From Candidatus Poribacteria bacterium (GTDB taxonomy: Bacteria > Poribacteria > WGA-4E > WGA-3G): a DNA stretch of 64,000 nucleotides. Shown piece by piece: positions 1 to 64,000 of the stretch. Position 1 is the stretch's first letter; each line of letters opens with the position of its first letter. The stretch spans positions 1-64,000 of the forward strand of contig JAGFCA010000061.1 in assembly GCA_022394755.1 (NCBI GenBank), given 5' to 3'. The position numbers and the translations under genes are program-made. Under the pieces are notes generated by a model. It saw only the letters and a program-made list of their open reading frames with translations. It searched no databases and was not told the DNA's origin.

Positions 1-106
1 ATGGCAAAACAGAAGAAATGAAAAACAGACCAAAACAAGTTGGAGGTTTACTACAGATGATGCACGTATAAAACTAAAACGACTATACCCATCGATTATC
101 ACTTGA
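1..106 (+). mobile_element. C-terminal remnant of an IS630-type transposase (enters from the left edge)
   Basis: Frame 2 reads open from the window edge to a TGA at 104-106. It carries a FTTDDARIKLKRLYPSI block that I associate with the extreme C-terminus of IS630-family transposases. Only about 34 residues are inside the window, so neither the catalytic DDE residues nor the element's ends can be seen. The other frames of this stretch are broken by stops. The family assignment rests on memory of the conserved tail. The piece could be the end of an intact element to the left or a relic. Confidence 0.45.
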
Positions 107-229
107 CTAAGCACTAGGCTGATATTGAGAATTTGACGTTACTGGCTTGATAAATATGATACGGTATCCATGTTTCTGGATAAAACGGATTCGGATAGTT
201 TTGATAAACAGTGACAGTTTTAAGGTGCC

Positions 230-2044
230 TCACTTCGTGTAATATTTACCATTCGCGTCAACTGATTGTGGATCTGTGATTGTTGCAGTAGTTATCCGCC
301 ACAACAGCACCGTTCCATCAAAACCACCGCTTGCGAGTGTCTGTCCATCCGGACTGAACGATACGGTATAGACCCTATCCGTATGTCCTTTGAGTGTTTG
401 CTCTTGTTTACCAGTCTCCGCATCCCATAAATGGATAGTCGTGTCCCCACCACTTGCAAGTGTCTGTCCATCCGGACTAAACGCTACGGTACAGACCCTA
501 TCCGTATGTCCTTTGAGTGTTTGCTTATGTTCACCAGTCTCTGCATCCCATAAAAGGATTGTCTTGTTCCCACCGCTTGCGAGTGTCTGTCCATCCAGAC
601 TGAACGATACGCTATAGACAATATCCAGGCTTTTGAGTGTTTGCTTAAGTTCACCAGTCTCCGCATCCCATAAATGGATAGTCTTATTATAACCACCACT
701 TACGAGCGTTTGTCCATCTGGACTGAACGATACGCTATGGATTCTATCCGTATGTCCTTTGAGTGTTTGCTTATGTTCACCTGTCTCTGCATCCCATAAA
801 TGGACGGTCTTGTTCCCACCGCTTACGAGTGTCTGTCCATCCGGACTGAACGATACGCTATAGACCCTATCCGTACCTTTGAGCGTTTGCTTATGTTTAC
901 CTGTCTCCGCACCCCATAAATGGATGATTGTGTCCCAACCGCCACCACTTGCGAGTGTCTGTCCATCCGGACTGAACGATACGCTTCGGACCTTGCTTGT
1001 ATGTCCATTGAGTGTATACTTATGTACGCCTGTTTCTACATCCCATAAAAGGATAGTGTTGTCATAACTGCCGCTTGCGAGTGTTTGTCCATCCGGACTG
1101 AACGCTATATCATATACCTCATCCGTATACCCTTTGAGTGTATGCTTATGTTCACCTGTTTCCACATCCCATAAAAGGATGATCGGTGCCCACGAACTAC
1201 TGCCGCTTGCGAGCGTTTGTCCATCCGGACTGAACGATACGCTATTGACCGAGTGTGTATGCCCTTTGAGTGTATGCTTATGTTCACCAGTCTCCGCATC
1301 CCATATAAGGATGGTCGTGTCGAAACTTCCACTTGCTAGCGTTTGTCCATCCGGACTGAACGATACACTATAGATCGAGTGTGTATGTCCTTTGAGTGTA
1401 TGCTTATGTTCGCCTGTTTCCACATCCCATAAAACGATGGTGTTGTCATAACTACCACTTGCGAGTGTCTGTCCATCCGGACTGAACGACACGCTATAAA
1501 CCTCATCCGTATGTCCTTTGAGTGTATGCTTATGTTCGTCTGTTTTCGCATCCGATAAAACGATGGTCTTGTCCCCACCACTTGTGAGTATCTGTCCATC
1601 TGGACTGAACGCTACGTCAAAGACCTTATCCGTATATCCTTTGAGTGTATGTTTATGTTCACCTATTTCCGCATCCCATAAAACGATAGTGTTGTCATAA
1701 CTGCCACTTACGAGCGTCTGTCCATCCGGACTGAATGCTACGCTATTGACCATATCCGTATGTCCTTTGAGTGTATGCTTATGTTCGCCTGTTTTCGCAT
1801 CCCATAAATGGATAGTCGTGTCCCCACCACTTGCGAGCGTCTGCCCATCCGAACTGAAAGCTATACTAAGGATCCTGCTTGTATGTCCTGTGAGTAGTGA
1901 TAATTCTTGATATGTCTTTACGTCATAGAGCCAAATCCCGATACTACAGGCGACTGCTAAACAGGTGTCATCTGGAGAATACACGACGTTACCTGTTATA
2001 CCCCCTTTACCAAGTCGAGCTATTGCACCTTCGGGTAAACCCAT
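230..2044 (-). CDS. WD40 repeat protein, 14 repeats (two predicted propellers), separated from its signal peptide by an in-frame stop
   Basis: The 604-residue product is almost entirely WD40 repeats of about 41 residues, each with a SFSPDGQTLASG core followed by a LWDAETGEHKHTL-type strand. I count one diverged N-terminal repeat plus 13 clear ones, enough for two seven-bladed propellers. Repeats 9 and 11 have shortened or altered GH motifs. The repeats are also highly similar as DNA, which indicates recent tandem expansion. Such proteins are protein-interaction scaffolds; no catalytic domain is seen. The family is normally exported, but here the signal peptide lies upstream in the same frame (2060-2137) and is cut off by a TAG at 2057-2059. 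The ATG at 2044 has a weak AGGA about seven bases upstream, so a cytoplasmic product by re-initiation is possible. The function is unknown. Confidence 0.85.
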   Translation of the reverse strand: MGLPEGAIARLGKGGITGNVVYSPDDTCLAVACSIGIWLYDVKTYQELSLLTGHTSRILSIAFSSDGQTLASGGDTTIHLWDAKTGEHKHTLKGHTDMVNSVAFSPDGQTLVSGSYDNTIVLWDAEIGEHKHTLKGYTDKVFDVAFSPDGQILTSGGDKTIVLSDAKTDEHKHTLKGHTDEVYSVSFSPDGQTLASGSYDNTIVLWDVETGEHKHTLKGHTHSIYSVSFSPDGQTLASGSFDTTILIWDAETGEHKHTLKGHTHSVNSVSFSPDGQTLASGSSSWAPIILLWDVETGEHKHTLKGYTDEVYDIAFSPDGQTLASGSYDNTILLWDVETGVHKYTLNGHTSKVRSVSFSPDGQTLASGGGWDTIIHLWGAETGKHKQTLKGTDRVYSVSFSPDGQTLVSGGNKTVHLWDAETGEHKQTLKGHTDRIHSVSFSPDGQTLVSGGYNKTIHLWDAETGELKQTLKSLDIVYSVSFSLDGQTLASGGNKTILLWDAETGEHKQTLKGHTDRVCTVAFSPDGQTLASGGDTTIHLWDAETGKQEQTLKGHTDRVYTVSFSPDGQTLASGGFDGTVLLWRITTATITDPQSVDANGKYYTK

Positions 2045-2056
2045 TTTTGTGTCCTG

Positions 2057-2137
2057 CTAGGTAACTCTGTTAGATACTAAGAGGGTTGAGATAAATAATT
2101 GTGTTAGAAGAACAGATAAGCATAACTTAGTTTTCAT
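2057..2137 (-). other. Orphaned signal peptide of the WD40 gene, ended by TAG
   Basis: An ATG at 2137 follows a strong AAGGAGA ribosome-binding site and encodes 26 residues: MKTKL, a hydrophobic stretch, then SNRVT. A TAG at 2057-2059 follows. The next codons, CAG GAC ACA AAA ATG, run in the same frame into the WD40 gene; 2137 and 2044 are 93 bases apart, exactly 31 codons. This looks like an export signal severed by one nonsense change, perhaps CAG to TAG. A sequencing error or readthrough could also explain it. Confidence 0.7.
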
Positions 2138-2346
2138 GAAATATCTCCTTGGATTTTATGCTTCTGTTGTCTGTAACGCGGATCGCGTGGATTTTTGATT
2201 TGGATTGTCATATTATTTTACAGGATTGTTGGTTAGTGAATATACGCGTTGGAACAAGAATACCTGACACCTACCAAAACCATCTATCTCATAAGACACT
2301 TAAAATCAGTGATTTAGATAAATTGCATGTATAGGACATCTTTTTT

Positions 2347-3168
2347 TCATTCCTTAAATGAAGCCGTTACCCGCGGAATACTCTCCTCACAAGCAAACCG
2401 TTCAATGCTGGAAGCACCAACGAATCCCACGGTATCAGTATTGTCATTGATATACTTTGCTTCAGGTGCTTTGGAAATTGGACCTCCATGTGCTAAACAG
2501 ATTACATCGGGATTTTGTGATTGTGCTGCATCACAAATTTCCTGAACTCTTACTGCTGCATCTTCAAGTGTGAATGCAGTTTCTGCACCAATTGTACCGC
2601 CGATTGTTGTACCCATATGAGCGATTATGACATCAGCTCCAACTTTTGCCATATTCTCAGATTCTTCAGGATTAAAGACATAGACTATGGTGAATAAATC
2701 CATATCATGAGCAATACCAATGGTCTCAACTTCCTTATAAAAACCCATACCAGTTTCTTCAAGTGTAATACGAAATGTGCCGTCAATAACACCAACTGTA
2801 GGAAAGTTATTTACACCATCAAATCCCACATCTCGAACTTGTTTCAAGAAGTTGCTCATACGACGGGTCGGATCGGTCCCATTTACACCCGCAATAACAG
2901 GGGTTTCGTTTACAACGGGTAGTACTTCACGTTCTCCCATCTCCATAACTATAGCATTGGCATCCCCATAGGCAAGAAGTCCGGCACATGAACCGAACCC
3001 TGACATTCGGTATCGTCCAGAATTATAAATTACTATAAGATCTGCCCCACCTTTTTCCGCGAATTTTGCAGTGATTCCTGTACCTGCTCCAACAGCAAGT
3101 AGTGAATTGCCAGAATCCAATTCCGTACGTAGTCTTGATAATACTTCAGTTCTTGTATAATCCGGCAT
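2347..3168 (-). CDS. Phosphoenolpyruvate hydrolase-like TIM-barrel protein (PF09370 type)
   Basis: The 273-residue protein matches the TIM-barrel family named PEP_hydrolase. Visible conserved blocks are LLAVGAGTGITAKFAEKGGADLIVIYNSGR near the N-terminus, PVIAGVNGTDP in the middle, FPTVGVIDG, and ADVIIAHMGTTIGGTIGA followed by CLAHGGPI near the C-terminus. Members are often annotated as TIM-barrel signalling or phosphoenolpyruvate hydrolase proteins and are poorly characterised. A clear AAAGGA lies six bases before the ATG. It is the most downstream gene of a co-oriented run with two sulfatase-fold enzymes, a dioxygenase and a Gfo/Idh/MocA oxidoreductase, which suggests a role in breaking down an organic substrate. 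The exact reaction is not deducible. Confidence 0.8.
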   Translation of the reverse strand: MPDYTRTEVLSRLRTELDSGNSLLAVGAGTGITAKFAEKGGADLIVIYNSGRYRMSGFGSCAGLLAYGDANAIVMEMGEREVLPVVNETPVIAGVNGTDPTRRMSNFLKQVRDVGFDGVNNFPTVGVIDGTFRITLEETGMGFYKEVETIGIAHDMDLFTIVYVFNPEESENMAKVGADVIIAHMGTTIGGTIGAETAFTLEDAAVRVQEICDAAQSQNPDVICLAHGGPISKAPEAKYINDNTDTVGFVGASSIERFACEESIPRVTASFKE

Positions 3169-3223
3169 GAATTATCCTTTCATAAAATACTTTAGATAAA
3201 TTAGAAGTGCCTTCTAAAATGCC

Positions 3224-4621
3224 TTATTCATCATCCTTAGATTTTGCTTGGAGTCGAGCTGCTTCCCCTGGATTACCTATATGCATAGTGTTATATGCTT
3301 GATCAGAACTCTTAAATGGACCTATACCTTTATGACCATGCCAATCACCTTGGTTCATAATTGGGTTTGGTAACCCTGTTTCTTCCTTCCGTTTTTCAAT
3401 CCATTTATTCATTCTTGTTTCAAGTACATTTACTATATCTGGGTGAGAATCAGCCAGATTCTCATTTTCATCTGGATCTTGAATTAAATTATATAATTCG
3501 ACAGGTGGTTTATAGTGGAAATCTGGCTCAAGGGCAACAATTAATTTCCATTCTGGTGTACGCCAGCCGTGTTTTCTCATCCAAGTGCATTCTGTAATGT
3601 AGAATTCACTCTCGTATGATGCAATTTCTCCATTTATTAATGGAATGAGACTATCACCATCAAAATTTATATCTGTTTCAATATCAGCTAATTCGAGGAG
3701 TGTTGGAACAAGATCTTTATGTTGATTAAAACCAGAGACACGTTTCCCAGCAGGTATTTTTCCAGGATATCTTATTATTAATGGCACGTGGAGTGTAACA
3801 TCATAGAGTCCATGATGGTCAAACCAACATTCATGATCATAGAGAGTTTCACCATGATCACCGTTTATTACAACAATTGTTTCATCCATCACACCTCTGG
3901 TTTCAAGGGCATTAAAAAGGGATTGGATACAAGCATCCATATAAGCAATGGCACCATCGTATTGAGCGATGACATAATCTTTATCTGTGATTCCTACAGG
4001 CATCCAAGATGCAAAGTAGTCGCAGAATGGTTTAAATGACATCACTGGCTCCATTGATGTATTACTTGGGTCACATTCATCTCCGTGATAAAACATTCGT
4101 TCATAAGGTGCAGGAGGTAAATACGGTGAATGTGGATCCATATGACGGAGGAATAGGAAGAAAGGTTTGTCATCACTCTGATCAATCAACCTATCAAGTT
4201 CTGGAAGGGTTGTTCTATTAAGATTCTCGGCTTTTGGACTTCGACCACTTTCATCTGGTCCCCATCCGGAGAATTCAAGATATGTATCGAACCCGCGTCC
4301 ACTTGGATTACCAAATCCTACACATGTAGTATCATAACCTTGCTCACGAAGGATTTCTGGGAGTGTTTTGATTTCCTCACGCATTGGACCTTTGTGTCTT
4401 AATGCGACTACCTGTGTACTAAAGGTATCCATTCCTGTAAGCATAGATGCATATGCGCTTGTAGTAGGGATATGAGCACTATAAGTTCTTTCAAATAGTG
4501 TTCCATCTTGGGCGAATCGGTCAATATGAGGAGTGGTATGTCTATGATATCCGTAACAACTCATGTGAGTTGCAAGTAGTGAATCAACACCCATCAGTAC
4601 GATATTTGGCTTTTTTGCCAT
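3224..4621 (-). CDS. Sulfatase-fold hydrolase lacking the formylglycine cysteine
   Basis: The 465-residue protein has the alkaline phosphatase/sulfatase fold: the N-terminal PNIVLMGVDSL metal-binding strand, TPHIDRFAQDGTLFERTYS, a VVINGDHGETLYDH metal-site block in the middle, and the usual C-terminal subdomain. At the position of the canonical C-x-P-S-R signature it reads TTSAYASMLTG. Thr53 therefore replaces the cysteine that would become formylglycine, and Tyr57 replaces the arginine. Sulfatase-fold enzymes with Thr or Ser nucleophiles are usually phosphatases or phosphodiesterases, so the substrate may be a phosphate ester or phosphonate, or the family may use another nucleophile. A GGAG site precedes the ATG. 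It lies 55 bases upstream of the PEP-hydrolase-like gene and is probably co-transcribed with it. No signal peptide is seen, so it is predicted to be cytoplasmic. Confidence 0.85.
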   Translation of the reverse strand: MAKKPNIVLMGVDSLLATHMSCYGYHRHTTPHIDRFAQDGTLFERTYSAHIPTTSAYASMLTGMDTFSTQVVALRHKGPMREEIKTLPEILREQGYDTTCVGFGNPSGRGFDTYLEFSGWGPDESGRSPKAENLNRTTLPELDRLIDQSDDKPFFLFLRHMDPHSPYLPPAPYERMFYHGDECDPSNTSMEPVMSFKPFCDYFASWMPVGITDKDYVIAQYDGAIAYMDACIQSLFNALETRGVMDETIVVINGDHGETLYDHECWFDHHGLYDVTLHVPLIIRYPGKIPAGKRVSGFNQHKDLVPTLLELADIETDINFDGDSLIPLINGEIASYESEFYITECTWMRKHGWRTPEWKLIVALEPDFHYKPPVELYNLIQDPDENENLADSHPDIVNVLETRMNKWIEKRKEETGLPNPIMNQGDWHGHKGIGPFKSSDQAYNTMHIGNPGEAARLQAKSKDDE

Positions 4622-4680
4622 ACTTCTTCTCTCCTTTTCTATCCAATAGCTTCATCTATTTCCTCATTGATAACAATTTA

Positions 4681-5484
4681 TTATTCCCAATTTTTATGCC
4701 ATACCAGTGTATTCTGATCATTGTTGTCCAGTATATCTCCTACTGTAAGTGAACTGAAATAAGGTTCTGGCAATATATTTTTCTTTCCATTAAAGGTGCA
4801 TCCATCTGGCATAAAACCACAGGTCATAGCTCTTCGGTGAGAAAATGTCATATTTGCACCTGCTCCATGAGCAACCAATCCATTATGCCATACCATTGAT
4901 CCAGCAGGACAAGGTGCTGACTGTGGGGTTAGTTTTTTCCATTCCGGATAGACATCGAATAAAGCACCAATATTCTCACCAATTCCAACATTGTCATACC
5001 GAGCTGTTTTTTGAGTACCTGGTATATACCACATACAACCATTTTCAAGCGTTGCATCATCTAATGCAACCCAAAATGATACCGCGTTCTGTGAATCAAA
5101 TGACCAATAAGGAACATCAAGATGCCATGCAGTAGGATTACCGTTGGGGGGTTTAATTAATGCTTGGTCGTGCCATATTCGCATACCATCAACACCAGCT
5201 AATAGTGTTGCCATGCGTCCAATTTTCGGATCATGTACTAACTTACGCATTCCGGGATGGGAATCTGATAGCCTTAAACATTGTGTAAATACACGGGCAT
5301 AAAAATTTTTTGGATCCAGTTGATTTGTCATGTTTTCAACTGAGCTTCCCAACCGTTCGGTTACAGCTTCATCAGTATATTTTCGCCACTCAGCTAATTC
5401 GACATCGTCCAAAAAGTTTTCAATTACAAGAAAACCATTCTCTTGATAATAGTCAATTTGTTCGGCAGTGAGTTCGTGCCGCAT
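4681..5484 (-). CDS. Phytanoyl-CoA dioxygenase family (PhyH) Fe(II)/2-oxoglutarate oxygenase
   Basis: The 267-residue protein has the PhyH double-stranded beta-helix features. The HxD pair is His121 and Asp123 (WHLDVPYW), the distal iron ligand is probably His206 in NGLVAHGAGANMT, and Arg217/218 follow for 2-oxoglutarate binding. The ALDDATLENGCMWYIPGTQK strand pattern is typical. Such enzymes hydroxylate small molecules using iron, oxygen and 2-oxoglutarate; the substrate cannot be told from sequence. It sits 59 bases upstream of the atypical sulfatase, on the same strand, with an AAAGGAG before its ATG. Joint transcription and action on a sulfated or phosphorylated organic compound are inference. 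Confidence 0.88.
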   Translation of the reverse strand: MRHELTAEQIDYYQENGFLVIENFLDDVELAEWRKYTDEAVTERLGSSVENMTNQLDPKNFYARVFTQCLRLSDSHPGMRKLVHDPKIGRMATLLAGVDGMRIWHDQALIKPPNGNPTAWHLDVPYWSFDSQNAVSFWVALDDATLENGCMWYIPGTQKTARYDNVGIGENIGALFDVYPEWKKLTPQSAPCPAGSMVWHNGLVAHGAGANMTFSHRRAMTCGFMPDGCTFNGKKNILPEPYFSSLTVGDILDNNDQNTLVWHKNWE

Positions 5485-5842
5485 CTACGCATTCTCCTTT
5501 ATTTAACTATCGTATAGGTCATACCCAATCCCAAACTATCTGTAATCAATTATCTTATCATTTTCAGTTGAATTAGACAAGTGAAAAGAGTTAACAAGCA
5601 GGTTATTTTGCACCTTATAGAGTATGGTATTTCCAACAAAAGTCTGACATGACTCTTGCAACACGAATTGTTATAAATACCGTATAAGATTTATATTTAA
5701 ATGATTTCACTCAAAGAAATCTGCTTGTTACCTATTTTAGGTTAGATTGAAAATTAGAATCTATTACTTTGTAGCTGTTAGAAACCGCTCTTACAGGATT
5801 TTAGGGTCATATCCTAATGAAGTGAAGTACAATTGCTAATTA
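5485..5842. other. Gene-free spacer between PhyH and sulfatase genes
   Basis: This stretch of 358 bases is AT-rich and has no open frame with a plausible start, no repeat copy of the types found elsewhere in the window and no strong hairpin. It may contain the promoter of the PhyH gene to its left (transcribed leftward), but I cannot single one out. Confidence 0.4.
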
Positions 5843-7183
5843 TCAACTTATGCTATCTACAATCTCTGATGCAGGATAATGTTTATCCCCTGGAGAAATA
5901 TCTGAGGGATCATTAAGAACTGCTGTGTCAGGTGGAATCATAATTTGGGTATCCGAGACAGGATCGTCTGTTTCTAATCTCCAATGCTCCAATCTCTCTC
6001 GCATGTCTATAAGTACATCATTATATTTAGGATTTTCAGCAAGATTATGTGCTTCTGCAGTATCAAATACAACATCATATAGTCTTTCAGATTCGATCGG
6101 TTGATCTGTCCAACCATTATCCATCATTAATGTCTTACTAATACTATCATCACAGTTGGGAAGTGCCCACTGTTTAGCATTATCATATCTACGGATATAT
6201 TTCCATCGTTTTGTACGGATTGCTCGTTGCGGTTCATAACAACAGTGGTAGTTAACCTCAGCAAATATAGCGTCTCTAATGTCTTTCTCCTCACCATGTA
6301 TAAGTGGTAAAACAGAATGTCCTTGTAACCATTCAGGTTGGTCAATTTGTGCTAAATCGCAGATAGTTGGAAATAGATCTATCTGACTGACTAAACCATC
6401 AATCACTTTACCACTATCAAAACCACCCGGTCCCCGTATAATTAGCATCACACCTATACCGTGATCAGTCACATGACATTTCATTCGAGGGAAAGCAAGT
6501 CCGTGGTCAGTTGTACATATAACTAATGTATTCTCTGCAAGACCGTTGTTCTCTAAAGAATCAAATACTTTTCCCATTTTCTGGTCTAATCTTCTCGCAG
6601 AATCAATGTATTCTGCCATATCTTGTCTTGTTTCAGGGGTATCAGGAAAGGTTGTAGGTGGTATTACATAACGTGGATCAGTTCTTGGCTCACCGTCTGG
6701 AGGTGGATCAAAGCCTTTTGCCTTACGGTGTGTCTCTCCAAAACCAATATCTAAAAAGAATGGGGCTTCATGTTTTTCAGTTAGAAATGCACACGCGCGT
6801 TCTTCAGCACACGATTTACCATGTTCTTTGGATAAGATCCTTTGATAACCTGTATCCTCAACATTTCGTACGACATGTTGAAATCCTGCTAATACAGTTT
6901 CGTATCCTGCGTTATTTAGAGTATGGGGTATGAGATGTTCCGGAACAGGTAAACTCCATCCTCGATTTGCTAAACCACCCATACCACAACTATGTGCCCA
7001 CTGTCCTGTGAGGAGTGAAGCACGGGATGGAGAACATGTCGGATTAGCACAAAAGGCATTTCTGAATAAGACGCCTTCTTCGGCTAATTTTTGTATGTTT
7101 GGTGTTGGAATTGCATGACCATAGGGTTGCACATACCGTCCGGTGTCATGTGAATGTATATAGATTATATTTGGTTTTTTCAT
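5843..7183 (-). CDS. Sulfatase with canonical CSPSR signature (heparan N-sulfatase-like)
   Basis: The 446-residue protein has an intact sulfatase signature, CSPSRASLLTG, with Cys50 as the residue to be converted to formylglycine. Metal-site features include PNIIYIHSHDTG at the N-terminus and STDHG-like VICTTDHGLAFPRMK in the middle. The HSHDTGRY start and the lack of the usual DD pair resemble the heparan N-sulfatase group rather than arylsulfatase A; this is recalled, not computed. No signal peptide is visible. The gene is co-oriented with the PhyH and second sulfatase-fold genes downstream and the Gfo/Idh/MocA gene upstream. A modest AGGAAT precedes the ATG. It needs a maturation enzyme that I do not see in the window, because the SUMF1-type proteins present lack the needed cysteines. 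Confidence 0.9.
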   Translation of the reverse strand: MKKPNIIYIHSHDTGRYVQPYGHAIPTPNIQKLAEEGVLFRNAFCANPTCSPSRASLLTGQWAHSCGMGGLANRGWSLPVPEHLIPHTLNNAGYETVLAGFQHVVRNVEDTGYQRILSKEHGKSCAEERACAFLTEKHEAPFFLDIGFGETHRKAKGFDPPPDGEPRTDPRYVIPPTTFPDTPETRQDMAEYIDSARRLDQKMGKVFDSLENNGLAENTLVICTTDHGLAFPRMKCHVTDHGIGVMLIIRGPGGFDSGKVIDGLVSQIDLFPTICDLAQIDQPEWLQGHSVLPLIHGEEKDIRDAIFAEVNYHCCYEPQRAIRTKRWKYIRRYDNAKQWALPNCDDSISKTLMMDNGWTDQPIESERLYDVVFDTAEAHNLAENPKYNDVLIDMRERLEHWRLETDDPVSDTQIMIPPDTAVLNDPSDISPGDKHYPASEIVDSIS

Positions 7184-7293
7184 AATTATTCCTAATTCTA
7201 AATTTAGTTGTTAGCAAAATTCCTAAAATGTATGACTGAAATTTCTGGGATGACATTTCAATGGAAAATGAAATATACTTACTTTCATTATTC

Positions 7294-8331
7294 TTAGAAT
7301 CTTGCTGCATTTATCTCAGTTAATAGATTCATTGAATGGAGTGAGTCTTCTTTGTTGTATTGCGGACATTGATGTAGACCTGCAGCAAGACATCGATGGA
7401 TAGCTTCTGCTTGATATATAAAACCGTGTTGATTGGGAGAAGAAGTTGCCATCTTACTTGATATAGGGATTGGATATTCAAATCTCTGAACTGGTGCAGG
7501 GGTATTGGAACCTTTATATTGTGAGGGAACACCATCATTGGGAGGAATTCTAACTGAGATTTTTGTAGGACAGTGTGCAGGTCGTTCAAGAGTTATTCTG
7601 CCTTTTGTACCGATTAATTCAGTTACTTCAGGTAATTCACAGTTTTTTGAAGGAAATGTGAGGATTGCACATCTGTCTTCTCCGTATTGTATTATCGCAC
7701 CTCCATTTTTTTGTCCCAATGCTGTTATTGCAGTCGGTTTAACATCTGAACCGAAACCCAGTGGGACTGCCTGAATTGCATAGATAGGATCAAAAAAGTC
7801 TGACTGAACTATCAGGACATCACCAATTTTACCTTCTTCAATTAACCTCCTTGCGTGTTCTACAGCTGGAAAGAAACGGGTCCATACTCCATCCTGTAAC
7901 ATAACATTTTTCTCAGATACAGCATCATACATAATTTTTGCATCAGTAATGTTTTCTGCAAGTGGTTTCTCACAAAGAACATGTTTCCCTGCTTCAATAG
8001 CAAGAAGTGTATGTTCTTTGTGGAACTTGGTTATTGTACCAATATAGATAATATCAACATTATCTGATGTTACCATTTCTGTATAATTACCATAAGCTGA
8101 AGGTATTTCTAATCGTTGTGCAAACTCATTTGCTCTGTCAATATCCCTTGCTGCAACAGCTGTTACTGATGCTCCATCACATGCTTGTAAGGACTTTACC
8201 CATTGTGTAGATATCCGACCTGCCCCAAGTATTCCCCAACGTAAAGGAAAGGCTACATCGGCTGGATCAGTTAAACCTAAACGGATATCAAGAGGTGTCG
8301 ACGGTTGAAATTGTTGTAAGTTAATATCCAT
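7294..8331 (-). CDS. Gfo/Idh/MocA family NAD(P)-dependent oxidoreductase
   Basis: The protein has an N-terminal Rossmann fold with the dinucleotide motif GILGAGRIS, and the conserved HVLCEKPLAEN block with the catalytic-region EKP lysine. The C-terminal substrate domain follows to about 345 residues. Family members oxidise or reduce sugars, inositols and similar polyols. I chose the ATG at 8331 (MDINLQQ). An ATG at 8367 is in frame, but its added residues are hydrophobic and AT-encoded and the nearest AGGA is only two bases from it; neither start has a strong ribosome-binding site. The gene heads the leftward run of catabolic-looking genes and is divergent from trpD. Confidence 0.88.
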   Translation of the reverse strand: MDINLQQFQPSTPLDIRLGLTDPADVAFPLRWGILGAGRISTQWVKSLQACDGASVTAVAARDIDRANEFAQRLEIPSAYGNYTEMVTSDNVDIIYIGTITKFHKEHTLLAIEAGKHVLCEKPLAENITDAKIMYDAVSEKNVMLQDGVWTRFFPAVEHARRLIEEGKIGDVLIVQSDFFDPIYAIQAVPLGFGSDVKPTAITALGQKNGGAIIQYGEDRCAILTFPSKNCELPEVTELIGTKGRITLERPAHCPTKISVRIPPNDGVPSQYKGSNTPAPVQRFEYPIPISSKMATSSPNQHGFIYQAEAIHRCLAAGLHQCPQYNKEDSLHSMNLLTEINAARF

Positions 8332-8416
8332 AGCAAATATCCAAGTAATAATATCCAAGTATAGCATAATCCTATTCAGTTTTCCACCAACAGAAAAGAC
8401 TAATTCTTTACAATTC

Positions 8417-8445
8417 TTGAATTATAGGTGTTTATTAGTTATAAT
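8417..8445 (+). promoter_or_regulatory. Sigma-70-type promoter for trpD
   Basis: TTGAAT at 8417-8422 and TATAAT at 8440-8445 are separated by exactly 17 bases. This is a close match to the sigma-70 consensus, and the predicted transcript start is about 45 bases upstream of the trpD start codon. No attenuator-like leader peptide with tryptophan codons is visible in the short leader. Confidence 0.55.
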
Positions 8446-8495
8446 ATGATGGTTTTTACAATGTATGATATTCGATTAACTATGGAGGTGTTGGG

Positions 8496-9506
8496 GTGAT
8501 TCAAGAAACAATCAAGAAGGTTGTTGAAGGAAACGACCTTGAAGAAGAAGAGATGATTGCAACCATGAATGAAATCATGGAAGGTGAAACTACAGATGCC
8601 CAAATTGCGTGTTTTCTTACTGCATTGCGATTGAAAGGTGAAACAATAGAAGAAATTACTGGTGCAGTTCGTGTGATGCGTGAAAAAGCTACGAGAATTA
8701 CTACAAAACACCCCCTTGTTGTTGATACCTGTAGTACCGGAGGCACTGGTTTACATTCCTTTAATATCTCAACTACTTCTGCATTTGTGGTTGCTGGTGC
8801 AGGAATTCCTGTTGCAAAACATGGGAATAGAGGTGTAACTCGTCAGAGTGGAAGTGCAAATGTTTTGATGGCTCTGGGTATTAACATTGAGATTTCTCCT
8901 GAACAAGTTGGTAAGTGTATTGATGAGGTAGGAGTCGGTTTCCTATTCGCACCATTATTACATGGGGCAATGAAACATGCTATCGGTCCAAGGAGAGAAA
9001 TTGGGATTAGGACGATATTCAATGCTATTGGACCTTTGACCAATCCAGCAGGAGCAAAGGCACAAGTGTTAGGCGTATATTCGGATGATCTAACAGAGAC
9101 CCATGCACATGTGCTTAAAAATCTTGGAACAAAACATGCATTTATTGTTCACGGTGCTGATGGTTTAGATGAAATCACAACAACAACTACAACTCGTATA
9201 TCTGAATTAAAGAATGGTGAAGTGAATACATACTCTCTTGATCCTGCTACCTTTGGTATACCAAGGGCAGAATCAGAATCGCTCCTTGGTGGAACACCTG
9301 AAGAAAATGCTGACATTACTACAAATATCCTAAATGGTCAATTTGGACCTAAGCGTGATATAGTATTATTAAATGCTGGGGCTGCAATAGTTGCTGGTGG
9401 AAAAGCAGATAACATTGTATCTGGAATTAAACTTGCTGCGGATTCGATTGATTCTGGTAGCGCATTTGAAACACTTGAAGGATTAAGAGCAGTTTCAAAT
9501 GAATGA
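8496..9506 (+). CDS. trpD: Anthranilate phosphoribosyltransferase
   Basis: This enzyme joins anthranilate to phosphoribosyl pyrophosphate in tryptophan synthesis. The 336-residue product shows the family blocks VDTCSTGGTG (phosphate-binding loop), KHGNRGVTRQSGSAN, GVGFLFAPLLHGAMKHA, GPRREIGIRTIFNAIGPLTNPA and a C-terminal ALGG-like region. The length is usual for the family. The start is a GTG at 8496, fixed by GGAGGTG five bases upstream; the overlapping ATG at 8482 runs straight into a stop. It is followed after 172 bases by trpC. The other trp genes are not in the window, so the pathway is split in this genome. Confidence 0.96.
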   Translation: MIQETIKKVVEGNDLEEEEMIATMNEIMEGETTDAQIACFLTALRLKGETIEEITGAVRVMREKATRITTKHPLVVDTCSTGGTGLHSFNISTTSAFVVAGAGIPVAKHGNRGVTRQSGSANVLMALGINIEISPEQVGKCIDEVGVGFLFAPLLHGAMKHAIGPRREIGIRTIFNAIGPLTNPAGAKAQVLGVYSDDLTETHAHVLKNLGTKHAFIVHGADGLDEITTTTTTRISELKNGEVNTYSLDPATFGIPRAESESLLGGTPEENADITTNILNGQFGPKRDIVLLNAGAAIVAGGKADNIVSGIKLAADSIDSGSAFETLEGLRAVSNE

Positions 9507-9678
9507 ACGAATAAGTTAAGAAATAGGTCAATGTAACCGAGAACATAGTTGATAGAGTATATAAAATAAATCTCTGAATTGAGTTGGATACTGTTTAACC
9601 AACATTCAAAACCTACAAAATGAATAATCGTGTTTGGTGTATGCCTTATACGATAATATATGAAAAGAAGGAATCCTT

Positions 9679-10458
9679 TTGATATTAGAAACAATCATTG
9701 GACATAAATTGAAAGAATTGGAATTTGATAAAAAATCAGTTCCATTGTCCACACTGCATAGTCAGATAAACTCTCTCCCATCAACTAAAGGCTTTAAGGA
9801 TGCAATTTCAAATATTGGTGAGATGAATCTTATTGCAGAGGTTAAGAAGAAATCACCAAGTAAAGGTATTATCCGCTCAGATTTTGATCCTGTTAGAATT
9901 GCTGAAACCTATGCAGAATTTGGTGCTGCTGCTATTTCAATATTGACTGATGTAAGATTTTTTGATGGTAAACTTGAATATCTTTCTTCAATAAGAGAAG
10001 TTGTAAATGTGCCTTTACTGAGGAAAGATTTCACTATTGACCCTTACCACATCTTCCAAGCACGTGCGGCAGGTGCTGATGCAATTCTGCTGATTGTAGC
10101 AGCATTAACATCAGATCAACTACATGAATATATTGAACTTGCTTCATCCCTTACCATGGACGCTGTTGTCGAAGTGCATACCGAAGAAGAGCTTGATATT
10201 GCTTTGGATGTAGGTGCTGAGATTATCGGAATAAATAATAGGAATTTAAAAACATTTCAAACAGATTTGGATACAACATTTAAACTGTTAGAATTTATTC
10301 CTGAAGATACCATTGTAATCAGTGAAAGTGGAATCCTTTCCAGAGATGATGTCAGGAAGTTAGAACAGGTGGGTTTAAATGCTATATTGGTGGGTGAATC
10401 TCTTATGCGAAGTCCAGAAATTGGTGAACAGATAATCAAGTTGATGGGGAAGACATAA
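9679..10458 (+). CDS. trpC: Indole-3-glycerol phosphate synthase
   Basis: The 259-residue TIM-barrel enzyme closes the indole ring from carboxyphenylaminodeoxyribulose phosphate in tryptophan synthesis. Diagnostic blocks are LIAEVKKKSPSKG (catalytic lysines), ISILTDVRFFDG, PLLRKDFTIDPYHIFQARAAGADAILLI, EVHTEEELDIAL, IIGINNRNLKTF and ISESGILSRDD, with VGESLM near the end. The start is a TTG at 9679, supported by AAGGA six bases upstream. It is co-oriented with trpD, but the 172-base gap has no gene, so it may be read from its own promoter. The gene ends only 15 bases from the convergent DUF523 gene and no clear terminator separates them. Confidence 0.96.
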   Translation: MILETIIGHKLKELEFDKKSVPLSTLHSQINSLPSTKGFKDAISNIGEMNLIAEVKKKSPSKGIIRSDFDPVRIAETYAEFGAAAISILTDVRFFDGKLEYLSSIREVVNVPLLRKDFTIDPYHIFQARAAGADAILLIVAALTSDQLHEYIELASSLTMDAVVEVHTEEELDIALDVGAEIIGINNRNLKTFQTDLDTTFKLLEFIPEDTIVISESGILSRDDVRKLEQVGLNAILVGESLMRSPEIGEQIIKLMGKT

Positions 10459-10473
10459 ATCAGGTTCGATTCT

Positions 10474-10911
10474 TTACATTGAAACTACCTCAATGCCGTG
10501 CCTTTTAAGCAGTGCTGTTGTAACCCCATCCCCTGATATAACATTTCTGTTAAACGACCCATCATAGATTTCGCCACACCCGCATGATGGACTTCTTGAT
10601 TTTAGTATAACTTTCTTTACTCCTTCAGATAGGATTAAATCAAGGGCATATTGTGCCCCTTTTATAAATTCTGCTGTTTTATCCTTGCCATCAACTGTAA
10701 GTACTTTCGCCTTTCCATCCAAGACATCATTCCCATCTCCACCAACGATCTCTACTGCAGGACGAGGTGTAGGTAGCCCCCCTGCTTCTTCTGGACAAAC
10801 AGGAATTATGTCATCATTCTTAGTAAGGTTTATTACATTTAGATTCTTACTGTTCCCCCCATCATATCGACAATTTGTACCAATGAGGCATGCACTGACT
10901 ACGATTTTCAT
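10474..10911 (-). CDS. DUF523 (TudS-like) cysteine-rich protein
   Basis: The 145-residue protein carries the full set of DUF523 motifs: VSACLIGTNCRYDG near the N-terminus (Cys8, Cys14), CPEEAGGLPTPRP (Cys39) and SPSCGCG (Cys110, Cys112). Some members bind a [4Fe-4S] cluster and act as thiouracil desulfidases; cluster binding here is inferred from the conserved cysteines. Its ATG overlaps the TGA of the biotin ligase gene (ATGA), so the two are translationally coupled. It is the last gene of the rbsK-TPR-birA-DUF523 unit. Thiolated-nucleobase detoxification is a family-based guess. Confidence 0.85.
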   Translation of the reverse strand: MKIVVSACLIGTNCRYDGGNSKNLNVINLTKNDDIIPVCPEEAGGLPTPRPAVEIVGGDGNDVLDGKAKVLTVDGKDKTAEFIKGAQYALDLILSEGVKKVILKSRSPSCGCGEIYDGSFNRNVISGDGVTTALLKRHGIEVVSM

Positions 10912-11648
10912 TGTAACTCTTCCAATTTACTCAATTCAGAGTTTATTTGTTGCATATTTCCTGACTTTAGATGAAGGTAATTATTCTCAAGATTCGTTAG
11001 GATCTGATAAAGTAATTCACCTCTACACAGTTTACCATTTTGAACTTTAGATTCAATTAATAATGAGGTGGCTGTCTTCATGAGTGAATCTGGAAATTCG
11101 TCTAATGATATATTAACATTGACCCCAAAACCCAATACGAAAAAAGGATGTTTATTTATATCATATTGTATTTCAGTTAAAACACCTGCGACTTTCTTTT
11201 TATTAATTCGAACATCGTTAGGATGTTTAATTTTTGCAGGTAGTTGTGTATGTATGTCGATCGCTTGTGCTATAGATAGTGCCCCTATCAGATTTGGCAA
11301 ATGTACTTCATCATTTTTCAGACGATGTGTAAAAGTAATTGAAACTAACAAACTTTTCCCGGGGGCAGCATCCCATTTTCGTCCATATTGTCCACGTCCT
11401 GCAGTTTGGTATTCTGCTATGAATAGTTTGCCTTCCTGTGCTCCATACGTTTTTCCATGTAGTTTTGCGACATCATTTGTCGATGGAACTTCACTATAGT
11501 ATTCTATTCCAGACTTACCAATTAATTCTGTGTTTAGTGTTTCCCGTAAATATGTCATTGGAAATGTAGAGGATTTATCATCTGTTTCCAATGACACTTT
11601 GTTAGTTTGTTGATGTTTGACTTGGGAATGTTTCACCATAATGGTCAC
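10908..11648 (-). CDS. birA: Biotin--[acetyl-CoA-carboxylase] ligase
   Basis: The 246-residue ligase attaches biotin to carboxylase carrier domains. The N-terminal catalytic domain shows STNDVAK, the biotinyl-AMP loop GRGQYGRKWDAAPGKSLL, IKHPNDVRINKKKVAGVLTE and FVLGFGVNVN, with a short C-terminal domain. There is no N-terminal winged helix, so this is the monofunctional type without repressor activity. The first candidate codon is GTG at 11648, overlapping the TGA of the TPR gene; an ATG at 11639 is an equal candidate. The first 30 residues are polar and not conserved. Overlaps on both sides indicate tight co-translation with its neighbours. Confidence 0.93.
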   Translation of the reverse strand: MTIMVKHSQVKHQQTNKVSLETDDKSSTFPMTYLRETLNTELIGKSGIEYYSEVPSTNDVAKLHGKTYGAQEGKLFIAEYQTAGRGQYGRKWDAAPGKSLLVSITFTHRLKNDEVHLPNLIGALSIAQAIDIHTQLPAKIKHPNDVRINKKKVAGVLTEIQYDINKHPFFVLGFGVNVNISLDEFPDSLMKTATSLLIESKVQNGKLCRGELLYQILTNLENNYLHLKSGNMQQINSELSKLEELQ

Positions 11649-14518
11649 TGATTCTCTATACTTTTAAGATTGTTTTCTGCCTCAATTTTCCACTGTTCGG
11701 GTGGATTCAATCCTAAGAAGTGCTTCCATTGTTCTTTTGCGAGATTAATACGTTCGGAATATTGATACATCAATGCAAGATTGTAGTTTGCAGTTAGATT
11801 ACGCGGTTCAAATTGAATTGCACGTTCAAACTGATCTGCTGCTGATCCGAGTTGGTCCATGCTATACAGCACATTGGCATAAACGAGTATTGTCGGAACA
11901 TGTCTTTCGCTTAATTCAATTGCCTTTTCTAACATGTCTTTTGCTTTATTCAATTGCATTTCTGAATTGTAATAAAGATCACCGAGACGTTGATATGCGA
12001 CAATCGCCTTGTCATCTAATGTAAGCTCTTTTTCATATAACTCTATAGCTTTCTTAAAGTCCTGATTTCTCTCAGCAAGTTCTCCCAATTGAGAATGGAC
12101 ACCTTTAAAGGATGGATCAAGTTTGATGACTTTCTTAAAAGTCTCTTCTGCAAGTTTGTATTTTTCTATCCAAAGTTGCAAAGTCCCAATATGGAAGAGT
12201 GCATTTACATTTTTAGGATCTAATTCAACAACCTGATAAAAATCTTCAAGGATTTGACTACTTCTATAGAGTGTTTTCCCTATCCGTTTATAACGATTGG
12301 TAATCATAGCTCTATAGTAGTATGCATCAGCAAAATCTGGTTTGAGTTCAATTGTTGTCTTATACTCTCTAACAGCCATTTCAGCATACTTTACAAAATC
12401 CTCAAGGGTTTCTGCATAGGAGTCTAAAAGCCTTGCATATTGGTAATGCCACTGATATTCTTCTGGATTATATTCATTTGCTAAACCGTAGTGATGAAAT
12501 GCTTTGAGTATTAATTCAGTGTTGAATCCTTCAGTATCGGAGAAACACCTTTTTTCAAAGATTGTGGCCAACTGATATTGGATCTCAGGATTATCTGGTT
12601 CCAGAAGTAATGCAGGCTCATAAACTCGTATCATATTATCTTCATCCTTACGTGTTTGATAAATACCACCAAGTCTGAAGAATGGTTCTGGATTTTCAGG
12701 ATCTAATTTAATTGTATCTTCATAATATATGATTGCATTGTCAAGATCACCCTTGTTTTCGTATATCAATCCAACTTGATACTGGGCGGCAACATTTTCA
12801 GGAGTCAATCTAACAGTTTCCAAGAAAGCATTCAATGCATCTTCTTGGTTGCCTAATGATAGATATGTTATGGCAGATAAAAAGTGTGCTTCTGAATCAT
12901 TTGCATCTAAATTAATTATTCTGTTTAGTGTATCAAGTGTATTCTGATGTGATTCAGCTTCACGATAAATGTGTACCATCTTATATAGAACATCTGATCT
13001 ATTAGGATCTAATTCTATAGTCCTATTATAATATTGTAAAGCCTTCTCAGTATTACCATCTGCTTCGTAACTCTGTCCTATCAGGTAAATTGCTTCATGA
13101 TCATTTGGAAAAAGTAGTAGGTGTTTATTTAAAGAAGGAATAGATTCTTTATATTCTCCATTACCAATAGCTTGTTTTCCTTCTTCAATAAAACGTGTTC
13201 TTAGGTTTGGATTAACTTGTAATGCTCGATGGAAATTAATCGATGCTTGCTCATTCTTACCTTGTTTAAAATACAATTCACCAAGATTAAAATATATATC
13301 ATTAAATTGTCCATGCGGTAGAACCATTTCAAGAAAATTTGAATTTAATTCAATAATTTCTCGTGTTTTTACATAATATTCAATTGCCTGTGGTATATTC
13401 CCGGCATCAGCTTCTAATTTTCCTAAATAGAAATATGAACGAGGATCATTTGGTAATATTGATAGAATTTTATTGAGATGTTTTCGTGCATCCTCAACAG
13501 GCATTAGACCAACAAAAAATGGCTCTAACGGTTTGAATAATTGGTCTTTAAGAGTAGGATCTTGTTCAATAGCCTTTTGGTAGTGTATTATTGCAGTCTG
13601 AGTATCACCGAGAGTATATAAGACATCTGCAACCGCTAAATGTGCAGAACCGTGATTGGGATCAAGTTCAAGAGTCCGTTGATATAATTGAATTGCTCCA
13701 TCTGAATTTCCAGTATCAGAAAAAATGACAGCTAAATCAAAGACATCATTTGCAGTATAGGCTTGGTATTCAGAAGATTTCTGATATTCTTGAAGTGCAT
13801 CATCATAGAATCCATCCATCGCCAGAATTTGTCCCAATTTGATATATGCAGGTGCAAATTTCGGATCATATTGAATTGTACGTTCAAATGTGTCTCGTGC
13901 TTGATTTCGGTCACCTTTGTCAAGATAAATCAGTCCAGTACCATAAATTGGGTATACCCATTTTGGATTTAGGGATTGTGCAACTTGAAATGAAGAAAGT
14001 GCGTCAGAATGATTACCCTGTTCCAGTTGTATTTCGCCAATAATGTAGTGTGCAGGATAGAATTCCGGATTAAGAGTGAGACAGGTCTTGAATTTTGAGA
14101 GTGCATCGTCATATCTTTCTTGCTTTTTATAGACCCCTCCCAAACTATAGTGTGCCCAAAACAGAGAGGGATCAAGCGAAATAGCAGTTTCAAAATGACT
14201 GATAGCTTTATCATCAGTAGGTGCTATGATATCTGGATTTGTAAGGACATAGATATAACCTAAACCATAAAAGAATGGAGCGTCATTCTGTTGATTCTGT
14301 ATTACAGATTCATATAGCGTTGTAAGATCTGAAAGGTGTCCTTCCTCTTTCCACTTTTCGATTAAATCTCTATGTTTTTCCGGAATATTCTTTTTCACTT
14401 TTAAGACTTTTTCAAAGTCCTTCCTCATATTAACTTCCCATTTCTCTTGAGCAATAATTATTGATGTAACAAAGAAAAAAGTAAGTAATATTATAATTGT
14501 CAGTTTTACTTGATTCAT
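11645..14518 (-). CDS. Large exported tetratricopeptide repeat protein
   Basis: The protein of about 957 residues is made almost wholly of TPR units of 34 residues, with repeated patterns such as A.Y.LG.IY...G....AI..Y...I.LDP.N. I estimate about 20 units. The start at 14518 (MNQVKLTIIILL) has GGAG six bases upstream and begins a hydrophobic export signal ending near SIIIAQ; an upstream in-frame TTG at 14530 lies within that ribosome-binding site and is rejected. TPR arrays are protein-binding scaffolds, and this one is predicted to face the periplasm or be anchored. It lies between ribokinase (37 bases upstream) and birA (4-base overlap). Partners are unknown. Confidence 0.9.
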   Translation of the reverse strand: MNQVKLTIIILLTFFFVTSIIIAQEKWEVNMRKDFEKVLKVKKNIPEKHRDLIEKWKEEGHLSDLTTLYESVIQNQQNDAPFFYGLGYIYVLTNPDIIAPTDDKAISHFETAISLDPSLFWAHYSLGGVYKKQERYDDALSKFKTCLTLNPEFYPAHYIIGEIQLEQGNHSDALSSFQVAQSLNPKWVYPIYGTGLIYLDKGDRNQARDTFERTIQYDPKFAPAYIKLGQILAMDGFYDDALQEYQKSSEYQAYTANDVFDLAVIFSDTGNSDGAIQLYQRTLELDPNHGSAHLAVADVLYTLGDTQTAIIHYQKAIEQDPTLKDQLFKPLEPFFVGLMPVEDARKHLNKILSILPNDPRSYFYLGKLEADAGNIPQAIEYYVKTREIIELNSNFLEMVLPHGQFNDIYFNLGELYFKQGKNEQASINFHRALQVNPNLRTRFIEEGKQAIGNGEYKESIPSLNKHLLLFPNDHEAIYLIGQSYEADGNTEKALQYYNRTIELDPNRSDVLYKMVHIYREAESHQNTLDTLNRIINLDANDSEAHFLSAITYLSLGNQEDALNAFLETVRLTPENVAAQYQVGLIYENKGDLDNAIIYYEDTIKLDPENPEPFFRLGGIYQTRKDEDNMIRVYEPALLLEPDNPEIQYQLATIFEKRCFSDTEGFNTELILKAFHHYGLANEYNPEEYQWHYQYARLLDSYAETLEDFVKYAEMAVREYKTTIELKPDFADAYYYRAMITNRYKRIGKTLYRSSQILEDFYQVVELDPKNVNALFHIGTLQLWIEKYKLAEETFKKVIKLDPSFKGVHSQLGELAERNQDFKKAIELYEKELTLDDKAIVAYQRLGDLYYNSEMQLNKAKDMLEKAIELSERHVPTILVYANVLYSMDQLGSAADQFERAIQFEPRNLTANYNLALMYQYSERINLAKEQWKHFLGLNPPEQWKIEAENNLKSIENQ

Positions 14519-14555
14519 TTCAATCTCCAATTATGATGTTAATCTTATTGCAGTG

Positions 14556-15488
14556 TTATTTTATCATCAATGACTCAATTTTAGATATAGTTGGCATTGA
14601 CGGTGTTGCTCCAAGAACAGTAACGGCAGCAGCTCCAGCAACATTCGCGAAATCGACTGACTCTCTTAAATTCTTGGATTTACCGAGAGCTGTTGCTAAT
14701 GCACCGGTAAATGCATCCCCAGCTCCTGTGGTATCTACTGTGTCGACAGAAACTGGAGAAATGTGTTCAGTATGGTTATCAGTAACAAGAAGCACACCAT
14801 TCTTGCCAAGTGTCATTACAACTGCAGCGTATCTTTCTTGAGATAACTTCTGTTGTAAAACTTTCCCCGCATCAACACATGAATCAATTGTATTTGTAGG
14901 AATACCTGTAAGGTGTTCTGCTTCTGAAGTATTTGGTGTTAATATATCAATCTGCGATAGAAATTGTTCAGGAAGAGATTTAGCGGGTGCTGGATCAAGA
15001 ATCACGGTTGTATTGGTTTCTTTTGCAATCTCAGTTGCACGGATTGAAGCCTCAATAGGTGTTTCTAATTGTAACAGCAGTATATCAACTTCTGAGATAC
15101 TCTCCGTTGCTTTATCAATTTCAGTCGATGTAATGCACATATTGGCACGAGGAATAACAATGATACTATTCTCACCATCTGGATCTACCAAGATGTTTGC
15201 TATACCAGTACCAACATTTGTATCAACACTTAGATGGTGTGTATTTATCATTTCAGAAGTCATGGCATTCTGAAGCATTTCACCAAAATTATCATCCCCA
15301 ATCTTACCAATAAAAGTTACATCTGCTCCTAATCTGGCTGCTGCGGTGCCTTGGTTGAATCCTTTTCCACCGGTGAATATATCTAAAGAATCACCAAAAA
15401 TAGTTTCACCTTTATCTGGAATTCGTTTAGAACGAATTACAAGATCGATGTTTGCACTTCCTACAACGGCAATTTTTGGTGGATTCAT
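14556..15488 (-). CDS. rbsK: Ribokinase
   Basis: The 310-residue PfkB-family sugar kinase phosphorylates ribose to ribose 5-phosphate. Diagnostic features are VVGSANIDLVIRSKRIPDKGET at the N-terminus, the sugar-binding GGKGFNQGTAAARLGA, and the C-terminal signature DTTGAGDAFTGAL with the catalytic aspartate. The length is typical for ribokinase. Nothing nearby encodes ribose transport, so specificity for ribose rests on the GGKG.NQ and DTTGAGD motifs. It is the first gene of the leftward unit leading into the TPR protein. A weak AGGT precedes the ATG. Confidence 0.92.
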   Translation of the reverse strand: MNPPKIAVVGSANIDLVIRSKRIPDKGETIFGDSLDIFTGGKGFNQGTAAARLGADVTFIGKIGDDNFGEMLQNAMTSEMINTHHLSVDTNVGTGIANILVDPDGENSIIVIPRANMCITSTEIDKATESISEVDILLLQLETPIEASIRATEIAKETNTTVILDPAPAKSLPEQFLSQIDILTPNTSEAEHLTGIPTNTIDSCVDAGKVLQQKLSQERYAAVVMTLGKNGVLLVTDNHTEHISPVSVDTVDTTGAGDAFTGALATALGKSKNLRESVDFANVAGAAAVTVLGATPSMPTISKIESLMIK

Positions 15489-15722
15489 AAAATGTACCTA
15501 CTTCTATTTATATTAACGCTCAACGCAAATTATAGTTGACTCGAAATATCCTTGTCAAGGTGACTGTAGTCCTTGGCTATGAAGACCCAATCTCATAAAT
15601 CAAATATTTGGAAGATTTTTGGATCTTACCATGCATTATATTGATACAACGGGTGAGAAACCCCGCCTCTACGAAAGAGGAATTAACTGAAAACACACGA
15701 TTCGTATTTATGAGATACGTTG
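15489..15722. other. Gene-free flank between rbsK and the long inverted repeat
   Basis: About 230 AT-rich bases precede the repeat copy. No convincing gene is present. A short frame at 15608-15838 runs into the repeat and has no ribosome-binding site. The promoter of rbsK should lie here, reading leftward, but no clear -35/-10 pair stands out. Confidence 0.35.
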
Positions 15723-16450
15723 TAAAGTTTTTGGCATATATATATCGTATTTTCCATGTGTATATTTTATATATTACAGTTATTGTTTTTCAGTATACAG
15801 TTTACAGTAGTATTAAATTTAAGCTATTACATTATTAAGATGATTTTATCGTTTTTCCAACTTAGTACATTTTATTAGATGTGTGAGAAAATGTTACACT
15901 TTTCCTACAAATTGTAGGATTGTATCTCGTTATTACATTTCCTTTCCTATTAGTCCCTGTCTGGGTTTGTAGCGAATTAAAACTCTATTTCTAAAATTTT
16001 AAAAAAGTTACAATTTGTAGTTTTCTTTGATGAGAGATGATTCTGTTTTTACTATTATTATTCTCATAACATAATATTTATCGGCAGCTTCACTCCTGAA
16101 AAATCAGATTATTGGATTAGATTATAACCTACTTTATTTTACTATTATGTATTATAATATATCTCTAAATGTTATTAGAACCTATTATTATGTCAATGTA
16201 TATTTATCTATATGGTATTAGTTGCTTTGTCATTTATTTTCTTCAATTTATTTTTATGTATTATGCATGTTGTTATGTGAAACGCTGATAGTCGACTGCT
16301 ATTGCTCCATATGGCAGAATCTCGGATTACCCGGAGAATAAGGTTTTGTGTAGTGATGGTTTTCTTTTCTGAATAGCGGATGATACAGGATTACACGGAG
16401 AAGTGGTCTTGCTCCATTTATTGTTGATCCCCGAATCTGAATAGGATTTC
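15723..16450 (+). repeat. Long non-coding repeat, copy 1 (inverted partner at 50675-51422)
   Basis: From TAAAGTTTTTGGCATA at 15723 this AT-rich stretch matches the reverse complement of 50675-51422 almost throughout, about nine bases in ten by eye, with small indels. Strongly conserved parts include TGTGAGAAAATGTTACACTT, the palindrome CCTACAAATTGTAGG at 15904-15918, AGTCCCTGTCTGGGTTTGTA, and ATCGGCAGCTTCACTCCTGA. Stops occur in all frames, so it does not look like a decayed recent gene. No transposase or obvious terminal repeats are seen. At its right end it runs directly into the hairpin element at 16450-16539. A MITE-like or old IS-derived element, or a conserved RNA, are possible identities. 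Confidence 0.8.
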
Positions 16451-16539
16451 ACACATTTTACACCCTCGAAAAGAATCAACGGTATGAATGCCGTAGGGTA
16501 TTCCCTGGGTATGAATGTCATTATGACATTCCCGGGAAA
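16450..16539 (+). repeat. Dispersed hairpin element (copy at 16.5 kb)
   Basis: The element runs CACATTTTACACCCTCGAA, GAATCAACGGTATGAATGCC, then a hairpin. The hairpin has an 8-bp perfect stem, GAATGTCA (16513-16520) and TGACATTC (16524-16531), around a TTA loop, extended outward by TTCCC against GGGAA. The same order of blocks recurs at 24496-24600 and, inverted, at about 50341-50396 and 50555-50610. It is GC-rich against its surroundings. Family members sit only between genes here, so it may be a REP-like mobile palindrome. Confidence 0.7.
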
Positions 16540-16860
16540 CCACTCCTACCGGGTTTGGGGTAACATCTGAATTTCCGAAATGTTTTCTTAATCTTCATTA
16601 ATCATTCACAGGGCATTTGGTGTCATATTCTCATACCATTTAAATCAAATATTCTGCCTTTAAAATTTATATAAAATTTCTTTTATTCTATTTCTAATTT
16701 TATAAATGAATGAATATTAACCCCCCAGAGATGATAGAAAGTGTTTCAGAAACTTGTTCTTGTAATCTTATAGATGGGTTGGAAATGTACTGATGATCTA
16801 AAGAACATACCAATAGAGAAGCTTGTTCTTTGGTAGTGATAGTACAATAATATTTTATTA
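16540..16860. other. Gene-free stretch before the aldo/keto reductase promoter
   Basis: About 320 AT-rich bases with no open frame of note and no repeat copy that I recognise. It ends in the predicted promoter of the aldo/keto reductase gene at 16861. Confidence 0.35.
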
Positions 16861-16889
16861 TTGACTATTAGAATCAATCTATGTATTAT
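16861..16889 (+). promoter_or_regulatory. Sigma-70-type promoter for the aldo/keto reductase gene
   Basis: TTGACT at 16861-16866 and TATTAT at 16884-16889 are 17 bases apart, close to consensus. Transcription would start near 16896, just before the GGAGGT ribosome-binding site at 16897-16902, giving an unusually short leader of about 12 bases. Confidence 0.45.
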
Positions 16890-16907
16890 GGAAACGGAGG
16901 TGATGAC

Positions 16908-17897
16908 ATGATTGATCGACGTGGATTTTTAAGAACCTTGGCAGGACTGACAACAGGTATACTTCTATCTTCATCCAGTTCTGAGGGTCAAGACTCAGCT
17001 TCAAGCGACAGATTAGGTACACTTCTTCCTTTACGAAAATTCGGTAGAACGAATGAATCCGTAACGATGTTAGGAGTGGGTGGTTGGCATATAGGTGATA
17101 TGAGTGAAAAAGAAGCACAAAAGACTCTCGAAGTAGCTCTTGAGGGTGGTGTCCGTTTTTTTGATTCAGCTGAATCCTATCAATCAGGTGGTAGTGAAAA
17201 ACGTTTGGGAAAACTACTTATACCTAAATATCGTGATGACGTTTTTATAATGTCTAAAACAACTGCCAGAGATGCAAATACCGCTCGAGAGCATCTTGAA
17301 GGAACACTAAGAAGACTTAATACCGATCAGATAGACCTTTGGCAGGTACATGCTGTCCGTAATCCTGAGGATGTTGATGGTAGGGTTAATTTGGGAGTTT
17401 TCGATGTAATGGCGGAGGCAAAAGCTTCAGGTAAAACAAGATTTATTGGTTTTACTGGTCATACAAGTCCTTCTGCTCATGAAAGGGTGATGCATCACTC
17501 TGATATTTTTGATGCTTGTCAGTTACCAGTGAATTTAGTAGATATTAATTATGAGAGTTTTATTGAAAAAACAATACCGAAACTCATAGAACGTAATATT
17601 GGGGTAATAGGTATGAAGTCTTTGGCAAATGGTGGATTTTTCGGAGGAACAAGACACGGGAAGCATGGTCCGAATCCCAGGGTGGTTCCTAATAGGGTAA
17701 GTATATCTGAAGCAATCCGTTTTGTCTGGTCATTTCCTGTGAGTACACTTGTTACAGGACCAGATAATGCTGAACAAATGAAAGAGAAAATTGATTTAGC
17801 CAAGAAATTCAGTGGAATGAAAGAGGATGAACGTCAGGCATTGATTGATAAGGTTGCGGATATGGCTGGTACTACCGTTGAATTCTATAAAGCCTGA
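16908..17897 (+). CDS. Tat-exported aldo/keto reductase
   Basis: The 329-residue protein begins MIDRRGFLRTLAGL, a twin-arginine (Tat) signal, then an aldo/keto reductase barrel. The catalytic tetrad can be placed: Asp and Tyr in FFDSAESYQSGGSE, Lys in IMSKTTA and His in LWQVHAV. Export by Tat implies folding with NADP(H) bound before crossing the membrane. The start at 16908 has GGAGGT six bases upstream and puts the RR motif at the very N-terminus; an in-frame ATG at 16881 lies within the predicted promoter and is rejected. The substrate is unknown. The gene is alone on its strand, with gene-free DNA on both sides. Confidence 0.9.
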   Translation: MIDRRGFLRTLAGLTTGILLSSSSSEGQDSASSDRLGTLLPLRKFGRTNESVTMLGVGGWHIGDMSEKEAQKTLEVALEGGVRFFDSAESYQSGGSEKRLGKLLIPKYRDDVFIMSKTTARDANTAREHLEGTLRRLNTDQIDLWQVHAVRNPEDVDGRVNLGVFDVMAEAKASGKTRFIGFTGHTSPSAHERVMHHSDIFDACQLPVNLVDINYESFIEKTIPKLIERNIGVIGMKSLANGGFFGGTRHGKHGPNPRVVPNRVSISEAIRFVWSFPVSTLVTGPDNAEQMKEKIDLAKKFSGMKEDERQALIDKVADMAGTTVEFYKA

Positions 17898-18232
17898 TGC
17901 CCTGTCTAAGAGTGATTCTATAGTGTACTAAATCAGACTATTAAATCAAGAATTTATGATTCAAGAACTTAATGAATATTGGCATAGACTTCCATATACA
18001 CAAGGAGAAGGATGGAAGAATCGTAAATTAAACTTCCATCCATTAGTAGTAATTAGCGTGTATAGGTATCCACTAATAAGGTATTTCTGATTGATTTTCC
18101 CATCAACAGATGCTTGTATGTATCGAAATACAGCTCAAATTGGAAGTATATGTTAGAATAAAAAGAGAAAAATCGAGACTTTAATTATCAGAAATGGTAT
18201 AACTACTTTTCAATTCCGTTTTTCTGATGTAA
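17898..18232. other. Gene-free spacer with a 9-bp hairpin
   Basis: The 335-base gap between two convergent genes has no plausible gene. It contains a hairpin, GGATGGAAG (18010-18018) against CTTCCATCC (18033-18041) with a 14-base loop, but no U-run follows on either strand, so it is not a typical terminator. Nothing else is recognised. Confidence 0.4.
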
Positions 18233-19540
18233 CTATGTTTGTTCACCAAAGTGACTTGCGACAAGAGTTAAGTCCAAGATATTAATAGTCCCATCCCCGT
18301 TAACATCAGCATTGGAAGGTGCATTTTCATCACCGAAGTATGATGCTACAAAAGTAAGATCAAGTATATTCACTTTACCATCATCGTTTACATCCCATGG
18401 CGTCTTAGGTGTTGGTTCCAGAATTTTTGCATTTTTTACTGTTGTAGGTAGTTCTACACCGCGTCGTGCTGATATTAAGAAATCATTAAGAATCAATTCA
18501 GAAGCCTTTGCGTCTATCACTTCAAATGTGATATTAACTAATGTGCCACTCGGTTCTGCAGTGATAGTGTCCTTTGAGATTTGTGCGAAGACGATACAAT
18601 CGTTCTCCACACTTGTAGGTACTGACAAAATACTTCCTGACAAATACGTGCCATGGTGTAATGAAACAAACCGTAAAGCAGTAGTATCATACTGCAACTT
18701 CCCCTGATATCCCAGAACATTAAATCCGTCATCTATGTCAATAGAGATAATCAGTTGTTCTCCTACAGGTGGGGATTCGATTGAGGATGGTGAAATACTT
18801 ACAATATTATTATTTATATTGACAATATTGAGTATAACAGCAAGTTCATCTATGGCATCAGGACTCTGAAGTAATAATTGAACATCTGGATCAGATAAAA
18901 CAGTTCTTAATTCAGTATCCTCTTTAATTAGAGTGATAAATTCATCGTCAATATCATCCAGAATTTTCTTCAGTAGGTCTGGATCGTCAATAACAAGCTT
19001 AATGGTAGCAGGTTGTAGGAGTTGTTGGTTTTTGGGCTTCTTAATCTCTCCAAGCACACCCGGTAGGATCAGGAGAATATCCTCCCGTTCAAAAAAGTCC
19101 ACATATCTATTGTGTACTTTCTCCGCGAGACTAAGTAAACTGTCCTGAATTAATAGATTCAGTTCATCTATTGCAGCAGGGTCTTGAAGTAAATCTTGTA
19201 CAATAGTATCCCTGAGGAAAGTCTGAATTAACTGATCATCCTTAAGTAATTGTATGAACTTGGCATCTATATTTGGAATAAAACTCGTCAATAGGTCAGG
19301 ATCATCAACCACAAGATTTATCGTAGCTGGTATTAGAAGTTTCTGATTTTCTGGTTTCTTAATTTCTTCAAACACAATAGGTATAAGTTCTTGAATATCC
19401 TCTCGAATAAGGAGAGTTTGATATTTCTCAAATACTGTTTGAGCCAGAGTTAGTGTTTGAGACTTTAAAATTGGAATACAATATATACTAAGAACGAGGC
19501 ACGATAAGATTAACAAGGTTATCTTTGTTTTAAGTTTCAT
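18233..19540 (-). CDS. Secreted protein with duplicated helical domain, cohesin-like domain and dockerin
   Basis: The 435-residue protein starts at 19540 (MKLKTKITLLILSCLVL) with an export signal. Two copies of a roughly 100-residue helical module follow at about 32-129 and 138-237; both contain EEIKKP.NQ or GEIKKPKNQ and LV.DDPDLL. A cohesin-like beta domain covers about 245-377 (LIISIDIDDGFNVLGYQGKLQYD). A type I dockerin with two calcium loops, DVNDDGKVNILDL and DVNGDGTINILDL, ends the chain at 380-435. Cohesin and dockerin normally bind each other between proteins, so this protein could self-associate or bind similar partners outside the cell. The start lacks a strong ribosome-binding site; upstream ATGs at 19609 and 19555 are possible but would spoil the signal peptide. 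Confidence 0.85.
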   Translation of the reverse strand: MKLKTKITLLILSCLVLSIYCIPILKSQTLTLAQTVFEKYQTLLIREDIQELIPIVFEEIKKPENQKLLIPATINLVVDDPDLLTSFIPNIDAKFIQLLKDDQLIQTFLRDTIVQDLLQDPAAIDELNLLIQDSLLSLAEKVHNRYVDFFEREDILLILPGVLGEIKKPKNQQLLQPATIKLVIDDPDLLKKILDDIDDEFITLIKEDTELRTVLSDPDVQLLLQSPDAIDELAVILNIVNINNNIVSISPSSIESPPVGEQLIISIDIDDGFNVLGYQGKLQYDTTALRFVSLHHGTYLSGSILSVPTSVENDCIVFAQISKDTITAEPSGTLVNITFEVIDAKASELILNDFLISARRGVELPTTVKNAKILEPTPKTPWDVNDDGKVNILDLTFVASYFGDENAPSNADVNGDGTINILDLTLVASHFGEQT

Positions 19541-19797
19541 TATAATACAATCCATATATAGAGCTTGTGTTATGTTAGTATAGTTTGGACAGTTGTAAAG
19601 GATGTACATTTGTCCTGCTGGGGTACTTCTCTTGCCTACGAATATATTATTCTGTAATTTGGATTAGCCTGAAAGAGTTAATATCAAGTAACACTTTGAA
19701 AAATTGTAAAGTATTACCAGAAATTGTCCAATACTATAATAATGTGATCTGACTAAGATTCTTCTATAATTTGTTTTTCAAAATGTTTAGTGTTTAT

Positions 19798-19842
19798 ATA
19801 AGGTAATAATATTAGTGGTATTTTCCAATATTATTACCTTAT
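19798..19842 (-). terminator. AT-rich 16-bp hairpin downstream of the PhyH gene
   Basis: A perfect 16-bp stem, 19798-19813 against 19827-19842, contains AAGGTAATAATATT and its complement around a 13-base loop. It begins 15 bases after the stop of the leftward PhyH gene. The stem is nearly all A-T with no clear U-run after it, so it could be a weak terminator or an mRNA-end stabiliser. Confidence 0.4.
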
Positions 19843-19856
19843 CAACAATCAGCAAT

Positions 19857-20639
19857 TTATATCTGTAGGTCGTCTGCTGTAGGATTATCTTTAAAACCGC
19901 CAGCCATAATGTTGTTATACGGTTCATTTGGATCCCTCCCTACAGGTCGCATCTCAGGAGTGTGATATCCAAACCGTACGGCTTTTCTCCATTGATCTGT
20001 CCTATTAACCTCTGACCAATGAATGAGACAATAACTAAAGAAGATCACATCTCCAGCATTTGCGGGTACAGGAATGGAATCAATCAAATTAGGATGGAAT
20101 TTATCAGTTGGTAGGTGTGGTGCAGTACCTTCACCGGTAATGTGTTCACGTGGTCCCTCTTTATGACTTCCTGGAACAACTCTTAAAGCACCACTTTCAA
20201 ATGGTGCATCATCAAGATGTACAAGACAGTCAACGAAATCAAGTCCATCGTGTGGGTAGAATGGGTAGTCTTGATGCATTGGGAAAGGTGTGCCTTTTTC
20301 AGGTGGTTTTGCATGTAAAACTGTATGGTGCCACTGTACTCTATCTCCAATGAGAGATTGAACTGCCCCAGTCAACCGTTCATGAAAAATAACTCTCCCC
20401 CATGCTGCTGAATAAAAATGTGGATTATGCATAAAAACAGCTTTAGTAGTTTGTTGGTCTTCTTCATTTAGATACTTTGTTCGCCAAGGACCTGGCCACC
20501 CTATAGTTTCCTGTCCCCAATTATTTATAATTCGCACCATCTCGGAAGCCAATTCTTCAGTATCCTCAGTTGAAAATAGTTGTTCTACTTTGAGATATCC
20601 GTTCTCATTGTAAAAATCAACTTGTTCTTGGGTTAGCAT
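19857..20639 (-). CDS. Phytanoyl-CoA dioxygenase family (PhyH) oxygenase
   Basis: The 260-residue Fe(II)/2-oxoglutarate oxygenase has HxD at His122/Asp124 (PMHQDYPFYPH), the distal ligand at His207 (LIHWSEVNRT) and Arg218 for co-substrate binding. The VHLDDAPFESGALRVVPGSHK and PANAGDVIFFSYCLIHWS blocks are typical of the PhyH family. A GAGGAG precedes the ATG. It differs clearly from the other PhyH protein of this window at 4681-5484, so the two are not recent duplicates. The substrate is unknown. It stands alone between gene-free spacers, so it is probably transcribed by itself. Confidence 0.9.
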   Translation of the reverse strand: MLTQEQVDFYNENGYLKVEQLFSTEDTEELASEMVRIINNWGQETIGWPGPWRTKYLNEEDQQTTKAVFMHNPHFYSAAWGRVIFHERLTGAVQSLIGDRVQWHHTVLHAKPPEKGTPFPMHQDYPFYPHDGLDFVDCLVHLDDAPFESGALRVVPGSHKEGPREHITGEGTAPHLPTDKFHPNLIDSIPVPANAGDVIFFSYCLIHWSEVNRTDQWRKAVRFGYHTPEMRPVGRDPNEPYNNIMAGGFKDNPTADDLQI

Positions 20640-20792
20640 AAGAAACTCCTCTATTAGATATAAGTGTTCAAGTAATATAGATTTTAAGCAAAATTGAGAT
20701 TAATTGTCAATGTTAAATAGAGTCGATGCAGATGAAAATTATTATGCATGACTATTTATTAATATTCAACAAAATATATTCTGTGTATTTTT

Positions 20793-21434
20793 CTACCGAG
20801 GAATTAGTTGTTTATGAATTTTGAGAAGTCTATCAAGTTCTTGAATTGGTTTTTCTGCGTCGTCAACCCGTAGATCAATATAACGATCATTAAAACCACC
20901 GTATCCTCCCTTTTGTCTAACGACTAACAGAGCAGCGGATTGTTGTCCTCGTTTATCTCCGCCACTCTTCTGACCGGCTACGAGTGCTGCAACTAACTTA
21001 TCAGCTAATTCTCCGTCAGTTTTTTCAAATGCTAATCCCATCTCTTTCACAACTTCTTCCCCAGTAAGAAGATTTCCTTGTGCGGAATAATACTTACCGG
21101 CATAAGCCCCTGCCCATTCATGGCATTCTTCCCCAGTATAGTTTGCCACATTTCCCTGTGCATTAATTAAGCCAACCTGACGCGTTTTACTGTCGGGGTC
21201 ATCTTCAATCAGATGATTTAAAGCTTGTTGAGTAGAAAGTCCTATTTTTAATAGTTCCAGCCCTCTGGGACCGTATGTTGTATTTGCCCAAGATTGTGTG
21301 GCGATAGCACCAATCCCAGCTTCAGCCCATGGTACAACTGAACCTACAGCAAAAAACTTCGATTGAACAGCAATACCTAAATCTTCATTTGTTGGATCAT
21401 AACCTACAATGGAAAAAGTTGAATATGGTTTCAT
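20793..21434 (-). CDS. DUF1028 family protein
   Basis: The 213-residue protein matches DUF1028 along its length: TFSIVGYDPTNEDLGIAVQSKFFAVGSVVPWAEAG at the N-terminus, ATQSWANTTYGPRGLELL, and RGQQSAALLVVRQKGGYGG near the C-terminus. The family is thought to share the Ntn-hydrolase fold and may process small amide compounds or peptides; its reaction is not established. No signal peptide is seen. It follows hisD by 69 bases on the same strand. The ATG has pyrimidines (CTCCTCCC) rather than a purine-rich site directly before it, so translation may depend on coupling or a structured leader. Confidence 0.85.
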   Translation of the reverse strand: MKPYSTFSIVGYDPTNEDLGIAVQSKFFAVGSVVPWAEAGIGAIATQSWANTTYGPRGLELLKIGLSTQQALNHLIEDDPDSKTRQVGLINAQGNVANYTGEECHEWAGAYAGKYYSAQGNLLTGEEVVKEMGLAFEKTDGELADKLVAALVAGQKSGGDKRGQQSAALLVVRQKGGYGGFNDRYIDLRVDDAEKPIQELDRLLKIHKQLIPR

Positions 21435-21503
21435 GGGAGGAGATTGTAATTTAATATGATGATTAATTTTTGTTTTATGTGATTTATAATGTAATTGATA
21501 GGA

Positions 21504-22799
21504 TTAATCTTCAAAACGGATTTTCAATGCGGCAGCATGCCCTTCTAAACCTTCAATTTGTGCGAGTTCTACAGCATCAGGTGTAACTTTCTCTAATGCA
21601 GTCTTAGTATATGAAATAAGGCTTGTTTTCTTAAGGAAATCATCAACACTCAATGGTGATGCATATCGAGCAGCCCTTCCTGTAGGCAATATATGATTAG
21701 GTCCTGCAATGTAATCCCCAACTGCCTCAGGAGAATAAGGACCGATAAGAATCGCCCCTGCATTTCTGATGTGTCCAATCCATTGAAACGGATCTTCCAA
21801 CTGTAATTCTACATGTTCAGGTGCGATTTCGTTTGTAAGATCTATGGCTTCTTCAATATCATTCACTAAAAAAGCAACACCATAATTTTCAAATGCTTTG
21901 ACCAACTCATATTGTCTTGGAAAGGTTTGTGCTTGTATTTCAATAGCTGCTTTAACCTGTTCAGCAAAACCTCTGGATGTTGTAATAAGAATAGCGGAAC
22001 ATTCAGGACCATGTTCCGCTTGTGAGATTAGATCAGCGGCAACATAGTCTGGGTCAGCAGTACTGTCAGCGATGACGAGAATCTCACTGGGACCAGCTAA
22101 TTTATCAATATCAACATGTCCATATACCTCTTTTTTAGCGAGTTGAACATATAGGTTTCCAGGACCAACGATTTTATCAACTGGAGAAATAGTCTCAGTA
22201 CCATAAGCCATAGCCCCAACAGCTTGTGCTCCACCACACTTATAGATCTCATCAACCCCACATTCTGCTGCGGCGACTAACATATGTGGATTAATCTGAC
22301 GATTCCTCATTGGACCCATACAAACAACAATTTCCTCAACACCTGCAACCATCGCAGGTATAACGCTCATCAACAATGAAGAAACTAATAGTTGACTGAC
22401 AGAAGGGACACAAACACCAACCCGTCTCAGTGGGTTAATTATATGTCCAAGTAATACGCCATCTTCTTCAGTAGAAAACCATGATGATCTTACTTGCTGT
22501 TGATGGAAGTCTTGTATGTTTTTCTTAGCATGATTAATTGCAGTAATAAAACTCTCATTTACCTCAGAGTAAGCATTTTTGAAATCCTTAGGCTGAACTC
22601 TGAGTCCCTTTGATGTAAGTCGTGGAGAATCAAGTTTGCGTGTATATCTTGCGACAGCTTTATCACCTTCAGCTTTAACATCCGAAAGCGTCCGTTTTAC
22701 CGTCTTTAAAATATCCTCATCAGTTAACCTACCACGTTGATTCAACTTGGTAAGAATTTTATTGCTTTCGGGTGTTTGTATATCAACAATCTGGATCAT
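21504..22799 (-). CDS. hisD: Histidinol dehydrogenase
   Basis: The 431-residue zinc enzyme oxidises L-histidinol to histidine in two NAD-dependent steps. Clear signatures are GVCVPSVSQLLVSSLLMSVIPAMVAGV, GPGNLYVQLAKKEVYG, DKLAGPSEILVIADSTADPDYVAADLISQAEHGPE, EHVELQLEDP and GDYIAGPNHILPTG. The length is normal. GGAGT lies 11 bases before the ATG. Other his genes are not in the window. It lies 40 bases downstream of murA on the same strand, and DUF1028 follows; the grouping with murA has no metabolic logic that I can see. Confidence 0.96.
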   Translation of the reverse strand: MIQIVDIQTPESNKILTKLNQRGRLTDEDILKTVKRTLSDVKAEGDKAVARYTRKLDSPRLTSKGLRVQPKDFKNAYSEVNESFITAINHAKKNIQDFHQQQVRSSWFSTEEDGVLLGHIINPLRRVGVCVPSVSQLLVSSLLMSVIPAMVAGVEEIVVCMGPMRNRQINPHMLVAAAECGVDEIYKCGGAQAVGAMAYGTETISPVDKIVGPGNLYVQLAKKEVYGHVDIDKLAGPSEILVIADSTADPDYVAADLISQAEHGPECSAILITTSRGFAEQVKAAIEIQAQTFPRQYELVKAFENYGVAFLVNDIEEAIDLTNEIAPEHVELQLEDPFQWIGHIRNAGAILIGPYSPEAVGDYIAGPNHILPTGRAARYASPLSVDDFLKKTSLISYTKTALEKVTPDAVELAQIEGLEGHAAALKIRFED

Positions 22800-22839
22800 C
22801 GGTGTAAATTACTCCGTATCGTACCTAAACTTCAATAAA

Positions 22840-24111
22840 CTAATATGTATCATCAACTCTTTGAATTTTCGCGCCGATACTATTTAATTTTTCTTCAATT
22901 GCTTCATATCCTCTATCAATATGATATATTCTTGAGACAACCGTCTCTCCCATTGCAGCCAATCCTGCAATAACGAGAACGGCTCCAGCGCGAAGATCAG
23001 AAGCCATTACAGGTGCACCACTAAGTGTTGAAACACCTTTTATAATTGCATTACGTCCATCCAGTGTAATGTTTGCCCCCATTCGATTAAGTTCTGCAGT
23101 ATGTATATATCTATCAGTATGTACATTTTCAGTGATGGTACTGGTACCTGAAGCGAGACATAGCAACCCCATAATTTGCGCCTGCATATCAGTAGGGAAT
23201 CCCGGGAATGGAACAGTTTTTACATCAACTGCCTTTAATTTGTTTGGAGTTGTTACTCGCACCCCATAGTCATCCCAATCTAACTTGACTCCCATTTCAG
23301 TTAATTTGCTTGCTACAGTAGGGAGTTGTTCGTTAGTAATGCCTTGAATATAAACATCACCATTGGTGATAGCACTTGCCACCATAAAAGTGCCTGCCTC
23401 AATATCGTCAGAAATTACATTGTATTCAGTTCCCCGTAGTTGTTTAACGCCATGTATGCTTAAAGTATCAGTTCCGACTCCATCAATTTCAGCCCCCATT
23501 GCAATTAGAAAGTTTGCAAGATCAGAAATATGGGGTTCCCGTGCAGCCCCATTAATTACAGTTGTGCCTTCAGCTAATGTGGCTGCCATCATCACGTTTG
23601 CTGTTGCCCCGACACTTGGACCATGTTGTCCAATTAAATTAATTTCTGTCCCAATTAGTTTTCTTGCTTGTGCATAAATATAACCTTCTTTTACATCTAC
23701 ATCTGCTCCCAAACAGGTAAGCCCTCGAATATGTAAATCAACAGGTCGAGGACCAATTGCACATCCTCCAGGAAATGAGACCTTAGCCCGTCCAAGTTTT
23801 GCGACCAATGGTCCCAGAACATAAATTGAGGCACGCATTCTACGTACTAAATCATAAGGGGCTTCATATTCAAGTCGATTGATGGGTTCAATAGAGAGAG
23901 TTGAATTTTTTAATTTTGTAGTTGCCCCAAGTCCTTCTAATACAGCACTTAGAGTTTTTACATCTGTAAGATTGGGTACATTGTTTAGAACAGTTGTACT
24001 ATCCCCTAATATAGCGGCAGCTACAGCGATTGGCAAAACAGCATTCTTTGAACCGCTAATCTGTATTTTTCCTTCAAGTCTTGTACCGCCATTGACAATA
24101 AATTTTTCCAT
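22840..24111 (-). CDS. murA: UDP-N-acetylglucosamine 1-carboxyvinyltransferase
   Basis: The 423-residue enzyme transfers enolpyruvate from PEP to UDP-GlcNAc, the first committed step of peptidoglycan synthesis in the cytoplasm. It begins MEKFIVNGGTRLEGKIQISGSKNA, has the active-site loop FPGGCAIGPRPVDLH with Cys117 (the fosfomycin target residue), and ends with RAGAVLVIAGLAAMGETVV and YHIDRGYE. The length is normal. The cysteine shows that this is the fosfomycin-sensitive active-site type rather than the Asp-containing natural-resistance type. GAGGAAAAA lies directly before the ATG. Its presence indicates a peptidoglycan cell wall. Confidence 0.97.
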   Translation of the reverse strand: MEKFIVNGGTRLEGKIQISGSKNAVLPIAVAAAILGDSTTVLNNVPNLTDVKTLSAVLEGLGATTKLKNSTLSIEPINRLEYEAPYDLVRRMRASIYVLGPLVAKLGRAKVSFPGGCAIGPRPVDLHIRGLTCLGADVDVKEGYIYAQARKLIGTEINLIGQHGPSVGATANVMMAATLAEGTTVINGAAREPHISDLANFLIAMGAEIDGVGTDTLSIHGVKQLRGTEYNVISDDIEAGTFMVASAITNGDVYIQGITNEQLPTVASKLTEMGVKLDWDDYGVRVTTPNKLKAVDVKTVPFPGFPTDMQAQIMGLLCLASGTSTITENVHTDRYIHTAELNRMGANITLDGRNAIIKGVSTLSGAPVMASDLRAGAVLVIAGLAAMGETVVSRIYHIDRGYEAIEEKLNSIGAKIQRVDDTY

Positions 24112-24495
24112 TTTTTCCTCTTTTTTGGTAAATGTAATTAATATTTCTTATGTTATAATGTTATATGCTTTTATTTAGCATAAACGATGCCAATGACTTT
24201 CATGTTACAATTACTGATTTTATAGGAATAAGTTTAATTATGTTTGTATTAATTAGACCACATGTTGTGTTGAATTGCCCATGTTCTTACAATTAAGCAT
24301 TACCTCATACTTATATTCACTACATCTTACCAATATCTGAGTGTTAACAAAATGGTGTCATAGGAATAGACTGATTGTTCAGTGATGTTCGATTTTGAAT
24401 AATAAAATCCACTCATGTTTATGTTAATGTTATTTTATTCTATATATTTGTTTATCTAATCCTATAATAGTCTTTTAACTCCTAAGGATACCAAT
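24112..24495. other. Gene-free upstream region of murA
   Basis: The 384 AT-rich bases contain no gene that I can support. The murA promoter must lie at the left side, reading leftward; a TATAAC on the minus strand near 24,155 is a candidate -10, but no matching -35 is convincing. Confidence 0.35.
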
Positions 24496-24600
24496 ACACA
24501 TTTCGCCCCGCGAATCAGAATCAGTAATCAGAATCAACGGTATGAACCCCATTTAGGAGTTCCCCGGGCATGAATGTCATTTAGACATTCCTCGGGGGTT
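24496..24600 (+). repeat. Dispersed hairpin element (copy at 24.5 kb)
   Basis: The element shows the same block order as the copy at 16.5 kb: ACACATTTCGCCCCGCGAA, a short AATCAG repetition, GAATCAACGGTATGAA, then a hairpin with GAATGTC (24572-24578) against GACATTC (24584-24590). The stem is extended by CCCCG (24562-24566) against CGGGG (24593-24597). The stretch is markedly richer in G and C than its surroundings. Confidence 0.7.
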
Positions 24601-24920
24601 TAACTTTCTACTTGTGAATTTAGTATGAGCAATTCTTGAGTATAACAAACAGCTGTTCAATCCTCATTGAAATAGAATGTTTCAGTAAATTAATGATATA
24701 TATATAAATATTATGAAGCATGCTCCATTTTTTGACGAAGGTATTGAATGGTATAAAAGTATTAAATACCCAGCACTAATTGAAATAAGATTCTTCAACT
24801 GTAGCATCTGGGAATGTTTGAGTCATATCACGTCCCTTTTCAAGGGAACTTTAAAGCAGAGTTGGGTAAGTCCAGTTTAGGAATTAAGGACACTGTGTGT
24901 TAGTTCTTTTTACTTGACAG
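24601..24920. other. Leader region of tyrA with a small hairpin
   Basis: About 320 bases without a gene. A tight hairpin, TCCCTT (24833-24838), TTC, AAGGGA (24842-24847), lies about 75 bases before the tyrA start. I see no T-box or riboswitch core around it. Confidence 0.35.
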
Positions 24921-25892
24921 ATGCAGATACTTCACATAGAATTCAATAAATGTAAGAACGGATTCAACCCTATGAATGCAGGACTAAAACCGCCAGACAA
25001 TCAGAAAAAAATCGATAGAATTAACTGTTTAACCATTTGGGGGGTAGGGTTGATTGGAGGGTCGCTTGGATTAGCGTTGAAGAACAACGGTTTCAAAGGA
25101 AAACTTGTCGGTTTAGGCAGAAACATAGAGCGTTTACAGGTTGCCTTAGACCTTGGTGCTGTAGATTTTATTACTACCGATATACAAGAAGGAATAGATG
25201 ATAGTGAGTTTATTGTACTATGTACACCTGTAAATATTGTTCCAGAGAATGTCCGGCAGATAGCAAAATCTATTCAGAAAGACAATAAACGAATTATAAT
25301 AACTGATGTTGGGAGTACAAAATCATCTTTAGTAAGAACTATTGAAAGAGATCTAATTCCCTTTTGTGATGACTCTATAGTTTTTGTTGGTGGTCACCCG
25401 ATGGCTGGTTCCCACGAGTCTGGTGTTAAATCAGCGAAGAGCTCAATGTTTGAAGGAGCGAAATGTGTTCTCACTCCTACTGAAAGTACTGATGAAGATT
25501 CCCTTAATATAGTAAGTGAGTTATGGCAATATGTTGGATGCGATATCTACAAGTGTTCACCTGAAATCCACGATTTACTTATTGGTGCAGCAAGTCATCT
25601 CCCCCATTTAATTGCCAGTCTTCTAACAAATACAGTTGCGGATGTAAATACATCAACTAATAAAGCATTGGATTTTACAGCTACAGGATTTCGAGATACA
25701 ACGCGTATAGCCGCGGGGTCAGCTGATTTGTGGACAAGTATTTTTATGGAAAATAGTGAAGTGATGATCTCTTTAATTGATAATTTTGTGTGTAATTTAA
25801 ATGAGATAAAAAAATTACTAAAGTCTAATGATTCTATTGAAATAGACCGTATACTGAGTGAAGCAGAAACAACTGTGAAGGAATTAATATAA
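24921..25892 (+). CDS. tyrA: Prephenate dehydrogenase (TyrA-type)
   Basis: The 323-residue product oxidises prephenate (or arogenate) on the way to tyrosine. It has the Rossmann motif GVGLIGGSLGLALK, DLGAVDFIT, VDVGSTK-like ITDVGSTKSSL, the active-site GGHPMAGSHESGVKSA, and SHLPHLIASLL with the conserved histidine region, then FRDTTRIAAGSADLW. Two in-frame starts are possible, ATG 24921 and ATG 24972; neither has a strong ribosome-binding site, and the shorter version is closer to the usual distance before the dinucleotide fold. It heads a run of + strand genes, but cmk follows only after a 142-base spacer with a stem-loop. Confidence 0.92.
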   Translation: MQILHIEFNKCKNGFNPMNAGLKPPDNQKKIDRINCLTIWGVGLIGGSLGLALKNNGFKGKLVGLGRNIERLQVALDLGAVDFITTDIQEGIDDSEFIVLCTPVNIVPENVRQIAKSIQKDNKRIIITDVGSTKSSLVRTIERDLIPFCDDSIVFVGGHPMAGSHESGVKSAKSSMFEGAKCVLTPTESTDEDSLNIVSELWQYVGCDIYKCSPEIHDLLIGAASHLPHLIASLLTNTVADVNTSTNKALDFTATGFRDTTRIAAGSADLWTSIFMENSEVMISLIDNFVCNLNEIKKLLKSNDSIEIDRILSEAETTVKELI

Positions 25893-25908
25893 TACCAATT
25901 TTACATAA

Positions 25909-25974
25909 GAGGATTACATTATGAACTCCATTTAGGTGTGCCCCTTTACACGTAATTTGTATATGATAATCCTC
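25909..25974 (+). terminator. Stem-loop between tyrA and cmk
   Basis: GAGGATTA (25909-25916) pairs perfectly with TAATCCTC (25967-25974). Inside the loop GTGT and ACAC can form a second short stem. It starts 17 bases after the tyrA stop. No U-run follows, so termination is uncertain. The inner part, ATGAACTCCATTTAGG, resembles a degraded piece of the hairpin element at 24.5 kb. Confidence 0.35.
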
Positions 25975-26018
25975 GGATTTTGTTAATCATAATGTATAAA
26001 TCTATCAATTAAAAATGG

Positions 26019-26024
26019 TATAAT
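26019..26024 (+). promoter_or_regulatory. Candidate -10 box for cmk, nearly leaderless
   Basis: A perfect TATAAT ends 10 bases before the cmk ATG. No purine-rich ribosome-binding site lies between them and no good -35 is visible. If the box is used, the cmk transcript would begin within a few bases of its start codon. Confidence 0.3.
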
Positions 26025-26034
26025 AAATTGTAAA

Positions 26035-26712
26035 ATGAAGAAAAATGTAAATCATATTAAGATTGCTATGGATGGACCTGCAGGATCAGGGAAGAGTACT
26101 GTTGCCCAAAAAGTTGCAGAAAAACTTGATCTATTATATCTTGATTCTGGCGCAATGTATAGAGCAGTTACAGTGTTGGCAATCGAAAATGGAGTAGAAA
26201 CAGCAATCCCTGAACTTATCAAATTGGTTAAAAATTGTCATATTCAATTTAGTGAAAATGGAAAATTGATATTTCTTGATTCTAAAGATATTTCCACTCA
26301 GATAAGAACACCTGAAGTCAATACATTAGTAGCAGATATTGCGAAGGTACCACAAATACGAACGGAGATTGTTAGACACCAGCGTAGAATTGGTACCCAA
26401 GGTGGTATCATAGCCGAAGGTAGAGATTTGACAACAATCGTTTTCCCAGATGCCGACTACAAATTCTATCTGGATGCCTCAGTGACAGAACGAGCAAAAC
26501 GAAGGTATGCAGAACTTCTATCACAAAATGTTGACACCACTTTAGAAACTGTAGAAGAAGAGATACGGACACGAGATGAGAAGGATATTACAAGAGAACA
26601 TAGTCCGCTCAAGGCAGCTAAAGATGCAATTTGTGTGGATACTACTGGAAAGACCATCGATGAAGTTGTCGAGTATATAATTTCTATGGTTTCAAGTCAA
26701 AATAATAATTAA
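26035..26712 (+). CDS. cmk: Cytidylate kinase
   Basis: The 225-residue kinase phosphorylates CMP and dCMP for nucleic acid and lipid synthesis. It has the P-loop MDGPAGSGKSTVAQ, LDSGAMYRAVT for substrate binding, GGIIAEGRDLTTIVFPDADYKFYLDA and the lid segment RAKRRYAEL, then RDEKDITREHSPLK. The length is normal. There is no ribosome-binding site before the ATG, and a TATAAT ends 10 bases upstream, so translation may be leaderless. It is followed after 46 bases by plsC on the same strand, a pairing of cmk and plsC also known from other bacteria. Confidence 0.95.
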   Translation: MKKNVNHIKIAMDGPAGSGKSTVAQKVAEKLDLLYLDSGAMYRAVTVLAIENGVETAIPELIKLVKNCHIQFSENGKLIFLDSKDISTQIRTPEVNTLVADIAKVPQIRTEIVRHQRRIGTQGGIIAEGRDLTTIVFPDADYKFYLDASVTERAKRRYAELLSQNVDTTLETVEEEIRTRDEKDITREHSPLKAAKDAICVDTTGKTIDEVVEYIISMVSSQNNN

Positions 26713-26758
26713 TCAATGATACAAAGGATAAACACCGTTATCTATTACTGGTTTTACT

Positions 26759-27415
26759 ATGGATTATTCAAAATATGAGACCTATCTTCCCCGTCGTCTA
26801 TATAGATGGAGTCATAGACTGACTGGCCTTTTCTTTAAGATTATGGGGAATATGACTGTAAAAGGTGTAGAAAATATACCTAACGAAGGTGGAGTATTAA
26901 TTGTATCTAACCATATTAGTTTATTAGATCCTGTAATTGTAGGATCAGCAGTCCAACGTGAGATACATTTCATGGCACGGAGTGATGTATTTAAGGTGCC
27001 AATATTAAGTAATATCATCACTGCCTATAATGCCTTCCCTGTTAACCGATGGGCGCCGGATTTGGGGGCATTAAGAAGGACAATATCGTTATTAAAGGCT
27101 GGTAATTCAGTTCTTATGTTCCCTGAAGGTACACGTAGTGCTGACGGAAATTTAGGTAAAACAAATGATGGTGCATGTTTTATTGCCCATCGTGCTAATG
27201 TTCCAACAATTCCGGTTTTTCATAGCGGTGTGCAGAAGATGTTACCACGTGGAAGTAGACGTTTACGGAGGGCAAAACTTACAGTTTCGTTTGGTGAACC
27301 AATTGATTTTTCGGAAATAGCAGAAACTGATGTAAAACGAGAAATGTACCAACAGATGGGTATAAGAATGATTGATGCGATTACGAAATTATCTAAGGAT
27401 AATGACCAATACTAA
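26759..27415 (+). CDS. plsC: 1-acyl-sn-glycerol-3-phosphate acyltransferase
   Basis: The 218-residue acyltransferase makes phosphatidic acid from lysophosphatidic acid at the membrane. The HX4D catalytic motif is NHISLLDP, followed by a substrate-binding VNRW segment and FPEGTRSADG, then IPVFHSG. An N-terminal amphipathic stretch, RLYRWSHRLTGLFFKIMG, may bind the membrane. It follows cmk by 46 bases and is probably co-transcribed. There is little ribosome-binding signal before the ATG. It ends 27 bases from the convergent ychF gene. Confidence 0.92.
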   Translation: MDYSKYETYLPRRLYRWSHRLTGLFFKIMGNMTVKGVENIPNEGGVLIVSNHISLLDPVIVGSAVQREIHFMARSDVFKVPILSNIITAYNAFPVNRWAPDLGALRRTISLLKAGNSVLMFPEGTRSADGNLGKTNDGACFIAHRANVPTIPVFHSGVQKMLPRGSRRLRRAKLTVSFGEPIDFSEIAETDVKREMYQQMGIRMIDAITKLSKDNDQY

Positions 27416-27442
27416 TGAGAGAATACTATTACAGTATTAGAT

Positions 27443-28558
27443 TTAATTTGAAGCATTTGCAAGGATATTTACCACATCTCCTTCCTGAACAATGTATGCT
27501 TTCCCTTCTGCCCTTAATAATCCTTTATTTCGTGCTTGTATAAACCCGTCAGACCTAACTAAATCCTCCCAATTAATACATTCAGCTCTAATAAACCCTT
27601 GTTCAAAATCGGTATGAATTAGTCCTGCTGCTTCAACAGCAGATTGTCCATTTTTTAGAGTCCATGCCCGTACTTCTTTCGGTCCACCCGTGAAGAATGT
27701 AATCAATCCCATCAAATTATACGAAGCTTGTATAAATCGATCTAAAACTGATTCATTCAAACCCATTTCATCTAAGAATATTCTGGCATCTTCAGGTTCA
27801 AGTTGTGCGATTTCCATTTCTAATTGAGCGGCAAGAACAATCACATCTGTATTATCTTGTTCTTGATATTTTAAGATTGGATTAATTAGTTGATCAGAGG
27901 TCTGTAATTGTGTTTCTCCAATATTGCAAATTATTAACAATGGTTTTAGAGTTAAAAATCCATATCCACGAATCAGTTTTTTATCATTATCTGAGATAGA
28001 AAGAGACCGTAATGGAATACCTTCTTCTAAATTATCTTTAAAATGTTCTAAAATACGATATTCATTTATCAATTCTTGTGTTTTCTGATTTTTTAGCTGT
28101 TTTTCAAGTCTATCTAACCTTCCAAGGATAATTTGTAAATCAGAAATGATAAATTCGATATTAACAGTATCAATATCTCTTTCAGGATCTATTGATCCAT
28201 CAACATGTGGAACTGAATCATCCTCAAATAGTCTGATAACATGAGCGAGTGAATCAACAGTTCGTAATTCAGCTAAAAAAGCACTATCCAATTCAGGTGC
28301 CGTATGGGTATCAACTTCCGTTTTTGTTTTAGCAAATTCTGCCCCTCCACCATCAACATAATCAATTGTTGCGTTAATTATCTTATCTGAACCAAAAATT
28401 GGAACTAACTGTCTCAGACGATCATCTGGAACCGGAACAGTACTAAGATTCATTTTTTTATTACCCGCATAACCACCAATTTCAGCATCTGATTTGGCAA
28501 GTGCGTTAAAAACTGTTGTCTTACCTACATGAGGACGACCTACTATTCCTATTTTCAT
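27443..28558 (-). CDS. ychF: YchF/Obg-type P-loop ATPase/GTPase, divergent
   Basis: The 371-residue protein follows the YchF plan. The P-loop is GRPHVGKTT, G3 is in YVDGGG, there is a FEDD..PHVDG.IDPERDI block before a helical insertion, the YchF-type G4 is NIGE, and the TGS-like C-terminus has LITFFTGGPKEVRAWTLKNG, AAGLIHTDFEQGFIRAE and KAYIVQEGDVV. YchF proteins bind the ribosome and prefer ATP. Odd points are GRPHVGKTT instead of the usual GLPNVGKST, and loss of the conserved GLVKGASKGEG stretch after G3, here AEFAKTKTEVD. It may therefore be a paralogue rather than the universal YchF. It is single on its strand. Confidence 0.85.
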   Translation of the reverse strand: MKIGIVGRPHVGKTTVFNALAKSDAEIGGYAGNKKMNLSTVPVPDDRLRQLVPIFGSDKIINATIDYVDGGGAEFAKTKTEVDTHTAPELDSAFLAELRTVDSLAHVIRLFEDDSVPHVDGSIDPERDIDTVNIEFIISDLQIILGRLDRLEKQLKNQKTQELINEYRILEHFKDNLEEGIPLRSLSISDNDKKLIRGYGFLTLKPLLIICNIGETQLQTSDQLINPILKYQEQDNTDVIVLAAQLEMEIAQLEPEDARIFLDEMGLNESVLDRFIQASYNLMGLITFFTGGPKEVRAWTLKNGQSAVEAAGLIHTDFEQGFIRAECINWEDLVRSDGFIQARNKGLLRAEGKAYIVQEGDVVNILANASN

Positions 28559-28713
28559 ATTTTTTTATTTATTATTATTTTTATTTTGAACTAACACAGT
28601 AGAAAAATTACAAAGTATTTTTTATCGTCAACAGATTTAATTCCAATTGACTACATACTGAGATAATGCTAATATTTCCTTAAAGTGTAAAACAATTATC
28701 TTAGGAACTAAGA

Positions 28714-29103
28714 ATGACTGCTCAAAATCGAAATTGGAAGAAGCATTTAACAAAGGCATTAACTATATTATTAATATTCATGGTAGGCTTGTCAATAATT
28801 CAATGGTTTATAATACAAGCCTTATTTGGTTTTGGAACGGAAATGCTCAAAGATGGTATGGTGAGACAAGCTCCTGATGATGTGAATCGGGAATATATTA
28901 TAGGTACAATAGAACGTGTAAAAATGCGTGTAAACCAAATACCGTTTAGTTTCATCACCGGAAAATTAAACTTAAGAAAAATCAAAGCCGCAGGTGAATA
29001 TGTTATTGCAGTAAACGAAGATGGCACATGGCAAGCAGATGAGATTAACAATTTATTACAAATATTAAATGCTTCCGTTGGATTTAAACAGGAAACAGAA
29101 TGA
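28714..29103 (+). CDS. Small single-pass membrane protein, unknown function
   Basis: I do not recognise this 129-residue protein. After a basic N-terminus (NRNWKKHLTKA) there is one hydrophobic helix at about 15-37 (LTILLIFMVGLSIIQWFIIQALF), then a soluble domain rich in alternating charged and hydrophobic residues. It could be a periplasmic domain anchored by an uncleaved signal. AGGA lies seven bases before the ATG. The methyltransferase gene begins four bases after its stop, so the two are almost certainly translated together. Confidence 0.75.
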   Translation: MTAQNRNWKKHLTKALTILLIFMVGLSIIQWFIIQALFGFGTEMLKDGMVRQAPDDVNREYIIGTIERVKMRVNQIPFSFITGKLNLRKIKAAGEYVIAVNEDGTWQADEINNLLQILNASVGFKQETE

Positions 29104-29106
29104 TTC

Positions 29107-29877
29107 ATGTCTCTACAAATTACTCCGCCCTATGAGAAGTTTTCTTATTCATACGACAGGATGATGAAAAATGTAAATTATCCTCGTTGGATGCAATATA
29201 TTGAATCAATCTTTGATAAATATGGTTCCAAACCGAGAAAGATTCTTGATTTAGCTTGTGGCACAGGTGCATTAACCTTGCTTTTAGCTGCAAAAGGATA
29301 TGAAATGTCTGGATTTGATCGTGCCATTGGTATGTTAGAAATTGCAAGACAAAAAGCAGAAAGTCAGGATTTAAGTATATCCTTTTTTCAAGGTGATATG
29401 ATGAATTTTGACCTAAATCAAAAATTCGATGCCATCCTATGTACCTATGATAGTATCAACTATGCCAATAGCGTTGAAGAGTTACGTAGTACTTTTGAAG
29501 GGGTATCTTCCCATCTTGAACCTGAAGGTATATTCATCTTTGATGTAACTACAGAACGAAATATCGTAGAACATTTTCATAATAAGACTTTTTCAGAAAA
29601 CCATGAAGATTACTCATATATATGGAAAAATAACTATCTACATCATTCGAAATTGTGCAGAACATTTCTCACTTTCTTTATACGAGAAGGAGATGTTTTT
29701 AGACGATATGAAGAGATACACAATCAAAGGATTTTCGATGTATCAACAGTAGATAATGCACTTGAGTCATCTGGTTTTAAGATGCTAAGTGCATGTGATA
29801 TGTATACCTTCAATCGTTGGACACGTAATTCAGACCGTATAAACTTTACTGCCCAATTAGTTAAATCCGAAACCTAA
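29107..29877 (+). CDS. Class I SAM-dependent methyltransferase
   Basis: The 256-residue protein has a class I methyltransferase fold: motif I ILDLACGTGALTLLLAAKGYEMSGFD with the acidic residue ending strand 2, FFQGDMMNFDL (motif II region), ILCTYDSINYA (motif IV) and GIFIFDVTTERN. The N-terminal PPYEKFSYSYDRMM and central region resemble the small-molecule methyltransferase group; the substrate is unknown. It begins four bases after the small membrane protein gene. It ends 19 bases before the convergent dehydrogenase gene. Confidence 0.88.
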   Translation: MSLQITPPYEKFSYSYDRMMKNVNYPRWMQYIESIFDKYGSKPRKILDLACGTGALTLLLAAKGYEMSGFDRAIGMLEIARQKAESQDLSISFFQGDMMNFDLNQKFDAILCTYDSINYANSVEELRSTFEGVSSHLEPEGIFIFDVTTERNIVEHFHNKTFSENHEDYSYIWKNNYLHHSKLCRTFLTFFIREGDVFRRYEEIHNQRIFDVSTVDNALESSGFKMLSACDMYTFNRWTRNSDRINFTAQLVKSET

Positions 29878-29895
29878 AACATTTGTATTTAGATT

Positions 29896-30948
29896 TTATA
29901 AACCTTCTGCGAGCAAATCACCAACTTCTTCAGTTGTATAACCCATTCTTCCAGCACCAAGATCTTTAATTTTACCACTGGCAAGCAAATTACTGATAGA
30001 ATTTTCTACCTTATTAGCAGCATCATGGTGTCCAAGATGGTCTAACATCATACCTGCTGCACCAACTGCAGCAATTGGATTGATTTGATTCTTACCTGTA
30101 TAGCGTGGGGCAGATCCGTGAATAGGTTCAAACATAGCCACACTTTCTGGATTGAGATTTCCAGATGCTGCGACCCCCATCCCACCTTGTATCATCGCTC
30201 CGAGGTCAGTGATAATATCGCCAAACATATTACATGTAACAATCACGTCAAACCATTCAGGATTCTTTACCATCCACATAGTGGTAGCATCCACAATTGC
30301 ATATTCTGTTTTTATATCTGCATAGTCTTCTGCGACTTCATCAAAAACACGTCTCCATAGATCGTGTGCGTAGGTTAATACATTCGCCTTATCACAAAGT
30401 GTAAGTGTATTTTCTTTATTCCTCTTCTTGGTTAATTCAAATGCATATCTAACACAACGTTCAACACCCTTGTATGTGTTAATCATTTCTTGTATAGCGA
30501 CTTCATCCTTTGTACCGCGTTTCAGGAAGCCACCGATTCCAGCATATAATCCTTCAGTGTTTTCTCTGACGATTATAAAATCAATTTCCTCAGGACCTTT
30601 ATCTTTTAATGGTGTTGTAACACCTGGATATAGTTTAACAGGACGAAGGTTGATATATAGATCAAGTTCAAATCGTACCTTTAGTAGTATACCTTTTTCT
30701 AATATACCAGGTTTGACATCAGGATGTCCGATAGCCCCTAAATAGATTGCATCCAGTCCACGTAATTCTTCTAAAACCGACTCTGGTAATACTTCTCCAG
30801 TTTCAAGATATCGGTCTCCTCCGACATCATATTCCACGGTTTCGTATTTTATACCTTCTTGCTCTGCTGCAGCCCCGAATACTTTCATTGCTTCGCGAGT
30901 TACTTCGGGGCCAATTCCGTCTCCAGGAATGAGACCGATCTTATACAT
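29896..30948 (-). CDS. leuB: Isopropylmalate/isocitrate dehydrogenase family enzyme, probably 3-isopropylmalate dehydrogenase
   Basis: The 350-residue beta-decarboxylating dehydrogenase starts [16 protein letters not shown] and has [28 protein letters not shown], the lysine-containing [24 protein letters not shown] and [17 protein letters not shown]. These are the substrate, metal and NAD sites of the family. The LRPVKLYPG and [17 protein letters not shown] versions fit isopropylmalate dehydrogenase, but tartrate or homoisocitrate relatives cannot be excluded. The ATG at 30948 has GGAG six bases upstream; an in-frame ATG at 30960 lies in that site and is rejected. No other leucine gene is nearby. 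Confidence 0.85.
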
Positions 30949-31456
30949 AATTTTCTCCATACTATTTGCTTAAATAATTGATGGTATATATTAACATAAA
31001 TAAGACAGTATTGCAAATTGTGAGATGTCTTCAAGATAGAATATAATCCTTGTGATACGCTTATTCCGAATATAAACTAATGGATATCTGGTATGTCAAA
31101 TTCCTATATTCGTTGAAGTCCTAAATTGTACTAATCAGGACAATGTAAATGATACTTTTCCAAATGAAGTTACTACGTTTAAAATCAATTTTCGGTAATA
31201 TAATACTTTAATTGAAATGTTTTTTCATTCTTGTTGAATGACTATATGATATAATAAAGTGTATCAGAAAATTATAATATTGTAATTTGAAGTAAGAAAT
31301 CAGAATCAAGGATATGAATTCCTTTAAGTCATTCTCTGGAACACCGAACCTACCATTTATTTGGGTATAATAATATAGTGAATAAAGCTCACACCTATTA
31401 TCAACTCAAGGTATAATGCAAAGTATTTAAAGGTAATTAATTCTTGGAGTTATATT
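30949..31456. other. Gene-free region with a degraded hairpin element
   Basis: About 500 AT-rich bases between divergent genes must hold the promoters of both. The only recognisable structure is a decayed piece of the dispersed element, AATCAGAATCAAGGATATGA and following bases at 31298-31339, which lacks the complete GC-rich stem. No small gene is supported. Confidence 0.45.
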
Positions 31457-32503
31457 TTGTTTAGTGAATCCGAATTAACCAGTCTACTGTCTAAATTTCA
31501 AGATCTAAGTATATTAGTTGTAGGAGATTTCTATCTTGATGCATATTGGTATATAGACAAAACTCGTTCGACCTTATCATTGGAAACACCTTGGCATACA
31601 AACCCTGTAACTGAACAATCCTACAGCCCTGGTGCAGCGGGAACTGTTACAAATAATTTGAAAGCTTTAGGGGTCGGAACTGTCTATACAGTAGGTGTAA
31701 TAGGTGACGACAATTTTGGTAGAACTCTATTCACAAGTCTTCAGGAAACAGGTTGCATTACGGATAATTTGATTAAAGAGACCGAATGGGTAACTCCAAC
31801 ATACTTAAAACCTATACACCGAGGAATTGAAGGTATTGAAACAGAAGGACCGAGATTTGACATAGAAAACTCTGTTCCATTCAATCAGAGAGTTGAGGAT
31901 AAATTAATAGAAACTCTACAGAATTTAGTACCTATAGTTGATGGTGTTATTATTGGCGATCAGATGCCAATTGAAAACATGGGTGTAATTACCAGTAATG
32001 TAAGAGAGGAGTTGTGTAATTTAGGGGATAAATACCCGGAAAAGATAATCTTCGCAGACTCTCGAGCACATATTGGTTATTACAAGAATGTAATTATAAA
32101 ACCGAATCGGTTTGAAGCAAGTCATGCTGTTGATCCTAATAGAGATATTGAGAATGTAGATTTGTCTACAACAAAAGACATAGCCTTAAGTCTATCAGAG
32201 AAAACTAAAAGAACAGTTTACATTACATTGGGTGAAAACGGAATCCTTGTTTATAGTAATGATTCATTTACCCATATTTTAGGGAATGAGACAACTGATA
32301 AAATTGATCCTGTAGGAGCTGGGGATAGTGTATCTGCAGGTCTTGTTTCCACCCTATGTAGTTTAGGTCAGGATGAGATAGTTAAGGCAGCTTATATCGG
32401 AAATTTGGTTGCCTCAATCACAGTCACAAAAATAGGTACAACGGGAACAGCATCTCCTGAAGAAATCTTAGAGAAGAATCGGAGTTTAAATGGACGTTTT
32501 TGA
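31457..32503 (+). CDS. PfkB-family carbohydrate kinase (RfaE/HldE-like)
   Basis: The 348-residue kinase has VVGDFYLDAYWYID at the N-terminus, GAAGTVTNNLKALGVGTVYTVGVIGDD in the sugar-binding lid, KPNRFEA, TLGENGILV and the PfkB signature DPVGAGDSVSAGL with its catalytic aspartate. The order of motifs resembles the heptose-7-phosphate kinase domain of RfaE/HldE, without the nucleotidyltransferase half; the sugar is unproven. The start is TTG at 31457, supported by TTGGAG seven bases upstream. It overlaps the nitroreductase gene by 14 bases, so the two are translated together. Confidence 0.85.
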   Translation: MFSESELTSLLSKFQDLSILVVGDFYLDAYWYIDKTRSTLSLETPWHTNPVTEQSYSPGAAGTVTNNLKALGVGTVYTVGVIGDDNFGRTLFTSLQETGCITDNLIKETEWVTPTYLKPIHRGIEGIETEGPRFDIENSVPFNQRVEDKLIETLQNLVPIVDGVIIGDQMPIENMGVITSNVREELCNLGDKYPEKIIFADSRAHIGYYKNVIIKPNRFEASHAVDPNRDIENVDLSTTKDIALSLSEKTKRTVYITLGENGILVYSNDSFTHILGNETTDKIDPVGAGDSVSAGLVSTLCSLGQDEIVKAAYIGNLVASITVTKIGTTGTASPEEILEKNRSLNGRF

Positions 32504-33275
32504 AGTAATCACTAACAGGCGAAGTCATCGTGGAGAGTTTAGAAATACTCCTATAGTGGATGTAGACTTAGAGAAGATAATTGAAGCTGCACGGTGGGCA
32601 CCATCCCCATTCAATGTACAACCATGGGAATTACTAATAATTCAGGAGGAACACAGTAAAATTGAACTGGCTAAACTTACTGAGCAGGCAATTATAAAGC
32701 AATTTAAAGACAAACAATTCTTAGAAGACAATGCTCGTTGGATGTGTACGTCTGATGAAGAATGGCAAACTCGAGGTGATGGTGTACTCTTAAGTGATCA
32801 TGTCACTTTACCCAAATTATTTCAAACTTTACCTAAAAAACTAACCGGAAATATCTTAAGGGCATTATTAAATAATATTAGTTCATTGAGTATTTTAGGA
32901 CATTTAGGAATTGGTAAGATGCCAGCAAAAGAAATTGCTATCCAAGTTGAGGAATCGCCTTTGCTAATATTGGTAGTTATGAATACAAAACGACGTCCTC
33001 CAGGGGACGGAGGAAATCGATGGATGTGGCTTAGCGTTGGAATGTTTATACAGAATATGCTCTTGGCAGCATCCTCTTTAAATATCGGAATACAGTTTAT
33101 TAGTGCACCATTGGAAAGTGATGAGGATCGCGAGAAAATCAGGACATTATTCAATTTTGGTGAGAACCATGAGGTGATGACATTATTAAGATTAGGATAT
33201 ATGAATTCCGATGATGTTAATTCTGTAAGAATCAACTCCTCAGAATTTATACACTATGAAAAGTATATGGATTGA
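32490..33275 (+). CDS. Nitroreductase family flavoprotein
   Basis: The 261-residue protein has the FMN-binding N-terminus FEVITNRRSHRGEF, then ARWAPSPFNVQPWELLII, a substrate cap in the middle, and GNRWMWLSVGMFIQNMLLAASSLNIG and LLRLGY near the end. These enzymes reduce nitro compounds, quinones or related substrates with NAD(P)H; members can also act in dehalogenation or cofactor synthesis. The middle section at about 85-150 is longer than in minimal nitroreductases. It overlaps the sugar kinase by 14 bases in another frame. Its physiological substrate is unknown. Confidence 0.88.
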   Translation: MDVFEVITNRRSHRGEFRNTPIVDVDLEKIIEAARWAPSPFNVQPWELLIIQEEHSKIELAKLTEQAIIKQFKDKQFLEDNARWMCTSDEEWQTRGDGVLLSDHVTLPKLFQTLPKKLTGNILRALLNNISSLSILGHLGIGKMPAKEIAIQVEESPLLILVVMNTKRRPPGDGGNRWMWLSVGMFIQNMLLAASSLNIGIQFISAPLESDEDREKIRTLFNFGENHEVMTLLRLGYMNSDDVNSVRINSSEFIHYEKYMD

Positions 33276-33305
33276 CAATGTGGAAGGTATTGGTATGTAT
33301 AAGTT

Positions 33306-34316
33306 CTAAGTATTGATCAATTCATCATTATATGCAAATAATGCTGGTGTTCCACCAGTATGTAGAAAAACAACAATATCGTCTCTTGTAAACTTACCCT
33401 GTCTTATATGGTCAATTAGACAAGCCATAGCTTTAGCGGTATATACTGGATCAAGTATGATCCCTTCAGTGTCAGCCACTAAACGTAATGCTGCAATACA
33501 TTCAGGTGTAAGGTACCCATATGCTTTACCTATATAATCATCAGTGTTAACTATATCTGAATCTAATATCTGTGTATCTGAGTTTAGAATTGATGCTGCT
33601 GTATTCCCTGCATCACGGATTCTGTCAATCTTCCCTTCCCAGTGGACAGGTGCACATGCATACGGTTTCATTTTCATATCAAGGATTTTTGTACCAAGAA
33701 CTAATCCTGCCTGAGTTCCACCTACAGATGAGGTATAAATCCAATCTGCATCTATTCCTAATTGTTCTTGTTGCTTATAGATTTCTGCGATACACCATGT
33801 AAATGCAATTGCTGCCAATGCTGTAGAACGAGGGGAAGCGATAACATAAGGTTTTAGGCCTTCTGTTTTTAATTTTTCAGCTAAGTTAAATTTATAATCT
33901 TCTAATTCTGGACCAAAAGGAATATCTACTATATCAATGTCAGCCCCCATCAAATTATCTAACAATAGATTCCCTTGCCAAACACTCTTATGATCTTTTG
34001 AAAGTCTTAGATAACATTTCAATCCGAGCTTAGCACATGCTGCTGCGGCTTGTCTGCAATGATTAGATTGTGAAGTTGCACCGTGGACGATTGTATCTGC
34101 TCCTTGATGAACTGCTTCACCTATTGTAAAGGTTAGCTGTCTAACTTTGTTTCCACCAAATGCTAAACCAGAACAATCTTCTCTCTTTATAAAGATGCGC
34201 GGACCACCTAAAACTTCAGTTAAACTTGGACATTCCTCAAGGGGAGTAGGAAAATGCCCAAGTTCTACTTTAGGGATCTGCGCAATATTTTCAAGAAGGG
34301 TATTCAGTTTGTTCAC
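33306..34316 (-). CDS. PLP-dependent D-cysteine desulfhydrase / ACC deaminase family enzyme
   Basis: The 336-residue fold-type II PLP enzyme has FIKREDCSGLAFGGNKVRQL with the PLP lysine at 57, ATSQSNHCRQAAAACAKLGL, a TSSVGGTQAGLVLG phosphate-binding loop and DPVYTAKAMACL near the C-terminus, then FLHTGGTPALFAY. This is the D-cysteine desulfhydrase/ACC deaminase group; choosing between them needs structural comparison. The start is GTG at 34316, only two bases after the stop of the GrpE-like gene, so coupling is likely. No ribosome-binding site stands out. Confidence 0.9.
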   Translation of the reverse strand: MNKLNTLLENIAQIPKVELGHFPTPLEECPSLTEVLGGPRIFIKREDCSGLAFGGNKVRQLTFTIGEAVHQGADTIVHGATSQSNHCRQAAAACAKLGLKCYLRLSKDHKSVWQGNLLLDNLMGADIDIVDIPFGPELEDYKFNLAEKLKTEGLKPYVIASPRSTALAAIAFTWCIAEIYKQQEQLGIDADWIYTSSVGGTQAGLVLGTKILDMKMKPYACAPVHWEGKIDRIRDAGNTAASILNSDTQILDSDIVNTDDYIGKAYGYLTPECIAALRLVADTEGIILDPVYTAKAMACLIDHIRQGKFTRDDIVVFLHTGGTPALFAYNDELINT

Positions 34317-34318
34317 AA

Positions 34319-36016
34319 CTATTCTGATTGGACAACGACAGCCGATTGGATAATTCTATTACCATCTTTAGATTGTATACCAGGAGTAATCACTTCAACC
34401 ACTGTATCTGCATCACAATCACTTCTACGTTTTTCCTTTACTTCATGTAGTTCAGAAGAGATCTTAGTCTTTCCAGGTTCAATTGGAATCAATTCACAAT
34501 CCACTAAATCCAAGAACCAGTTTAATCTTGGTTGAACAGACGCTAAGGAACTGAATTCAACAACAATAGGAAATAATCTATCTTTAACGAATTCTACCAA
34601 GAACCTTTTGAATGCGGGAAGTTTAACTTTTTCTGCGTGTTGTAGTTCTAATTTAGATAACTTCTCAGTGAATCTTTCTAAGTAGGTTTCACAATCTCTC
34701 TGTATATCTGCTAAATCTTGTTCAGATGATGCGACCCTATCAGGGAATAAAGTCGGTGATGGTGCAGTCATACCTCTTGTTTGTTTGAGAGTCTGTTTTA
34801 ACTCTACCTCAATTTCCTCAAGTTTGGCAGCAAGGGTTTCTTTTGTATCAGTTCCCTGTTTTGCTGATTTTTTCCATGAAACAATTTCATTGACCATAAG
34901 GTTTAACACCAATACTGCAGCTTCTTCTTCACTCAATTCATTGGAATCCCAATCATCAATTGTAATCCCCGAACCGTTATTATAATCATTCTCTAATTGT
35001 TCCAAATCTGAATGAAATTTCTCATATAAGGAACGATTCTGTTCCTGGTAATATTCTTTTTTTGATTTATTATTTGATAGGCTGAGTACACCACTCAACT
35101 GCTTAAATATACTTTGTCCTCTGGCATTTCGCCTTCCACTTAAGACAGGTTGTGGGGGTAGAAATGTTGCAGGTTGTTTGGATGAACTCTTAGGAATTGA
35201 AGGCACTTTAATTCTAAATCTAATATCCTGTAATGTATTTTGGGGATGTGGTCCAACATATTGCGCCTTTCGTTTTGGTAGGTTGTCAACATCATCAACT
35301 GTAGGTTGATCATTATTAGAATTCACCTCATTTTCAGAAGATTCATCATATTCAGGTATATCTAAGTTTGTACTATTTTTTTTCTGATTATTATCCTGCG
35401 GAGAATTCAAATTAGCCAACTTAGATTCAATTGTACTTAAACTCTCACTATCTAAAGTTTCGAGTGGTTCAATTTCGGATTGGTTATCTACAGACTCGTC
35501 TTGTTCTTTTGGTTGTAGAGTTTCACTTACTTCTGAATCAGGATTTAGTTCTGAGGGAAGAGAATGATTATCGTTTCCGTTACCATTGGCGTTGGATAAG
35601 TTAGTGTCAGTCACGTTAAGATGTTCCATTATATCTTGTTGGATATCATCCTTAACCTCTTCAATTTGCTCAACTTCATCTTCTACCTTTCCATCAATTT
35701 CCATTTGTCCTTTAATTTGATCTAACTCTTCTAATATACTGGTTGTATAAGTAGAAATGGGTTCATGTTGATCAACGTAAAAAGCCAATCTATGGGATTG
35801 AATTACATCAGGGGGAACAAGTACATTTTGAGTTTTTTCTGACAATTGGAAAGAAACCCAATTTACACGTCCACCAGATGGTTGCTGTTGATACATTACT
35901 CGAAGTCGTCGTCCAATATCTTCTTTATTTTGTACGCTCATCATTATATTTGGACCATTAAAGGAAAAACTAACTTCAATTCCACGAAAACTACCAGTTA
36001 CACTATTAGCTGTCAT
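34319..36016 (-). CDS. Long acidic protein with a GrpE-like C-terminal domain
   Basis: The 565-residue protein has three parts. Residues 1-100 form a compact unrecognised domain. Residues about 105-300 are acidic, Ser/Asn/Glu-rich and probably disordered. The C-terminus, about 430-563, resembles GrpE: a long helical stretch (FKRFLVEFVKDRLFPIVVEF), then LIPIEPGKTKISSELHEV with His524 where GrpE has the DP..HEA motif, then VVEVITPGIQSKDGN and AVVVQ, matching GrpE's VLQ.GY...GR...A.V.V strand pattern. GrpE is the nucleotide exchange factor of DnaK. It is far longer than a standard GrpE (about 200 residues) and is not next to dnaK, so it may serve a specialised Hsp70. AAGGAG precedes the ATG by some distance. 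Confidence 0.65.
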   Translation of the reverse strand: MTANSVTGSFRGIEVSFSFNGPNIMMSVQNKEDIGRRLRVMYQQQPSGGRVNWVSFQLSEKTQNVLVPPDVIQSHRLAFYVDQHEPISTYTTSILEELDQIKGQMEIDGKVEDEVEQIEEVKDDIQQDIMEHLNVTDTNLSNANGNGNDNHSLPSELNPDSEVSETLQPKEQDESVDNQSEIEPLETLDSESLSTIESKLANLNSPQDNNQKKNSTNLDIPEYDESSENEVNSNNDQPTVDDVDNLPKRKAQYVGPHPQNTLQDIRFRIKVPSIPKSSSKQPATFLPPQPVLSGRRNARGQSIFKQLSGVLSLSNNKSKKEYYQEQNRSLYEKFHSDLEQLENDYNNGSGITIDDWDSNELSEEEAAVLVLNLMVNEIVSWKKSAKQGTDTKETLAAKLEEIEVELKQTLKQTRGMTAPSPTLFPDRVASSEQDLADIQRDCETYLERFTEKLSKLELQHAEKVKLPAFKRFLVEFVKDRLFPIVVEFSSLASVQPRLNWFLDLVDCELIPIEPGKTKISSELHEVKEKRRSDCDADTVVEVITPGIQSKDGNRIIQSAVVVQSE

Positions 36017-36618
36017 CCGCCTGTCTCCTTGTAGCTTGGTATGCTCTTAAAGGTAGATAAAATATAGGATATTCAAAAGGTCTGTTTATTATGGGAATCC
36101 TAACATAAGTATTATATTGTGATGTATTGGTGTGAATGTCTGTATTTGGGATATAAAATCTGTCAAATTAGATAGATAACTTCTTAACTTGCCAACAAGA
36201 TTAATCGAATATCTGTTGGATTTTATACCATTCCCCATGATTATATAGATTTTAACGTAAGTAATTTACTATGGTTACACTGGAAGCATTGATAAAACCT
36301 TATTGATTGTAGATTTTCAATTAATTTTTAGACAACTTTAGAATATTATTAGAAACAAATTTGAATTTGAATTTGACCCCATGTTACCAAATACCAAATT
36401 TGATAAAACATTTCATATTACGACTATAGGTTATTATTAACATCTAAACATAAAAGCTGCGTTTTTCTCAATGAACTTTACACTGTTATAATTATGAAAT
36501 AGTTTGATTTTTCATGATACATGGGTCATTCTGTAATTATTGGTTTATATCATTAAACTTTACAAACCCGATTTCGGGTTAGGTGATTACATTGAAAAAT
36601 TAATTTACTTCTTTTATT
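36017..36618. other. Gene-free AT-rich region
   Basis: About 600 bases between two leftward genes have no plausible gene and no copy of the dispersed hairpin element. The left part must carry the promoter of the GrpE-like gene. Near the right end lies the terminator-like hairpin at 36565-36580, described separately. Confidence 0.4.
36565..36580 (-). terminator. Hairpin after the metallopeptidase gene
   Basis: AACCCGA and TCGGGTT form a 7-bp stem with a 2-base loop, 39 bases after the stop of the leftward 1201-residue gene. Only a short T stretch follows on the minus strand. It is the most GC-rich hairpin in this region and a fair candidate for an intrinsic terminator. Confidence 0.45.
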
Positions 36619-39600
36619 CTACCTTCTAATTACCATTTTCCGGGTGGCTTTAAAATCTCTGGCAGAAATAGTATAAAAATAAATTCCACTTGCAACCATT
36701 TCATCATCTGAATTCCTACCATTCCAATGTAAGATATGTTTCCCGGGTAGATGACTTTCATATTCTTTAATTCTTACAAGACGGCCTTTCTCATCATATA
36801 TTGATAGACTTAACTCAGTCTCTGTAGAAAGTGATATTGGAATCCATGTTTCAGGATTAAATGGATTAGGATAATTCTGGTATAACTGATTAATGGGACC
36901 TTGAGATAGGTCCATTACCGATAAACTATCCACAACGATGTTATCCTCTACCCCTAAATTACTCAATCTTGTATCAATTTGGAATATATTAAGTTGATAC
37001 AAATCTGAAATATATAAAGCATTATCAGTCACAAGTATGTCTGAAGGAACATGTAACTGTGTATACCGTATTTCTCTTTGCATTGTATCGGTATTAATAA
37101 CCTGTAGACTTTCAACATCAAGTAAAAATAGAAAATCATCTTTAGCTTTTGCCACAATAGGTATTGTCGTATCATTGTAGGTTGCAACTAATGTAAGGTT
37201 ATTCAGTTGATTAATATCAAGTTTTAACACACCGTTGTGTGTATCAAGAACATAGGTATAGTTATCTGCTATTGTGACATTGGTTGCAGCACCTTCAGTT
37301 TGAAAATGTTGAATTGGTCGTGGAAGAGATGGGTTGGATATATCTAATATATGTAAACCGCCTTCAAGAGCTACAACATACACATGGGTCGCATTATGAT
37401 CCATCTTATACACAGTACCGTTTAGGTTACGGTTTGAGACTATTTTACTCAGTTCAATCTTACTAATATCTACAACGACAAGTGAACCTGCACACAGATA
37501 TGCATAATTATTTATCAAATCAATTGCATATACCGGTTGTTCTGTAATTATTCTTGCAAGTATATCTCCTGAAATAACATCAATAATTTCCATTCCATCT
37601 TCTAATCCTATAAAAGCATAGTCTTTCTCAATAGTGACACATATTGCTCCATATTCTTGATTATTTAATCGGACCTCCTGAATCATATCACCAGTAAAAG
37701 GATCGGATAATTCTATTACTTTTAATCCTCCTTTACCATGTGCGACAGCTATTCTTGAATCAGAATTAGTGATATCAATATCGTATGCTACCCCACCAGC
37801 ATTATATTGTGATAACCATTTCGGTGTATAGGGGTTTGAAATTTCGAAGGTCTGTATTCCACCTAATCCATCAGCTATAGCTACATATTCTTCTGAAGTT
37901 TCTGATTCCCATATTGTCAGATTATTTGCTGAACCTATAGTCGCATGGGATGTAATCAATTTTGGACGGAATGGATTATTGATATTAATAATATGTAAGC
38001 CTGCATGTTTATCAGTTAAATATAAGAAGTCTTGTTTACGTTGTATACTTGTAGTAAGACCAGGAGTATTTAATACAGATATTGGTTTTGGTTCAGCAGG
38101 GACATCCACGTTTAATATATGTAGATTGTTAGAAACAAGTTGTAGAGAATCCTCTCCAATTTCAAAATCAAGAGCAGCAATTGGGTATGTTCCCTTTACA
38201 TTAAATCCGCCAAGAGGGTCAGTTGTGAGTATATAAACTCCGACTGCGTTATCACTTAAATATACATCATCACCATTGGTTGAAACACTTAATGAAACTC
38301 CATTAGGTATAAAGAATCTTTTCGGGTGTGGGTTTGGTAGGTTATATATGTCTTGTAATCTATAAACTAATAAACCACGTATTGAATCAAGTGTGTATAA
38401 GTCCCCATTTCCAATATGTAGATAGGTTGCATCCTGGAATCCCTTAATTGTCTTAACAATTCTGGGGAATTCAGGTTGACTTATATCAAATAAATGTATT
38501 CCAGATTTACCATCTGCAATGAATAAATTTTCACCATCATGTGCAATACTTCCTGCTGAACCAGGTGTGTCAACTTCAGCAATCTTGGTTAGCTCTTTCC
38601 CTAAACGAAAAACTTCCAATCCCCAAACACTTGTGGAAAATACATGTCCGTTTTGAATGATGATATCTTGATAATTACTTGATAGGTGTATCTGTGTTCT
38701 TGGTTTTAATTGGAGTGAGTTATTTGATGGGTGAATTACTGCACGATTACCTACATTGTTGATTATTTGTGTTTTACTTTTAGGTGAGTATTTTACTGAC
38801 TCTGGAAGAGAAAATCTAAACTTACTATTGATATTTGGTGTTGGTAAGTCATTCTCATTACTTATATTGATTGGGTCTAACTCTAATGTAGGATTTACTA
38901 TGCTGGAAATAGTTTGTGTATAAGGACTGGTAAGAATTAAGAGTATTTGTCCTTCAGGTTTTAAATTATTTAGAGCAAGCGTATATGTAGAGGTATTTTG
39001 CCCTTCATTAATTTCAGGATTAGTATGTAGGGGTAATACGACTGGTTCTTTGTTATTTGGTAATATGTAGACAATCTTTGCATATAACTCAACATGTGGA
39101 TTTGCTACTAAGCTTATCTCCAATTTTTCTGGAAGGTCTTTATATAAGAAATACTGAAAACCCCAACTATTTACAGTTTTATTAAGCCTTGATGGATAGG
39201 CAGTAATCTGCGGAATATCCGCCTTGATTTTTCTATTCCTAAGATTCCTGTAACTGAATTCTGAACCAAAACCAGGATTATTAAACCAGTTTGTAATTCC
39301 CCAATTAAGAAATACATCAATAACTTCTGTTCCATTTAATGATCTTCCAATACCTTCTAAGCCAAGTTTGTTCTCAGCTGAAATCCTCCTGATAATAGAT
39401 TTATTCCCATGATTTTCATAAAGATATAATAGGTACATAAAAGCAGCACCATAATATATATCTGCTGTATTTGCGGTCGTGATAGATGGAAATGGATTAG
39501 ATAGATAGTTATCTACAAAGAGTGTATGGACTGTTCCATAAACCCCCCATTCTGCAAATGAAGCTAATCCTTCTTCTAACCATCGTTGGTCATTCGTACC

Positions 39601-40224
39601 ACCATTCTGATACCAACTCACTAAATGTGCAAATTCATGAGCTAAACTACTATAGAATGTATGCCTCGTCCTTTCTTTGAATTGGTAAATATCCATATAG
39701 AGAATATCACGTCTATTACTCGTTGGATGGGTCGGATGAAGATCTGTCGGTGAGAAATACCCGCCAAAATCATGACCGGATTTATTTAATCCTACATCGT
39801 GTAATAAGATTGTAATTTTATTCTCACGATCAATTCCAGGTTTGAATACTGACCCTACCCATTCCTGTATACCAGAGTAGATTCTCTCATCAAATGTCTC
39901 TGTAATATTCTTTGCATCGTTCTCTGTCAGTAAATCCTGAACAGTAGTATCAACATATAAATAACAATTTATACCGATATTTACACAGATAGCATTTACA
40001 GATGTTTCTGGAATATGAATAAAAAACCTCTCTGTTTGTCCTAATTTTACAGGAGGTGCAGGGGCTGCAGGAACATTGATTAAACTGTTTATATTTTTAT
40101 CTTGAAGGTTGGCATAACGTTCACAGAGTAAAGGTGTACCACACTGCCAAGGGTCAGCACTAACTTCCCCAAAATGGATAATAAACAGAATAAGTAATAA
40201 TATGATTAAGATTCGCATACTCAT
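36619..40224 (-). CDS. Secreted HExxH metallopeptidase with LVIVD-type propeller and C-terminal sorting domain
   Basis: The 1201-residue protein has an N-terminal signal (MRILIILLLILFIIHFGEVSA). A gluzincin-like peptidase domain shows LAHEFAHLVSWYQ with His196, Glu197 and His200, and WLEEGLASFAEW, whose Glu217 or Glu218 is the likely third zinc ligand. Residues about 520-1080 hold repeats such as GIHLFDISQPEFP and GLHIININNPFRPK, typical of LVIVD propeller blades. The last 95 residues begin LYQNYPNPFNPETWIP and end with a FlgD-like sandwich (SGIYFYTISARDFKATRKMV), the kind used for type IX secretion or surface attachment. The protein is thus expected on or outside the surface, degrading proteins. 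It stands alone between gene-free regions. Confidence 0.88.
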   Translation of the reverse strand: MSMRILIILLLILFIIHFGEVSADPWQCGTPLLCERYANLQDKNINSLINVPAAPAPPVKLGQTERFFIHIPETSVNAICVNIGINCYLYVDTTVQDLLTENDAKNITETFDERIYSGIQEWVGSVFKPGIDRENKITILLHDVGLNKSGHDFGGYFSPTDLHPTHPTSNRRDILYMDIYQFKERTRHTFYSSLAHEFAHLVSWYQNGGTNDQRWLEEGLASFAEWGVYGTVHTLFVDNYLSNPFPSITTANTADIYYGAAFMYLLYLYENHGNKSIIRRISAENKLGLEGIGRSLNGTEVIDVFLNWGITNWFNNPGFGSEFSYRNLRNRKIKADIPQITAYPSRLNKTVNSWGFQYFLYKDLPEKLEISLVANPHVELYAKIVYILPNNKEPVVLPLHTNPEINEGQNTSTYTLALNNLKPEGQILLILTSPYTQTISSIVNPTLELDPINISNENDLPTPNINSKFRFSLPESVKYSPKSKTQIINNVGNRAVIHPSNNSLQLKPRTQIHLSSNYQDIIIQNGHVFSTSVWGLEVFRLGKELTKIAEVDTPGSAGSIAHDGENLFIADGKSGIHLFDISQPEFPRIVKTIKGFQDATYLHIGNGDLYTLDSIRGLLVYRLQDIYNLPNPHPKRFFIPNGVSLSVSTNGDDVYLSDNAVGVYILTTDPLGGFNVKGTYPIAALDFEIGEDSLQLVSNNLHILNVDVPAEPKPISVLNTPGLTTSIQRKQDFLYLTDKHAGLHIININNPFRPKLITSHATIGSANNLTIWESETSEEYVAIADGLGGIQTFEISNPYTPKWLSQYNAGGVAYDIDITNSDSRIAVAHGKGGLKVIELSDPFTGDMIQEVRLNNQEYGAICVTIEKDYAFIGLEDGMEIIDVISGDILARIITEQPVYAIDLINNYAYLCAGSLVVVDISKIELSKIVSNRNLNGTVYKMDHNATHVYVVALEGGLHILDISNPSLPRPIQHFQTEGAATNVTIADNYTYVLDTHNGVLKLDINQLNNLTLVATYNDTTIPIVAKAKDDFLFLLDVESLQVINTDTMQREIRYTQLHVPSDILVTDNALYISDLYQLNIFQIDTRLSNLGVEDNIVVDSLSVMDLSQGPINQLYQNYPNPFNPETWIPISLSTETELSLSIYDEKGRLVRIKEYESHLPGKHILHWNGRNSDDEMVASGIYFYTISARDFKATRKMVIRR

Positions 40225-40423
40225 AATTACAATTTAGAGAAAAACACAACTCTAATAGCATATATTATTCAGATAAGATATAATCTATATGTCAAACCAA
40301 TAGTTTAAGCAGAATTCTTTTCAAACTAAATCGGTGTATTGAAGTACATTATTCAATGTATCTTGGTTCTTTAATGTATGGAAATTTGTACTTATACATT
40401 GACTGTAATATTGAAATTCTAAT

Positions 40424-40849
40424 ATGGATAACCAAACATTTGAATACCTTGAACATACTGCTGATGCAGGAATGCGTGTATGGGGAGATTCATTGGAATC
40501 ACTTTTTACGAATGCGGCATTAGGATTATTTGAAATGATGGTTGTAATTGGGTCTATTGATAACACCATTTCAATTGATATTGAAGTAAGTGCAGATTCA
40601 ATTGAGATGTTATTGGTTGCTTGGTTAGATGAATTGATATATCAACACGAGGTTGAAGAAGTATTTTTTAATAACACTGAGATATTATGCATCAACTCAG
40701 AAAAACTGTCAGCCCGTGCCTATGGAGAGCCAACAAATTTTGATAAACATATCGTCTATACAGAAATCAAAGCTGTAACATTACACCAATTGTATGTATA
40801 TAAGAAAGAAAGTGGATTGTGGGAGGCACAAGTTATTTTTGACTTATAG
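40424..40849 (+). CDS. Archease
   Basis: The 141-residue protein has the SHS2-fold archease signature at its N-terminus, YLEHTADAGMRVWG, with the conserved aspartate, then SLESLFTNAALGLFEMM and LLVAWLDELIY, and a C-terminal AVTLHQLYV region. Archease accelerates guanylylation of the RNA ligase RtcB, which repairs or splices RNA. RtcB is not in the window, so its partner must be elsewhere. It is a single + strand gene between two long leftward genes, and no ribosome-binding site is seen before its ATG. It uses TAG as its stop, showing that TAG terminates normally in this genome. Confidence 0.92.
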   Translation: MDNQTFEYLEHTADAGMRVWGDSLESLFTNAALGLFEMMVVIGSIDNTISIDIEVSADSIEMLLVAWLDELIYQHEVEEVFFNNTEILCINSEKLSARAYGEPTNFDKHIVYTEIKAVTLHQLYVYKKESGLWEAQVIFDL

Positions 40850-40859
40850 TTCCAATAGA

Positions 40860-42503
40860 CTACCGTCTTTCTTCAATTGTAATTTCTTGATTTGCTTTTA
40901 CATCCTTAACGATTTCTGTTTTTCCACCTTGCCAGTTTACCTCAATTAGATCAACAATAATGTCATTTTTCAAACCCAGGAACAGAGTCATTTCACTCTG
41001 CGAACAATAACTTGAACCGCTTCTTACAGTTCGCGTTTGTGTTCCATTATTTGATACGACCTTAATACGTGATCCGATTCCATTTCGATTGCTCTGTTGA
41101 CCAACAAGCTTTATTTTTAACCAATTATGATTATTTCCACCATCATTACGGTATAAATGGACAGGACCATTTGAAGTAGTTACAAGTATATCTGGATCTC
41201 CATCGTTATCAATGTCCCCGTATGCAGTACCCCTTCCGACTACTGGTTTTGATAAGTCATTACCAACTTTATCAATCACCTCAACAAAACCAGCACCGTC
41301 TAAATTATGAAATAGATGAGGACGTTGTGGATATGTAACTTTACTTTGTATTAGGTTAATATCTGTTTCTACATGACCGTTTGTCGTAAAAACATCAAGC
41401 TTGCCATCAAAGTCAAAATCAAAAAAGAAACATCCAAATGTGAGTGTTAACAATGATGGTTGTCCCAGTTTTGCAATTGGTGCATCATCAATAAAAAAAT
41501 CACCTTCGTTCTTATATAAGTTTATCATTTCATTAGAAAAATTACCTATAATGAGACTTTCTGTTCCACTGTTGTCAAAATCTCCAGCATCCACCCCCAT
41601 TGCCCCTGTAGCAATACCGTTCTCATTAAATGCGACACCAGTAATCATACCAACTTCAATAAACGTACCATCACCATTATTCTGATATAACTTATTCGGT
41701 TGAGTATCGTTTGCTTCAAAGATATCGGGTAAACCATCAGCATTATAATCGAGAATACAAACCCCTAAAGATTTACTATCCGGATCACTCACACCTGCAA
41801 TTCGCGAAACATCTACAAATGTTCCATCACCTCGGTTTCGAAAAAGTTTACTCGCTTGTCCGGAATATGATTCTGGTGTGCAGTATGACTTATTCTTTCC
41901 ATCTAAAGTACAATAGATGTCATTTTCTATAGTCCATTCAACATAATTGGCTACATATAAGTCTAAAAAACCGTCTAAGTTGTAATCGAACCATGCACAA
42001 CTTGTTCCAAAACCCGGGTTCGTAATTCCAGCTTCTTCTGTAACATCCTTGAAAGTGCCATTACCATTATTACGGAATAACTTATCATCATTTAGACAAC
42101 TTAGGTAAATATCATCGTCACCATCATTGTCAAAATCTCCGACTGCCACACCCATACCATAGACATTCACATCCAATCCTGCCCTATTAGTTACATCTTT
42201 AAAAGTTCCATCCTTTTGGTTATGAAACAATGCGGGTGTTTGAGATTTTCCAGTATTATGTCCCTTCCAATCTTTACAGTTTACTAAGAATATGTCCATC
42301 CATCCATCACCATTATAGTCAAGAAAAGCACATCCAGACCCCATCGTTTCTGGTAGATATTTTTCTCCAAATGCCCCGTTATTGTGGTTAAAGTTTAAGC
42401 CTGAGATGTCAGTAATATCTGTAAAACGAGGTAATTCAGCTTGTGTTAATTGAATTGGGATAAATAGGAAAAGAAGGTATAGATATTTTAATATTCTTTG
42501 CAT
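40860..42503 (-). CDS. FG-GAP/VCBS repeat protein with ASPIC/UnbV C-terminal domain (CRTAC1-like)
   Basis: The protein of about 547 residues starts at 42503 (MQRILKYLYLLFLFIP) with a signal peptide. It then has about seven FG-GAP/VCBS propeller repeats with calcium loops such as DYNGDGWMD, DFDNDGDDD and DYNLDGFLD, each followed by LFRNNGNGTF-like strands. The C-terminus is the ASPIC/UnbV domain: NWLKIKLVGQQSNRNGIGSR, VRSGSSYCSQSE, and VNWQGGKTEIVKDV. It is an exported, calcium-binding beta-propeller of unknown ligand. The in-frame ATG at 42554 adds a polar stretch before the signal and is less likely. It faces archease convergently, 10 bases away. Confidence 0.9.
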   Translation of the reverse strand: MQRILKYLYLLFLFIPIQLTQAELPRFTDITDISGLNFNHNNGAFGEKYLPETMGSGCAFLDYNGDGWMDIFLVNCKDWKGHNTGKSQTPALFHNQKDGTFKDVTNRAGLDVNVYGMGVAVGDFDNDGDDDIYLSCLNDDKLFRNNGNGTFKDVTEEAGITNPGFGTSCAWFDYNLDGFLDLYVANYVEWTIENDIYCTLDGKNKSYCTPESYSGQASKLFRNRGDGTFVDVSRIAGVSDPDSKSLGVCILDYNADGLPDIFEANDTQPNKLYQNNGDGTFIEVGMITGVAFNENGIATGAMGVDAGDFDNSGTESLIIGNFSNEMINLYKNEGDFFIDDAPIAKLGQPSLLTLTFGCFFFDFDFDGKLDVFTTNGHVETDINLIQSKVTYPQRPHLFHNLDGAGFVEVIDKVGNDLSKPVVGRGTAYGDIDNDGDPDILVTTSNGPVHLYRNDGGNNHNWLKIKLVGQQSNRNGIGSRIKVVSNNGTQTRTVRSGSSYCSQSEMTLFLGLKNDIIVDLIEVNWQGGKTEIVKDVKANQEITIEERR

Positions 42504-42619
42504 ATAATTAATCGTTGTATTTTGAAATTCTTTATGTTTTACTCTTATAGGCAATAGTTACAGTTTGTAATCGAACTGAATACAAAACTAACGAGTAATC
42601 AAACTCACATTTGGTTTAT

Positions 42620-43360
42620 CTATCTGTCTTTTATTTTACCCCAAGAAGTTGCAAGTTTTGCCTGTGGTTTGACTGCAAAAGGTTTTCCAGGTCCACCATT
42701 TCGGACGTTATCACCAGAAATCTCAACATTATCATACCTGACCCGAGCATTACTGATAGCAAGTCCAACTTGTCCTTTGTCAATAGGAGCTACATCACGA
42801 GCAGCAAATGAAACCAGAGGATCATCATCATCTGCATCTGCATACTTTATACTAAACGACAAAATTGCTTCTCCTTCTTCTAATGGATCAATCCCTATAG
42901 AAGCTGTGAGTTGATACCACCTATCTTTCTCAGCAACAAAATTCCTTGAAGCAGAACCTCCATTTTCCACCCATTTGCTAATTACAGCAAAGCCTCTTAG
43001 ATAATCTATGTAAAACGCATAACGACCGCCCTCTTCCCCTCTATCATGTAGAGAGAGTCCAAAATAAGGAGGATCGTTTCTTTCATCAATCAGTTTTACA
43101 TTACAGTTAACTGTATAAAAACTCCAATTGTTTTCACCCGTCATCCAAAGACTCCAAAATCCGGGTTGAAATATTTCTCCAACTGCTTCGTTGTTATTAA
43201 TCCACCATTTCTCTACTTGACGGTTAATATTAAAGATTTTCCATTCTTTAGTATCATTATCTTCAAAATCATCACGCCATGTACCAGCAAATGTATAGGA
43301 AACAACACATCCTAATAGGTATAACAAAATAAATGAAAGTAAAAGTCTCTTATATATCAT
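42620..43360 (-). CDS. Small secreted beta-sandwich protein with a C-terminal KLxTxW tail
   Basis: The 246-residue protein has a signal peptide with a possible lipobox (LLYLLGC at 14-20) or cleavage after SYTFA. The remainder, WRDDFEDNDTKEWKIFN..., and KDRWYQLTASI, resembles concanavalin-like (DUF1080/LamG-type) carbohydrate-binding sandwiches. It ends AVKPQAKLATSWGKIKDR, closely like the tail of the LamG protein at 52132-52914 (NVEPQGKLTTTWARLKGE), although the rest of the two proteins differs. The shared tail may be a sorting or anchoring signal. It lies 41 bases downstream of the AddA-like gene. No enzyme motif is seen. Confidence 0.8.
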   Translation of the reverse strand: MIYKRLLLSFILLYLLGCVVSYTFAGTWRDDFEDNDTKEWKIFNINRQVEKWWINNNEAVGEIFQPGFWSLWMTGENNWSFYTVNCNVKLIDERNDPPYFGLSLHDRGEEGGRYAFYIDYLRGFAVISKWVENGGSASRNFVAEKDRWYQLTASIGIDPLEEGEAILSFSIKYADADDDDPLVSFAARDVAPIDKGQVGLAISNARVRYDNVEISGDNVRNGGPGKPFAVKPQAKLATSWGKIKDR

Positions 43361-43401
43361 TTTATCCCCCCTTTATGATTTTCCTTAATATAAATTAATT
43401 T

Positions 43402-46400
43402 TTATTCTTCGTTAACAATACAATTCCCTTGAGAATCTGCATATGGACAGTAATTACAATGTTCCAGATTCTTCAGATATTCTTCTTTCTGAAGATTCGA
43501 AATGTTATTTATCCATTGATGCTGAATTTTATTTATATCTGAAATTGTGAATGATTGTTGTAAGTATTTGCTTTGGGATGGTGAATATAGTGTAATTTTG
43601 ACTTCCTGTTCATTAGGATAATGAGAGTACAATAAAAGCGAATATAGTTCCATTTCTGAGGTTAGAACACTCAAATTCTCAATAGACTCATTAATGAAAA
43701 TAATACCATGCCAAATTCCTGATTTTTCTTGTATAAGTTTATCTAATTTACCAGATATAATGTGTTCACTCATTCTAAAGTGAATTTGTAGGTTCGTAAA
43801 TTCGCTTAGCGATGACGATATTACTACCCCTAATTCAGATGAACGTAGACTGTCATGTTGTTGTTTATATGTTAGTATATCTCCTGATGTATATTCTTTT
43901 TTATGCGGTGCCAGTTTGAGTACATTTTCAAGGTAATACCGTAATGAACAACGACCAAAGTTGGGCAATTCTTGTATAGAATATGTTGATGGGTAACTAT
44001 TTACGGGAATTTGATTATATGGAAATGCAATATTAGATAATGTATGATCAACATGAGATGTGTCTTTTGTCAATAGCGATTTTGTTTGAATAGTCACATC
44101 ATCCTGTTGGATTTTGGGAATTCTTAGTTGATATTTACTCTCAACCAATTCTCCATTAATATACTCATTTAGATCTACATTCAACTCCTTAATTACATCA
44201 TCAGGATTAAATTCAAGATACTCTATGATATCCTGCATGGTTTCTTTAGATTTACCATCATCATTGATTGACCCTGATAGTATTAATCTGTCTTTAGCAC
44301 GAGTTACCGCAACATAAAACACACGTTTTTCTTCCGCTATATCCTTCAGATTCTGTTTTTCCTTCATAGCATTGACTATTTCAGGATTGGTCTTATCATA
44401 CTCCTTTTCAGGTCTAAATGGCTTGAAACCAATCCCTAATTCATCATCTATGAACGGTTCTTTTGCCGAAGGTCCTGATCTGTCAAGGGAGGGAAGGATA
44501 ACTACTGGAAACTGATTTCCTTTAGCTGCGTGAATAGTCATAATCTTAACGGCAGAACTACTATCTTCGACTGGAGCATCACCCTCTGATGGTTCATCTA
44601 AAATCAAAATGTCCAGATACTCAACAAATTCATCAAGTAAATTCCTGAATTCATCACCATCGAAAGTTCCAGCGAGTTCTAATAGTTTTTGGTAATTTGC
44701 CCATTTCTGTTCACCTTTATTTCCAGACTTCATCACTCCTATCAAACCAGTATCATGAACAATAGTCTGGATAAGCATATTCATACGCATTCGTTGTGAT
44801 ATTTGAAGATGACTATTTAAAATTACTTTAGCTTGTCTAAGTTGGTCTGTAGGTGTATTGTAGTTTTTAATTTTCTCCCAAAAACTATCTCCGCTTATAT
44901 GTGATATTTCATATATTTCTAAATCAGATATACCAAAAGCCGGTCCACGTAAAACACCAATTAAGGATGTATTATTGCTTATGGGATTATTGAGAAAGTG
45001 AAGATAATTCCAAATATCGTATATTTCTTGTCGTTGATAGAAACCAATTCCCCCAGATGTAAGATAAGGAATACCATACTCATTTAATGCTACTTCTATT
45101 AGTGGTAAGTGTCTTCTTGCCCTAATCAGAATAGTTATATCACCAAATTCAATTGGTCTCGATTTTTCAACATTACCATCTCCATATTCCCAAATTTTCT
45201 CTTGAGAAACAATTAGATCTTGAATTTTCTGTGCGATTAACACAGATTCAGACACCTCATTCTCATCTTTATGAAGACTTATCTCCACAGAACCATTGCC
45301 ATTAGCATCTCGGGCTTTATTCAATGGTTCATAATTCACCTCGTAATCATTCTCAAGTTCACCTGTAAATTGTCTTTCAAAAAAGTAATTAACGAATCCT
45401 ACGACATCTCGTAAAGAGCGATAATTTTCTTGCAGACTAATAACTTCTCCATCAAGTTCTTTTATTTTTTCTCTCGTTTTATTAAAGACACGTACATCAG
45501 CTCTACGAAACCCATAGATGCTTTGTTTCGGATCACCAACAATGAATAAATTTGTATCTGAGAGATTATTCGTGAGAAGATTCACTAAGTCATATTGAAG
45601 TTCGTTTGTATCTTGATACTCATCTATCATGTAATATTTAAACTGATTTCTTATTTTTTCACTTACAGTATTGTTATTTTTTAATAAGTAAACAGTTCTT
45701 AATTGAAGGTCTTCATTATCCAATTTTCCTTGAGTGAATTTAATCTCTTGATAGTTTTTCAATATCGGTTCGTATAGGCTAAGAAGGCTTTGGGTAACCT
45801 TATACAACAATTCTTCATCAGTTTCAAAATCAGCATTGGCATCATAGCTTGGTGCTTTCTTAATCTTCTTAGCAATTGCGATAACAAATTTAATTTCGTC
45901 CTCTATCTCCATAGTATCTAAATTTCTACCTAAGATTTTATCTTTGGCAATTGTATTTGTCTTGGTAGTTATTAATTCTGCAATCTCTATTAGATATGTA
46001 CGTTTTAAGTCGTAATCCTCATCTTGGACAGATAATGTCTCAATTTGTTGTAATAATTCTCTCGTTTTATCTACTTGTTTACCTTTGGAAATATGAAGTA
46101 TAGTATATAGACAATTTATAAATTCCGATAGTTCACTTTCCGTCAAAATTGGTGCATTAAATATTTCATGCCATACATGTGGTATGTCACTATTGAGAGG
46201 ATTCTTGTAAACCGATTCTTGTAGAAAGTAAATTGTCGAACGACTCTCAACCATTTTTGATAGTAGGTCAATCAGATATTTTGTATCTCTTGTCCTATAT
46301 AAACAATATTCAAGTTCGGAATAAAGAGGATCATCAGGTTTTAATACTATTTTGTCCAATATACTCTTGATAACTTCTCGCAATAAACGCCTTTGTTCCA

Positions 46401-46761
46401 TACCATCAATAACAGTAAAAGACGCTGGTATTTTGGCATCAAATGGGTATTCTCTTAATATTCTTGCACAGAATGAATGTATTGTAGAAATAGGAGCAAC
46501 ACTCATCTCTTCAATACATTTTTCGCGTATATTTTTATTCCGATCTAAGTGCAGCTCTTTAATTATACGTGCTTTGATCTCTGCAGCAGCTTTCTTAGTA
46601 AAAGTAATTGCAACAATTTGACTTGGACTAACATTGCCTTTACGAAGAATTTCAAGGTATCGTTCTACTAAGACTGTTGTTTTACCTGAACCCGCTCCTG
46701 CAGTTACACAGATGTGTTTATCAATATTAAGAGCTTTTTGTTGATCTCGAGTTAAATTCAT
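43402..46761 (-). CDS. UvrD/AddA-type helicase with inactivated nuclease domain
   Basis: The 1119-residue superfamily 1 helicase has Walker A AGAGSGKTT (21-29), motif Ia TFTKKAAAEIKARI, DEXX-box IDEYQDTN, GDPKQSIYGFRRAD, LQENYRSL and VTRAKDRLILSG. The overall plan is that of AddA. Its C-terminal RecB-type nuclease domain keeps Asp1007 (GKLDKL) but not the DYKT motif (replaced by IFINES), nor the helix histidine or glutamine. Four cysteines that could hold an Fe-S cluster remain: Cys938 (FGRCSLRYYLE), Cys1102, Cys1105 and Cys1114. It is therefore probably a DNA translocase or helicase without this nuclease activity. No AddB partner is near. No ribosome-binding site is obvious. Confidence 0.9.
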   Translation of the reverse strand: MNLTRDQQKALNIDKHICVTAGAGSGKTTVLVERYLEILRKGNVSPSQIVAITFTKKAAAEIKARIIKELHLDRNKNIREKCIEEMSVAPISTIHSFCARILREYPFDAKIPASFTVIDGMEQRRLLREVIKSILDKIVLKPDDPLYSELEYCLYRTRDTKYLIDLLSKMVESRSTIYFLQESVYKNPLNSDIPHVWHEIFNAPILTESELSEFINCLYTILHISKGKQVDKTRELLQQIETLSVQDEDYDLKRTYLIEIAELITTKTNTIAKDKILGRNLDTMEIEDEIKFVIAIAKKIKKAPSYDANADFETDEELLYKVTQSLLSLYEPILKNYQEIKFTQGKLDNEDLQLRTVYLLKNNNTVSEKIRNQFKYYMIDEYQDTNELQYDLVNLLTNNLSDTNLFIVGDPKQSIYGFRRADVRVFNKTREKIKELDGEVISLQENYRSLRDVVGFVNYFFERQFTGELENDYEVNYEPLNKARDANGNGSVEISLHKDENEVSESVLIAQKIQDLIVSQEKIWEYGDGNVEKSRPIEFGDITILIRARRHLPLIEVALNEYGIPYLTSGGIGFYQRQEIYDIWNYLHFLNNPISNNTSLIGVLRGPAFGISDLEIYEISHISGDSFWEKIKNYNTPTDQLRQAKVILNSHLQISQRMRMNMLIQTIVHDTGLIGVMKSGNKGEQKWANYQKLLELAGTFDGDEFRNLLDEFVEYLDILILDEPSEGDAPVEDSSSAVKIMTIHAAKGNQFPVVILPSLDRSGPSAKEPFIDDELGIGFKPFRPEKEYDKTNPEIVNAMKEKQNLKDIAEEKRVFYVAVTRAKDRLILSGSINDDGKSKETMQDIIEYLEFNPDDVIKELNVDLNEYINGELVESKYQLRIPKIQQDDVTIQTKSLLTKDTSHVDHTLSNIAFPYNQIPVNSYPSTYSIQELPNFGRCSLRYYLENVLKLAPHKKEYTSGDILTYKQQHDSLRSSELGVVISSSLSEFTNLQIHFRMSEHIISGKLDKLIQEKSGIWHGIIFINESIENLSVLTSEMELYSLLLYSHYPNEQEVKITLYSPSQSKYLQQSFTISDINKIQHQWINNISNLQKEEYLKNLEHCNYCPYADSQGNCIVNEE

Positions 46762-46786
46762 AGATCTTGACTACAAATTATTAAAG

Positions 46787-47866
46787 CTAATCTGCATTTT
46801 CAATTGGTAGTGGTACAATTGCTTGTGGTGGGATTGAAAGGTTGACAATATCCCCTTCACTTTTCAAATTCGTCTGGGGATTATACTGAACGGTTCTAAT
46901 ACTATGTTGGTCAGCAATCATTAGTTCATATTCCTCGACTCTACCTAAATAAGTAATATGAGAAAGCGTAGCATCAAACTGATTTACATTATCATTTTGG
47001 TTCAACTGGATAGTTTCCGGTCTAATTGAACAGGACACCTCCTGGCCAGGAGTAAAATCATGATAGATGCATTCGGAACGGAGTATTCCGATTGGTGTAT
47101 CAATCATAACACTTCCATTGGAAATTTCTTGTATATTCCCTGTGATGAAATTCGTTTCTCCAACAAAACTTGCTACAAAAGGATCTGTTGGGAACTGATA
47201 GACTTCTCGTGGAGCACCAGTCTGTACAAAAACCCCATCTTTCATAATTGCCATACGTGTCGCCATAGAAATTGCTTCTACTTGATCATGTGTGACATAT
47301 ATTGTGGTAATTTGAGTTCTACTATGTATTTCTCTAATTTCATTGCGTAGATTCTGACGGAGTGCAGCATCCAAATTACTCAACGGTTCATCGAGGAGTA
47401 GAACACTGGGTTCAATTACTAATGCACGAGCCAAAGCAATACGTTGTTGTTGACCACCGGACAGTGTGTTAACAGGACGGTCATGGTATTCCCTCATCTG
47501 AACCAGGTCTAAAACAGAATCTATTTTCTTTTGCCGTTCTTGTTTTTCCAACTTTCTTAACTTTAACCCATAGTCAACATTTTGTTCTACAGTCATGTGA
47601 GGCCATAGAGCATAATTTTGGAATACCATTCCTGTATTTCGCTGATGTGGAGGAACGCTATTCATTTCTGCTCCGTCAAACCGTAGAATACCTGCATCGG
47701 GACGATAAAATCCTGCAATTACCCTTAGTAGCGTTGATTTACCACATCCAGATGGTCCAAGTAGAAAAAATAGTTCTCCTGGTTCAATGGTAAGTGATAC
47801 ATTATTAACAGCAAAAGTTGTATCAAAAGATTTTGTTATTTGGTCTAACTCTACAGCAACTGACAT
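46787..47866 (-). CDS. ABC transporter ATPase of the MalK/PotA type, without adjacent permease
   Basis: The 359-residue ATPase has Walker A LLGPSGCGKST, the Q-loop MVFQNYALWPHMT, signature LSGGQQQRIALARAL, Walker B VLLLDEPLSNLDA and the H-loop YVTHDQVEA, followed by a TOBE domain at about 280-355. This is the sugar, polyamine or iron importer type. Neither a permease nor a binding protein adjoins it: its neighbours are the AddA-like gene and a SUMF1 lipoprotein. It may be shared by several importers encoded elsewhere. Confidence 0.93.
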   Translation of the reverse strand: MSVAVELDQITKSFDTTFAVNNVSLTIEPGELFFLLGPSGCGKSTLLRVIAGFYRPDAGILRFDGAEMNSVPPHQRNTGMVFQNYALWPHMTVEQNVDYGLKLRKLEKQERQKKIDSVLDLVQMREYHDRPVNTLSGGQQQRIALARALVIEPSVLLLDEPLSNLDAALRQNLRNEIREIHSRTQITTIYVTHDQVEAISMATRMAIMKDGVFVQTGAPREVYQFPTDPFVASFVGETNFITGNIQEISNGSVMIDTPIGILRSECIYHDFTPGQEVSCSIRPETIQLNQNDNVNQFDATLSHITYLGRVEEYELMIADQHSIRTVQYNPQTNLKSEGDIVNLSIPPQAIVPLPIENAD

Positions 47867-47922
47867 AAAAACATACCTTCTATTAATTTACAATAATCAC
47901 TTTCAAAATAGAATTTAACCTA

Positions 47923-48783
47923 TCAATTCATACTATCTATATCTTTTACACACCTGAAACCGATTGTACTACCAGAACTAAGGTGATACCACCTATCAGA
48001 AACACGCAGATCTTCTTCACTACCACCCCATCCACCGCCACGTAATATCCGAAAATTCTCATTTTCAGGTGCTTTGTTCCTCCCAAATTTAGGATTATGT
48101 TTTGGTGAAGATTCATAAAATCCACCGTTATACTCATCAAAACACCATTCCCATACATTACCAATCATATCGTATAATCCATAACCATTGGGAGGAAAAC
48201 TACCAACAGGTGCAGTCCATTTCCATATATCTTTCCCTTCAATCCCACCAAAATTTGCATCTTCATGTGTGATTATATTTGATGTAGAATATACTTTACC
48301 GATTAGTCCGCCTCGAGCTGCATATTCCCATTCTGCTTCTGTCGGCAACCGTTTTTTTGCCCAGTTGGCGTATGCCACAGCATCATTCCATGATACATTA
48401 ACAACTGGACTATCAGGTTTATTGAACTTTGAATCGTGCCACAATGGTGGAGTGGAATAACCTGTTGAAATTACAAACTGCTGATATTGTGAATTCGTCA
48501 CTTCATGGATATCAATATAAAACGCTTCAAGAGAAACAGTATGTACAGGCAATTCATCAGGATCACCGCTATCGGTATCAGAATTCCCCATCTCAAATTG
48601 TCCCGATGGAATTAATTTCATCTCTCTATAATCTATAGGTGAGATATAAATATCAGATAACTCTCCTTCTATAAAAGTCTGCTTAGATGTATCTCCACAT
48701 GCAGATATCATACAGACAGAGATAAGTATTATGAAAACTATCCGAATATTAGTGAAATCCTTCTGTTTTCGATATAATCTCAT
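47923..48783 (-). CDS. SUMF1-domain lipoprotein without formylglycine-generating cysteines
   Basis: The 286-residue protein has a lipobox-like signal (ILISVCMISAC, Cys29) and a SUMF1 (FGE-sulfatase) domain: MKLIPSGQFEMGNSD, VHTVSLEAFYIDIHEVTNSQYQQF, VNVSWNDAVAYANWAKKRLPTEAEWEYAARGG, YDMIGNVWEWC and GFRCVKD. Where true FGE has cysteines at SYLCH..YC it reads RGGGWGGSEEDLR, so formylglycine synthesis is not expected. The domain may bind a ligand instead. The start overlaps the end of selA by 35 bases, with no ribosome-binding site, so translation is probably coupled. It is one of three such proteins in the window. Confidence 0.87.
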   Translation of the reverse strand: MRLYRKQKDFTNIRIVFIILISVCMISACGDTSKQTFIEGELSDIYISPIDYREMKLIPSGQFEMGNSDTDSGDPDELPVHTVSLEAFYIDIHEVTNSQYQQFVISTGYSTPPLWHDSKFNKPDSPVVNVSWNDAVAYANWAKKRLPTEAEWEYAARGGLIGKVYSTSNIITHEDANFGGIEGKDIWKWTAPVGSFPPNGYGLYDMIGNVWEWCFDEYNGGFYESSPKHNPKFGRNKAPENENFRILRGGGWGGSEEDLRVSDRWYHLSSGSTIGFRCVKDIDSMN

Positions 48784-50188
48784 TAGAAGTTTGAATTAAA
48801 CAATCAATTTCACTTTCATATAAAGTTCTGATATCAAAGTATAATTGATTATCCTCTATTCTGCCAATCACAGGTATATTGGCATGTCGATATAATTCTG
48901 AGAGTTTTTCTACAGAAATTTTCTTCGGTGTTAACACTACAGCAACACTATCCAATGTTTCTTCTGGAAGTGAACCACTTCCAATTTGAGACTTAGTTTC
49001 AGATACTTCAATAGTAATATTCTCTTGAAAAATATCTGTTAATTTCTTGGATACAATCTCAGCTGATGTGGTTAATTCGGCTACAGACCGCATGTAGCTT
49101 TGTAACATAGGAAAATTATTGGTAGTAGTGTTATCTATAGATAGATAATTTTGTAGTGTGGTTGATATTGCTGCAATAGTTAATTTATCTACGCGTAATG
49201 CTCGCATTAAAGGATTTTTTCGTATCTGTTGTATCATCTCTGATTTGCCTGCAATTATTCCAGCCTGAGGTCCACCCAACAATTTGTCACCACTAAAGGT
49301 TACAATATCAACTCCATCTTCAATTCTATTGGCTACAACAGGTTCATAGGGTAGACCATAATTCGACAGGTCTACTAATGCACCACTCCCCAAATCTTCC
49401 ATTATAGCTATATTATGTTCCCTACCAATTTGTGCTAACTCCTGGATTTCTGGAGTTGAGGTAAAGCCGACAATCTTATAATTACTTGGATGAACTTTGA
49501 GAATCAAGGCAGTGTTCTCATTAATCGCGTCTTCAAAATCACGAAGATGTGTTCTGTTTGTTGTTCCAACTTCTCTAAGAATTGCCCCACTTGATGCCAT
49601 GACATCTGGTATACGGAATGCCCCACCAATTTCAATCAACTCACCCCGTGATACAATTACCTCTTTACCTTGTGCCAGTGTGTTCAGTGAAATAAGTACA
49701 GCAGCAGCATTATTATTAACAATCGTTGCTGCTTCACAACCTGTTAACTCTTGCAGTAAAGGTTCAGTTAATCTATCCCTATGACCTCTTTTTCCAGAGT
49801 CTAAGTCATATTCTAAATTAACATAATTCTGTGCTGCATTAACAATACTTTCACACACTGATTCTGAGAGTAATGATCGTCCAAGATTCGTATGTGTCAC
49901 AGTTCCAGTAGCATTTATTACTTTGCGGAGTGGAGGTTTTAATTTTTCATCAAGATATTGAACAACCAATTCAGAATATTCGCCAGGGTCAGGAATATCA
50001 ATTACCGTATTCCCTTCTAAAATTTGTGTTCTATATTCTGAAACTATTGAACGTAATATGTCTGTAACCAGTGATCTTGAATATGATTCAACCAATTTCA
50101 GGATGTCAGGTTGAGTCAGAAGTCTTTCGATTGCAGGGAGTTTTCGTAGTAATTCTTCCTTTTCGACTCCGGTTTTTTCTTGTGACAA
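48749..50188 (-). CDS. selA: L-seryl-tRNA(Sec) selenium transferase
   Basis: The 479-residue PLP enzyme converts seryl-tRNA(Sec) to selenocysteyl-tRNA(Sec). It has the full SelA plan: N-terminal helical LRKLPAIERLL, INATGTVTHTNLGRSLL, YDLDSGKRGHRD, the ATIVNNNAAAVLISLN block, ILREVGTTNRTHLRDFE and the PLP lysine in SGDKLLGGPQAG. This implies that the organism makes selenoproteins. SelB, SelD and the tRNA are not in the window and no selenoprotein gene with an in-frame TGA was noticed here. The 3' end overlaps the SUMF1 lipoprotein gene. Confidence 0.95.
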   Translation of the reverse strand: MSQEKTGVEKEELLRKLPAIERLLTQPDILKLVESYSRSLVTDILRSIVSEYRTQILEGNTVIDIPDPGEYSELVVQYLDEKLKPPLRKVINATGTVTHTNLGRSLLSESVCESIVNAAQNYVNLEYDLDSGKRGHRDRLTEPLLQELTGCEAATIVNNNAAAVLISLNTLAQGKEVIVSRGELIEIGGAFRIPDVMASSGAILREVGTTNRTHLRDFEDAINENTALILKVHPSNYKIVGFTSTPEIQELAQIGREHNIAIMEDLGSGALVDLSNYGLPYEPVVANRIEDGVDIVTFSGDKLLGGPQAGIIAGKSEMIQQIRKNPLMRALRVDKLTIAAISTTLQNYLSIDNTTTNNFPMLQSYMRSVAELTTSAEIVSKKLTDIFQENITIEVSETKSQIGSGSLPEETLDSVAVVLTPKKISVEKLSELYRHANIPVIGRIEDNQLYFDIRTLYESEIDCLIQTSNEIISKTEGFH

Positions 50189-50298
50189 ATTCTCTTCCTA
50201 ATAGTGAATTAGTATGTAAATGGAACTATGTTGATTGATAGTAAATCAATATGGAATTTTACCAAATAGGATGGTGAATGTCAATCTAAAGTCAGATT

Positions 50299-50460
50299 GA
50301 CAATAAAGGAACATTTGTTGGACTTATACATTAGCTTTCATCTGTAGCCCCGGGGAATGCCCAACGGCATTCATACCGTTGATTCGAGGGGCGAAATGTG
50401 TATAGAAACCATCTTGCACCAAAAACTAAGCCCCAGCGGGGCGAAATGTGAGATTCCTAT
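50299..50460. repeat. Direct repeat A (162 bp, period 214)
   Basis: This stretch matches 50513-50674 with no gaps and only scattered changes, at a constant offset of 214 bases. It contains an inverted copy of the dispersed element (AACGGCATTCATACCGTTGA and TTCGAGGGGCGAAATGTG) and a small stem, GCCCC-AGC-GGGGC. The two copies point to a local duplication. Confidence 0.85.
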
Positions 50461-50512
50461 CAATACGATATTCGTAAAATGAAATAGCCGTAGTTCAGGA
50501 CTTACGCAGATA

Positions 50513-50674
50513 GACAATAAGGGAACATTTGTTGTACTTACACATTAGCTTTCATCTGTAGCCCCGGGGAATGCCCAACGGCATTCATACCGTTGATTCG
50601 AGGGGCGAAATGTGTGTAGAAACCATCTTGCACCGAAAACTAAGCCCCAGCGGGGCGAAATGTGAAATTCCTAT
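50513..50674. repeat. Direct repeat B (162 bp), adjoining the long repeat
   Basis: This is the second copy of the direct repeat, lying directly against the inner end of the inverted long repeat (50675). Read on the minus strand, the order long repeat then hairpin element is the same as at 16.5 kb, except for an extra GC-rich block, CGCCCCGCTGGGGC, and about 35 more bases between the two. An open frame across it at 50571-50801 is a by-product of the repeat. Confidence 0.85.
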
Positions 50675-51422
50675 TCAGATTCGGGGATCAAAGAATAAAT
50701 GTAGCAAGACCGCTTCTCCACGTAATCCTGTATCATCCGCGATTCAGAAAAGAAAACCATCACTACCCAAGCCTTCTTCTCTGTGTAATGCGAGCTTCTG
50801 ATATAAGTAACAATAGCAGTCGACTATCAGCGTTTATGATAACAACATACATAATACATAATAAATAAAAATAAATTGAAGAAAATAAATGAATAAGCAA
50901 CTAATATCATAAAGAAAGGAATACATTGACATAATAATAAATTAACGTTACAATAACATATTAACGTTAAAATAATATATAGAATATTATTTTAATACAT
51001 AGTAGTAAAATAAAGTGTATTATAATCTAATCCAATAATTGATTTTTCAGGAGTGAATCTGCCGATAAAAATTATGTTATCAGAATATTAATAGTAAAAA
51101 AAGAATCATCGCTCATCAAGGAAAACTACAAAATTGTAACTTTTTTCAAATTTTAGAATTAGAGGTTTAATTCTCTACAAACCCAGACAGGGACTAACAG
51201 TAAAGGCAGTGTAATAACAAGATGCATTCCTACACTTTGTAGGAAAAGTGTAACATTTTCTCACACACCTAATATAATGTACTAAGTTGGAAAAACGATA
51301 AAATCATCTTAATAATGTAATAGCTTAGATTTAATACTTCTGTAAACTGTATACTGAAAACCAATAACTATAATATATAAAATATACACCTGGAAAATAC
51401 GATATTTATGCCAAAAACTTTA
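50675..51422 (-). repeat. Long non-coding repeat, copy 2 (inverted partner of 15723-16450)
   Basis: Read on the minus strand from 51422, this matches copy 1 nearly base for base over its full length with small indels. The shared blocks include AATGTTACACTTTTCCTACA, AGTCCCTGTCTGGGTTTGTA, and CTGATAGTCGACTGCTATTG. This copy has a short extra repetition of TAACGTTA units near 50945-50970 that copy 1 lacks. The two copies lie in opposite orientation and enclose about 34 kb. No coding capacity is evident. Confidence 0.8.
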
Positions 51423-51985
51423 TATACCCTCAGATGGATGGTGTGTAAATAATTGGTTACTATCACATGAGTTTGATATGAAAATATTGCTAATGGATCA
51501 GTGAATCAACAGTATGAACGATATATGAAGATTAAATTATTAATTCGGTAATCTTAGAAAACTCCAGTGCGGTGAATCAGAATCAACTGTATGAATGCAT
51601 TAGGGCATTCCCAGCAAGCTACTTCTGCCGTATCAATGTATAAGATATTTTTGTAAAAAATGGAATACATAGATCTATTTTCAAACTGACATTACTATTA
51701 GTGTTCTGTTGGTATATCTGAATCGAGGATTACGCGGGTAATAGTTTTTGTGTAATGAGTGGATTAGTGTATGGATATTGTGTCCCTGTATTTTATCCAC
51801 CTTTGAAAGCTCCAATAGGTTTTGTTTATCAAGCGTTAGGGAGTAGCGTTATCAGAGTTAGGAATCGGTGTTATTGAAATAAAAAAACATTCAGATTGAT
51901 TTATTCGATAATTCTTGGAATCCTAACACAAAAACAATGTCCTACTTATACCTATAACTCTACATCCTCCAATACAACAAATCAT
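51423..51985. repeat. Gene-free stretch with two partial repeat pieces
   Basis: No gene is seen in these 560 bases. At about 51575-51622 there is a partial dispersed element (GAATCAGAATCAACTGTATG then GGCATTCCCAGC). At about 51720-51765 a piece beginning AATCGAGGATTACGCGGG resembles a short part of the long repeat near 16,320. Both pieces lack the full hairpins. Confidence 0.5.
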
Positions 51986-52014
51986 TTGACTTTTCAACTC
52001 AATTTTGATATTCT
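51986..52014 (+). promoter_or_regulatory. Sigma-70-type promoter for the LamG gene unit
   Basis: TTGACT (51986-51991) and TATTCT (52009-52014) are 17 bases apart. The predicted start near 52021 gives a leader of about 110 bases that contains the hairpin at 52031-52073. Confidence 0.5.
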
Positions 52015-52030
52015 TAACATAGAAATAGCA

Positions 52031-52073
52031 CTGATTTAGGTTAGATAAAGTCTTAGCTTTTTACCTAAATCAG
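52031..52073 (+). promoter_or_regulatory. Hairpin in the leader of the LamG/cyclophilin unit
   Basis: CTGATTTAGGT (52031-52041) pairs perfectly over 11 bp with ACCTAAATCAG (52063-52073); inside, AAAG and CTTT add a short inner stem. It lies about ten bases after the predicted transcript start and about 60 before the ATG. No U-run follows, so it may be an operator, a stabilising 5' stem or a protein-binding site rather than an attenuator. Confidence 0.45.
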
Positions 52074-52131
52074 GGTATTATTCTTATTAGTGTTTTTACG
52101 AATGGATTAATTAATTAGTTCAAGGAGTAAT

Positions 52132-52914
52132 ATGAAATTGAAAAAACAAACCATAAGAAAACATGTAGGTCACATAATAGGCTTATGTATTTTAATGTTC
52201 TCTGTCTCAATTCTCACGCAACTGGTAAATGCTGAAGATCTTGTCTTACATCTGTCATTTGATGAGCTTAATGGTAAGACATCCAAAGATATATCTGAAT
52301 TTCGTAATGATGTGACTTTCACGGGTTCACCTAAGCTTGTTGAAGGCAAATTTGGAAAAGCAATTGATTTTGACGGAAAAACACACGGCGAAGTTCTTGA
52401 TCATTCAAGTCTTGATATTGTTGATGGAGTTACAATTGAACTCTGGGCAAAATTAAGACCAGGATCTCCTATACATACAGGTCTTGAAAAAGGTCCCGCG
52501 TGGGGTCCAGGATTATATACACTCGCTCCCTTATATAATGGTGGTTCTCTTTTACAATTCTTTGATTTGCCTGATAATTGTGATGATGAGAATATCGGCG
52601 GAAATATACTTGATGGTGAATGGCATTTTATGGCAGGTACATGGGACGGGAAAACCATCAAATTATACATTGATGGTGTCTTAGATAAGGAATTAGCTTG
52701 TAAAGGTGAACTTGTTCCTAATAATGGAGCATTGTATATCGGGGCAAGGGGTGGATCGGACAGGTTTCTAACAGGTGCTCTTGATGAAATAAAAATGTAT
52801 AACTATGCTCTATCTGAAGATGAGTTACTTACAGATATGGACAATCCATTACTTCTCAACGTAGAACCACAAGGAAAACTCACAACTACTTGGGCACGAC
52901 TTAAAGGCGAATAA
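52132..52914 (+). CDS. Secreted LamG (concanavalin A-like) domain protein
   Basis: The 260-residue protein has an export signal (HIIGLCILMFSVSILTQLVNA) and one LamG/pentraxin-type domain: LVLHLSFDELNGKTSKDIS, KFGKAIDFDGKTHGEV, VTIELWAKL, GEWHFMAGTWDGKTIKLYIDG and LDEIKMYNYALSEDEL. Such domains bind carbohydrates or proteins. Its last residues, NVEPQGKLTTTWARLKGE, match the tail of the secreted protein at 42620-43360. AAGGAG precedes the ATG. It heads a run of + strand genes, with the first cyclophilin nine bases after its stop. Confidence 0.9.
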   Translation: MKLKKQTIRKHVGHIIGLCILMFSVSILTQLVNAEDLVLHLSFDELNGKTSKDISEFRNDVTFTGSPKLVEGKFGKAIDFDGKTHGEVLDHSSLDIVDGVTIELWAKLRPGSPIHTGLEKGPAWGPGLYTLAPLYNGGSLLQFFDLPDNCDDENIGGNILDGEWHFMAGTWDGKTIKLYIDGVLDKELACKGELVPNNGALYIGARGGSDRFLTGALDEIKMYNYALSEDELLTDMDNPLLLNVEPQGKLTTTWARLKGE

Positions 52915-52923
52915 GGTTAAATC

Positions 52924-53487
52924 ATGAAGAAATTTGTTTACATCCTACCACTATTAATCTTTATACAATGTTTTACTGCATGTTCACTTCTTCCTGGTTC
53001 GAGTCAATCAGGTGAAAAAGTTGCAGTACTTAAGACCGAAAAAGGTCCTGTTGTAATTGAATTCTATGACGAATCTGCCCCAGTGGCAGTTGACAACTTC
53101 AAAAAACTAATCAGTATGAAATTCTATGATGGATTAACTTTCCATCGAATTCTCAACCAACCAGGTTTAAATATTGTTCAGGGAGGTTGTCCGAAGGGAG
53201 ACGGAACTGGTGACCCTGGATGGAAAATCGTTGATGAATATACTAATCCAAATCAACGAAAACACATCAGAGGAACTGTTGCTATGGCACGCGCTAACAT
53301 GCCAAACTCCTCTGGAAGTCAGTTTTATATCTGTCTAAAACCTCAGCCTCATCTTGATGGACAATATACTACATTTGGTGGTGTTATTCAAGGGATGCAC
53401 GTTGTCGATATGTTAACTATCGGCGATGTAATCACTACCATACGTTTGGAGGCTAAGTCAAAATATGTTAAGGCAGCAGAGAATTAA
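52924..53487 (+). CDS. Cyclophilin-type peptidyl-prolyl isomerase, lipoprotein
   Basis: The 187-residue protein has a lipobox signal (FIQCFTACS, Cys20) and a single-domain bacterial cyclophilin: VVIEFYDESAPVAVDNFKKL, FYDGLTFHRILNQPGLNIVQGGCPKGDGTGDPGWKI, GTVAMARANMPNSSGSQFYIC and LDGQYTTFGGVIQGM. The catalytic arginine of FHRI and the QGG and SQF motifs are intact. It should assist folding on the periplasmic side of a membrane. It lies nine bases after the LamG gene and overlaps the next cyclophilin-like gene by 23 bases, so all three are likely one transcript. Confidence 0.95.
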   Translation: MKKFVYILPLLIFIQCFTACSLLPGSSQSGEKVAVLKTEKGPVVIEFYDESAPVAVDNFKKLISMKFYDGLTFHRILNQPGLNIVQGGCPKGDGTGDPGWKIVDEYTNPNQRKHIRGTVAMARANMPNSSGSQFYICLKPQPHLDGQYTTFGGVIQGMHVVDMLTIGDVITTIRLEAKSKYVKAAEN

Positions 53488-54109
53488 TGGATATAATTAC
53501 ATCTTTTGGTCCATAATATGTGTGTTTGTTGTTTCTATTTCAGGTTGTGCACAACAAGATCAACAATCATCTTCAACTACGACTGAAACTACAAAGACTA
53601 CTCAACAGACAGATACTAAGCAAGAAGAGGTAAAACCTATAACTGAGGTAGTGAAATCAACTCCTCAAACTAAACCTGCAATTGACCCAGCGAATGCAAT
53701 CGCTGTAATTGAAACAGACAAAGGAACTATTGAGTTTGAATTCTATGCAGATGATGCACCTATCACAGCAAAGGCTTTTATCAAAAATGCAAATCTTGAT
53801 TATTATAAAAACGAGAAATTTCATCGCGTAGAAGAACTAATCGTTCAAGCTGGGTCAGCTTTTGTTGACGACACACTACCAATAGAAAAGAGTCTTCATC
53901 CGCTCGTAAAAGGTGTTGTATTGATGGCAAAAGTAGAAGGGGAAACCGTCTCAGATGCAGATGAATTCTTTATTTGTAAACAACCGATAATTTTAGATGA
54001 TGATTTTACAACGCTTGGAAAAGTAATTAAAGGTCTTGATGTATTAGACAATCTGGTTCAGGATGATAGAATCATAAACATCTCAATTCGAGAACGTGAG
54101 AAAGAATAA
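53465..54109 (+). CDS. Diverged cyclophilin-like lipoprotein
   Basis: The 214-residue protein has a lipoprotein signal (FVVSISGCAQQ, Cys28), a Gln/Thr/Ser-rich linker of about 50 residues, then a cyclophilin-like domain: IAVIETDKGTIEFEFYADDAPITAKAFI, NEKFHRVEELIVQAGSAF, DEFFICKQ and LDDDFTTLGKVIKGLDVLD. The FHR arginine is kept, but QGG has become QAG and the GTVSMAR and SQFFI motifs have become GVVLMAK and DEFFI. It looks like a duplicate that has drifted, perhaps to a non-enzymatic chaperone or binding role. It overlaps the preceding cyclophilin gene by 23 bases. Confidence 0.87.
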   Translation: MLRQQRINGYNYIFWSIICVFVVSISGCAQQDQQSSSTTTETTKTTQQTDTKQEEVKPITEVVKSTPQTKPAIDPANAIAVIETDKGTIEFEFYADDAPITAKAFIKNANLDYYKNEKFHRVEELIVQAGSAFVDDTLPIEKSLHPLVKGVVLMAKVEGETVSDADEFFICKQPIILDDDFTTLGKVIKGLDVLDNLVQDDRIINISIREREKE

Positions 54110-54164
54110 CTGTGAAGATATTGCTTAATAGAGTAGAACATCGCTAATTAACAAGGAGTATTGA

Positions 54165-54533
54165 ATGGCGTTATCTGTTATTAGGACTGCGCGTCCGAGT
54201 CCTGTTTGGCAAGAAAGTTATGTTAGAGTAGAAAAAGGACAAAGAATTGTTATTGATGCCGACGGTGCATGGTCTCCAGACTTACAAAATCGTACCGGAT
54301 GGTGCGGTGCTGATGGGGTTGCAAAGACTCCTGCAGGAGATGGATATTTACTACCCGGTACAAATATTGGTTCACTGATTGCTAAAATTGGGAGCGTTGT
54401 CTTTGCCATAGGATCACGATACGATAATCCTGCTCCAGCTGATGGTGTGATTTTTCTCGCTATGAACGAGAACCCAAATAACAACAACCAAGCCGGAAGT
54501 TTACTAACCCAAATCATCGTGCCTGATGCATAA
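54165..54533 (+). CDS. Small LecA (PA-IL)-like lectin-fold protein
   Basis: The 122-residue protein has no signal peptide. Its strand pattern follows the Pseudomonas LecA (PA-IL) fold: GQRIVIDADGAWS, a GWCGADGV turn, IGSLIAKIG, and DGVIFLAMNENPNNNNQAGS, which aligns with the calcium/galactose loop of LecA. Galactose or other sugar binding is therefore possible; the ligand residues are only partly matched. ACAAGGAG precedes the ATG. It sits between cyclophilin lipoproteins and a DUF1844 gene, 55 bases after the former. Confidence 0.6.
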   Translation: MALSVIRTARPSPVWQESYVRVEKGQRIVIDADGAWSPDLQNRTGWCGADGVAKTPAGDGYLLPGTNIGSLIAKIGSVVFAIGSRYDNPAPADGVIFLAMNENPNNNNQAGSLLTQIIVPDA

Positions 54534-54599
54534 TGTCTAATACTCTATGTTACTACTTTAATACCAACACCTTCGATTATTAAGTCTTAGGAGAATGAT

Positions 54600-55037
54600 A
54601 TGGAAGATACTATAAACCAAGAAGATGTACAAATACCTTCGGTGAGTTTTACTACTTATCTGCAAGATCTTGTTACTACTGCTCATCTATATTTGGAAGG
54701 ATTCAAAGACCCTGAATCTGAACAGGTAGTTGTAAATTTAGAATTAGTAAAACGCGTGATAGATACAATTGAGATGTTAGAACAGAAAACTAAGGGAAAT
54801 CTATCCGCTCCAGAAACTAATTTTTTGAGTAACTCTCTCTATGAATTGAGAATGAATTACGTCCGAGCAGTTAGTAGTCTACAAGAAAATACTCAAGAAT
54901 CGGATTCAAATGAATCTGAAGAAAATACATCTTCCCCTGACCTGCCTACCGATACTGATGATACTTCCAATCAAGAAACATCAGATAGTGACACTGATGA
55001 AATCCATCCGTCTGAAGAGGGTGAAGAATCTAAATAA
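54600..55037 (+). CDS. DUF1844 family protein with acidic tail
   Basis: The 145-residue protein has a DUF1844 core in its first 95 residues, helical, with VKRVIDTIEMLEQKTKGNLSAPETNFL and LYELRMNYVRAV as the recognisable block. The final 45 residues are Ser/Asp/Glu-rich and probably disordered. DUF1844 proteins are small, cytoplasmic and of unknown function, often found near translation or cell-wall genes. AGGAGAAT precedes the ATG. The position between the LecA-like protein and a channel gives no clear hint. Confidence 0.82.
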   Translation: MEDTINQEDVQIPSVSFTTYLQDLVTTAHLYLEGFKDPESEQVVVNLELVKRVIDTIEMLEQKTKGNLSAPETNFLSNSLYELRMNYVRAVSSLQENTQESDSNESEENTSSPDLPTDTDDTSNQETSDSDTDEIHPSEEGEESK

Positions 55038-55164
55038 GAACATAACAGTTTCTATCACCTATCTTTTATGACTTTGTATCCATATTCAAGAGTTTTAAGA
55101 ATAAAATAACCAATGTGATATAAGTAAAATACGAAGTATAAGGAGAGCAATCTAATAGAGGATA

Positions 55165-56184
55165 ATGAATTATCAACGGAAGATAATTATCGCATTCTCG
55201 CTATTGATAGGACTATTAATTCTCGGATCCATCGGATATTCAATCCTTGAAAGTGGTAATCCAAGTGGAAATTGGAAGTTACTTGATTCAGTTTTTATGA
55301 CTGTTATCACCCTTACTACGGCAGGACATACCCTTATGGGGATGAGCGATGGTGGTCGTATTTTCACCATTTTTCTCCTCATTGGTGGATACGGGGTCTT
55401 TGTCTATAGTGTTACAATTGCAATTGCTTTTCTAATTGAAGGACAACTCCTTAGTTTATTTAAACAAAGAAAAATGATAAGAACCGTAGAAAAACTATCA
55501 GATCATTATATTGTATGTGGACTCGGTGATACGGGTATACATGTTTTAGAAGAGATGTTGAAATCCGATGTGAATTTTGTTGGGATTGAAGTTGATGAAG
55601 AAAGGTTGGAACATCTTGAGGAAACCTTAGATTTTCTATACATTGAGGGTGATGCAACAGACGATGATGTACTCATACGAGCAGGTATAAAACAGGCAAA
55701 GGGTTTAGTCACATGTTTAAGCCGAGACCAGGATAATCTTTTTGTCGTGATCTCTGCTAAGAACCTTAATCCAAAAATACGTGTTGTTTCAAAAGCTGTT
55801 GAAAATAATTCTCCTGATAAGCTCATGACAGCAGGGGCAGATGAAGTTGTGCTCCCAGACCATATCGGTGGAATTCGACTTGCATCTGGAATACTGGAAC
55901 CTCACCTAATTGATTTTATTTCTAAGATGCAGGAAAGCAGACAAACCGCACGTTTTGCTGAATCTATTGTACAAGTTGAATCTAAACTCGCTGGTGTTTC
56001 TCTCAGAGATTCCCATATTCAGGAAGAAACAGGTTTGGTAGTGATTGCACTGCGAAGTAAGGATGGACAATATATTTATAACCCTTCTGGGGATTGGATA
56101 ATTGAAGATGGGGATGCTTTGTTTGTAATTGCAGATCCAAGTCAACTCCTAATATTAAATAGACTCACAGGTGATCCTCATTAA
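55165..56184 (+). CDS. TrkA-type two-helix channel with non-canonical selectivity filter
   Basis: The 339-residue protein has a first transmembrane helix at about 7-27, a pore helix region 38-50, and a second membrane helix at about 65-91, followed by a regulatory RCK domain: TrkA-N with HYIVCGLGDTG (NAD-binding, 114-124) and a TrkA-C part at about 265-335. The pore signature is TTAGHTL (51-57), where potassium channels have TTVGYGE: valine, tyrosine, second glycine and glutamate are all changed. It may be a non-selective or non-potassium channel, or a ligand-gated regulator. GAGGATA precedes the ATG. It lies 127 bases after the DUF1844 gene. Confidence 0.85.
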   Translation: MNYQRKIIIAFSLLIGLLILGSIGYSILESGNPSGNWKLLDSVFMTVITLTTAGHTLMGMSDGGRIFTIFLLIGGYGVFVYSVTIAIAFLIEGQLLSLFKQRKMIRTVEKLSDHYIVCGLGDTGIHVLEEMLKSDVNFVGIEVDEERLEHLEETLDFLYIEGDATDDDVLIRAGIKQAKGLVTCLSRDQDNLFVVISAKNLNPKIRVVSKAVENNSPDKLMTAGADEVVLPDHIGGIRLASGILEPHLIDFISKMQESRQTARFAESIVQVESKLAGVSLRDSHIQEETGLVVIALRSKDGQYIYNPSGDWIIEDGDALFVIADPSQLLILNRLTGDPH

Positions 56185-56319
56185 ATCAAGAACAGATTAC
56201 AGATTATGTTGTTCCAGTATATTTTCACGAAATATGAATATTAATTGTAATAAATTTCTAAATACTATAAAAATAGAATATAACCACTCTTAAGAATTAT
56301 CACGTAAAGGAATTAATAT

Positions 56320-57858
56320 ATGCTCGCAACGATCCTAAGTAGTGCTGTGCTGGGTATTGATGCTTATATTGTAAAAGTCGAAGTGGACGTTGCAGATGGT
56401 CTACCTACATTCAGCACAGTGGGTTTACCGGACAGTGCAATCAAGGAAAGTAGGGATAGAGTTACTGCCGCAATAAAGAATTCAGGATTTTATTTTCCGC
56501 CAAGTCGAATCACTGCTAATTTAGCACCAGCAGATATACGTAAAGCTGGTTCTGCATTTGATCTACCCATCGCCATCGGAGTCTTGGCAGCAACAAATCA
56601 AATTGAACTTAATAAACTTGAAAATACTATGATATTGGGAGAATTGGCTCTTGATGGTACAATTAGAAAGATACAAGGTGGATTGCCAATAGCAATTGCA
56701 GCAAAAGATAATGTGATACAAAATGTAATTCTACCAGCAGAGAATTCAAAAGAAGCCGCTATCGTTGAGGAGATAAATGTTTATCCAGTAGAAAGTCTTT
56801 ATGATGCTGCAGCGTTTCTTAATGAAATTAAGGAAATTAGCCCAGAATCACATACACTCGGTGCAATTACTGAACACAAAGATAATAATTCATTACTTGA
56901 TCTTATTGATGTAAAAGGACAAGAACATGTAAAAAGGTCTATTGAAGTTGCTGCTGCCGGTTCACATAATATTATTATGATTGGACCCCCTGGGTCAGGT
57001 AAGACAATGATTGCAAAACGTATACCTTCAATTTTGCCAACATTGTCAACTGAAGAATCTTTGGAAACTACAAAAATTCAAAGCATTGTTGGTATTTTAC
57101 CAAGTGATACACCACTGGTATCGACACGACCATTCCGATCTCCACATCATACCATCTCTGATGCAGGTTTAATTGGTGGTGGGAATGTTCCTCGTCCAGG
57201 TGAAGTTAGTCTATCACATAATGGGGTTTTATTTCTTGATGAACTACCCGAATTCCGAAGAAATGTTCTTGAAGTGATGCGCCAACCATTAGAAGATGGT
57301 CATGTGACAATATCACGAGCTGCTGCTTCCCTAACATATCCAGCTAATTTCATGCTTGTCGCTGCAATGAATCCATGTCCATGTGGTTTCTTCAGTGATC
57401 CTAACCGTGAATGTAAGTGTACTGATAACCAAATACAGAAATATGTGTCACGGATTTCTGGACCTCTGTTAGATCGTATTGACATTCAAGTTGAAGTACC
57501 TGCTGTAAAGTATGCTGAACTTTCTGCTGATGTTACTGGGGAACAGTCTGATGTTGTCCGAAACAGAGTCGAAACTGCCAGAAGGATTCAATATCTTAGA
57601 TTTGAAGGTACGACTATACATTCAAATGCAAATATGCAATCTAAGCAGATTCGTGAGTATTGTAAAATTGAATCTCAAGCACAAGAACTATTAAGAGTGG
57701 CTATTAACCAATTAGGATTGAGCGCGAGAGCATACGACCGAATTTTGAAAGTATCACGTACTATCGCTGATTTAGATGACTGCCCGAATATTGAAAGTGC
57801 ACATGTTTCTGAAGCTATACAGTATAGGAGTTTGGACCGGAGTTTCTGGAAAAAATAA
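56320..57858 (+). CDS. comM: YifB/ComM family Mg-chelatase-like AAA+ ATPase
   Basis: The 512-residue protein has the N-terminal YifB domain (VDVADGLPTFSTVGLPDSAIKESRDRV, with ADIRKAGSAFDLPIA), Walker A IGPPGSGKTM (221-230), RPFRSPHHTISDAGLIGGG, Walker B LFLDELPEF, a cysteine cluster NPCPCGFFSDPNRECKC that may bind zinc, and the C-terminal helical domain with LSARAYDRILKVSRTIADL. ComM proteins act as helicases for branch migration during integration of taken-up DNA. The ATG follows AAAGGAA. Competence genes are not adjacent. The sulfatase follows after 46 bases. Confidence 0.95.
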   Translation: MLATILSSAVLGIDAYIVKVEVDVADGLPTFSTVGLPDSAIKESRDRVTAAIKNSGFYFPPSRITANLAPADIRKAGSAFDLPIAIGVLAATNQIELNKLENTMILGELALDGTIRKIQGGLPIAIAAKDNVIQNVILPAENSKEAAIVEEINVYPVESLYDAAAFLNEIKEISPESHTLGAITEHKDNNSLLDLIDVKGQEHVKRSIEVAAAGSHNIIMIGPPGSGKTMIAKRIPSILPTLSTEESLETTKIQSIVGILPSDTPLVSTRPFRSPHHTISDAGLIGGGNVPRPGEVSLSHNGVLFLDELPEFRRNVLEVMRQPLEDGHVTISRAAASLTYPANFMLVAAMNPCPCGFFSDPNRECKCTDNQIQKYVSRISGPLLDRIDIQVEVPAVKYAELSADVTGEQSDVVRNRVETARRIQYLRFEGTTIHSNANMQSKQIREYCKIESQAQELLRVAINQLGLSARAYDRILKVSRTIADLDDCPNIESAHVSEAIQYRSLDRSFWKK

Positions 57859-57904
57859 AAGTTAGCCAGTAGATTCATCTATCGTATAGAGTAAAGGAGA
57901 ATCC

Positions 57905-59254
57905 ATGAAAACCAATTTTATTATCTTTCTTACTGATGACCAAGGATATGGTGATCTTTCATGTATGGGGGCAACTGATTTTAAGACACCTCATATTGAT
58001 AGAATGGCATCTAACGGGATACAATTTACAGATTGGTACTCTAATTCTCCTGTCTGTTCTCCATCTCGAGCATCCGTCCTAACTGGTAGGTATCCTGCAC
58101 ATGCAGGTGTAAGATCAATTTTATCTGGTCATAGAACTGCTACTGGATTACCACCTTCCGTTCCAACAATTGCCACTGCTCTTAAGGAGCTTGGATATTA
58201 CACTGCTATGACAGGTAAATGGCATTTAGGTCTCGCTGAAGGCTCAAGACCTGAAGATCACGGATTTGATGATTGGTTCGGTTTCATGGCTGGATGTATT
58301 GATTTCTACTCACATATCTTTTATTGGGGTTTAGGTAGACCAGATTTTGACCAAACCCACGATCTGTGGGAAAATGGTGAGGAAATATACCGAAATGGCG
58401 AATACTTTACGGAATTAATTACTGAGTATGCAATCAGATATATACGAAAATCTGTTGAACTTGATAAACCATTTTTTCTGTATGTACCTTATAATGCACC
58501 CCACTATCCTATGCATGCACCTCAAGAATATGTTGATAGGTTCCCTGATTTGCCTTGGGATAGACAAATTATGGCTGCAATGTTAAGTGCTGTTGATGAT
58601 AGTATAGGAGCAATCTTTGCAGAACTTGAACGGCATGGCTTAGCTGACAATACCTTCTCATATTTTCAAAGTGATAACGGTCCATCACGGGAAACACGAA
58701 ATTGGTTAGATGGTACACAAGACCCTTATTATGGAGGAAGTGCAGGTAAACTAAAAGGACATAAGTTTAGTTTATATGAAGGAGGAATTCGTTCACCCGG
58801 GATTATGAATTGGCCAAATGAAATTCCACCTGGGAATGTAGTTAAACATTGTGGTGCTGGGATGGATGTTTTTCCAACTTTTCTTGCCGCTGCCGGTGGT
58901 GATTCATCAAAATATCAACTTGATGGTGAAAACCAAATTGGCATGGTTTGTGATGGTTGGTTTTCACCTCATACCGATATATTTTGGGAAATGGGAGATC
59001 AGACGGCAATGCGTCGAAATGAATGGAAGTTAGTACTTAATGGTAGATTGGTTGAAGGAGCTCCTCCAGAAGATGATGTGCACTTGGCAAATCTTGATGA
59101 GGATATGGGTGAAACCAAGAATCTAAAAGATGAGTATCCAGAAATCACTGCTGAGTTAACTGAAGCAGCACAAACTTGGCGAAATGGAATCGAAGAGTAT
59201 TGGGAAGCACATAAAGAAGAACGTAACGGCACAACCGGTTATGTAAAAAACTAA
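57905..59254 (+). CDS. Arylsulfatase A-type sulfatase
   Basis: The 449-residue sulfatase has the two aspartates of FLTDDQGYGDLSC for calcium, the signature CSPSRASVLTGRYP with Cys51 as the formylglycine precursor, TGKWHLGL, FLYVPYNAPHYPMHAP and YFQSDNGPSRETRN. It is the classical arylsulfatase type and hydrolyses sulfate esters. No signal peptide is visible, so it acts in the cytoplasm unless exported another way. AAAGGAGA precedes the ATG. It is followed by a broken methyltransferase gene and a phosphoesterase. The maturase needed for Cys51 is not among the SUMF1-type proteins of the window. Confidence 0.95.
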   Translation: MKTNFIIFLTDDQGYGDLSCMGATDFKTPHIDRMASNGIQFTDWYSNSPVCSPSRASVLTGRYPAHAGVRSILSGHRTATGLPPSVPTIATALKELGYYTAMTGKWHLGLAEGSRPEDHGFDDWFGFMAGCIDFYSHIFYWGLGRPDFDQTHDLWENGEEIYRNGEYFTELITEYAIRYIRKSVELDKPFFLYVPYNAPHYPMHAPQEYVDRFPDLPWDRQIMAAMLSAVDDSIGAIFAELERHGLADNTFSYFQSDNGPSRETRNWLDGTQDPYYGGSAGKLKGHKFSLYEGGIRSPGIMNWPNEIPPGNVVKHCGAGMDVFPTFLAAAGGDSSKYQLDGENQIGMVCDGWFSPHTDIFWEMGDQTAMRRNEWKLVLNGRLVEGAPPEDDVHLANLDEDMGETKNLKDEYPEITAELTEAAQTWRNGIEEYWEAHKEERNGTTGYVKN

Positions 59255-59782
59255 TACTTACTAACAAACAAGATGCTTTTGGACACCTACTTCATGACTA
59301 TTTTACAGGTGAGGAGAACTTCAAAATTGTTGAACGAGATGATGGGTATATCCTTATTGACAATTTAGGCACATCTCGATAATTCAAAGAATTCTTACAG
59401 TGGGGAGACCTCTCTTATCTCAATAACACGAATCAATTCCAAACTTGGTACTTTTGATACCATTCTAATGTTGGGGCATAATTTTGGACTTTTTAGTAAT
59501 ATTAAAAGAGCACAATGGTTACTTAAACGATAAGCAGTTATGACATCTCCTGATGCTAAAATCATAACTGAAACATTCTGTCCATATCAAACGGAGAATA
59601 CTGACCATCTTGAGTATCATAGAATTAATAGAAATAGAATGGGTGGGCAATTGAAAATTCGAATACGTTACAAGGGGTACGCCACACCTTGGTTCGATTA
59701 CCTCCAAGTTTCAAAATCGGAAATGCAAGATATTATAAAATCAACGGGATGGACAATAGAACACTACATTGATTCAGATTAA
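59255..59782 (+). pseudogene. Decayed SAM-dependent methyltransferase gene
   Basis: Two frames carry pieces of one protein family. Frame A, 59254-59382, reads TNKQDAFGHLLHDYFTGEE and VERDDGYILIDNL, then a TAA. Frame B, from about 59425 to 59782, reads LGTFDTILMLGHNFGLF, then a TAA at 59528-59530, then ITETFCPYQTENTDHLEYHR and PWFDYLQVSKSEMQDII. I recall this order from a family of methyltransferases whose central part, with the SAM-binding VLDIG.G.GRH motif, is missing here. The initial ATG is also absent. Deletion, frameshift and a stop together make a working gene unlikely; the last piece alone has an ATG at 59540. Confidence 0.65.
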
Positions 59783-59820
59783 CCTACATATATTGCAATT
59801 TTGAAGAAAAAGAGTATATT

Positions 59821-60720
59821 ATGACACCTCTTAAATTCGCTTTTATTACGGATACACATCTCTATCCAAATGCCCCGCAGAACTTTGCAGGGGGTCTGCA
59901 ACAACAGACGAATAGTCTCGCTCTTTATCAAAAAGTTATTGAACAAATAAATGACTTTGATCCTGAATTCGTCGTTCATGGGGGAGATATTGTTTGTGGT
60001 GGGAATAGCTTTAATATGTCCACTGCACAATACGTAGAAGCACTCAATGTTGCCCATTCGCTTGGGGAAGAACTAAATGCCCCAATCTACTATATACCCG
60101 GAAACCACGATCTTGACCCTGAATCGGGTTCAAAAGCCTCTTACCTTGAATGTTTTGGCATAAACAATAGAGGTTCTACAAGTTTTGTTAAGGGGAACAT
60201 TAGGTTTATATTAATGGATGCACAAGAGGTCCCTGAAGATCTAACACATGGGTATGTAAGTACAAATCAGCTTGCATGGGTAGAACGCGAATTAAAAATG
60301 GCAGCTGATTACGGCGAAGAAATCATCATATTTACCCACCAACTCCCTTTTCCAAGCGTTGAATTTCAAGGCGTCGGTTCAAGAATTGCAAACTCCGCTG
60401 AAATTCTTGAAGTAGTTGCTCCATTTGAAAAGCAAATTTTAGGCTTCTTTTGTGGTCACCTACATCTAAATCGCGTTTTTCGAGAACAGGGTTTCTTATG
60501 TATCATTACATCTGGTGTTATCTGTTTTCCTATGATGTGGCGACAAGTATGTGTGTATCCGGATAGAGTTGAAGTATTATCTGTTCCAGTGGACTTACCT
60601 GACGTGTATGCCGATTCTGAGGGTGTTAATCCAGACAACAACCTATATTTATCTGGTAGACCAAGAGATATGGAATTTTCGATTCCACGCATTACCAATC
60701 AAGATTCAAATGAATTGTAA
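59821..60720 (+). CDS. Calcineurin-like metallophosphoesterase
   Basis: The 299-residue enzyme has all five metal-binding blocks of the calcineurin-like family: ITDTHLY near the N-terminus, VVHGGDIV, YYIPGNHDLDPE, FTHQLPFP and FCGHLHLNR. It has no signal peptide. Such enzymes hydrolyse phosphomonoesters or phosphodiesters with two metal ions; relatives in sulfatase-rich genomes often act on small organophosphates. GAAGAAAAAGAG precedes the ATG. It follows the methyltransferase pseudogene by 38 bases and precedes an ABC ATPase by 52. Confidence 0.92.
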   Translation: MTPLKFAFITDTHLYPNAPQNFAGGLQQQTNSLALYQKVIEQINDFDPEFVVHGGDIVCGGNSFNMSTAQYVEALNVAHSLGEELNAPIYYIPGNHDLDPESGSKASYLECFGINNRGSTSFVKGNIRFILMDAQEVPEDLTHGYVSTNQLAWVERELKMAADYGEEIIIFTHQLPFPSVEFQGVGSRIANSAEILEVVAPFEKQILGFFCGHLHLNRVFREQGFLCIITSGVICFPMMWRQVCVYPDRVEVLSVPVDLPDVYADSEGVNPDNNLYLSGRPRDMEFSIPRITNQDSNEL

Positions 60721-60772
60721 TCTCATTAGATTATTCTCTGATAATTAAATCTTCATCAATACCAACAATAAG

Positions 60773-61774
60773 ATGATTGAAGTACAAAATCTCTACAAAA
60801 ACTACGGTCCGTTTCAAGCGTTAAAGGATATATCGTTTGATGTTGAAAAGGGACAGATAGTAGGTTTTCTTGGTCCAAACGGGGCTGGAAAAACCACTAC
60901 CATGCGGATACTCACCTGCTTCATGCCAGCAAGTAGTGGTAAAGTTACTGTCGCAGGATATGATGTCTTTAAAGAATCCAAAGAAGTAAGAAATCGAATT
61001 GGATATCTACCAGAGAACATTCCTTTATATACCGAAATGACAGTTATTAAATATCTGTCTTATATGGGAAAAATACGAAATGTATCCAGGAAGCAGCTGA
61101 ACAATCGATTAGATTCGGTCATAGAATCATGTGGATTAATTGAAAGACGGAATCAGATTATAGGACAACTCTCACGCGGTTACAGACAACGGGTCGGTTT
61201 GGCACAAGCATTAATCCATGACCCAGAGGTATTGATTCTTGACGAACCTACATCCGGTTTAGATCCACGCCAAATTGTTGAAATACGAGACTTAATAAAA
61301 GGACTTGGTAAAGAACGAACAATTCTCTTTAGTACACATATACTTCCAGAAGCTAAGAACACTTGTGAACGGTTATTGGTTATTAGTAAAGGACAAATTA
61401 CTGGGGATATAGAACTGAAAAACGGACGTGCCATCCCAAAAACTGAAACACATAGTGTAAATTCTGATGACGAATTATCCAATGAACAAAATAAGATAAT
61501 TGAGAATACTATAAACCTTGTAGTTTCTGGAGCAGCTAATGACGAAATTTTGTCAACTCTGAAAAAAATACCCTTTGTAATTAATGCTGATTCTCCATCA
61601 GAAAATACTAAAGATTCATATAGAGTATACTATCAAAATGATATTGATATTCGTCCGGAAGTGGCAAAAACTATTGTCGAAAACGGTTGGAATTTAATCG
61701 AGATGTCGACTGATGAAATGAGTTTGGAAGAACTATTTCTATCTCTCACTTCTGAAAATGTGACACAGGAGTAG
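60773..61774 (+). CDS. ABC transporter ATP-binding protein (CcmA/GldA-type), no adjacent permease
   Basis: The 333-residue ATPase has Walker A FLGPNGAGKTT, the Q-loop IGYLPENIPLYTEM, signature LSRGYRQRVGLAQAL, Walker B VLILDEPTSGLDPR and the H-loop FSTHILPEA, then an extra C-terminal region of about 110 residues. The type normally works with an ABC-2 permease encoded directly downstream. Here 318 gene-free bases follow instead, then SUMF1 lipoproteins. It may pair with a permease elsewhere, or the operon has lost it. No ribosome-binding site is seen. It ends with TAG. Confidence 0.93.
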   Translation: MIEVQNLYKNYGPFQALKDISFDVEKGQIVGFLGPNGAGKTTTMRILTCFMPASSGKVTVAGYDVFKESKEVRNRIGYLPENIPLYTEMTVIKYLSYMGKIRNVSRKQLNNRLDSVIESCGLIERRNQIIGQLSRGYRQRVGLAQALIHDPEVLILDEPTSGLDPRQIVEIRDLIKGLGKERTILFSTHILPEAKNTCERLLVISKGQITGDIELKNGRAIPKTETHSVNSDDELSNEQNKIIENTINLVVSGAANDEILSTLKKIPFVINADSPSENTKDSYRVYYQNDIDIRPEVAKTIVENGWNLIEMSTDEMSLEELFLSLTSENVTQE

Positions 61775-62092
61775 TTACGAGGCTTTTATCTTATCGTTCA
61801 ATATTCAATTTAATACCAAATTTTTAGATTCTGCAACATTATTAGTAGATATATAGCGATTACGATACCTAATAGATATTACTTTTTGATTATGTTTTAA
61901 TGATCAAACAGGACTATATACTTGGTAAGAGATGTGAATGGAATTCTGCGTGATTGCAAGTTGGTTTTGCTCTACCCTACCTTATATTCATTATTTCAAT
62001 TTGTAATTTAGAAATCGGATTCATACAAATATAAAATCTTCTTTATTATAAGTATTTTCTAATAGAATCATAGACATTATATTTCTTAATCG
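61775..62092. other. Gene-free spacer after the ABC ATPase
   Basis: These 318 AT-rich bases hold no permease gene or recognisable remnant of one, and no repeat copy. Nothing else is recognised. Confidence 0.4.
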
Positions 62093-62944
62093 ATGAGACA
62101 TTTAGATTTTAACTACAAATACATAATATCAATTATTATCTTACTTATACCACTAATTGGATGTAACAGTGGAGATTCGAATAGCTCACTCATTGAGACT
62201 AATTCGTTTGTAGAAGAGTCTATTATTGATGTAGATGAAATGGTCTTCATACCAGAAGGTGTAGTAATAATTGGAACCAATGAGAAAACAGAGAATTCCT
62301 TTGGTAATGAAGTAGATCAACAATCTGTATTCGTTAAGTCATTCTATATTGATAAGTATGAAGTCACCAATGGTCAGTATAGGAAATTTCTCTTAGAAAC
62401 AGGACACCGTACACCAAAGTTTTGGGAAAATCCTTATCTTAATGGTGATAATCAACCCGTTGTTGGTATTAACTGGGAAGATGCTGAGACCTATGCAAAG
62501 TGGGTAGGGAAAAGATTGCCAACTGATATTGAATGGGAAAAAGCAGCAAGAGGAATAAGCGGTTATATATATCCATGGGGAAACACATTTGATTCAACAT
62601 TCGGAAACTTTGATGATAATGGCAACATGGATGGAAAGTTAGACGGATTTGCACTTCAGACCGCTTCTATCGGTAGTTATCCAAAGGGGGTAAGTCCATT
62701 TGGACTACATGATATGGCAGGAAATGTCTGGGAATGGGTAGAAGGCACAAACGATATGGAGTTTAAGATGCCAATTGGTCTAATTAAAGATGATAATCTG
62801 ACCAACGGAAAAATTTACACGATTCGCGGAGGTTCATGGACGAATGGTCCTGATGACATCCGTACCACAGTATTCTATATTTATCCTGCACAGTGTAGTG
62901 ATCATAGTAGTTCTGTTGGGTTTCGTTGTGCAAAATCATTTTAA
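62093..62944 (+). CDS. SUMF1-domain lipoprotein
   Basis: The 283-residue protein has a lipoprotein signal (IILLIPLIGCNSG, Cys24) and a SUMF1 domain: MVFIPEGVVIIGTNEK, VFVKSFYIDKYEVTNGQYRKF, VVGINWEDAETYAKWVGKRLPTDIEWEKAARG, YPWGNTFD, HDMAGNVWEWVEG, IRGGSWTNGPDDIR and SVGFRCAKS. The paired cysteines of true formylglycine-generating enzymes (SYLCH..YC) are missing, so it is probably a binding or structural relative, anchored to a membrane. No ribosome-binding site precedes the ATG. A second such gene follows after 49 bases. Confidence 0.9.
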   Translation: MRHLDFNYKYIISIIILLIPLIGCNSGDSNSSLIETNSFVEESIIDVDEMVFIPEGVVIIGTNEKTENSFGNEVDQQSVFVKSFYIDKYEVTNGQYRKFLLETGHRTPKFWENPYLNGDNQPVVGINWEDAETYAKWVGKRLPTDIEWEKAARGISGYIYPWGNTFDSTFGNFDDNGNMDGKLDGFALQTASIGSYPKGVSPFGLHDMAGNVWEWVEGTNDMEFKMPIGLIKDDNLTNGKIYTIRGGSWTNGPDDIRTTVFYIYPAQCSDHSSSVGFRCAKSF

Positions 62945-62993
62945 GACCTGTATATATTAGGATATATATCTCATAATATTAATGTAATTTACC

Positions 62994-63905
62994 ATGCGAG
63001 AAGATTATTTTAAGCCATTATACTTATATAATATATTCAGTCTGATTTTTGTATTAGTTATTCTTGGGTGTTCCGAAAAGAATCTTAAAGAGGATGAAGA
63101 TCAGATCCAAATAGATAATATAGAATTGATTGAAGAACCAGAAGAAACGATAGAAGTTGAAGACGCTATTGATATACCAGATGGTATGGTATATGTTCCT
63201 GCAGGAGACTTTATTATGGGGAGTGATCCTGATGTTGATCCACATACTGATCAACTTGATGAATTACCACAACATAAGGTCTATTTAGATGCCTTTTTTA
63301 TTGATAAGTATGAAGTATCAAATGCTGACTACAAAAAGTTTGTTGAAGCTACTGGACACCGAAACTCAATTTTTTGGGATAACCCAAAATTTAATCACCC
63401 AGATACACCTGTCGTAGGAGTGACTTGGGGAGACGCTGTCGCCTATGCCGAATGGGTAGGGAAACGTCTACCTACAGAAGCGGAATGGGAAAAAGCATCC
63501 CGTGGAACTGATGCAAGAATATGGCCTTGGGGAAATGTATTCGATCCAAAGAAATGTAATTTTGATGATGAAGGAAAGTTTGATGGACATCTTGATGGAT
63601 TTGCAACAGCTGCACCTGTCGACAGTTTTCATAATGGAGCGAGTCCCTATGGGGCACTAAATATGGTAGGTAATGTAGCAGAATGGGTATCTGATTGGTT
63701 TGATATGGATTATTATTTAGTTAGTCCAAGGGAAAACCCAAAAGGTCCAAAAAATAGTGGGATGGGTAAAAAATCATGGCGTGGGGCGAGTTGGTTTGCG
63801 GGTGAAGATCAAGTAAGATGCGCATTTAGAGAATATGATGACATTGTCGCGAGTGGACAGATACTCGGTTTTCGTTGTGCAAAAGATATACCCCAAGAAG
63901 AATAG
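62994..63905 (+). CDS. SUMF1-domain lipoprotein, tandem copy
   Basis: The 303-residue protein has a lipoprotein signal (LIFVLVILGCSEK, Cys26), an acidic linker of about 35 residues rich in Glu and Asp, and a SUMF1 domain: MVYVPAGDFIMGSDPDVDP, VYLDAFFIDKYEVSNADYKKFVEA, VVGVTWGDAVAYAEWVGKRLPTEAEWEKASRG, WPWGNVFD, LNMVGNVAEWVSDW, WRGASWFAGEDQVRCAFRE and LGFRCAKD. It lacks the SYLCH..YC pair, though one cysteine is present in QVRCAF. It resembles its upstream neighbour through most of the domain, so the two are probably old duplicates. Confidence 0.9.
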   Translation: MREDYFKPLYLYNIFSLIFVLVILGCSEKNLKEDEDQIQIDNIELIEEPEETIEVEDAIDIPDGMVYVPAGDFIMGSDPDVDPHTDQLDELPQHKVYLDAFFIDKYEVSNADYKKFVEATGHRNSIFWDNPKFNHPDTPVVGVTWGDAVAYAEWVGKRLPTEAEWEKASRGTDARIWPWGNVFDPKKCNFDDEGKFDGHLDGFATAAPVDSFHNGASPYGALNMVGNVAEWVSDWFDMDYYLVSPRENPKGPKNSGMGKKSWRGASWFAGEDQVRCAFREYDDIVASGQILGFRCAKDIPQEE

Positions 63906-63954
63906 ATCTATCAGATCATTCGATTAATAATGTTAATAGTTTGAATTCCATAAT

Positions 63955-64000
63955 ATGATAAAGAAACAATTAACTATTTTCCGGATAATTAGTTGCTTAT
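63955..64000 (+). CDS. Start of a further exported protein, cut by the window edge
   Basis: An ATG 49 bases after the previous stop opens MIKKQLTIFRIISCL, which reads like the beginning of a signal peptide. The frame stays open to the window end. The spacing matches that between the two SUMF1 genes before it, so a third lipoprotein gene is possible. There is no ribosome-binding site and too little sequence to be sure. Confidence 0.35.
   Translation, partial: MIKKQLTIFRIISCL

What the first reader, a model, noticed from the sequence alone, without database searches (positions are those of the whole stretch)
55165..56184. TrkA/RCK channel with filter TTAGHTL instead of TTVGYGE
The pore helix, second membrane helix and NAD-binding RCK domain are normal for a potassium channel, but four of the filter residues differ, including the second glycine. 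That filter geometry cannot be the standard one, so either ion selectivity changed or the protein became a sensor.
Basis: partly seen in the sequence, partly recalled or inferred. Interest (0 to 1): 0.52.

Follow-up and report, generated by a model that had tools for sequence, protein, structure and literature searches.

The report
Bacterial ion channel with odd filter
A Candidatus Poribacteria bacterium carries an intact potassium-channel-like protein whose ion filter lacks the usual second glycine, and its relatives show that this supposedly essential glycine has come and gone many times, so what such channels let through is open and testable.

Summary
Window 55165-56184 (+) encodes an intact 339-aa 2TM-RCK channel (nearest solved relative MthK) with filter TTAGHTL instead of TTVGYGD/E. 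A 92% identical ortholog from another assembly shares TAGHT, so it is not a sequencing slip; only Leu57 is private. The genome is a Poribacterium; 34 of 35 genomes of its family have the gene. The first filter glycine is invariant (124 of 124 tree rows). The second is not: 9 of 47 poribacterial orthologs and 21 of 71 relatives from other phyla have it, with at least 24 gains or losses on a 124-row tree. 'GYX' prokaryotic channels are already in print with function unknown, so this is a variant of a known but uncharacterised kind. The poribacterial clade adds loss of the Glu that follows in the other phyla, and an outer loop one residue shorter, which lets the window pore align without a gap there to the NaK2CNG chimeras. 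Best explanation: an RCK-gated, weakly selective or non-selective monovalent cation channel (inferred, about 0.5). A K+-selective single-glycine filter is the main rival. The sensor idea has no positive evidence. No ion flux was measured.

The parts
55165..56184 (+). Complete 2TM-RCK channel gene, 339 aa (P0001)
   Evidence: ORF and Pfam domains; best solved relative MthK, E 1.5e-28; Foldseek best hit MthK 6oly, E 9.5e-22
55168..55251 (+). TM1, residues 2-29
   Evidence: AlphaFold2 helix 2-29
55279..55317 (+). Pore helix, residues 39-51
   Evidence: AlphaFold2 helix 39-51; T46, I48, T49 invariant in 45 orthologs
55315..55335 (+). Selectivity filter TTAGHTL, residues 51-57; first glycine is residue 54, second-glycine position is residue 56 (Thr)
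   Evidence: conservation; per-codon substitution counts
55336..55353 (+). Outer-mouth loop after the filter, residues 58-63; G54 to F67 is 14 residues, one fewer than in most relatives
   Evidence: 14 residues in 46 of 47 poribacterial rows, 15 in 58 of 71 others
55348..55437 (+). TM2, residues 62-91
   Evidence: AlphaFold2 helix 62-91
55507..55857 (+). RCK N-lobe (TrkA_N, Rossmann, GLGDTG motif), residues 115-231
   Evidence: G119, G121, G124 invariant in 51 sequences
55957..56148 (+). RCK C-lobe (TrkA_C), residues 265-328

Best explanation
The gene encodes a working tetrameric 2TM-RCK cation channel. Shown: an intact, conserved, core gene of MthK-like architecture whose second filter glycine is replaced, in a lineage where that position is free to vary while the first glycine is fixed. 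Inferred: the inner filter sites (Thr52 side chain and the carbonyls around Thr52-Gly54) stay, while the outer sites made by the Tyr-Gly part are altered or widened, giving a filter of the CNG/NaK2CNG sort that passes monovalent cations with weak or no K+ preference. Opening is set by the cytoplasmic RCK ring, probably by an adenine nucleotide, since the GxGxxG motif is kept and the MthK Ca2+ ligands are not. K+-selective channels are supplied by other genes of the genome.
For: Intact ORF with all domains. Purifying selection. Present in 34 of 35 family genomes and in 11 of 14 further genomes of the order at E <= 1e-80. Second-glycine position: D15 G9 T8 E8 S6 A1 in 47 orthologs, first glycine invariant. 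The pore aligns without a gap in the filter-to-TM2 stretch to the NaK2CNG chimeras (3k06 TTVGNTPPPQTDFGKIFT, 3k0d TTVGETPPPQTDFGKIFT; query TTAGHTLMGMSDGGRIFT), Thr against Thr at the second-glycine position. NaK2CNG carries the CNG filter ETPP and passes organic cations (PMC6091977, passages); CNGA1 is described as non-selective with a wide filter (PMC13088309, passages). NirBac channels with non-TxGYG filters are tetramers that conduct without selectivity (PMC4607889, sections read). [quoted passage not shown] The same genome encodes channels with TIGYGD and TLGFGD filters and a TrkH. MthK D184, E210, E212 align with Cys, Lys, Val here (read from the alignment; residue numbers recalled, D184 and E212 also named in entry titles); GsuK, another RCK channel, is activated by ADP and NAD+ (PMC3510474, passages).
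Against: No ion flux was or could be measured. Close orthologs (L008, L010, L014) keep TVGYGDM in the same short loop and may be K+ selective. Most channels lacking the second glycine keep Tyr or Phe before it (112 of all 124 rows have Y or F), which points to a K+-type outer filter rather than a CNG one. In other phyla the second glycine is often Lys or Arg (23 of 71), hard to reconcile with a simple open cation mouth. The AlphaFold2 model is a monomer with only moderate confidence at the filter (mean pLDDT 68 for residues 51-60), so filter geometry was not tested.
Confidence: 0.5

Rival explanations
1. The channel is still K+ selective: one glycine suffices, the second-glycine residue lies outside the sites that set selectivity, and substitutions there are close to neutral.
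For: G/non-G states are scattered on the tree (at least 24 changes in 124 rows; shuffled labels 30.7 +/- 1.8), as expected if both do nearly the same job. Sister genes differ by one G<->D or G<->E codon (L012 GAC/L013 GGC, L020 GAG/L026 GGC). Y/F kept in 112 of 124 rows. Trk/Ktr/HKT pores also keep one glycine per filter (recalled).
Against: Reported loss of selectivity and function on second-glycine mutation in K+ channels (PMC3283738). In the window Tyr and the acidic residue are changed too, and the pore fits NaK2CNG without a gap.
Confidence: 0.33
2. Relaxed constraint on a decaying or redundant pore: the filter is eroding because the genome has canonical K+ channels.
For: dN/dS about 0.63 at codon 56 (8 N, 3 S changes) against 0.094 for the gene; canonical channels elsewhere in the genome.
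Against: Pore helix w 0.063, first glycine 0 N/5 S, TM2 0.091; gene in 34 of 35 family genomes. Decay would not spare these.
Confidence: 0.07
3. Non-conducting sensor: the pore is closed and the protein reports nucleotide or ion state through its RCK domain.
For: RCK N-lobe is among the most conserved regions (mean entropy 0.69 bits).
Against: The pore helix is equally constrained (0.66 bits); no fused output domain and no conserved signalling neighbour found (DUF1844 and ComM flank it).
Confidence: 0.07

Closest known systems
Prokaryotic 'GYX' K+ channel homologues (Kuo et al. 2005 as cited in PMC3283738)
   Same: K+ channel pore with the second glycine replaced; ion selectivity and function unknown
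   Different: The poribacterial clade also loses the following Glu (Asp in most, N, H, Q, A, I or L in others) and one outer-loop residue; the window further has Tyr->His and Val->Ala. The 2005 review was not readable here.
MthK
   Same: 2TM pore plus one C-terminal RCK domain; best sequence and fold match
   Different: TVGYGD filter; Ca2+ ligand positions not kept here; loop one residue longer
CNG channels and NaK2CNG chimeras
   Same: One filter glycine with Thr at the second-glycine position and the same loop length; non-selective
   Different: CNG channels are 6TM with a cyclic-nucleotide-binding domain (recalled); here 2TM with RCK, no proline run after the filter
NirBac channels (PMC4607889)
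   Same: Bacterial 2TM channels of a K+ channel family with aberrant filters that differ between close relatives; shown non-selective
   Different: Kir-type cytoplasmic domain, and the whole P-loop replaced in NirBac1; here an RCK domain and only the outer filter changes
GsuK
   Same: Bacterial RCK-gated channel; weak K+ selectivity reported (PNa/PK about 0.2, PMC3510474 passages)
   Different: Two RCK domains; filter keeps both glycines (TLGFGD)

Membership tests
2TM-RCK (MthK-type) channel | TM1 - pore loop - TM2 followed by TrkA_N and TrkA_C | tested here: met
2TM-RCK (MthK-type) channel | Ca2+ gating through D184/E210/E212 | tested here: not met
   Aligned residues are C, K, V (read; numbering recalled). 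Sequence only; not a gating test.
Canonical K+-selective channel | TxGYG/TxGFG signature with both glycines | tested here: not met
   TTAGHTL; second glycine absent in 38 of 47 orthologs
Canonical K+-selective channel | K+ over Na+ selectivity | not testable with these tools
   needs flux or recording
GYX prokaryotic channel homologues | first filter glycine kept, second replaced, rest of the pore conserved | tested here: met
   definition taken from passages of PMC3283738
CNG channel | 6TM with cyclic-nucleotide-binding domain | tested here: not met
   2TM, RCK only
CNG-like filter (works like) | single glycine, Thr at the second-glycine position, short loop | tested here: met
   ungapped alignment to NaK2CNG chimeras
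CNG-like filter (works like) | wide, non-selective pore | not testable with these tools
   no tetramer model or flux
NirBac | Kir-type cytoplasmic domain | tested here: not met
   TrkA_N/TrkA_C instead

The most novel reading that the evidence does not exclude
Orthologous core channels of one bacterial clade naturally switch between K+-selective (GYGD) and weakly selective or non-selective (GYD, GYE, GYT, AGHT) filters by one or a few codon changes, so that ion selectivity is an evolutionarily labile trait, and the 'essential' second glycine of the K+ signature is dispensable for function in vivo across a large bacterial 2TM-RCK class.
Probability: 0.3. Interest if true: 0.72.

Novelty: new variant of a known kind. 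Interest (0 to 1): 0.46.

Why it matters
The TxGYG-type signature is described as obligatory for all K+ channels (PMC12332018, passages). Here is a widespread bacterial class in which its first glycine never varies (124 of 124 rows) while its second is missing more often than present (89 of 124), with some sister genes differing by that residue alone in the filter (L030 and L022). That is a natural mutant series for asking what the second glycine does for selectivity, conduction and stability, in full-length ligand-gated channels rather than laboratory mutants. It is also a warning that annotation as 'potassium channel' is unproven for a large group of proteins.

Tried and rejected
Assembly error: rejected for A53, H55, T56 (shared by L003); not excluded for L57, since no reads are available.

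Indel rather than substitution in the filter: rejected, because sister genes with the same loop length carry GYGN/GYEN or GYGD/GYDD (L026/L020, L013/L012).

Positive selection on the filter: not supported; codon 56 has dN/dS about 0.63 and codon 59 about 0.70 from few changes, that is, relaxed rather than above 1. The 18 pairs were chosen by eye from the tree, some inside weakly resolved forks; one drafted pair (L023/L031) was dropped as not sisters before counting.

Gene conversion as source of TAGH in two genera: inconclusive. TAGH needs at least 3 changes on the tree. Nucleotide identity of L003 over residues 53-60 is 0.75 to the best TAGH gene of the other genus and 0.71 to the best gene of its own genus; L001 over 61-75 is 0.89 to L021. 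The tracts are too short to decide between recombination and convergence.

Functional operon: DUF1844 (32 of the 66 loci L001-L066 searched, many of them too short to hold it) and ComM (31 of 66) flank the gene; among the 80 loci both occur in 9 of 9 poribacterial and 0 of 71 other loci. Read as plain synteny, not a pathway.

Structure: one AlphaFold2 job (monomer, pTM 0.58); the second job was not used because no tetramer is offered. Literature searches that gave nothing on this clade: Poribacteria with potassium channel, 0 papers; 2 papers. (H. pylori channel) led nowhere. Statements about print are limited to these searches of an open-licence library.

Full report
What is there. The ORF at 55165-56184 (+) is complete, 339 aa, with no internal stop. 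Pfam finds Ion_trans_2, TrkA_N and TrkA_C above their cut-offs; MthK is the best sequence match in the PDB (E 1.5e-28) and the best Foldseek match of an AlphaFold2 model (6oly, E 9.5e-22; model mean pLDDT 86, pTM 0.58). The helices are TM1 2-29, pore helix 39-51, TM2 62-91. The filter reads T51 T52 A53 G54 H55 T56 L57 where a K+ channel has TTVGYGD or TTVGYGE.

Where it comes from. The closest named records encoding the protein are Candidatus Poribacteria MAGs (9 loci, 64-73% identity). Of 35 genomes of the same family (G000-G034, own included) 34 have the ortholog; the exception, G004, is 81% complete. In 14 further genomes of the order (G035-G048) 11 have a match at E <= 1e-80; G036, G039 and G041, all of one family, do not. 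It is a core gene, mostly in one full copy per genome.

Is the filter sporadic? No, but it is not fixed either. In 45 full-length orthologs the first glycine is invariant and the second-glycine position holds D15, G9, T8, E8, S4, A1 (entropy 2.31 bits, rank 26 of 339 positions), while pore-helix T46, I48, T49 are invariant. Adding the two more distant rows L048 and L049 gives D15 G9 T8 E8 S6 A1 in 47. The window's combination A53+H55+T56 is shared with L003 (92% identical); A53+H55 ('TAGH') is in 8 of 34 family members, in two genera, and H55 never occurs without A53 there. Leu57 is private to the window among the 47.

How wide is it? Of these 71 the first glycine is kept in 71, the second in 21; the others have K13 R10 E7 S6 M5 N5 Q3 A1; the next residue is Glu in 69 and Asp in 2. 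This sample is biased towards relatives of the window protein. The tree is a quick one with many weakly supported forks and long branches, so 24 is a rough figure. The second glycine is only weakly clustered on the tree.

Selection. From 18 sister pairs the gene has dN/dS 0.094, the pore helix 0.063, TM2 0.091, RCK N-lobe 0.062; codon 54 (first glycine) has 0 non-synonymous and 5 synonymous changes, codon 56 8 and 3 (about 0.63), codon 53 about 0.48, codon 59 about 0.70. These single-site values rest on few changes. One pair (L012/L013) differs by a single nucleotide between Asp and Gly at this codon; the Glu/Gly pairs differ by two. The reading is tolerance at the outer filter inside a well-conserved channel, not decay and not demonstrable positive selection.

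What it could conduct. Against 15 residues in 58 of the 71 outside relatives, the stretch from the first glycine to the TM2 Phe is 14 residues in 46 of 47 poribacterial rows. That makes the window pore align without a gap in this stretch to the NaK2CNG chimeras, in which the CNG filter ETPP was engineered onto NaK (PMC6091977, passages); CNGA1 is described as non-selective with a wide filter in which K+ keeps most of its water (PMC13088309, passages). NirBac channels are the precedent that bacterial 2TM channels with non-TxGYG filters are real, tetrameric and non-selective, and that filters differ between close relatives (PMC4607889, abstract, introduction as shown and sections 3 part 1 and 9). 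On the other side, most rows keep Tyr or Phe before the second-glycine position (112 of 124), and Lys or Arg there in 23 of 71 outside relatives does not look like a CNG pore. I commit to a weakly selective or non-selective RCK-gated cation channel for the window protein at about 0.5, with a K+-selective single-glycine filter at 0.33. None of this is measured.

Gating. G119, G121 and G124 of the GxGxxG motif are invariant in 51 aligned sequences. The residues aligned with the MthK Ca2+ ligands D184, E210, E212 are Cys, Lys, Val (ligand numbers recalled). Adenine nucleotides, as in GsuK (ADP and NAD+, PMC3510474, passages), are the likelier ligands; this is inference.

Genome context. The genome also encodes an ORF with a voltage-gated-type TIGYGD pore (L147), two with a TLGFGD pore (L148 and L149, on one contig), and one TrkH. 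The five Ion_trans_2 matches are these three, the window gene, and a weaker one (29.4 bits) in a 122-aa frame beside L147 whose filter I did not read. So canonical K+ channel pores exist besides this one. Flanks are DUF1844 and ComM, in Poribacteria only.

What is known. [quoted passage not shown] 2005, which I could not read. A 2025 review calls TxVG(Y/F/L)G obligatory for the filter of all K+ channels (PMC12332018, passages). PMC11251424 and PMC8689586 were looked at in passages only and add background. I found no functional study of a GYX 2TM-RCK channel in searches of the open-licence library; subscription papers are not covered. No solved chain among the alignments printed is a natural GYX 2TM-RCK channel; only the top alignments were printed. 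So the kind is known to exist, and the poribacterial variant (short loop, lost Glu, TAGH) and the quantified lability of the second glycine are what this adds.

Noticed in passing
L148:523-1689 and L149 (own genome contig C185, about 23.9 and 21.5 kb): Two neighbouring genes with a K+ channel pore (filter TLGFGD) at the C-terminus; L148's N-terminal half is pentapeptide repeats (Pentapeptide_3, 85.4 bits, four stretches). A repeat domain of that kind fused to a channel pore is unusual.
   Followed up: partly
loci L075-L146, position aligned with window residue 56: In relatives from other phyla the second glycine is Lys or Arg in 23 of 71, and the next residue is Glu in 69 of 71: a ring of basic and acidic residues at a cation pore mouth.
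   Followed up: partly
L009, L015, L017, position aligned with window residue 52 (55318-55320): Three orthologs also replace the filter Thr of the innermost site (TTVG -> TGVG), a departure at the inner end.
   Followed up: no
L052, filter region of the channel: A class-level relative has filter STVGLYIGKQGPLS with an apparent two-residue insertion.
   Followed up: no
window 55474-55476 (Met104): A Met just before the RCK domain is nearly invariant, like the internal start that makes the free RCK subunit of MthK (recalled); not tested for internal translation.
   Followed up: no
L049 (G050 contig C185, 4007-5709): A 2TM-RCK gene followed directly by a second RCK-domain stretch on the same strand, a possible two-subunit gating ring.
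   Followed up: no
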